Assembly (NCBI GenBank): GCA_902634135.1
Contig: CACPJB010000001.1
Coordinates: 164,106-198,370, forward strand
Length of the DNA: 34,265 bases
Origin: an uncultured Marinoscillum sp.
Lineage (GTDB): Bacteria; Bacteroidota; Bacteroidia; Cytophagales; MED-G16
Reading direction: 5' to 3'
Shown: one piece after another, positions 1-34,265 of the stretch
How the letters are laid out: every line of letters starts with the position of its first letter
Numbering within the stretch: the stretch's first letter is position 1
Position numbers and translations under genes: made by a program
Notes under the pieces: model-generated
Database searches by the model: none
Told to the model about the DNA's origin: nothing
The model's input: the letters and a program-made list of their open reading frames with translations, nothing else

Positions 1-1170
1 GTTATCTTTTCTAATTGCTTCTAGATTATTATTGCCATAGTAGTAAAAGAAATGATCTCTTGGTTCCGATTCTTTTCCTTCCAAAATTTCAATAATATTA
101 ACTCCATCTATCTTGTGTTTTGGTAGGCTTACATCAACAATATTTGCAATGGTTGGAAAAATATCAATAGTGGAAGATAGCTGATTTGCTATTTTTCCTT
201 TTGGAATAAAATTTTTCCACATCATTACTGTTGGGACCCTTTGTCCTCCTTCAAAACTTGTTCCTTTACCCTCTCTTAAGCCACCAGTAGAACCAGCATG
301 ATTTCCAAAGTTTAACCAAGGCCCATTATCACTTGTAAATATTACCAATGTATTATCAAGGATATTATTCTCTTCAAGAGAATTTATAATCTCTCCAACT
401 GACCAGTCTAATTCCATCATTAGGTCTCCATATAATCCCTGTTTACTCTTACCAAGAAATTTATCAGATACTGCGATAGGTACATGAGGCATGGAATGTG
501 GCACATACAAGAAAAAAGGATTGTTTTTATTATTATTTATAAACTTCACTGATTCTTCGGTATATAATGTTGTTAGAATTGCTTGATCTTCTAATGTTTT
601 TATCTCTCTTATTTTATCAAAATCCTTAATTAAAGGTAACTGAGGATAGGTCTTTTTTTTCCAGTTTGAAGTATCAGAGATCTGATTTCCATTAAAATCA
701 ACAGGCCACATGTCATTAGAATATGGAATTCCAACGTAAGTATCAAACCCATGATTATTAGGTAAGAATTTTTTATGATGACCTAGATGCCATTTTCCAA
801 ATATCCCTGTTGCATATCCTTTTTCTTTTAACATTTCTGCAATAGTTATTTCATCTTTATGAAGACCGTGATTTGAATAAGGCATTAAAGCTCCACTTAT
901 TCCAATTCTGTTAGGATATGTGCCAGTTAAAAGACCTGCTCTCGATGCACTACATACTGCTTGAGCTGAATAAAAATTTGTAAATAACATCCCTTCATTA
1001 ACCATTTTATCAATGTTAGGAGTTTTGTAATTAATAGCTCCAAAATTTGATATGTCTCCATAGCCGAGATCATCCATGAATATGATGACAATGTTTGGTG
1101 GAGTATTTTTTTTATTATCACTACATGAAAAAAGTATTAAAAAAAATATGTTAATAAAGTATTTCATCAT
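1..1170 (-). CDS. Sulfatase (arylsulfatase family) lipoprotein, 3' end truncated by the window edge
   Basis: My reverse translation from the ATG at 1170: MMKYFINIFFLILFSCSDNKKNTPPNIVIIFMDDLGYGDISNFGAINYKTPNIDKMVNEGMLFTNFYSAQAVCSASRAGLLTGTYPNRIG. It has an SPII lipobox (FSC), a sulfatase N-terminus (NIVIIFMDDLGYGD) and a formylglycine motif C-S-A-S-R. The frame stays open to base 1 (…RDHFFYYYGNNNLEAIRKDN). It is missing from the ORF track because it runs off the window. Confidence 0.93.
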   Translation of the reverse strand, partial: MMKYFINIFFLILFSCSDNKKNTPPNIVIIFMDDLGYGDISNFGAINYKTPNIDKMVNEGMLFTNFYSAQAVCSASRAGLLTGTYPNRIGISGALMPYSNHGLHKDEITIAEMLKEKGYATGIFGKWHLGHHKKFLPNNHGFDTYVGIPYSNDMWPVDFNGNQISDTSNWKKKTYPQLPLIKDFDKIREIKTLEDQAILTTLYTEESVKFINNNKNNPFFLYVPHSMPHVPIAVSDKFLGKSKQGLYGDLMMELDWSVGEIINSLEENNILDNTLVIFTSDNGPWLNFGNHAGSTGGLREGKGTSFEGGQRVPTVMMWKNFIPKGKIANQLSSTIDIFPTIANIVDVSLPKHKIDGVNIIEILEGKESEPRDHFFYYYGNNNLEAIRKDN

Positions 1171-1203
1171 ATCTATACTTAGTAATTTAGATAAATTTTA
1201 ATT

Positions 1204-4002
1204 ATGAAAATAAGGTATCTTATAATATTATTAATCTTCATATCGAAGATATCTTTCTCTCAGGTTCCATCTGGAAATTGGACTGTGAATCCAGACCCTT
1301 TTCTTGAAAATCAGGAAATTACAATTACAGTTTCAAACATAAATTCTGGTAATTTATCTGGAATAAATGATATTTATTTATGGACTTGGTATTCTAAATA
1401 CGGAGGTGGAAATACTAATGATGATAGTCAATGGAATGGTCAGTGGGGTAATTCTAATGAAAATATGAAGATGATAAAGAATTCTGATGGATCTTTCAGC
1501 TTTACTTTCAATCCTTCAAAATTGTATAGTGACTCCTCAATTGAAACAATTGGTGTACTAGCGAAGGCAAAAGATGGAAATGGGGATAAAAAAACTCAAG
1601 ACTATATTTTTGATGTTGGTATTTTTGATTTATCTCTTAACAATCCAACCTCAAATATTTCAGTTATTGAGTCAGGTGGATCAATAAATGTTGATGCAAC
1701 ATCAAGTGTATTAGTAGATTTTACTCTTAAAAAAAATAATGAGGTCGTAAATGAGAAAAAGAATTCTATCTCATATAACTATATCATTAATAATATTACT
1801 GAAAATAGTACTTATAATTTGAAAGCAGTTGATGTTGAGTCAGGATCTGAGATCTCAAGAGAATTCAGTATAGTTATTAAGCCAAATATTTTGATTGAAA
1901 ATCTTCCATATACTAATATGGAGGATGGGTTAAATGTTTTAAGTAATTCAGTAGTTTTTATTTTAAATGCTCCTGGAAAACAATTTATCAATTTGGTTGG
2001 TTCATTTAACAATTGGGAGATTTTAGATGATTATCTTATGAAGTATGATGAAAATTTAAATAAGTTTTGGATTGAATTATCTGGCCTTAATAAGAAATCT
2101 TATCATTCTTATCAATATTTGGTTGATGGATCTATATACATAGCAGATCCTTATTCAACTATAATACTTGATTCTTATAATGATTCTTATGTATGTAAAA
2201 CTTTAGATTGTGGGTTTTCGACTTTTCCATCATATCCAAAACAAAACAAACATGCAGCTTCAATGTTTAAGATTGATGACGATTTTGATTGGGAGGATGA
2301 TAGTTATCAAAAACCTAAAAAAGAAAACTTAATTATTTATGAACTTCTTATTAGAGATTTTCATGAAGAAAGATCTTTTCAGTCTGTAATATCAAAGTTA
2401 GATTATCTTGAGGGCTTAGGAATTAATGCAATTGAGCTCATGCCAGTAAATGAGTTTGATGGTAATAATAGTTGGGGTTATAATCCTTCTTTTCATATGG
2501 CTATAGATAAAGAATATGGATCCCCAACTAAATTAAAAGAACTTGTTAATGAGGCTCACAAAAGAGGAATAGCTATAATTTTAGATGTAGTTTATAATCA
2601 TGCTACCGGGCAAAATCCTTATTTTAGGTTGTGGAATACAGAAAGTGGAGGTTATGTAGGATCTCCATCATCTGATAACCCATTTTTCCAGATATCTCCA
2701 ATCTCTGAATCATATTTAAACTATTTTAATGATCTGAATCATGATTCTCATTTTGTAAAAAATTATATGAAAAGAATTAATAAATATCTAGTTGAAGAGT
2801 TTCATATTGATGGATTTAGATTTGATTTAACAAAAGGTATGACTAATGAAGTTATTGCTGAAAATTATTCTTCAAACAGGATAAATTATTTAAAAAGTGT
2901 TGCAGATGATATATGGAGTCATACACCCGATACATATATAATATTTGAGCACTTCCAGAATTCTGAGGAAAGGGTTTTTTCAGATTATGGAATTATGTCC
3001 TGGGGAGAGGAAAATTATCAGTATAATGAAGCAACTATGGGATATCCATCTGATTTTACTGGAGTTTCATTTAAGTCTAGAGGCTTTTCTAATCCTACAT
3101 TAGTTGGTTTTATGGAAAGTCATGATAAAGAAAGATTGATGTATAAGAATATAACTTATGGTAACTCAACAGATAATTATGATATAAAAGATTTTAATAA
3201 TTCTTTAGATAGGATGAAAGCAGCAGGTGCATTATTTTTTACAATCCCAGGACCAAAAATGATTTGGCAATTTGGAGAACTTGGTTATGAGAATAGTATT
3301 AATACATGTGAAGACGGTACCTTAAATTCAAATTGTAAGCTATCACCAAAAATATCAGCATTTAAGCTCGGAATGGATCAAGATAATGAGAGAAAGAAAT
3401 TATATGATACATGGTCTAGAATTTTATTATTAAGAAAAACTGAAAAAATATTTAGAACTAGTGAATTTTCTACTAGTTTTTCATCAGATATAAAGCATTT
3501 GCTATTAGAGGATGATAATGCTGGTGATGGTATATCAAAGGTTATTGTCATAGGAAACTTTGGAACAGAAGTAAAAGAAGTTTCTGGACTTATTCTTCCT
3601 GGAGGAATTTGGTACAATATTTTTGCAAATAATCAACTGATTTCCGTTAATGAAACAAATAAATTAACTCTAAGTCCAGGTCAGTTTATAATTTTAGCAG
3701 ATAATAAATCAACTATTAAAGATGAAGAAAATTTATTATTGTCTTCAGCTGAAAAACTTTTTGATTCTGATATAAAAATATATCCCAATCCTTTTCGAAG
3801 CAAACTAACTTTAGAAATAGAAAAAGAATTGGAGCCTCCGTATTTAATATATTTATTTAATTCCTCAGGTAAACTAATCTCATTTAAAACTAGATATACG
3901 TCAAAAATAAATCTTGATTATTCTAGCATATCGGGTGGAATATATAACATGATATTGTATTCTAGAGATAATTATTTTGTAAGAAAACTGATAAAAAAAT
4001 AA
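1204..4002 (+). CDS. Secreted GH13 alpha-amylase-family protein with an N-terminal CBM48/E-set-like domain and a T9SS type A C-terminal sorting tail
   Basis: GH13 regions: DVVYNH, DGFRFDLTKG (nucleophile D), IIFEHF (acid/base E), MESHDKERLM. Upstream E-set/CBM48-like stretch INLVGSFNNW…YQYLVDG. C-terminus IYPNPFRSKLTLEIE…GGIYNMILYSRDNYFVRKLIKK is typical of T9SS CTDs. N-terminal signal peptide. Confidence 0.92.
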   Translation: MKIRYLIILLIFISKISFSQVPSGNWTVNPDPFLENQEITITVSNINSGNLSGINDIYLWTWYSKYGGGNTNDDSQWNGQWGNSNENMKMIKNSDGSFSFTFNPSKLYSDSSIETIGVLAKAKDGNGDKKTQDYIFDVGIFDLSLNNPTSNISVIESGGSINVDATSSVLVDFTLKKNNEVVNEKKNSISYNYIINNITENSTYNLKAVDVESGSEISREFSIVIKPNILIENLPYTNMEDGLNVLSNSVVFILNAPGKQFINLVGSFNNWEILDDYLMKYDENLNKFWIELSGLNKKSYHSYQYLVDGSIYIADPYSTIILDSYNDSYVCKTLDCGFSTFPSYPKQNKHAASMFKIDDDFDWEDDSYQKPKKENLIIYELLIRDFHEERSFQSVISKLDYLEGLGINAIELMPVNEFDGNNSWGYNPSFHMAIDKEYGSPTKLKELVNEAHKRGIAIILDVVYNHATGQNPYFRLWNTESGGYVGSPSSDNPFFQISPISESYLNYFNDLNHDSHFVKNYMKRINKYLVEEFHIDGFRFDLTKGMTNEVIAENYSSNRINYLKSVADDIWSHTPDTYIIFEHFQNSEERVFSDYGIMSWGEENYQYNEATMGYPSDFTGVSFKSRGFSNPTLVGFMESHDKERLMYKNITYGNSTDNYDIKDFNNSLDRMKAAGALFFTIPGPKMIWQFGELGYENSINTCEDGTLNSNCKLSPKISAFKLGMDQDNERKKLYDTWSRILLLRKTEKIFRTSEFSTSFSSDIKHLLLEDDNAGDGISKVIVIGNFGTEVKEVSGLILPGGIWYNIFANNQLISVNETNKLTLSPGQFIILADNKSTIKDEENLLLSSAEKLFDSDIKIYPNPFRSKLTLEIEKELEPPYLIYLFNSSGKLISFKTRYTSKINLDYSSISGGIYNMILYSRDNYFVRKLIKK

Positions 4003-4187
4003 TCTAAAAAATAAAAGGAAAAAGTTTATTGAAATTTATTCTATCAAAATCTTAAAATTAATTGAGATAAAGCCGTTTAAAAAACATATTTATTCTTAAT
4101 TTTTAATAGAATATTTACTATAATTGTCACTTATTACGTGATATTAATTGTAATATTTTAAAATATTTTAAACTAAACTAAACTAAA

Positions 4188-5369
4188 ATGAAATCAAGAA
4201 AATTTAAATCTTTTCTATTTCTAGTTGTGATGTTTACTGCAATTACATTTAGTTGCGATGATAGCATGCCGGAGCCTATCTACGGAACTAAGCCTACTGT
4301 AGCATTCACCGCGACTCAATCGGCTAGTGATATATTCACTTGGTCTTTCACAAACAGCTCTTCTGGAGCTATTTCTTATAACTGGGATTTTGGTGACGGT
4401 AATGGAACATCAGACGCTAATCCAACGCATACATATACTGGTGCTGGATCATTTACAGTAACTTTGACTGCGACAGCAGCAGGTACTAGTAATGCCATGG
4501 GTTGGAGAACATCTGCGCAACAGTCTGTCCAAATTAATTTGCCTACTTATGATAAAGCTAACGTTACTTTTTCTGTAGACATGAAGAATGCAGGATTGAA
4601 TACGGGAGATGTTGTTAATCTCAATGGAGGCGGCGAATTAGGTGGTTGGTGTGGAGGTTGTAACGTCATGACTGATGACGATGCTGATGGTATATATGAA
4701 ATAACTAAACAACTTACTACTAATTCTTCTTACGAGTACAAGTTTACTATAAATGGTTGGTCTGCTCAGGAGCAGTTTGGTTCAGACGATGATTGTGCTG
4801 CAACTGTAGATGGAACTTATTATAATAGACCTCTAACTTTAGGTAACTTAGAAGAAAATGTAACACTAAATACTGCTTGCTACAACTCTTGTGAAGATTG
4901 TATTGACATTCCTAGTACTTTAGTTGGAACATGGAGACTTGATGGATATAAAGTTGGTCCTGCTGCAGACAACGGGGACTGGTGGACTTTTGATGGTAAT
5001 GGTAGAGATTGTCACAAAGATGATACTTATACTTTCACTTCAGGTGGAGGTTTTGAAATCGATCACGGAAGTGAAACATGGTTAGAAACATGGCAAGGTG
5101 TTGCTGCTGAAGGTTGTGGTGCTCCTGTAGCTCCTCATGTTAACAGCACATCACATACTTATACGCTTGCGGGTAGTACTTTAACTGTTACAGGCGATGG
5201 TGCTTACATCGGACTTGCTAAAGCTCATAACGGAGGTGAAAATGGTGTATCTGGTGGAGCTATCACTTATGAAATTCATGATATTACTGCATCTACTCTC
5301 AAGTTAACACTTGATTATAGCGGTGGTAATGGAACTAATTTCTGGACTTATGATTTAGTTAAGCAGTAA
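4188..5369 (+). CDS. PKD-domain lipoprotein with a Cys-rich central domain; putative surface glycan-binding protein
   Basis: SPII signal (TFSCDDSMPEP). PKD signature SYNWDFGDGNGTSDANPTHTYTGAGSFTVTLTAT. Central VTFSVDMKNAGLNTGDVVNLNGGGELGGWCGGCN…; C-terminal LVGTWRLDGYKVGP… domain resembling non-catalytic modules seen in Bacteroidota glycan-related proteins. Confidence 0.75.
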   Translation: MKSRKFKSFLFLVVMFTAITFSCDDSMPEPIYGTKPTVAFTATQSASDIFTWSFTNSSSGAISYNWDFGDGNGTSDANPTHTYTGAGSFTVTLTATAAGTSNAMGWRTSAQQSVQINLPTYDKANVTFSVDMKNAGLNTGDVVNLNGGGELGGWCGGCNVMTDDDADGIYEITKQLTTNSSYEYKFTINGWSAQEQFGSDDDCAATVDGTYYNRPLTLGNLEENVTLNTACYNSCEDCIDIPSTLVGTWRLDGYKVGPAADNGDWWTFDGNGRDCHKDDTYTFTSGGGFEIDHGSETWLETWQGVAAEGCGAPVAPHVNSTSHTYTLAGSTLTVTGDGAYIGLAKAHNGGENGVSGGAITYEIHDITASTLKLTLDYSGGNGTNFWTYDLVKQ

Positions 5370-5390
5370 TTTATCTAAATTATTCTAATG

Positions 5391-5422
5391 AAAAAGTGAG
5401 AAGAAATTCTCACTTTTTTTTT
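5391..5422. terminator. Intrinsic, apparently bidirectional terminator between convergent genes
   Basis: AAAAAGTGAGAA-GAAA-TTCTCACTTTTTTTTT: perfect 12-bp stem with a GAAA loop. A U tract follows on both strands. It sits between the PKD gene (+, ends 5369) and the aminotransferase gene (-, ends 5433). Confidence 0.88.
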
Positions 5423-5432
5423 GAGCTAATTT

Positions 5433-6548
5433 TTATGAATAATATTTTCTAAGAACTTCAGCAAATCTTTCTACATCTTCAATTTTTCCGGTGCTTATTC
5501 TACACCAGTCATAATATGGCGGAAAAGGTCTGCCAACAAGAATACCTTTATCTTTAAAATGTTTACTGAATTCGTCAATATGAACACCAGTCTTAAAGAA
5601 AGCAAAGTTTGTATATGATTTTACGTAATTAAGTTTTAGCTCATCAAAAACATCATAAAAGATTTCTAGTGCCTCCTTATTCTTATTTAAACTATATTCA
5701 AAAAAACTTTTTTCATCATATGCTGACATAGCAGCATGTGTTGCTAACATATTTGTTCCAGCCATAGTGCACTTTTTTAGCTCATCTATCCTTTCGGAAC
5801 TAGCAATTAAATACCCAATTCTAACTCCTGCTAATCCATAAATTTTTGAGAAGGTTCTAGATACAATTACGTTGTGTCCTTCTTTAACAAGTTTAGTCAT
5901 TGTAGGGTATTCATCGTTAATTGAGTAGTCGTAATAAGCTTCGTCAACAAATACACAAGTTTTCTTTGCTGTTGCAGTGCAGAAGTCTTCTAAGTCATCA
6001 GCTTTTAACATGGTGCCTGTTGGGTTATTAGGATTACATATAAATACCATGCTTGTATTATTTGATGTTCTCCTAGAAATTTCATTTAGGTCATACCTTA
6101 GATTATCATCTAGAGGAACCCAGTTTATTTTACAATCAAACTCTTCAGCATAAGTCATAAGTGCAAGATAAGTAGGTTTGCAAGCAATAATTTCTTTCTT
6201 TTCAATTCCAAAAAGCCTACCAGTAGCACGTAAGCCTTCGTTCGAACCTCCAGTAACTAGTACCATGCTTGGGTCTACTCCCTCTCTCTCTGCAATCTTT
6301 TTCTCTAGTTCTGTTACTCTATTGTAGGGGTATCTGCATGCTTCATCAAATGCATCTATAATTGCTTTTCTTACTTTTGGTGATGGACCATAGGGATTTT
6401 CATTAGAACTTAATTTTATTACATTATTTTCTTGATTTAAGGTTTTAGAATTAATCTCAAGGTCTTTGCTAATTCCTGTGAGAGGAAGTGTAACTCCAGA
6501 GACTCCTAGTAGTTTTAATAAATTTCTTCTTGTAATTTGATTGTTCAT
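5433..6548 (-). CDS. HisC-like class I/II PLP-dependent aminotransferase with a Tat-type signal
   Basis: Start moved to MNNQITRRNLLKLLGVSGVTLPLTG (ATG at 6548) from the ORF start 6581. SSNENPYGPSP, VFICNPNNPTGTM, VDEAYYDY and PLP lysine in VSRTFSKIYGLAGVRIGY match the histidinol-phosphate aminotransferase family. Confidence 0.9.
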   Translation of the reverse strand: MNNQITRRNLLKLLGVSGVTLPLTGISKDLEINSKTLNQENNVIKLSSNENPYGPSPKVRKAIIDAFDEACRYPYNRVTELEKKIAEREGVDPSMVLVTGGSNEGLRATGRLFGIEKKEIIACKPTYLALMTYAEEFDCKINWVPLDDNLRYDLNEISRRTSNNTSMVFICNPNNPTGTMLKADDLEDFCTATAKKTCVFVDEAYYDYSINDEYPTMTKLVKEGHNVIVSRTFSKIYGLAGVRIGYLIASSERIDELKKCTMAGTNMLATHAAMSAYDEKSFFEYSLNKNKEALEIFYDVFDELKLNYVKSYTNFAFFKTGVHIDEFSKHFKDKGILVGRPFPPYYDWCRISTGKIEDVERFAEVLRKYYS

Positions 6549-6612
6549 AAGGATAAAATTTTTACTTTTAAATAATAACAATTAACTGAATAATTTAAAT
6601 ATAGTAAATAAT

Positions 6613-8643
6613 ATGGAAACTAAAATGAAGAAATCTTTTTTGAAATTTATACCACTAATATTTTTCTCAATTTCACTAAATGCACAGCTAAGTAAAAAAT
6701 TTGAGCCTATAGATATTTTTGATATAGAGTATGTGTCAAGCCCTGAAATATCACCTCAAGGAGATAAAATTCTATTCTTAAGAAATTTTAAAGATATCAT
6801 GACTGACAAAAATTTATCAAACCTATGGGTGGTGAATTTCGATGGGAGTGATATGAGGCCAATTACTACAGGGAATCATAATGCATCATCTCCAAAATGG
6901 TCAAATTCAGGAAAAATGTTTACCTATAAGTCTAATGAAGATGGTAAATCTCAATTGTATTTATATAATTTGGAAAATAATTCTACACAGAAACTTACCA
7001 ACATGCAATCCTCAATAGGGAATGTTGAATGGTCAACTGATGACAAATATCTTCTTTTCAACTCTTTTGTTGAGAAGGTAGATGGTAAGATGATAAAGAT
7101 GCCAAAGAAGCCTAAAGGTGCAGACTGGAATTCCCCTCCAATTGAAATTGATGATATGGTGTATCGTTATGATGGGGGTGGATATAGAAGACCTGGTAAT
7201 AATCAAATATTTATACTTCCTATTGAAGGAGGAACTGCTAGACAAGTAAGTATGCTTGATAAAAATCCAAGTTCAGCGGTTTGGTTAGATAGTGATAATG
7301 TTCTTTTTTCAGCTAATCTTAATGAAAACTCTGATTTTGAGCCAAATAATTCAGATATTCATTTACTTAATATAAAATCTGGAGAATCAAAACAACTGAC
7401 TACTAGATCTGGTCCAGATCGTTCACCAATTGTATCTCCTGATGGTAGCAAAATAGCTTATTTGGGATATGATGATAAATTTTTAGGCTATCAACAAAAT
7501 TCCTTATATATCATGGATACTAATGGTGGAAATGTAAAACTTATTTCTGATGGATTTGATAGAAATATTAGTAATATAAACTGGATGAGAGACGGTAAGG
7601 GCCTGTACTTCCAGTACGATACTGAGGGTATGACCAAGATAGCTAGTATTAGTCTAAGTGGTAAGGTGAAAGATATTGTAGATGAGCTTGGAGGTTTATC
7701 TTTAGGAAGACCTTATAGTGGCGGATCGTATTCTGTATCTAGTTCTGGAAGATATGCGTTTACTTATGGAAATGTTTATAACCCAGCGGATTTGTCTGTT
7801 GGTTATAACGGATCAAAAAATAGATTAACTGATTTAAATAAAGATCTTTTTGATTATAAGAAATTAGGAAAAGTTGAAGAGGTATGGTACGAGTCATCAT
7901 ATGATGGTAAAAAAATACAAGGATGGTTAGTCTATCCACCAGAGTTTGATTCATCAAAAAAATACCCTTTGATACTAGAGATTCATGGGGGTCCATTTAC
8001 TAATTATGGTTTTAGATTCTCAGCTGAAGTGCAGTTATTTGCTAGTAAGGGGTACTTTGTCTTATACACAAACCCTAGGGGAAGTACAAGCTACGGAAAA
8101 GATTTTGCTAACCTTATTCACCATAATTATCCAAGTCAAGATTATGATGATCTAATTTCCGGTGTTGATCATGTAGCGGATAGAAATTATATTGATGAAA
8201 ATAATCTTTTTGTAACTGGTGGTAGTGGAGGAGGGGTACTTACTTCTTGGGTAATTGGAAAAACTGATAAATTTAAAGCTGCAGTTGTAGCTAAGCCAGT
8301 AATAAATTGGTACAGTTTTGTACTATATGCGGACAATATTTCATTTTTCTATAAGTACTGGTTCCCTGGAATGCCTTGGGATAATTTAGAAGAGTACATG
8401 AAGAGGTCCCCTATATCATATGTTGGAAATGTGACTACACCTACTATGCTCTTAACTGGTGAAGATGATTACAGGACTCCGATTGCTGAAAGTGAACAAT
8501 TTTATGCAGGATTAAAATTAAATAAGGTAGAGTCTATGCTTGTACGTATTCCAGGTGCAAGTCATGGAATTGCAGCAAGACCAAGTAATTTAATTGCAAA
8601 GGTAAATGCAATTACTGCTTGGTTTGATAAGTATAAAAAATAA
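6613..8643 (+). CDS. S9 family serine peptidase (prolyl oligopeptidase/acylaminoacyl-peptidase type), secreted
   Basis: N-terminal WD40-like/TolB-type repeats (SPEISPQGDKILFLRNF, SPIVSPDGSKIAYLG). C-terminal alpha/beta hydrolase: LEIHGGPFTNYG, VTGGSGGGVL (Ser), LTGEDDYRTP (Asp), GASHGI (His). Confidence 0.93.
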   Translation: METKMKKSFLKFIPLIFFSISLNAQLSKKFEPIDIFDIEYVSSPEISPQGDKILFLRNFKDIMTDKNLSNLWVVNFDGSDMRPITTGNHNASSPKWSNSGKMFTYKSNEDGKSQLYLYNLENNSTQKLTNMQSSIGNVEWSTDDKYLLFNSFVEKVDGKMIKMPKKPKGADWNSPPIEIDDMVYRYDGGGYRRPGNNQIFILPIEGGTARQVSMLDKNPSSAVWLDSDNVLFSANLNENSDFEPNNSDIHLLNIKSGESKQLTTRSGPDRSPIVSPDGSKIAYLGYDDKFLGYQQNSLYIMDTNGGNVKLISDGFDRNISNINWMRDGKGLYFQYDTEGMTKIASISLSGKVKDIVDELGGLSLGRPYSGGSYSVSSSGRYAFTYGNVYNPADLSVGYNGSKNRLTDLNKDLFDYKKLGKVEEVWYESSYDGKKIQGWLVYPPEFDSSKKYPLILEIHGGPFTNYGFRFSAEVQLFASKGYFVLYTNPRGSTSYGKDFANLIHHNYPSQDYDDLISGVDHVADRNYIDENNLFVTGGSGGGVLTSWVIGKTDKFKAAVVAKPVINWYSFVLYADNISFFYKYWFPGMPWDNLEEYMKRSPISYVGNVTTPTMLLTGEDDYRTPIAESEQFYAGLKLNKVESMLVRIPGASHGIAARPSNLIAKVNAITAWFDKYKK

Positions 8644-8644
8644 T

Positions 8645-8959
8645 TTATTTAAGCTTTACTGCTGTCCCATATGCGAGTAATTCAGAAGCTCCAGCCATCA
8701 TGACTGAAGTCTGAAACCTTATACATATCACTGCGTCAGCCCCTAAATTATTTGCATCCTCAATCATTCTTTGTAGAGCTTGTTCTCTGGCATCTGCCTG
8801 GAGTCTTGTGTATTCAGCTACTTCGCCACCTATTAAGTTTTTGAATGCTGCAAGAATGTCATTTCCAACATTTCTTGTTCTCACAGTACTGCCTCTAGCT
8901 ATGCCAAGTGTTTCATCTACTGAGTGACCAGGAATATCATTAGTTGTTGATAATTTCAT
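8645..8959 (-). CDS. YbjQ/UPF0145 family protein
   Basis: Start moved to MKLSTTNDIPGHSVDETLGIARGSTVRTRNVGNDILAAFKNLIGGEVAEYTRLQADAREQAL…NNLGADAVICIRFQTS, the classic YbjQ signature. The ORF-track N-terminal extension (8960-9040) overlaps the tRNA promoter and is probably not translated. Confidence 0.92.
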   Translation of the reverse strand: MKLSTTNDIPGHSVDETLGIARGSTVRTRNVGNDILAAFKNLIGGEVAEYTRLQADAREQALQRMIEDANNLGADAVICIRFQTSVMMAGASELLAYGTAVKLK

Positions 8960-9027
8960 GTATAAATATATAAAAATTCTATTATTAATCTTTTTACAAA
9001 GGCTTGTTTTACAAAGATTTTCTTTTA

Positions 9028-9035
9028 TAAATTTG
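9028..9035 (+). promoter_or_regulatory. Candidate Bacteroidota -7 box (TAAATTTG) for tRNA-Pro
   Basis: TAAATTTG matches TAnnTTTG and lies 12 nt upstream of the tRNA 5' end. An upstream TTG (9004-9006) gives roughly 21-bp spacing. Confidence 0.6.
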
Positions 9036-9047
9036 CACACTTAATCT

Positions 9048-9122
9048 CGGGGTGTAGCGTAGCCCGGTTATCGCGCCTCGTTTGGGACGAGGAGGTCGCA
9101 GGTTCGAATCCTGCCACCCCGA
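9048..9122 (+). tRNA. tRNA-Pro (anticodon TGG)
   Basis: Acceptor CGGGGTG/CACCCCG; anticodon arm CCTCG-TTTGGGA-CGAGG (TGG at 9083-9085); T arm GCAGG-TTCGAAT-CCTGC. 75 nt with discriminator A; CCA is not encoded. Confidence 0.96.
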
Positions 9123-9208
9123 CAGATTAAATTCCTCTCTAATAATTTCAGTTTTTTATTTATTCTTATTTATTTCTATCTTGATATTCTAAACTTGATT
9201 AATAAATT

Positions 9209-11509
9209 ATGAGAATACTTATATTATTATTTATAACATTTATTTCACATGCTCAACAGAAAGCTAACTTCAAGGCAGCTGAAAAATTCAGTCAAAGTAA
9301 TTTATCTAAAATGCTAAAAAGTAAATCTGTGTCACCTCAATGGTTTGAGGAGAGCGATAGGTTTTGGTATTCTTATACTACTACCTCAGGAAAAAACTTT
9401 TACATAGTAGATCCATCAAAAAGAACAAAGACAAAACTTTTTGATAACCTTGAATTCTCTGCGAAACTTAGTGATCTCACAAGAAGGCCTGTAAATCATA
9501 ATGAGTTAGATTTAGATGAACTTGAACTTGAGAAAGATAATAGAACACTAACTTTTCAAATAGATAGTATACAGTATAGATATGACATATATAATAAGTC
9601 ACTTGTAATGGGAGATAGTATTGCTGAAGAAGAAAAAAATGATTGGGCAACATACGCGCCAGATTCTTCATACATGTTGTTCGCAAAAAACCATAACCTT
9701 TTTCTTATGGAAGTTGGTGATGAAGATAGCGTTGAAATTCAATTGACAGAAGATGGTGAGAAGTGGTTCTCATACCAGTGGAGGCATGGGGATACAACTT
9801 CTGATAAGAGAATGAGAGCTAGAGCTACATGGTTTAAAGATTCACAAAAATTATATTCAAATAGATCTGATGCTAGAAAAGTAGACGAACTTTTTGTTAT
9901 AAATACTTTAAAAGATCCGCGTCCTGAACTAGAGGTGTATAAGTATGCAATGCCTGGAGAGGTAAATGTTCCTCAGGAGGTATTAGAAATATTTGATGTT
10001 GAGAGTAGATCTAGAATAACCGTAGATGAGGATAAGTATATTGATCAGACAATCTCTCTTCATCTTACAAAAGATAAATCTGAAAGACTTTATATGGTAA
10101 GATTGAATAGAACGAGTGATACATTAGACGTTTCTTATATCAATACTTCTGATGGATCTATAAAATTTTTATTTGAGGAAATAAACCATCCTTATCATAA
10201 TTGGAATTATAGACAGCTTGCGGTTTTAAATGAAGGTAATGAGCTCATATATTGGTCAGAAAAAAATGGATGGGGCCAGCTCTATCTTTATGATGGAAAT
10301 ACTGGAAGGTTAAAAAACAAGATAACAAATGGCGGCTACTTTATAACTGGTAGAATACAAGATATTGATACGCTTAACAGGAAAGTATACTATCAAGCTT
10401 TTGGTAAAGAAAGAGATGTCGATCCATATTATAGCATGGTTTACAGCTCTAATTTTGATGGGTCTGGTATGAAACTTCTTACTAAAGAAAAATATAATCA
10501 CAGAGTTAATTTCTCAGAGTCAAGTAAATATTTTGTTGATAACTACTCTGCAGTTGATAAAGTGCCTACCTCTGTTCTTAGGGATGTATCTGGTAATATA
10601 ATCATGAGGTTAGAGGAGGCTGATTTAACCCTTTTATATCATGCTGGTTGGAAAATGCCTGAAAGATTTAAGGTTAAGGCTGATGATGGAATTACTGACC
10701 TTTATGGGGTAATGTATAAGCCTTTTGATTTTGATCCAGAGAAGAAGTATCCTATAATTTCTTATGTATACCCAGGTCCTCAGGTAGAATCATTTACAAA
10801 TGATTTTACAATTTCAGGAAGATATAATACCGCGATTGCACAACTTGGATTTATTGTTGTGAGTATGGGTCATAGAGGAGGGAGTCCCATGAGGTCTAAG
10901 TATTACCATACTTTTGGTTACCAGAATTTAAGAGACTATGCCCTTGCAGATGATAAGAGGTCATTGGAGCAGCTTGCTGAGAGACATTCTTGGATAGACC
11001 TTGATAATGTTGGAATATTTGGTCACTCTGGAGGTGGTTTTATGTCTACTGCTGCTTTGCTTACGTATCCTGATTTTTATGATGTTGCTTGTTCGTCTGC
11101 CGGTAATCATGATAATAACATATACAATAAGTGGTGGAGTGAGACGCATAATGGTGTTGAGGCTGTATATAAGAAAAAGAAAGATGATGACGGTAATGAG
11201 ATAGAAGAATTGACATGGAATGCGAAGATTAAAACTAATCAGTCTCTGGCAAAGAACTTGAAGGGACATCTTCTCCTAACGCATGGTAACATTGACAATA
11301 ATGTTCATCCTACGAATTCTCTTCGTGTTGCAGATGAGCTTATTAAGGCAGGGAAGAGGTTTGATATGATGATTTTTCCTGGAAAAAGACATGGATACGG
11401 AAGTTTCAGGTCTTATTATGAAAAGATGATGTGGTATTATTTTGCTGAGCATCTTCTTGGCGACTACAGGAATAACGTTGATATAAGTTTACCTAATTCT
11501 GGGAAATAA
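9209..11509 (+). CDS. S9 family peptidase, dipeptidyl-peptidase IV-like
   Basis: DPPIV_N-like propeller followed by KKYPIISYVYPGPQVES, IFGHSGGGFMSTAALLTYPDFYDVACSSAGNHDNNIYNKWWSE, HGNIDNNVHP and PGKRHGYG (Ser/Asp/His triad). Confidence 0.93.
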   Translation: MRILILLFITFISHAQQKANFKAAEKFSQSNLSKMLKSKSVSPQWFEESDRFWYSYTTTSGKNFYIVDPSKRTKTKLFDNLEFSAKLSDLTRRPVNHNELDLDELELEKDNRTLTFQIDSIQYRYDIYNKSLVMGDSIAEEEKNDWATYAPDSSYMLFAKNHNLFLMEVGDEDSVEIQLTEDGEKWFSYQWRHGDTTSDKRMRARATWFKDSQKLYSNRSDARKVDELFVINTLKDPRPELEVYKYAMPGEVNVPQEVLEIFDVESRSRITVDEDKYIDQTISLHLTKDKSERLYMVRLNRTSDTLDVSYINTSDGSIKFLFEEINHPYHNWNYRQLAVLNEGNELIYWSEKNGWGQLYLYDGNTGRLKNKITNGGYFITGRIQDIDTLNRKVYYQAFGKERDVDPYYSMVYSSNFDGSGMKLLTKEKYNHRVNFSESSKYFVDNYSAVDKVPTSVLRDVSGNIIMRLEEADLTLLYHAGWKMPERFKVKADDGITDLYGVMYKPFDFDPEKKYPIISYVYPGPQVESFTNDFTISGRYNTAIAQLGFIVVSMGHRGGSPMRSKYYHTFGYQNLRDYALADDKRSLEQLAERHSWIDLDNVGIFGHSGGGFMSTAALLTYPDFYDVACSSAGNHDNNIYNKWWSETHNGVEAVYKKKKDDDGNEIEELTWNAKIKTNQSLAKNLKGHLLLTHGNIDNNVHPTNSLRVADELIKAGKRFDMMIFPGKRHGYGSFRSYYEKMMWYYFAEHLLGDYRNNVDISLPNSGK

Positions 11510-11514
11510 TTTAA

Positions 11515-11550
11515 TACTAAAATAATTAGTATTTACTAAAATAATTAGTA
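11515..11550. repeat. Tandem palindromic repeat, two copies of TACTAAAATAATTAGTA with 19-bp period; operator candidate for umuDC
   Basis: Copy 1 at 11515-11531 and copy 2 at 11534-11550 are identical 17-mers. Each is an inverted repeat TACTAA-N5-TTAGTA. They lie 38 bp upstream of the umuD ATG (11589). Confidence 0.85.
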
Positions 11551-11588
11551 ATTTTAACTTCTTTTGAAAATTTCAAATTGAGTTAGAT

Positions 11589-12017
11589 ATGAAAACTACA
11601 AAACCTTCCTTAGAGAAGACAGATATCCTTAGCGTTGTACCTTTCTATTCACAGGCTGTGCCTGCTGGTTTTCCATCTCCAGCTGACGATTTTTTAGATT
11701 TTGACCTTTCCCTTGACAAGAAACTTATCAAGCACCCAAGTGCTACATTTTTTGTTCGTGCAAGTGGTACCTCTATGATAAATGCCAAAATTTTCGACGG
11801 GAGTATTCTTCTAGTAGATAGGGCAGAGAAAATTAATAATGGAGATATTGTTCTTGCTGTTCTTGATGGAGACTTTACCGTGAAAAGGTATAGGAAAGTT
11901 GACGGTTCTGTATTTCTATATCCTGAGAATAAGTCTATGAGACCAATTAAAATTTTTGATGGCTCCGAGTCATACGTATGGGGTAAAGTCATGTGGTCTT
12001 TTAATAGTGTAGAATGA
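11589..12017 (+). CDS. umuD: UmuD-like S24 self-cleaving translesion-synthesis accessory protein
   Basis: [20 protein letters not shown] contains an A-G cleavage site (A26-G27). Catalytic Ser in [21 protein letters not shown] and Lys in DFTVKRYRK. 142 aa, followed by overlapping umuC. Confidence 0.95.
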
Positions 12018-13264
12018 TAGCTCTTGTAGACTGTAATAATTTTTATGTCTCATGTGAGCGAGTATTTAGGCCACATCTAGAGAATAAGCCCGTTGCTGTA
12101 CTCTCAAATAATGATGGGTGTGTTATAGCTCGATCAAATGAGTCAAAGGCTTTAGGTCTCAAGATGGGAGAGCCAATATTTAAGAAGAGAGAACTTGTAA
12201 GGAAACATAACATACAACTTTTCTCATCGAATTTTGCTTTGTATGGAGATATATCAAAACGTGTTTTTGATATCGTCTCAAGAAACATTCCTGCTTATGA
12301 GATATACTCGATAGATGAGGCATTTTTAGATTTTCGAGGAATAAAAGACCCTTATACTTTTGCTGTTCATCTAAGAAAAAAGGTAAAGAAATGTACGGGA
12401 ATTCCTATCTCTATAGGCATATCATACACAAAGACACTTTCTAAGGTAGCAGGGTATCTTGCCAAAAAATCTCCTGAGGGAGTCTCTTATCTCCACGACA
12501 AGAAACAGATATCAGATATTTTGGGTAGGCTTCCTGTTGATGAGATATGGGGTGTTGGAATGAGGTATGCTATAAAGCTTAAGAAGTATGGAGTACATAC
12601 TGCCAAGAATCTGCTTGAATGCGATGAGACGTGGATCAGGAAGATGATGAATGTAGTAGGTCTTAGGATGGTAAGAGAACTTAAGTGTATGTCACACTTT
12701 AATCTTGAGGAGGGAAGGAGTATGAGGAAGAGTATATGTACCTCGAGATCCTTCTCTGTAGAGGTATCAGATTACACTCAAATGTCTGAGTACATAAGTA
12801 TGTTTGCCTCAAGATGTTCAGAGAAACTGCGTGGTGAGCCAGCATGCGCTAGGTCAATAAGTGTCTTTATGTACACGAATAGATTCAAGCCAAAAGCAAG
12901 GCAATACTCAGGATATTTTTCTATGGACTTCCATACTGCAGCAAGTGATACAATAACTATTACCAAGCTCGCAATAGAGTGTCTAAAAAAAATATATAGA
13001 TCTGGGTATTCATATAAGAAGGCAGGTGTTACACTCTCAGGAATAATTCCAAGAAATCAAGTACAGCTCAGTCTATTTGATTCTGCAGACAGGAAGAAGT
13101 CAGATACTCTTATGCAGACACTGGATAAGATCAATGGAAATATGGGTAGAGATATCCTTAAGCTGAGTTCTTCAGGTATTAATAATAAGTGGAAGATAGG
13201 GAAGGAGAGACTTTCTCCTTGCTACACGACACGGTGGTCGGATATACTTAGCATCAGAGTATGA
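12014..13264 (+). CDS. umuC: UmuC-like Y-family DNA polymerase (Pol V catalytic subunit)
   Basis: [72 protein letters not shown]-terminal QLSLF matches a beta-clamp-binding motif. ATGA overlap with umuD. Confidence 0.96.
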
Positions 13265-14006
13265 AAGGAAAGACAGCTTTTCTTTCTCTAGGATAGTCAG
13301 GAAAAGTTTTCTTATACCATTTATGATGAGATAATGCTCGAGGGACAAGATTAAAAAATGTCCACAAGAAAAAGGCTAGTCCTGCAACGCTCCATGTCAT
13401 GATGGCAAAGCCAAGCCACTCAATTATCTCTCCAAAAAAATTAGGACAAGAGACATACTTAAATAGGCCTTCTCTAGGTAAGACATACCCTTTATCTTTT
13501 CCTTTCCTTAAACTGATAAGATAAGTATCTGATTTATTATTGATAATAAATCCTAAGATAAAAACGGATATACCTACTATAAATTCAGGAGATGATATCC
13601 AGGAATTAGAATAGTCAAATTTGATATTTCCAAAGTAAATTCCATTTACTAAGCCATTGACAATATTGAAAAAGAATGCAAGAACTGTAATTATAAGTGG
13701 CATCTTCTTCTTCTTTGTCTTAATCCTTAATGGAAATATTACAGTTCTATTGAAATAGTGAATAACCCATAATACGATAAAAAATATTGTAACATCCGAT
13801 AGTGGATTTCCACTTGAGAGAACCAACAATGGACAGATGATAAGTGCTGGTAACTCCATTACTATCCAACCTATTTTATTATCAACTAGAGGGCCCCAGC
13901 TATTTGAAGTGTGTCTACCGTATGGTGCGTCGTAACGTAAGATGAATGGAAAAGATAGAAACCCAATGGCAATCCATCCGTAAACAAAAATTTCATAATT
14001 ACTCAT
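13254..14006 (-). CDS. 3-oxo-5-alpha-steroid 4-dehydrogenase (steroid 5-alpha-reductase) family membrane protein
   Basis: C-terminus [71 protein letters not shown] closely resembles the SRD5A1/2-type domain. Multiple TM helices. Confidence 0.9.
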
Positions 14007-14982
14007 AGATTGTATCTTTTATTGTTTTCTCTAGCGGACTTATTTTTAGTCCTAATTCCTTTTTTGCTTTCGAATTATCAATATACTTCGGGAAGTTAAT
14101 AATATTTTCTATAGCTTCTTTTGTCATATTCTCAAGTCCAGGATATAACTTACCATTTATCTCTGCTGCTCTCTTGAGAAGTCCAATAGGAAAGAGAGAG
14201 AGTAGTGGAAGGCTTAATTCTACCATGAGTTTGGGAAAGAAGAAGATTCTTGACTTTTTATCTTGGTAATTTTTAATTACTTCGTGTATTTCTTTAAAAG
14301 ATCTAAACTTTCCAGAGATTAGGTATGACTCCCCGTCTTTTCCTTTTTTTATTGAGCTGTATATAACCTTAGAGAGGTCCTCAACATCTATAACATCTAG
14401 TCCACCATCAACTAAGAAAGGAAGTTTTCCAGAGTGAACTCCCTTGATTATTTTACCAAGTCTTGAAGGCTTAAAATCATTTTTTCCAAGTACAGATGTA
14501 GGATTTATAGATATTGATTCAATTTCTTCTGAAGATGTAACAAGCTCCTGAGCAAGTGCCTTAGTCATATCATAAGCATTTCCTTTTCTTACTAGCTCTC
14601 GAGACTCATCAAAATCTTGGTCCAGAGGCTTTTTTTTGTAAGCATTTACTGTACTTATAAAAATAAATTTCTTTACTTTCTTCTTTATAGATGCATCTAA
14701 GATGTTTTTTGTTCCAATGAAGTTGACATCATAAACTTGGTCATAGGCATCAAACCCTATTGATATCATGGCTGCTGAATGTATGATGACATCACACCCA
14801 TCACAAAACTTTTCAAGTGTATTTATATCATTGAGGTCTCCATAAAATTTATTACAGGAAAGTTCACTTAAGTAATTGACGTCTTCTCTAATTAAGATGT
14901 TTAACTCATCTCTATTATTAAGAATTTCTTTGCAAATATTTATTCCCACCATCCCAGATGCTCCTGTAACTCCAATTCTCAT
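13999..14982 (-). CDS. Extended SDR (NAD-dependent epimerase/dehydratase; 3-beta-HSD-like)
   Basis: N-terminal Rossmann MRIGVTGASGMVGINI (TGxxGxxG), DVIIHSAA, and YDMTK (YxxxK) catalytic motif. Confidence 0.92.
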   Translation of the reverse strand: MRIGVTGASGMVGINICKEILNNRDELNILIREDVNYLSELSCNKFYGDLNDINTLEKFCDGCDVIIHSAAMISIGFDAYDQVYDVNFIGTKNILDASIKKKVKKFIFISTVNAYKKKPLDQDFDESRELVRKGNAYDMTKALAQELVTSSEEIESISINPTSVLGKNDFKPSRLGKIIKGVHSGKLPFLVDGGLDVIDVEDLSKVIYSSIKKGKDGESYLISGKFRSFKEIHEVIKNYQDKKSRIFFFPKLMVELSLPLLSLFPIGLLKRAAEINGKLYPGLENMTKEAIENIINFPKYIDNSKAKKELGLKISPLEKTIKDTIYE

Positions 14983-15485
14983 TGCTGCTGAAATTCTGTA
15001 AATGTAGAGCTTACCTTGACTTCAATTTCTTCTGCTATGTTTTGAAAGAGAACTCTTGGAACTTTAATCTTATGATCTTTTAGTGCAATCTTAAATTCAG
15101 TGGTAATACTTATTTTTTTTTCTTCTTCTATTTTGTTTATTGGTATTTCTATATTTTTAGTTACTCCATGTAGGGTAATCTCTCCAGTTGCTTTATTTCC
15201 TTTGAAAGTTCCTCTAAAAATACACTCAGGATATTTATCTGTTTCAAGGTAACTGTCATTAAAATGTTTTTGCATTAGCTTATTTGGGAATTCAAAAGAT
15301 GAAACTGGTATTTTAATTATAAATTCTCCTGATTCTATATCTATAGCTCCTATAGATTCAGTATTTACTGCTTGTATATCTTCAAGAGGGGCGTAAGAAT
15401 AAAATTCAATTTTAGAATTTTCAATAATAAACCTACTCTCTTCCTGAAAAGGAAAAAACAATAAAATAAAGTATATGATTACCAT
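14979..15485 (-). CDS. YceI family (polyisoprenoid-binding-like) protein
   Basis: FIIENSKIEFYSYAPLEDIQAVN…GEFIIKIPVSSFEFPNKLMQKHFNDSYLETDKYPECIFRGTFKG…GEITLHGVTKNIEIP is a typical YceI pattern. Confidence 0.9.
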   Translation of the reverse strand: MVIIYFILLFFPFQEESRFIIENSKIEFYSYAPLEDIQAVNTESIGAIDIESGEFIIKIPVSSFEFPNKLMQKHFNDSYLETDKYPECIFRGTFKGNKATGEITLHGVTKNIEIPINKIEEEKKISITTEFKIALKDHKIKVPRVLFQNIAEEIEVKVSSTFTEFQQQ

Positions 15486-16369
15486 TTTTCTTCAGATTTT
15501 TTACCTCTTGAAAATTCTCTTAAAATATTAAACCCAAAACATATTTCTCCATTACCCCAGCTTTTATCATTCTCAAATATGAATCCTTGTTCATTCATAG
15601 CAGAAGAATTTGAAAAATGAAATTGAAACACATGTCCACCGGTCTCAATATCAATACCAATTCCAAAGGAATTATAATTCCTTTCAAAAATATCTTGATA
15701 TGAAGGACTTCCATCATCTTTATGTTTAAATCTATAATGGTATTCAGTTGTTAAAGCAACCCTGTTTCCAATCATATATCTTGCCGATAAGCCTAAACTT
15801 GTAAAGATTTTCTTATTGTAATTGTTGTACTCGTGTACCATTAAGCTTGGTGATGTTTGTATTGAGAATTTTCCAATTTTTTTAGCAATTAATATTTTGT
15901 TTATAATACCTAGTCTTTGCATAAAAGGAATTTTACTTCCATATCTTAATGTCTTAATTGAAGATGCAAAGAGAAATTGAAGTGATATTGGAGTACTATT
16001 ATCAGTAGTCTGTTTTATCAATGAAACTCTTGAAAAGATATCATAAGTTTTTTTATAGGAACTTCTTCCAAGACCAATCATCATATTTTCACTAATCCCA
16101 TAATCATATCCAAGTCTTATTTGCGCTAGATCTAAACCAAAAATATTGTAAAAACCCTCCTCTATGGTTCCAAATCTATGTGATATTCTAAATTCTCCAA
16201 CTCCTTTAGGAATCATCTCTACAGTATGGCCATTTATAAGTCTAGTAGAACTAAAGATAGATGTAATGGGTTGAGACGTATTCTTTGTAGATCCAATTAT
16301 ATCTTCTAAAGAATTTTGAGAACAAATTGATCCTGATAAAAATAAAAAAAAGAGTAAAAATAATCTCAT
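15479..16369 (-). CDS. DUF5777-like outer-membrane beta-barrel protein
   Basis: Signal peptide (MRLFLLFFLFLSGSICSQ). STRLINGHTVEMIPKGVGEFRISHRFGTIEEGFYNIFGLDLAQIRLGYDYGISENMMIGLGRS resembles DUF5777 proteins that neighbour YceI in Flavobacteriia. Confidence 0.78.
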   Translation of the reverse strand: MRLFLLFFLFLSGSICSQNSLEDIIGSTKNTSQPITSIFSSTRLINGHTVEMIPKGVGEFRISHRFGTIEEGFYNIFGLDLAQIRLGYDYGISENMMIGLGRSSYKKTYDIFSRVSLIKQTTDNSTPISLQFLFASSIKTLRYGSKIPFMQRLGIINKILIAKKIGKFSIQTSPSLMVHEYNNYNKKIFTSLGLSARYMIGNRVALTTEYHYRFKHKDDGSPSYQDIFERNYNSFGIGIDIETGGHVFQFHFSNSSAMNEQGFIFENDKSWGNGEICFGFNILREFSRGKKSEEKW

Positions 16370-16409
16370 ATATATATATTTACTTTAAGTTAATTATAAA
16401 TACAGTTAT

Positions 16410-16823
16410 ATGGAAGTAAAGGTTTCTATGTCTTACTTGGATGATGAGAAATATATTGTAAAAAATATTTCGGGAAATGAACTTACAATTGATATGTACG
16501 CAAGAGAAAAGAAAGAAAATTTATCTCCTATGGAGCTTCTTTTATCAGCTGTTACTTCCTGTGCGGCATTAGAAGTTGTATCTATGATTAAGAAGAGAAG
16601 AAGAGAATTTAGGGATATAAAAGCTGAAACTTCTGGGGTTAGAGCTGAATCTCATCCAATGTATTATAAAGAAATTAATATTAAGTATATAATATATTCA
16701 AAAGATTTAGAAGAAAAGGAGGCAGATAGGTTTATAAGTCTTGCTCTTACAAAATATTGTTCTGTTGGTTCATCAATTAGAAAGGATTCACAGATAAAAC
16801 ATACTTTCGAGATAATTAGATAG
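16410..16823 (+). CDS. OsmC family protein
   Basis: LSPMELLLSAVTSCAALEVVSMIKKRR…EADRFISLALTKYCSVGSSIRK fits the OsmC/Ohr fold, with two Cys in the expected positions. Confidence 0.88.
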   Translation: MEVKVSMSYLDDEKYIVKNISGNELTIDMYAREKKENLSPMELLLSAVTSCAALEVVSMIKKRRREFRDIKAETSGVRAESHPMYYKEINIKYIIYSKDLEEKEADRFISLALTKYCSVGSSIRKDSQIKHTFEIIR

Positions 16824-19401
16824 ACTTCTTAAGGTTTTCTAGTTTAACAATTGCGTCATCTCTTTTCTTTATTTCCATATCAACAACTTTTTTTGGAGCG
16901 TTATCTACAAAACTTTTATTTGATAATTTGTTGTTGACAGACATTAAAAAGCCCTCTAAATATTTTATTTGCTTTAGTGTATCATCTTTAGAGTCTTCAG
17001 ATTTTTCTATAGCTAAAGATAAAGTGTCTTTTCCAGATATAAGAGTAGGATAATTAATTGGGATTTCTTTTACTGTCTCAAGATTTTTTGTTTTTGATAA
17101 CTTCTCGATTAAATTTTTATACTTACTAAAATCAAAATCTGATTTTTTATTCACCATCACCTTAACTACATCAATTTGTTTTATTTTATTATCTGATTTA
17201 AGTTTTCTAAGTCCAGTTATGATATTAAAAATTTTATTAAAATCTTTATTTAGATTAGTATCAAACTTTTTCGGAGTAGGGTAATCTGAAATCATTATGT
17301 AGTCTCTTTCTTTATTTATCTGATTCCATAGCTCTTCAGTTATAAATGGCATGAAAGGGTGTAGTGTCTTTAATATTTTATCCATAACTGCTATTGTACC
17401 TTCATATGTTTTTACTGATATAGAATTATCTTTTATGATTTCTAGATACCAGCTACAAAAATCATCCCAAATGAATGTATATAGAGATAAAAGAGCATCT
17501 GATATCCTATATTTTGAAAAGTGATCTTCTATTTCCTCTAAAACTTCATTGAATCTTGAATTTATCCAGTTTATTGCTAAGGATTGATCCTCTCCTTTGT
17601 CTGATATTTCAAGAGTTTGGATTAACCTAAAAGCATTCCATAATTTATTTGAGAAGTTCCTGCCTTGCTCACAAAGCTTCTCATCAAATAGAAGATCATT
17701 TCCTGCTGGTGCACTGAAAAGCATTCCAGCTCTTACACCATCAGCTCCATATTTTTTCATGAGCTCAATTGGGTCAGGAGAGTTTCCTAATGATTTTGAC
17801 ATTTTTCTTCTCTGCTTATCTCTGACTATCCCTGTGAAGTATACATTTTTGAATGGCATTTCTGCTCTATACTCATATCCAGCAACAATCATTCTAGCAA
17901 CCCAGAAAAATATTATTTCCGGAGCAGTAACCAAATCAGAAGTAGGGTAGTAGTATTTAATTTCATCATTTTCTGGATCATTTATTCCATCGAAAACTGT
18001 AATTGGCCAAAGCCAGCTAGAGAACCACGTATCTAGTACGTCTTCATCTTGAGTGAGCTGATCTATAGATATATTTTTATTAATTTCTTTTGCTTTCTTG
18101 AGTGCCTCTTTCTTGGATTCAGCAACTATAAAATCTCCAGATGGGAGGTAATATGCTGGGATCTGGTGTCCCCACCATAACTGCCTTGATATGCACCAAT
18201 CATTGATGTTTTCCATCCATGCCCTATACATGTTTTTAAGTTTTGATGGATGAAATTTGATATTGTTGTTCATCACATTTTCAAGAGCAGGAATCTTTAT
18301 TTCTTTCATGCTAAGAAACCACTGTGTTGATATTTTTGGTTCTACAACAGCATCTGTACGCTCAGAAAAACCAACATTATTTCTGTAGTTTTCAGTCTTT
18401 TCTAGTTGATCAATTTTAGCTAAATCTTTAACAATTTGTTTTCTTACAACAAATCTATCTTCACCTATATATAGCTTTCCCTTATCATTAACCTTTCCTT
18501 CATCATCAAAAATATCTATAGACTGAAGCTTGTGTTTTTCTCCGAGTTTGTAGTCGTTTTCATCATGAGAAGGAGTTACCTTTAGACAACCTGTACCAAA
18601 ATCCATATCTACGTAATCATCAAGAATTATAGGCACTTCTCTTTCAACCAGTGGAACAATTGCCGTTTTTCCGTGTAGATGAGTAAATCTTTCATCTTTA
18701 GGATTAATACAAACAGCGGTGTCTCCAAGAAGTGTCTCAGGTCTTGTCGTTGCAATAGTTAAAGTCTCATCGCTGTCTTTTATTTTATAATTGATATAAA
18801 ATAGCTGAGAATCAACTTCTTTGTATATAACTTCATCATCAGCTAAAGCTGTTTTTCCTTCTGGATCCCAATTTACCATACGAATACCTCTGTATATATG
18901 GCCTTTTTCATAAAGGTCAATAAATACTTTTATCACTGATTTTGAGAGATCTTCATCCATAGTAAATTTTGTTCTATTCCAGTCACACGATGCACCTAGT
19001 TTTTTGAGCTGCTCAAGTATAATTCCTCCATATTTTTCTTTCCATTCCCAAGCATATTTTAGAAACTCATTTCTTGTTAGTGATTCTTTTTCTATTCCCT
19101 TTTCCCTGAGCATAGCCACTACTTTTGCCTCTGTTGCTATTGATGCATGGTCAGTTCCAGGAACCCAGCATGCTTCTTTACCCTGCATCCTTGCTCTTCT
19201 TGTCAGAATATCTTGAATTGAGTTATTTAGCATGTGTCCCATGTGCAGAACTCCTGTAACGTTAGGTGGTGGAATTACTATGGTAAAAGGCTCTTTCTTT
19301 TTATTAGGTGATGAGGAAAAACACTTATCTTCAAGCCATCTTTTGTACCATTTATCTTCTATAGATTGGGGATTATATTTTGAGTCCAGAGACATATGCA
19401 A
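16816..19401 (-). CDS. valS: Valine--tRNA ligase
   Basis: PPPNVTGVLHMGHMLNNSIQDIL (HIGH region), RKMSKSLGNSPDP (KMSKS), TTRPETLLGDTAV (editing domain), C-terminal coiled coil. The start may be the second Met (19395). Confidence 0.97.
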   Translation of the reverse strand: MHMSLDSKYNPQSIEDKWYKRWLEDKCFSSSPNKKKEPFTIVIPPPNVTGVLHMGHMLNNSIQDILTRRARMQGKEACWVPGTDHASIATEAKVVAMLREKGIEKESLTRNEFLKYAWEWKEKYGGIILEQLKKLGASCDWNRTKFTMDEDLSKSVIKVFIDLYEKGHIYRGIRMVNWDPEGKTALADDEVIYKEVDSQLFYINYKIKDSDETLTIATTRPETLLGDTAVCINPKDERFTHLHGKTAIVPLVEREVPIILDDYVDMDFGTGCLKVTPSHDENDYKLGEKHKLQSIDIFDDEGKVNDKGKLYIGEDRFVVRKQIVKDLAKIDQLEKTENYRNNVGFSERTDAVVEPKISTQWFLSMKEIKIPALENVMNNNIKFHPSKLKNMYRAWMENINDWCISRQLWWGHQIPAYYLPSGDFIVAESKKEALKKAKEINKNISIDQLTQDEDVLDTWFSSWLWPITVFDGINDPENDEIKYYYPTSDLVTAPEIIFFWVARMIVAGYEYRAEMPFKNVYFTGIVRDKQRRKMSKSLGNSPDPIELMKKYGADGVRAGMLFSAPAGNDLLFDEKLCEQGRNFSNKLWNAFRLIQTLEISDKGEDQSLAINWINSRFNEVLEEIEDHFSKYRISDALLSLYTFIWDDFCSWYLEIIKDNSISVKTYEGTIAVMDKILKTLHPFMPFITEELWNQINKERDYIMISDYPTPKKFDTNLNKDFNKIFNIITGLRKLKSDNKIKQIDVVKVMVNKKSDFDFSKYKNLIEKLSKTKNLETVKEIPINYPTLISGKDTLSLAIEKSEDSKDDTLKQIKYLEGFLMSVNNKLSNKSFVDNAPKKVVDMEIKKRDDAIVKLENLKKSI

Positions 19402-19412
19402 AATTAATAAGT

Positions 19413-20669
19413 CTAAGCAGCTATTGTAAGCATTGCCTCAATAAATTTATCAATATCTTTAACGGTTGAGTATAGATTAGGAGAAACTCTTACTCCACGT
19501 ATTCCTCTTTCATCATCGATTGGAACAGTGAAGATATTATGATCATCAAAAAGCTTATCTGCAAGTTTAGAAGGTTGGAGATTTTTAACTCCAACATTAG
19601 CAATACCATAAGACTGTCCTTCACCAAGAGGTGTATTTAAGATAATATTTTTCTTATCTTTAAGTTCACTTGCCCATCGCATCTGAAGGAACTTAAGTCT
19701 TTTAGACTTCTCTTTCTTACCTATTTTCAAATTAAAATCAACTGCTGGAATAATACCATTTTGGTCAGAGCACGGCCTTGTTCCAAGATGTTCAAGTTTC
19801 ATAATATTATCGTCATCATATGCAGTATCGCCATAAAGTGGCCATAACCTTTCTGCATTTCCTTTTTTAACATAGAGTAGTCCATTTCCTAGTGGAGCTC
19901 CAAGCCACTTGTGAAGACTTGATGCATAATAATCACATCCAATATCAGAAATATCCATGTCAACATGTGAGAAGGAATGAGCTCCATCTATAATTGTTTC
20001 TAGTCCCATCTCTCTGGCCTTTGCACATACTTCTTTAACTGGAAATACTTGACCATTAAGAAAGACCATATGAGAAATTAGAATAACCTTAGTGTTTTTA
20101 TTTACTGCTCCAATAACTTTATCAACAATTTCTTGTTGACTTTTTGGGTGTATAGGAACATCTACTATTCTTACTTTTGTACCTAATCTTCTCTCCCGCA
20201 TATCTAGAGCCTGTATAATATTTGGATATTCTAGGTTTGTTCTTAATATTTCGTCTCCTTTATCAAGTTTTATACCTTGAATGATGATATTCATAGATTC
20301 AGTTGTATTTCTAGTAAGTATGAGTTCATCAGTTTGTATTCCTGCATAATCAGCAAGCTTTTTTCTAACTTTTTCTCGCATTTCCGTCTGGCGAGTTCTC
20401 ATATAGTATGATGGAGATTCGTTTATTTCATTAACAAAGCTTACCCAGTATTCTTTTACGCTCTCAGGAGATGGACTAAAGTATCCAGACTCAAGATTGA
20501 TGAAATTAACATTTTGATGGTACATATCAGCCACCTTTTTCCAGTAACTTTCATCTTTATTTAAACTTTTAAGATCAATTGTATTTTTTTTATGGCTTAA
20601 TGAGAATAAGGGAAATAAGCTTCCAGCTGCTATTGACTTATGAATAAAATCTCTTCTTGATACAGACAT
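19413..20669 (-). CDS. Class V aminotransferase-fold PLP-dependent enzyme with a Tat signal
   Basis: MSVSRRDFIHKSIAAGSLFPLFSLSHKKN twin-Arg signal. LTRNTTESMNIIIQGI, IDGAHSFSHVDMDISDIGCDYYASSLHKWLGAPLGNGLLYV (PLP Lys). Confidence 0.9.
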   Translation of the reverse strand: MSVSRRDFIHKSIAAGSLFPLFSLSHKKNTIDLKSLNKDESYWKKVADMYHQNVNFINLESGYFSPSPESVKEYWVSFVNEINESPSYYMRTRQTEMREKVRKKLADYAGIQTDELILTRNTTESMNIIIQGIKLDKGDEILRTNLEYPNIIQALDMRERRLGTKVRIVDVPIHPKSQQEIVDKVIGAVNKNTKVILISHMVFLNGQVFPVKEVCAKAREMGLETIIDGAHSFSHVDMDISDIGCDYYASSLHKWLGAPLGNGLLYVKKGNAERLWPLYGDTAYDDDNIMKLEHLGTRPCSDQNGIIPAVDFNLKIGKKEKSKRLKFLQMRWASELKDKKNIILNTPLGEGQSYGIANVGVKNLQPSKLADKLFDDHNIFTVPIDDERGIRGVRVSPNLYSTVKDIDKFIEAMLTIAA

Positions 20670-20683
20670 ATTTACAATTTATT

Positions 20684-20715
20684 AAAAAAAAAAGGCTAAC
20701 AAAATGTTAGCCTTT
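20684..20715 (-). terminator. Intrinsic terminator downstream of the SGNH lipoprotein gene
   Basis: AAAGGCTAAC-AAAAT-GTTAGCCTTT: 10-bp stem. On the minus strand it is followed by a run of at least 7 U (plus-strand A run at 20684-20693). Confidence 0.88.
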
Positions 20716-20741
20716 AATTTTAACTATAAAGTTTGAATAAT

Positions 20742-22334
20742 CTACTCAACTGTTACCGGGAAACCTGGTCCAGGAAAATCTGCAGGGTTACCGTGAGGTA
20801 CAGTAGCTCCAAACTTCTCATTGATAGCATCAATGAACTTATTAGCTATAAGACTATATCCTCTAGCATTTGGATGTATACCATCAGTTGAAAACATGCC
20901 GGTTGGTGGAGCAAAGTCATAAGTTATAATAGCGTTATTTACAACAAAAGGACTAGCACCTCCATATGTTTGGAAGAATCCATCAAAATCAGCTACAGCA
21001 ACTCTGTCACTTCCTACATTAATAACAGCACTTTTAATAGCTATATTAACTAAAGTTCTAGCAGTTTCAAATTCATAAAGTTCAGTAGCAGTAAGAACGT
21101 ACTCATCTGTTAGTGGTGCGGTAACTCCCCATACAACTGTAGGAGAAACAGCAACTCCAAGAACAGCTTGAGCAGCTAATGGTAAAATGTCATTATCTGT
21201 AGCCATTCTAGCCATTCTATATGGTTCTAACTGTGCTCTCGTAGTAGCATCTATCACTGAACCAGCAACTAATGCGTCCCATAATGGACCTAAATCAGTC
21301 AGAGATTCATCATTAATTAGTACTGCGTTTGCTCCAGCAGACCATGAAAGCTGTCTAGCAGCAGCTTCAGTATCACTTAAATAACCTTGTGCAGAAAGTC
21401 CAGCAAGTGTTGCATTGAATCCAGCAGCTAAAGTCTGAAGCAACCCAATCGTTGCAGCATCATCAGTTGGATGTAATGGAATAATTCCAGAAGGTTTAGC
21501 CACAGTACTTGCAATAAATTGAAAATACGGTAAAGCTAATAGATCAGGAACAGTTCCGATAACACCTTTCCAAGCAGGGTTCATAGTAAGCATAGCTCCA
21601 AGAGCTGCCTGATAATTAGTGCCTAATTCTGTGGAATTTGGTTTAGGAGCTTGTGCTTCGTCGCCACCTCTTGCAGAGTAGGCTACAAAGTCAGAAAATC
21701 CTAGCCATGACATGAAGAATGTCCCACCTGATCCAATAAATTGTGCAACAGGAGACAATGTTGCGCCCGAAGCGTCAAACCTCGCAAAAAATGGATTAAC
21801 AGGCGCCTGTGTACCATCATTAGGAATCAAAAACTGACCTAATACTGAATTTGGAAATGCAAAATTATTTAATGCAGCTTTATCTCCACTGTATGGAGTT
21901 GCAACAGAAGCTGCATCACCTTGAGAGAAGCTAATTCCAATTGCACCAGTTGATGCACTTTGTGTCAAGAATGTTTTACCTTGATCATCAGATGTACCAG
22001 CAACACCATCAGGACCTGGACCTAAATACCCATTTTCTGAATTTATGTCTGGTTGATTAAATGTAGCCGAACCACCAGCAAATTGTAGCTGATGATTAAT
22101 CATTTTACCTAGAGAGTACATTTGACCACTGTTGTTCAAAGTACCATCCATAAGACCAGCTGTAAAACTACCTCCTATTGTAACAAACTTACTAAAGTCT
22201 GCACTACCACTATTACCACTTGGGGTTCCAGCAGGATTATAAACATAAGGTTTAAATTCAGCTACTTCTTGTTCACAAGCAAAAAATACTAGTGAAAGAG
22301 CAACTGTTAAAATTATTGATTTAAACTTTTTCAT
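20742..22334 (-). CDS. SGNH/GDSL-hydrolase-like outer-membrane lipoprotein
   Basis: SPII signal (LVFFACEQE). Block I-like FVTIGGSFTAGLMDG and block V DGIHPNARGYSLIANKFIDAIN. Downstream of a TonB receptor gene, with a 13-bp gap. Confidence 0.85.
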   Translation of the reverse strand: MKKFKSIILTVALSLVFFACEQEVAEFKPYVYNPAGTPSGNSGSADFSKFVTIGGSFTAGLMDGTLNNSGQMYSLGKMINHQLQFAGGSATFNQPDINSENGYLGPGPDGVAGTSDDQGKTFLTQSASTGAIGISFSQGDAASVATPYSGDKAALNNFAFPNSVLGQFLIPNDGTQAPVNPFFARFDASGATLSPVAQFIGSGGTFFMSWLGFSDFVAYSARGGDEAQAPKPNSTELGTNYQAALGAMLTMNPAWKGVIGTVPDLLALPYFQFIASTVAKPSGIIPLHPTDDAATIGLLQTLAAGFNATLAGLSAQGYLSDTEAAARQLSWSAGANAVLINDESLTDLGPLWDALVAGSVIDATTRAQLEPYRMARMATDNDILPLAAQAVLGVAVSPTVVWGVTAPLTDEYVLTATELYEFETARTLVNIAIKSAVINVGSDRVAVADFDGFFQTYGGASPFVVNNAIITYDFAPPTGMFSTDGIHPNARGYSLIANKFIDAINEKFGATVPHGNPADFPGPGFPVTVE

Positions 22335-22347
22335 AATTATTTATTTA

Positions 22348-25155
22348 TTAGTTTAAAAATTCATCAAAGGTTAGAGATACGTAGAAAAGTTTTCCAACGA
22401 ATGGTCCACCTGGTCTAGATCTGTAATCATTATTATCAATTCCAATATGGTTTCCACCTACTTTAACAATAGTCTTCAGACTCTCAATTTTGTAGTTAAC
22501 TTGAGCGTCAAAAGTTCCGTAAGCAGGAATCATCATATTAGCGAAAGTACTTTCGTATAAGAAGTCATCTTGGAATCTTAGACTTGCTGAGAATCCAAAG
22601 TTTTTAAATACTTCTCTGTTTGAGAAAGTAAAAGAGTACATATTCTCTGGAGTATTAAAATAAGAGATAAAATCACTTTCAGATCTATCAGATCCATCAA
22701 TCTCTAAATTTTTGTAATTATAATTTCCAGCTAATTTGTAACCCATTCCAACATCTACTGTAAGTCCAAGTCCAAATCCCCAAGATCTAACATCAGCATC
22801 AGTATTACTATTTAATGCCCAAGTATATCCAGCAGGAATAGCTTGTCCTTTATGAGTTGAAGCAAACTTAGCGTTAACATTTTGTCCGCCTTCAAAATCA
22901 TCATAATTGGTATTATAATAGTTCATATCAACAAGTAATACATCTCCTATTATTCCTTTATAACCAATTTCAATTGAGGATAATTTTTCGGGCTTTATAT
23001 AATCAACATATGCCTCTTGAAGTAGCGCTGAATTACCTCCAATTGGATTTCCACTAGCAGGATCTAATGTTCCACCTGAAAGTAAAAATGCTTGATAAGA
23101 TTCATTTGTCCAAGCTCCACCTTCCATCACACCGTATCTCTCAGCATTAGCTTTTGCAGTACCAAGAAGTGTTGATGTTCCAGTTGGGAAGAATATAAAC
23201 TGAGACTGAGTATCAGGACTTCTGAAACCAGTTTGATAACTAAATCTTAAATTATGATTTTCAGCAAATGTATAAACTGCTGCAATCCTTGGTGTTACCT
23301 GTCCTTCATAGTTTTGATTTTTATCATATCTTAAAGAACCGATAAATCTGAATCCGTCAAAGACTTCAGTATTTACTTGAGCAAATGCACCAAATTCTCC
23401 AATATGTATTCTCTCATTAACTCCGTTTCCATCAGGATCTTCATTAAAGACAGTCCCATCAGTGAAAATACCATAGTTTCTGTAGTTTGCACCTAATAGT
23501 AACCAGTTAGCAGCCTCATAAGTAATATCAGCATGTGTTAACTTAGAGTTGTCATAGAAACTTGCACCTGGTGCATTAGGATCTTGAAATCTATTTTTCA
23601 TAACTTGATCTCTAACACCTATCCACTCAGCAGATCCTACAGCAGGAATACCAGCATCAGCTTGTTGTCTAGAAACAATATGTGCAAAATGTGTATCTCC
23701 AGCAGGAACTCCAGGAACATAACCTTGCATTGCAGTAATATATGTCTGAAGATATGTAGGAGCCCATTGCGCTGCGCTTGGGCTAAATACTTCATTCATT
23801 ATTGCTCCAAGTGCTCCTAAGTTGTAAGAGTTACCAGCATCGGTAACAGACTGATAAATTTTGAAGTTAAGCTTATCACTCTCTAAACCAAGTTTGAAGA
23901 ATTGCTGTCCGAAATCTCTAAGAGCGTATTTCTGTGCCCCAGTATAGATAGTGTTTCCTCCACCTTTTCTATATACTAATGAAGCTTCAAGATTGTCATT
24001 AAGTCTATAATTAATTCCAATATCATACTTCATATTTTTAGCATCATTATCATCAAGTAAAAATTCTTCAGGTAAACCAGTTCTTCTTAAGTCTAAAACT
24101 TGCTCAGGTAATAGTGACACCCAATTACCAACTAAAGATGCTGCTGCCATAACTGGAACAGCAACTTGAGTCTCATCTCCATGTAGGTTAAGACCATTAA
24201 AATTTGGTCTTCCTCTCATGTCAATATTTCCAAATGCATTTCCTGAAGCATCAACATTAGTTGTATAATCATCAGCAATCCAGTCTGTAGCCATGTCATA
24301 TGAGAAGTTTACTTTAATAGCAAGCTTATCATTGAATGCTTTAGCATACCTTAAGTTATACTTTGAATAGCCATTATTTTCGTTACCAGCTCTATGAGAT
24401 TTTGTATAACCTTGCATTATTTGAGCAGATAAACCTTGGTATTCGAAAGGACTCTTGCTTGTCATAGACATTACTCCGTTAAAAGCATTAGGACCATATA
24501 GAGCAGAAGATGCACCTGGTATAATCTCAACACTTTCAAGGTCAAGAGGGTTAATTCCAACTAAATTACCAGTTGGGAAGTTAAGTAACGGAGCGGATGT
24601 ATCCATTCCATCAACCAATTGAACGAATCTTGTATTCGCATCAGTGGCAAATCCTCTTGTATTAACAGCTGCAAAGTTTAGACTTCCTCTACTCACTTTT
24701 ACACCTTTAATGTGTTCAAGTTGATCCATAAAATCAGCAGTCGCTGTATTTTGGATTTCAAGTAGATCCATCTTTTCAATTGTAACAGGTGCTTCTAAGA
24801 TACTTTGCTCAACTCTTGAAGCAGATACAACTACTTCGCTACCAAGCAGAATAGATTCTGACATAGTAACGTTTAGATCAGACACATTAGAGGAAACATT
24901 AACCTCTTGTGTCTGGTATCCAACAATTGAAAAAACTAATGTTGCAGATGTTTCAGCAACATTCAAACTAAAGTTACCATCTCTATCTGAGACAGTTCCT
25001 AGTACTTTGCCTTTAACTAATATATTTACACCAACTAATCCACCATCTTCATCTGAAACATTTCCTGAAATGGAAATATTTTGAGAATATGATTGGAATG
25101 TAACTGTAGAAAATAATAAGAAAAGGCAGACTAATTTCTTTACAAAATTATTCAT
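22348..25155 (-). CDS. TonB-dependent receptor with CarboxypepD_reg-like N-terminal domain
   Basis: ISISGNVSDEDGGLVGVNILVKGKVLGTVSDRDGNFSLNV, plug domain VVVSASRVEQSILEAPVTIEKMDLLEIQ…, IIPGASSALYGPNAFNGVMSMTSKSPF, and NLRFSYQTGFRSPDTQSQFIFFPTG. Confidence 0.95.
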   Translation of the reverse strand: MNNFVKKLVCLFLLFSTVTFQSYSQNISISGNVSDEDGGLVGVNILVKGKVLGTVSDRDGNFSLNVAETSATLVFSIVGYQTQEVNVSSNVSDLNVTMSESILLGSEVVVSASRVEQSILEAPVTIEKMDLLEIQNTATADFMDQLEHIKGVKVSRGSLNFAAVNTRGFATDANTRFVQLVDGMDTSAPLLNFPTGNLVGINPLDLESVEIIPGASSALYGPNAFNGVMSMTSKSPFEYQGLSAQIMQGYTKSHRAGNENNGYSKYNLRYAKAFNDKLAIKVNFSYDMATDWIADDYTTNVDASGNAFGNIDMRGRPNFNGLNLHGDETQVAVPVMAAASLVGNWVSLLPEQVLDLRRTGLPEEFLLDDNDAKNMKYDIGINYRLNDNLEASLVYRKGGGNTIYTGAQKYALRDFGQQFFKLGLESDKLNFKIYQSVTDAGNSYNLGALGAIMNEVFSPSAAQWAPTYLQTYITAMQGYVPGVPAGDTHFAHIVSRQQADAGIPAVGSAEWIGVRDQVMKNRFQDPNAPGASFYDNSKLTHADITYEAANWLLLGANYRNYGIFTDGTVFNEDPDGNGVNERIHIGEFGAFAQVNTEVFDGFRFIGSLRYDKNQNYEGQVTPRIAAVYTFAENHNLRFSYQTGFRSPDTQSQFIFFPTGTSTLLGTAKANAERYGVMEGGAWTNESYQAFLLSGGTLDPASGNPIGGNSALLQEAYVDYIKPEKLSSIEIGYKGIIGDVLLVDMNYYNTNYDDFEGGQNVNAKFASTHKGQAIPAGYTWALNSNTDADVRSWGFGLGLTVDVGMGYKLAGNYNYKNLEIDGSDRSESDFISYFNTPENMYSFTFSNREVFKNFGFSASLRFQDDFLYESTFANMMIPAYGTFDAQVNYKIESLKTIVKVGGNHIGIDNNDYRSRPGGPFVGKLFYVSLTFDEFLN

Positions 25156-25239
25156 ACACTTTATAGTTTATGTTAAAATTCAAGTTAGTTATACTTATAA
25201 CAACTAAGTAAATTAATCAAAATTTAGGTATTTAGGGAA

Positions 25240-25572
25240 TTAATCAGACTTATTTTCAATATGTTCAATTAGTTTATCACACAGCTTATTTGTCTCTTTT
25301 GACATAAATTCATCCCCAGTTGAGTTAAGAATACTCTGACTTAGTCCTCCAAGACAGTCTATATAAAATCTTTTCATCTCATCTGTTTTCATTTCTTTAG
25401 TCCATAAATCAATTCTTAATGTATTATTCTTTTTATCATCCCATAAGGATAAACTAATTGATTTTGTTTCAGATAATCCATCATTTAAACTATCTTCAGC
25501 CATCCATTCGATTTTTTCTGGTATGTTTTTTTCATCAAGGCTAACAATAAATTTAATTTCAGACTTTTTCAT
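25240..25572 (-). CDS. gldC: Gliding motility protein GldC
   Basis: KKSEIKFIVSLDEKNIPEKIEWMAEDS…ISLSLWDDKKNNTLRIDLWTKEMKTDEMKRFYIDCLGGLSQSIL matches the remembered GldC pattern (SLDE…PEKI.W.AED; LRIDLWTK.M..DEMK). Confidence 0.9.
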   Translation of the reverse strand: MKKSEIKFIVSLDEKNIPEKIEWMAEDSLNDGLSETKSISLSLWDDKKNNTLRIDLWTKEMKTDEMKRFYIDCLGGLSQSILNSTGDEFMSKETNKLCDKLIEHIENKSD

Positions 25573-26497
25573 TATTTAAAATTTTAATTGAACTAATTTC
25601 ATCTTTTATTAATTGAGTTTTAAGTTCTTCTAATGAATTAAACTTAGATTCATCTCTTATTTTATCAATCAAAATGATTTTTAAAGTTTTTTCATAAAGA
25701 TTGAAATTGATACCAAAGATATGTATTTCCACTCTTCTTTCTTTACCATCAACCGTAGGTCTGATTCCTATATTTAGCATTCCTCCGAAATACTTTTTAT
25801 TTAATAAAATTTTACAAACATAAACTCCATTTCCAGGAATAATTTTTCCATCATTAATTAGAGATAAATTTGCAGTTGGATAACCAATTTTTTTCCCAAT
25901 TCCATCACCTTTTATAACATTACCTGTGATAAAAAAATCATAACCAAGCATATTATTTGCTTTTTTTAGGTTTCCAGTTAGTATTTCTTTTCTTATAGAA
26001 GATGAACTTATTTCAAAATTTTTATTTATTTCCTTCTTTTTTATTTCTTGTATTTTAAAATCAAATTTTTCTTTATTATTTTCTAGATAATGAAAGTTAC
26101 CCTCTCTATTGTGTCCAAAACTGTGATTGAAGCCAATAATTAACTTGTTAATATTTAATTTTTTAATTAAATATTGTTGAATAAATGATTCAGCCTTTAT
26201 TTTGGAAAATTCTTTTGTAAACTCAATCAAATAGATAAAATCTATTCCTTCTTTTTCTAAATAATCCATTTTATCATTCTTACTAAGAAGAAATTCTATA
26301 TTGGAATTTTTATCTAATACTGTTTTTGGATGTGGCCAAAATGTAATTAGAATACTTTTACCTTTTTTTAATTTTGCTTGAGTTACTAATTCTGTTATTA
26401 TTTTCTTATGTCCAAGATGGATTCCATCAAAATATCCAATGGTAGCTATCGAATAACCTTTAATGTTAATTTTTGATGTACTTTTAATAATTTTCAA
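25559..26497 (-). CDS. ribF: Bifunctional riboflavin kinase/FAD synthetase
   Basis: SIATIGYFDGIHLGHKKII, ITFWPHPKTVL, GFNHSFGHNREGN, GKKIGYPTANLSL, GVYVCKI…GMLNIGIRPTV. Confidence 0.96.
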   Translation of the reverse strand: MKIIKSTSKINIKGYSIATIGYFDGIHLGHKKIITELVTQAKLKKGKSILITFWPHPKTVLDKNSNIEFLLSKNDKMDYLEKEGIDFIYLIEFTKEFSKIKAESFIQQYLIKKLNINKLIIGFNHSFGHNREGNFHYLENNKEKFDFKIQEIKKKEINKNFEISSSSIRKEILTGNLKKANNMLGYDFFITGNVIKGDGIGKKIGYPTANLSLINDGKIIPGNGVYVCKILLNKKYFGGMLNIGIRPTVDGKERRVEIHIFGINFNLYEKTLKIILIDKIRDESKFNSLEELKTQLIKDEISSIKILNNEKV

Positions 26498-27176
26498 TTT
26501 TTTCTTTTTTTAAATTTTGAACTAAAATATTTATTCTTAAAGCATTATGCACATCATAATTACCAATCATGGTTCTTCTAAGTTTAGAGAGAACTGCTCC
26601 GCAACCTAATTTTTTACCAAAATCTCTTGCAATAGATCTTATATATGTTCCTTTTGTACACGTTATCTTAAAACTAATGTTTGGGAAATTAATTTTTGAG
26701 ATTTCAAATCTTAGGATATTTATTTTTTTTTCTTTTATTTCTATGTTTTCATTTTGTCTTGCATATTCATATGCTCTTTTTCCATTAATTTTAACTGCGG
26801 AAAATTTTGGTGGTCTTTGAAGTTGTTCTCCTAGAAAATTAAAACTTAAATTTTTAATCTTTTCTTCAGTTATTTCGGTTATATCATAAGTTTTATTAAA
26901 CTCAGTTTCTAGGTCATGAGAAGGTGTTGTTTTTCCTAAAATAAATTCACCTGTATACTCTTTATTTAGATTTTGGATATCATTAATTTTTTTTGTGTTT
27001 TTTCCTGTACAAATAATGAGAAGTCCTGTTGCTAGAGGATCTAAAGTACCAGCATGTCCTACTTTTTTACATTTTATAACATTTTTTAGTTTTTTTACTA
27101 CATCAAATGAAGTCCAATCAAGATCTTTATCAATTAATAAAGTTTGTCCTTTGTTATATTTTTCTAAAAAGCTCAT
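26484..27176 (-). CDS. truB: tRNA pseudouridine(55) synthase
   Basis: LIDKDLDWTSFDVVKKL, KVGHAGTLDPLATGLLIICTGKNTK, RPPKFSAVKINGKRAYEYAR, CTKGTYIRSIARDFGKKLGCGAVLSKLRRT. Confidence 0.97.
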   Translation of the reverse strand: MSFLEKYNKGQTLLIDKDLDWTSFDVVKKLKNVIKCKKVGHAGTLDPLATGLLIICTGKNTKKINDIQNLNKEYTGEFILGKTTPSHDLETEFNKTYDITEITEEKIKNLSFNFLGEQLQRPPKFSAVKINGKRAYEYARQNENIEIKEKKINILRFEISKINFPNISFKITCTKGTYIRSIARDFGKKLGCGAVLSKLRRTMIGNYDVHNALRINILVQNLKKEKIENY

Positions 27177-27238
27177 AAGATGTTAAAATGACTTTTATGA
27201 GCAAAGTAAAAGATTTATTTTAGTAAAGAAGAAATTGT

Positions 27239-28633
27239 ATGAAAAGATATTTGCTCTTTTTTTTTATTATAATCTCCAATGACATTCTCTGTCAAAAGAT
27301 AAAAAGTCAAAAGGGTTTATCATTAAATATCGTAAAAAAAATAGATTTTTCGTCAGTTTTCAATTCTACTGATAATCAAATAGGAGATTATATTATTAAA
27401 AGTTTAGAAAATAAAGGAATAGCAGTTTCAGATGATGAAAGATATTTTATTTCTGTTTCTTTTGGTTGGAAATATAAAAGATCTACAGAATTAGAAATTG
27501 ATAATTTTAAAGGTTTTATTATTGATAAAAAAAATGGAGAAAAAGTTGTAGCAGAATTTTCTTTATCTAAAATTAAAAATCTTAAGCAATCCATTAATCT
27601 TCTTGTTGATAATCTTCTACATAAAAATAATTTAGTAGGTGAAGATGGAAAATTTATTGATATTCAAGACCATTTTATGAAGATGAATATGAAGATGTGG
27701 GATTCTTCCAGGCCAGATTCTCATGCTCCATCAGGCGTAGATGCAGATCATGTCCATACTAAAGGTGGAATAATGATAGGATATAAATTTATTTCATCTC
27801 AAGGTAAAGGAAGCTATAATGATGATACTAGATACGATAGAAACAAAATATTTTCATATTACATGAGAAATGTCATTTCTCAAAAAATTGATAAACATTC
27901 TCTTGAGATAATGTATGGCATTTCAAATTTTCTTACCCTATATTCAAATCTAAGTTTTTTTAAAAAAGAAACTTCATATGAATCTCTTGAAAATGAATTA
28001 AGTAATTTATTTACATCAGGATTTGGAGATATAGATGTTCAATCCTTATACAGTATAATAAGTAAAAAGAATATAAAGCTACATTCAAATTTTGGCTTTA
28101 TTATTCCATCAGGTAGTATTGAAAAGAAAAATAAATTAAATATGATGCCATACTCAATGCAAATTGGATCTGGTCATATGTCTATTCTATCAGGCTTTAC
28201 ATCTTTATTTCAATTGAAAAAAATTTCAGGTGGATTTCAACCAATCTATTCATTTAGAGTTGGAAAAAACTCTAGGGGTTATGCTCAAGGTAATTTATTG
28301 GATATTAATTATTGGGTAGCATTGAAGCTTACCAACTCACTTAGTTTAAGTATAAGACAGAATTATATTAATCTTAAAAAAATTTCAGGTGCAGATAGTG
28401 ACCTTAATAAAAGTTTAATGATTATAAATAACAATAATAATTCAGGAAATGTATTACTAAACTCATCTTTAGGATTAAATCTAGCAATTAAGAAAGGAGT
28501 GTTTAGAAATACAAGAATTTCTTTAGAGTATTCTGTACCAAGTTATATGAGTTATAATGGTCTGCAAGTTGGAAGTTTTAATGACTTTATTTTAAATTTA
28601 CAGTATAGTCCTAACGGACATAAAAATCATTAA
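27239..28633 (+). CDS. Secreted outer-membrane beta-barrel (transporter-like) protein with HAPxGVDADHxHxKG motif
   Basis: Signal peptide. Central DSHAPSGVDADHVHTKGGIMIGYKFISSQGKG resembles 'APxGVMGDHxHxKGEWMxSYRxM' proteins found near metal-related genes. C-terminal amphipathic beta-barrel-like strands. The N-terminal ~130 aa is a separate domain I cannot assign. Confidence 0.65.
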   Translation: MKRYLLFFFIIISNDILCQKIKSQKGLSLNIVKKIDFSSVFNSTDNQIGDYIIKSLENKGIAVSDDERYFISVSFGWKYKRSTELEIDNFKGFIIDKKNGEKVVAEFSLSKIKNLKQSINLLVDNLLHKNNLVGEDGKFIDIQDHFMKMNMKMWDSSRPDSHAPSGVDADHVHTKGGIMIGYKFISSQGKGSYNDDTRYDRNKIFSYYMRNVISQKIDKHSLEIMYGISNFLTLYSNLSFFKKETSYESLENELSNLFTSGFGDIDVQSLYSIISKKNIKLHSNFGFIIPSGSIEKKNKLNMMPYSMQIGSGHMSILSGFTSLFQLKKISGGFQPIYSFRVGKNSRGYAQGNLLDINYWVALKLTNSLSLSIRQNYINLKKISGADSDLNKSLMIINNNNNSGNVLLNSSLGLNLAIKKGVFRNTRISLEYSVPSYMSYNGLQVGSFNDFILNLQYSPNGHKNH

Positions 28634-28635
28634 TA

Positions 28636-29064
28636 ATGAGATATATTTTTTTACTTTTTTTATTCATTTCATGTTCAACAGACAACTCGCTTCATGAATC
28701 AAATATGGAATTAGTCGAGGATATTATTTTTAAACATGATCAACTTATGATAGAAATGAAAAACATTAAAAAAATTAAAAATACTTTAAGTGAATTAGAT
28801 GAAAATTTTGATGTTGAAGATGCTATGAAGAATTTAGATGATGCACATAAATCGATGATGAATTTTATGAAAGAATTTAGTGATGAATTTTCTTTTGATA
28901 AGTATCCAATGAATAAAAAAACTTATCAGAATTTAGATAAGATTGATATAAAATCTGTAAATGATAGATTGAATGAATTTTCTAAATATATTAATGATGT
29001 TTCTGAGAAATTTTCATCAAGTATAAGTCAGGGAAATAAGATATTAGATGTTACTTCTAAGTGA
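28636..29064 (+). CDS. Small helical lipoprotein of unknown function
   Basis: MRYIFLLFLFISCSTDNS (SPII lipobox) then a Lys/Glu-rich helical region. Starts 2 bp after the upstream stop, so probably co-transcribed. Confidence 0.7.
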   Translation: MRYIFLLFLFISCSTDNSLHESNMELVEDIIFKHDQLMIEMKNIKKIKNTLSELDENFDVEDAMKNLDDAHKSMMNFMKEFSDEFSFDKYPMNKKTYQNLDKIDIKSVNDRLNEFSKYINDVSEKFSSSISQGNKILDVTSK

Positions 29065-30513
29065 ATCAAGTTCTGAAAAAGAATAATTTAAAATGCCTGA
29101 TTCACATTCGTTAAAATTGAAATGCCACCATTCAAATTCATAGACTGAAAACTTATTTTTTTTCATAATTGATATTAACATATCTCTTACATCCCTTTGT
29201 TTTTTTGTTCCTCCTGTATAGCTTGGATATGCTTTTTCTGTAAATTCATCATATCCTGAAATCATTTCAAAAACTTCTCCACTTTTTATCTCATATAAAC
29301 CTATATCTATAGCACATCCTTTGTTATGTACCGACCCGTTTGAAGGATCTGCTACAAAATGTTTTAAGTCATCAGGTGTTCCTTCCCAAAACATTTTTGT
29401 AATAAACCATGGTCTATACGCATCATAAATTACTATTCCATATCCTTTATTTTTTAATTCTTTATTTGCTTTAATAAGATATGATGCTGCGTCTTTGTTA
29501 AGAAAAGCTCTTGGTTCTTGATAAAAAATAGATCTCATAAAATTATTATTAGAAGCATATCTTATATCTAACCTAAAATCATTGTTTAGTTTTTCAAGAT
29601 CAACTAAATTTTTAAAAGAATTAGTGCTATCAAGTTTAGGAGGAGTTGAATTTATAGCAATTTCTCTGATCTCACTTATTGTTTTAGTTGGATTAATATA
29701 GAAAGTTTTTTCTTTGTCATTGCAACCAAAAAAAATTCCAATTGATCCAACAAGTAAACAGTAGAAAGAAAAATAGATAAGCTTACTTTCTTTGACGATT
29801 TTTAGCATAAGCTTACAAGCTAAAATACCACTAAATAGAGCTGATATAAATCCTATTAAATACGGAAATGATATTATGTTTTGATAAATAATATCTGAGT
29901 TTGATAACCCATTAATAATTTTTAAAATTAAGATTCCAAAAATAGGAACTAATACCATCAAAAATGAAAATTTTGTTGCTTCTTCCTTGTTAATTTTTAG
30001 TAGTAATGCTACTGATATTGTTGCACCTGATCTTGAAATACCAGGAAAAATTGCAAGAGCTTGAGCAAGACCTATTATAATAGCATGTAAATAACTTATA
30101 TTATTTTTATTATTTTCTTTACTGAAATAGGTAAAAAAAAGAAGTAATGAAGTTATGATAAGCATACTTCCAACAAGAAAAATATTTCCATTAAAAAGTG
30201 ACTCTACTTCATTTTCATATAATAATCCAACTATGCCAATTGGAATACTTGATATTAATATTTTAATTACCAGGCTTAAATATTTCTTCTCACCAATAAA
30301 AAATCCTTTTATAATTTTTAGAATATCATACTTAAAAACATAAATTATACTAATAGCAGTAGCTATATGAACTAGAATAGTGAAGGAAAGATTATCTTTT
30401 TGATTGGTGTTTAAAATAAAAGATGCCAGTTCTAAATGGCCACTACTACTGATTGGAAGAAATTCAGTTAAACCTTGAATTATTCCTAGTATAAGAGCTT
30501 CATGCCATTCCAT
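29044..30513 (-). CDS. Fusion protein: UppP/BacA undecaprenyl-diphosphatase (aa 1-~263) + VanX-type M15D D-Ala-D-Ala dipeptidase (aa ~264-489)
   Basis: UppP part: GIIQGLTEFLPISSSGHL, FPGISRSGATISVALLLKINKEEATKFSFLM. VanX part: IVIYDAYRPW, SVHNKGCAIDIGLY (SxHxxGxAxD zinc motif), FEWWHFNF (ExWH). Single open frame with no stop. Confidence 0.92.
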   Translation of the reverse strand: MEWHEALILGIIQGLTEFLPISSSGHLELASFILNTNQKDNLSFTILVHIATAISIIYVFKYDILKIIKGFFIGEKKYLSLVIKILISSIPIGIVGLLYENEVESLFNGNIFLVGSMLIITSLLLFFTYFSKENNKNNISYLHAIIIGLAQALAIFPGISRSGATISVALLLKINKEEATKFSFLMVLVPIFGILILKIINGLSNSDIIYQNIISFPYLIGFISALFSGILACKLMLKIVKESKLIYFSFYCLLVGSIGIFFGCNDKEKTFYINPTKTISEIREIAINSTPPKLDSTNSFKNLVDLEKLNNDFRLDIRYASNNNFMRSIFYQEPRAFLNKDAASYLIKANKELKNKGYGIVIYDAYRPWFITKMFWEGTPDDLKHFVADPSNGSVHNKGCAIDIGLYEIKSGEVFEMISGYDEFTEKAYPSYTGGTKKQRDVRDMLISIMKKNKFSVYEFEWWHFNFNECESGILNYSFSELDSLRSNI

Positions 30514-30516
30514 TTT

Positions 30517-30723
30517 CTATTTCCCTTTATAAAAAATGGCAAAAAATTGAAATATAAAACCAAAGAGCACAATTATAGGTCCCAATGTTAATCCTAAAAA
30601 TCCATATCCGTACTCTTCATTATCAAGGGTCATAATAAAGAAACCCATAAAAATTATTATTATACCTATAATCATAAGTTTGTAATTACTTTTATTAAAA
30701 GGTAGATTAGATTTATTTTTCAT
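30517..30723 (-). CDS. DUF3098 small membrane protein
   Basis: FNKSNYKLMIIGIIIIFMGFFIMTLDNEEYGYGFLGLTLGPIIVLFGFIFQFFAIFYK, next to ftsX as usual in Bacteroidota. Confidence 0.88.
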   Translation of the reverse strand: MKNKSNLPFNKSNYKLMIIGIIIIFMGFFIMTLDNEEYGYGFLGLTLGPIIVLFGFIFQFFAIFYKGK

Positions 30724-31619
30724 TACTTATATAAGTCATCTAAGGAAGAGTTCAAATACTTATTTACAGATGTGTAAGTACTTATCATAACAATTAGTAC
30801 ACCAGCTATTATTAATGAGATAAATATAATACTTAATTTTTCAAAGCCTATAATCATATTAGTTTCATTTATTTTTTCATTAATTAAAATTACTATAGAA
30901 TATAAGATTCCTGATGCTAATACTCCAGATATAAATCCATAAGCTATCCCCCTTATTATAAATGGTTTTAAAATATAGTTTGCAGTTGCACCAACAAGCT
31001 GCATACTTCTGATTAAAAATCTTTGTGAGAAAAGTGCTATTCTTAGTGTATTATTAATTAGAATAACTGAAATGATAAATAATATGAAAAATATTCCAAC
31101 AAACACTAAACTTATATTTCTCACATTTGAATTAATATCATTAATCATCTCTTTTGAATAATCTACTTCATAAACTCCGGGAATTTTAAGTATATCACTT
31201 TCAATATTTGAGAGCTTTTCTTTCTCAAAAAAATCAGAATTTATTTTTAGAATTATAAGATCTCTTAAAGGATTATTTCCTAAAAAACTTACAAAATCTT
31301 CTCCAATTTCTTTTGAAAATTCTTTTGCAGCATCTGAACTTGATATATAGGTTAAAGTGGACTCATCTTTTTTTAGAACATAATTTTTTGTAAATAAGGT
31401 CCTTTTAATTTGATCAACTTGATTTAAAGATATTTCTTTATTTAAAAAAATGTTTATTTCTGTATTTTCTTGAATTATTTTCTTCACTTCAATAGAGGAA
31501 AGTAAAAAGAAACTAAATATGCCCAAAAGTAGAAGAGAAAGAGAAACACTAAATATTACACTTAAAAAAGGGAAATTCCCAAATGTTTTTTTTGCAATTT
31601 TCTTTCTCTTCTTATACAT
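30723..31619 (-). CDS. ftsX: Cell division protein FtsX (ABC permease)
   Basis: Start moved to MYKKRKKIAKKTFGNFPFLSV (ATG at 31619). EVKKIIQENTEINIFLNKEIS, PLRDLIILKINSDFF, four TM helices, RSMQLVGATANYILKPFIIRGIAYG. Confidence 0.92.
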   Translation of the reverse strand: MYKKRKKIAKKTFGNFPFLSVIFSVSLSLLLLGIFSFFLLSSIEVKKIIQENTEINIFLNKEISLNQVDQIKRTLFTKNYVLKKDESTLTYISSSDAAKEFSKEIGEDFVSFLGNNPLRDLIILKINSDFFEKEKLSNIESDILKIPGVYEVDYSKEMINDINSNVRNISLVFVGIFFILFIISVILINNTLRIALFSQRFLIRSMQLVGATANYILKPFIIRGIAYGFISGVLASGILYSIVILINEKINETNMIIGFEKLSIIFISLIIAGVLIVMISTYTSVNKYLNSSLDDLYK

Positions 31620-31626
31620 GATACAG

Positions 31627-33750
31627 TTATACCAATAGAGGAGCAATAACTAAAGCAACTACTGATATTAGTTTAAGTAATATATTTAGTGAAGGACCAG
31701 ATGTATCTTTAAATGGATCGCCAACTGTATCACCTACGACTGCAGCCTTATGTGCTTCTGTTCCCTTATTTCCAGCTTCTTCGATCATTTTTTTAGCATT
31801 ATCCCAAGCTCCACCAGCATTAGATTGAAAAATAGCCATTAGAACTCCTGAAGATGTAACTCCAGCTAATAAACCACCTAACATCTCAGCACCCCCACCG
31901 AATCCAATTGCTACAGGTACTAGTATAGCCATTAGACCTGGCAATATCATTTCTCTTAGAGCAGCTTGAGTTGATATTTCAACACATTTGCTATACTCTG
32001 CAACACCGTCTGCTTCATTGAAAATTTTCATATCAGCTTTTGTGGCTTTTGAAAGATCTGAGTCATATTTTCTCATAACCTTTAAAGCTGCCTTTAATTT
32101 TGGGAGTTCATTGAATTGTCTTCTTACTTCTTCAATCATACTCATTGCTGCTTTACCAACTGCATTCATAGACAATGCAGAGAACACAAAAGGAAGCATC
32201 GCTCCTATAAGTAATCCAGTCATAACTACAGGGTTTGATATATCAATTGATGTTATTTGAGCAGTTTGCATAAATGCTGCAAATAGAGCTAAAGCCGTTA
32301 GAGCTGCAGATGCAATAGCAAAACCTTTTCCGATCGCTGCAGTTGTATTTCCGACAGCATCAAGTTTGTCAGTTCTTTCTCTTACCTTAGGTGGAAGCTC
32401 AGCCATTTCTGCTATACCACCAGCATTATCTGATATTGGCCCATATGCATCAACAGCAAGTTGAATTCCAGTATTAGCTAACATCCCTACTGCAGCAATA
32501 GCAATACCATAAAGACCAGCATAACTAAATGAAATTAGAATTGCAGCGCATATTAGTAATATTGGAATTGCAGTTGACATCATACCAACTCCAAGACCAG
32601 ATATAATTGTAGTTGCAGCACCAGTGTCTGACTGTTTAACTATTGATTTTACAGGACTTTTGCCAGTTGCAGTATAGTATTCTGTAATTTTTCCAACACC
32701 TAGTCCAGCTAAAAGTCCAGCTAAAGTAGCATAGAAAACACCTATTGATGTATATTCTATTCCATTAAAAACCCATGTTTCTGGTAAAAAGAAATTGATC
32801 AAATAGAAAGTAGCAGCTATCATTAAACCAGCGGAAACAAATTCACCAGTATTTAAAGCTTTATGAGGGCTTCCACCTTCTTTTACTCTTACAAAAAAAG
32901 TTCCAATTATTGACATGATAATTCCTGTTGAGGCAATGAACAATGGTAGTAAAATTGCATTAGTTTCATTTCCAGAAAATTCTTGTAAACCAACAAATGC
33001 AGCTCCTAAAACCATGGCTCCAATTATAGAACCAACAAATGATTCAAAAAGATCTGCTCCCATACCTGCAACATCACCTACATTATCACCTACATTATCT
33101 GCAATTGTTGCTGGATTTAGAGGATGATCTTCTGGGATTCCTGCTTCAACTTTACCAACTAGGTCAGCACCAACATCTGCTGCCTTTGTATATATTCCTC
33201 CACCGACTCTAGCAAATAGTGCTATAGAAGAAGCACCTAATGAAAATCCAGAGATTACCTTAATTACAGTATCAAGTTCTTTAAACATATTTTGATAAAT
33301 TAGAAAAAGAGATCCTAGTCCAAGAACACCAAGTCCTACAACACCAAGTCCCATTACTGCACCACCTGAAAAAGCAATTTCTAGTGCTTTCCCAAGAGAA
33401 TGTTGAGCTGCATTAGTAGTTCTAACGTTTGCTTTAGTTGCTACTTTCATTCCTATAAATCCAGCTAATCCTGAACATAAAGCTCCAACAACAAAAGAAA
33501 CTCCAACTAGGTAACTAGTTCCTTCACTAATTCCCTTAAAGCCAAGAAGAATTGCTGTTCCAATTACAAAAATTGATAATATTTTATATTCAGCTCTTAA
33601 AAATGCCATCGCACCATCAGAGATGTTTTTAGCAATTCTTTCCATTTTTTCAGAGCCAACTTCTTTAGATGCAACCCAATTATTTTTAAAATATACAAAT
33701 AAGAGTGCTAAGATACCCGCACCAGGTATGAAATATAGTATGTTGTCCAT
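31627..33750 (-). CDS. hppA: Membrane-bound ion-translocating pyrophosphatase
   Basis: [121 protein letters not shown]. Confidence 0.98.
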
Positions 33751-33773
33751 AGTTGTTAATTTAATTTTTACCG

Positions 33774-33802
33774 CAAATATAGTATCTAATATTTAGCTAC
33801 AA
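33774..33802 (-). promoter_or_regulatory. Candidate Bacteroidota promoter for hppA
   Basis: Minus strand: TTG (33802-33800), 18 bp, TATATTTG (33781-33774, TAnnTTTG match), 23 bp upstream of the hppA ATG. It overlaps the 3' end of the bacilliredoxin gene. Confidence 0.6.
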
Positions 33803-34212
33803 TATTCTTCGTATATGTTTTTAAGGTGATCAGAAATCATTGATGCATCTCTTCCTTCAATATGATGTCTTTCAACAAAATGTATAAGTTCTCCATTATC
33901 AAATAAAGCTATAGCAGGTGAGCTTGGTGGATAAGGAAGACACATCTCTCTGATTTTATTGACAGCATCAAAATCTACTCCTGCAAAAACAGTATATAGC
34001 TTATCAGGTTTTTTGTCAGATATTGTTAAAGAATGTTTAACTCCTGGTCTTGCAGCTCCAGCCGCACACCCACAAACAGAGTTTATTAATACAAGGCACT
34101 TTCCTGATTTATCATTAAGTTCAGAAACAACTGTTTCTGCATCTTTAAGTTCTGTAAAACCTACTGATGTTAACTCTTCAATCATAGGTTTTGTTAATTC
34201 ATCTGGATACAT
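33793..34212 (-). CDS. BrxA/BrxB family bacilliredoxin
   Basis: MYPDELTKPMIEELTSVGFTELKDAETV, LINSVCGCAAGAARPGVKHSL (CGC active site), PYPPSSPAIALFDNGELIHFVERHHIEGRDA. Confidence 0.95.
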   Translation of the reverse strand: MYPDELTKPMIEELTSVGFTELKDAETVVSELNDKSGKCLVLINSVCGCAAGAARPGVKHSLTISDKKPDKLYTVFAGVDFDAVNKIREMCLPYPPSSPAIALFDNGELIHFVERHHIEGRDASMISDHLKNIYEEYCS

Positions 34213-34265
34213 AATAAAAATTTATTTATTTAAAAATTACATAAAACCTAACTCAAGTTTAGCCT

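Follow-up and report, generated by a model that had tools for sequence, protein, structure and literature searches.

VanX-like D-Ala-D-Ala dipeptidases are known chiefly from vancomycin resistance; VanX itself is a cytoplasmic enzyme, and enzymes of its type are dipeptide-specific. The M15 family to which they belong also includes the VanY and VanXY carboxypeptidases (PMC6403190). For UppP, the undecaprenyl-pyrophosphate (C55-PP) phosphatase, the closest described system is E. coli BacA, whose N- and C-termini have both been assigned to the periplasm and for which Glu21, Ser27 and Arg174 were named as catalytic residues in the paper describing its structure (PMC5852022).

The initial annotation of a 34,265-nucleotide stretch of Bacteroidota DNA (the window) proposed that one of its genes is a natural fusion of these two enzymes, UppP and an M15 dipeptidase of the VanX type, and was unaware of any described example; our own search of open-access papers likewise turned up no account of one. 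The proposal itself is borne out: the fusion is conserved, both catalytic sets are intact in 13 species, and it is a new domain architecture made of known enzymes.

Domain architecture of the fusion protein

Positions 29044-30513 of the minus strand read as a single unbroken ATG-to-TAA frame of 489 aa, in which complete UppP/BacA and M15 domains are joined by a linker of ~38 residues. The features of the gene, in coordinates of the window, are:

29044-30513, minus strand: uppP-dipeptidase fusion gene, 489 aa, ATG to TAA (frame, two Pfam domains, identical frame in 12 further species)
29728-30513, minus strand: UppP/BacA domain, residues 1-262, through the last transmembrane helix (PF02673, AlphaFold2 half against 5oon/6fmt, C-terminal helix aligning with the ends of unfused UppP)
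30430-30477, minus strand: UppP motif 1, QGLTEFLPISSSGHLE, residues 13-28 (Glu17 and Ser23 correspond to E. coli Glu21 and Ser27)
30013-30045, minus strand: UppP motif 2, PGISRSGATIS, residues 157-167 (Arg161 corresponds to E. coli Arg174)
29614-29727, minus strand: junction and linker, residues 263-300 (begins at the native UppP end and bears the FxIxP...PP leader of the dipeptidase subfamily)
29047-29613, minus strand: putative D-Ala-D-Ala dipeptidase domain (M15, DdpX/VanX-like), residues 301-489 (PF01427, NF007557, 1r44 VanX)
29410-29424, minus strand: DAYRP motif, residues 364-368 (Arg367 corresponds to VanX Arg71)
29305-29334, minus strand: zinc motif SVHNKGCAID, residues 394-403 (His396 and Asp403 correspond to VanX His116 and Asp123; invariant in 13 species)
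29122-29133, minus strand: EWWH motif, residues 461-464 (Glu461 and His464 correspond to VanX Glu181 and His184; invariant in 13 species)

In Pfam searches, PF02673 (BacA) covers residues 6-257 of the protein with essentially its whole profile (positions 1-256 of 257, E 1.1e-69) and scores 235 bits against a curated cut-off of 33.4. The top NCBIfam match of this half is UppP TIGR00753 (3e-53, under the equivalog cut-off), and its PDB sequence matches are E. coli BacA (5oon, 6cb2). The UppP half of our AlphaFold2 model is good, ends in a helix at residues 245-264, and matches 5oon/6fmt with E about 1e-8 and TMt 0.79-0.83, in agreement with the interdigitated inverted-repeat fold. Glu17, Ser23 and Arg161, which lie in the two motifs, are invariant in the 13 fusions. 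The full-length domain, the motifs, the catalytic Glu/Ser/Arg and the predicted fold are common to this half and E. coli BacA; the fusion differs from it in that its C-terminus runs on for ~227 residues into an enzyme domain, and in having Gln13 in place of E. coli Glu17, a proposed Ca ligand. Gln13 is invariant in all 27 sequences of our alignment A2, 25 of which are ordinary unfused UppP, and we take this position, given as E/Q in the literature, not to be a defining requirement for UppP.

The C-terminal half is matched by PF01427 (Peptidase_M15) over residues 302-468 (E 9.4e-28; 97.8 bits, cut-off 27), with DdpX NF007557 as its top NCBIfam match (2e-36) and VanX (1r44) as its PDB sequence match. 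It falls under the NCBIfam equivalog cut-offs for both (125 vs 176 bits for DdpX, 74 vs 320 bits for VanX), a pattern that points to a relative of DdpX and VanX that is filed as neither named equivalog. VanX has His116, Asp123 and His184 as Zn ligands and Glu181 and Arg71 as catalytic residues, and all five have counterparts (His396, Asp403, His464, Glu461 and Arg367) that are invariant in the 13 species. The fused dipeptidase thus shares with DdpX and VanX (M15D) the Zn ligands, the catalytic Glu and Arg and a whole-domain match, whereas it is joined to a polytopic membrane enzyme and predicted to be periplasmic, unlike the cytoplasmic VanX. Just two sequences covered this region for AlphaFold2, so the dipeptidase half is poorly modelled (pLDDT mostly 30-60) and gives no basis for inter-domain geometry. 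Judged from sequence, the two halves clearly belong to their broad Pfam families and score under the NCBIfam equivalog cut-offs. Mutated catalytic residues had been named in advance as evidence against the fusion; the residues are intact, 11 of 11 checked positions being identical across the 13 species.

NG86 estimates of dN/dS across the ten closest species pairs are about 0.06-0.16 in the UppP half and about 0.04-0.14 in the dipeptidase half, and these low values (0.04-0.16) indicate that both halves are maintained by purifying selection. Between residues 237 and 325 of the window protein, ATG, GTG and TTG are all absent in frame, and the linker has no start codon common to all species. The dipeptidase should therefore be made solely within the fusion, and its separate translation from an internal start is unlikely.

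Distribution and genomic context

The full protein is found in one frame, with no internal stops, in 12 other species of the window's family, a small one of ocean bacteria, at 59-71% identity. All of them read through the junction, which excludes the stop or frameshift that the initial annotation had suggested looking for at 29650-29830. The window's own genome is fragmented (0.96 Mb in 56 contigs, 55% complete), which would be compatible with a sequencing or assembly artefact joining two genes, but the identical frame in these other species already refutes that explanation.

Our search sample for the fusion comprised 98 genomes, the window's own and relatives. Thirteen of the 15 genomes of the window's family, spanning three genera, carry the fusion with all checked catalytic residues intact. 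Profile searches of these 15 found each domain in 13 genomes, every match lying within the fused frame, and found no separate copy of either the UppP or the dipeptidase domain. In the two genomes where the fusion was not seen, ftsX is cut at base 1 of its contig (G006) or missing (G007), so the fusion region is probably unassembled in both; true loss is not supported. One genome (G001) holds the fusion twice, once complete (L008, contig G001:C2) and once as a partial copy at a contig end (L047, G001:C28); the two sequences differ slightly, and probably reflect a strain mixture in the assembly.

Outside the family, no fused frame was found in the other 83 genomes of the order within those 98, among 396 genomes of the phylum, or among the best 80 of 589 relatives. 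Among the matches listed for 391 genomes of the order, nearly every dipeptidase frame from outside the family is about 190-340 aa long; for four longer ones (405-682 aa), UppP lies elsewhere in the genome or there is no in-frame UppP match. Viral copies were also looked for and none were found. As far as sampled, the fusion is confined to the window's family within the Bacteroidota genomes covered. The possibility raised at the outset, that close relatives all have two separate genes, is therefore contradicted within the family and true outside it.

The gene order in most Bacteroidota loci examined is ftsX-DUF3098-uppP-truB, with truB directly after uppP. The fusion gene has the same conserved ftsX-DUF3098-uppP position as UppP/BacA genes, and in the window's family uppP is separated from truB by the dipeptidase and two convergent genes. 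The neighbours in the window are:

30723-31646, minus strand: FtsX-like gene, conserved upstream neighbour (named after its presumed family and by synteny across the phylum, rather than by profile)
30517-30723, minus strand: DUF3098 small membrane protein, conserved upstream neighbour (PF11297, synteny)
27239-29064, plus strand: two convergent genes (464 aa and 142 aa), adjoining the fusion in all 13 species
26484-27176, minus strand: truB (PF01509, synteny)

The full uppP-to-truB arrangement was seen in the window and in one other locus (L050); the remaining loci are shorter and end before truB. The 464-aa protein has a weak PF13557 (Phenol_MetA_deg-type) match and the 142-aa protein has no Pfam match; in the window, the gene for the latter overlaps the 3′ end of the fusion gene by 21 bases. 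Within one relative (G002, locus L006), FtsX is 89% identical to that of the window and 128 adjoining residues of the next gene match at 100%, whereas the fusion next to FtsX is just 69% identical to the window's, a contrast that may be explained by recombination or a mosaic assembly.

Origin of the fusion

The last transmembrane helix of the fused UppP aligns with the end of unfused UppP: one unfused protein (L015) ends 12 residues past a conserved YC pair, which is where the window protein reaches Cys264. From residue 271 on, the fusion carries the FxIxP...PP leader of the dipeptidase subfamily. This end alignment and the leader together indicate that the junction was made at the native end of a complete UppP, and that the dipeptidase attached there had lost its signal sequence.

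In our trees, the fused UppP halves form one clade (100/99) among sequences of the order and of other Bacteroidota. The fused dipeptidases also form one clade (100/100), which stands away from the main dipeptidase clade of its own order and groups (99/97) with a subfamily sampled in other parts of the phylum; this exported subfamily occurs mainly outside the window's order. That grouping disfavours vertical inheritance from the order's own dipeptidases. The trees fit a scenario in which the dipeptidase was gained horizontally and then fused in a single event; alternatively, its origin may lie in an old dipeptidase paralogy with losses. Separately, two contigs labelled SAR92 (Gammaproteobacteria; L112 and L123) carry a UppP that falls inside a Bacteroidota clade, reflecting either gene transfer or contamination.

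Frames of 770-860 aa from other families in the phylum (L149, L150, L151, L152, L153, L155 and L156) likewise end in a dipeptidase of the nearest subfamily. For the two frames that were checked against Pfam (L151, 799 aa, and L152, 778 aa), the N-terminal part is a PF00144 beta-lactamase-type domain. Like the fusion, these are two-enzyme proteins with a dipeptidase of this subfamily as the C-terminal member; they differ in the partner, which is a serine hydrolase-type domain there and UppP here.

Probable topology and proposed function

The initial annotation had made its functional proposal depend on the UppP C-terminus facing the periplasm. That orientation is supported by the topology of E. 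coli BacA (PMC5852022) and by the lipoprotein-type signals of standalone relatives, several of the nearest of which (L157, L161, L168) have lipoprotein-like N-termini. By analogy with the periplasmic C-terminus of BacA, the dipeptidase most likely lies in the periplasm, with UppP holding it at the membrane. Such a site makes sense because a cytoplasmic dipeptidase would attack the D-Ala-D-Ala made by Ddl (D-Ala-D-Ala ligase), for which 11 of the 15 genomes of the window's family give a strong match.

We consider it reasonably probable that the protein is a bifunctional envelope enzyme, in which UppP recycles the carrier and a tethered periplasmic D-dipeptidase cleaves D-dipeptides released by turnover. 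The N-terminal half, the sole BacA-type C55-PP phosphatase detected in the family's genomes, would recycle the lipid carrier at the periplasmic face, and its periplasmic C-terminus would continue into a zinc dipeptidase of the DdpX/VanX type. The latter would once have been exported separately, and UppP would now stand in for its signal peptide or lipid anchor, serving as a housekeeping phosphatase and as an export and anchor module. The dipeptidase would then cleave free D-Ala-D-Ala or similar D-dipeptides from periplasmic wall turnover, yielding D-alanine. The periplasmic site of the dipeptidase, the activity of both halves, the dipeptidase substrate and salvage as the purpose are what we infer here. 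UppP need not be the only C55-PP phosphatase, since most genomes of the family encode a small PAP2-family protein (about 190 aa) that could also dephosphorylate C55-PP. The dipeptidase substrate is uncertain because, to our knowledge, free periplasmic D-Ala-D-Ala is no major known product of wall turnover.

Alternative explanations

A different account would have UppP provide export and a tether only, with the two enzymes working independently and the fusion a product of chance fixation in a small genome, their proximity bringing no advantage. We regard this as possible but rather doubtful. It is consistent with the single fusion origin at the native UppP end and with the retained leader of the dipeptidase subfamily, and also with the linker, which is variable in length and, in some species pairs, less constrained than the domains (for the L013/L014 pair, dN/dS is about 0.32 for the linker vs 0.14-0.16 for the domains); the varying length and this elevated value argue against a precise inter-domain arrangement. 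Retention over three genera, however, is compatible with a benefit, without requiring one. The fusion could also be a lineage-wide bifunctional wall enzyme that sites the hydrolysis of D-Ala-D-Ala or stem peptides where undecaprenyl-pyrophosphate is recycled, with the two reactions linked physically and perhaps kinetically, which we think unlikely. The coupling of carrier recycling to D-Ala-D-Ala turnover and the effect on the glycopeptide or bacitracin response that were originally suggested are speculation.

It is quite improbable that the protein is a processed polyprotein, in which the final helix of UppP serves as an internal signal and the dipeptidase is freed by a protease (e.g., lipoprotein signal peptidase, acting at Cys264). 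Such processing would account for the cysteine that follows the last UppP helix in 7 of the 13 species (e.g., ISGC in L012) and for the lipobox-like cysteines found at about the same place, before FxIxP, in the relatives L168 (LTAC) and L161 (LSAC), but the cysteine is replaced by Ser or Phe in the other six species, the residues preceding Cys264 in the window (FFG) make a poor lipobox, and the unfused L015 protein ends in GS at the Cys264 position, implying that this residue may be native to UppP. With the cysteine in just 7 of 13 species, an internal lipobox with cleavage is a weak candidate. Cys264 itself (about 29722-29724) may either be left over from a lipoprotein signal or belong to UppP natively. 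We judge it highly improbable that the dipeptidase half acts on another substrate, for instance as a D,D-carboxypeptidase on stem pentapeptides near nascent peptidoglycan, trimming new wall at the site of UppP. Carboxypeptidases of the VanY/VanXY kind do belong to M15 (PMC6403190), and relatives in the subfamily are fused to the PF00144 serine hydrolase-type domain; nevertheless, the NCBIfam matches to DdpX (2e-36) and VanX (1e-20) are far above that to VanXY (4e-4). The dipeptide specificity of VanX-type enzymes also speaks against such a role.

Implications

Long-lived, intact two-enzyme fusions often mean that both activities belong together in place or amount, and here a housekeeping lipid-carrier enzyme, the sole BacA-type copy detected in the lineage, is tied to a predicted D-Ala-D-Ala dipeptidase. 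On the comparative evidence from sequences, we regard the fusion as real, conserved and moderately surprising, and its function as predicted. Should UppP be an anchor only, the protein would neatly illustrate how genes fuse in small marine genomes; should both halves work, it would be a concrete tool for asking what role exported VanX-like dipeptidases play in Gram-negative envelopes.
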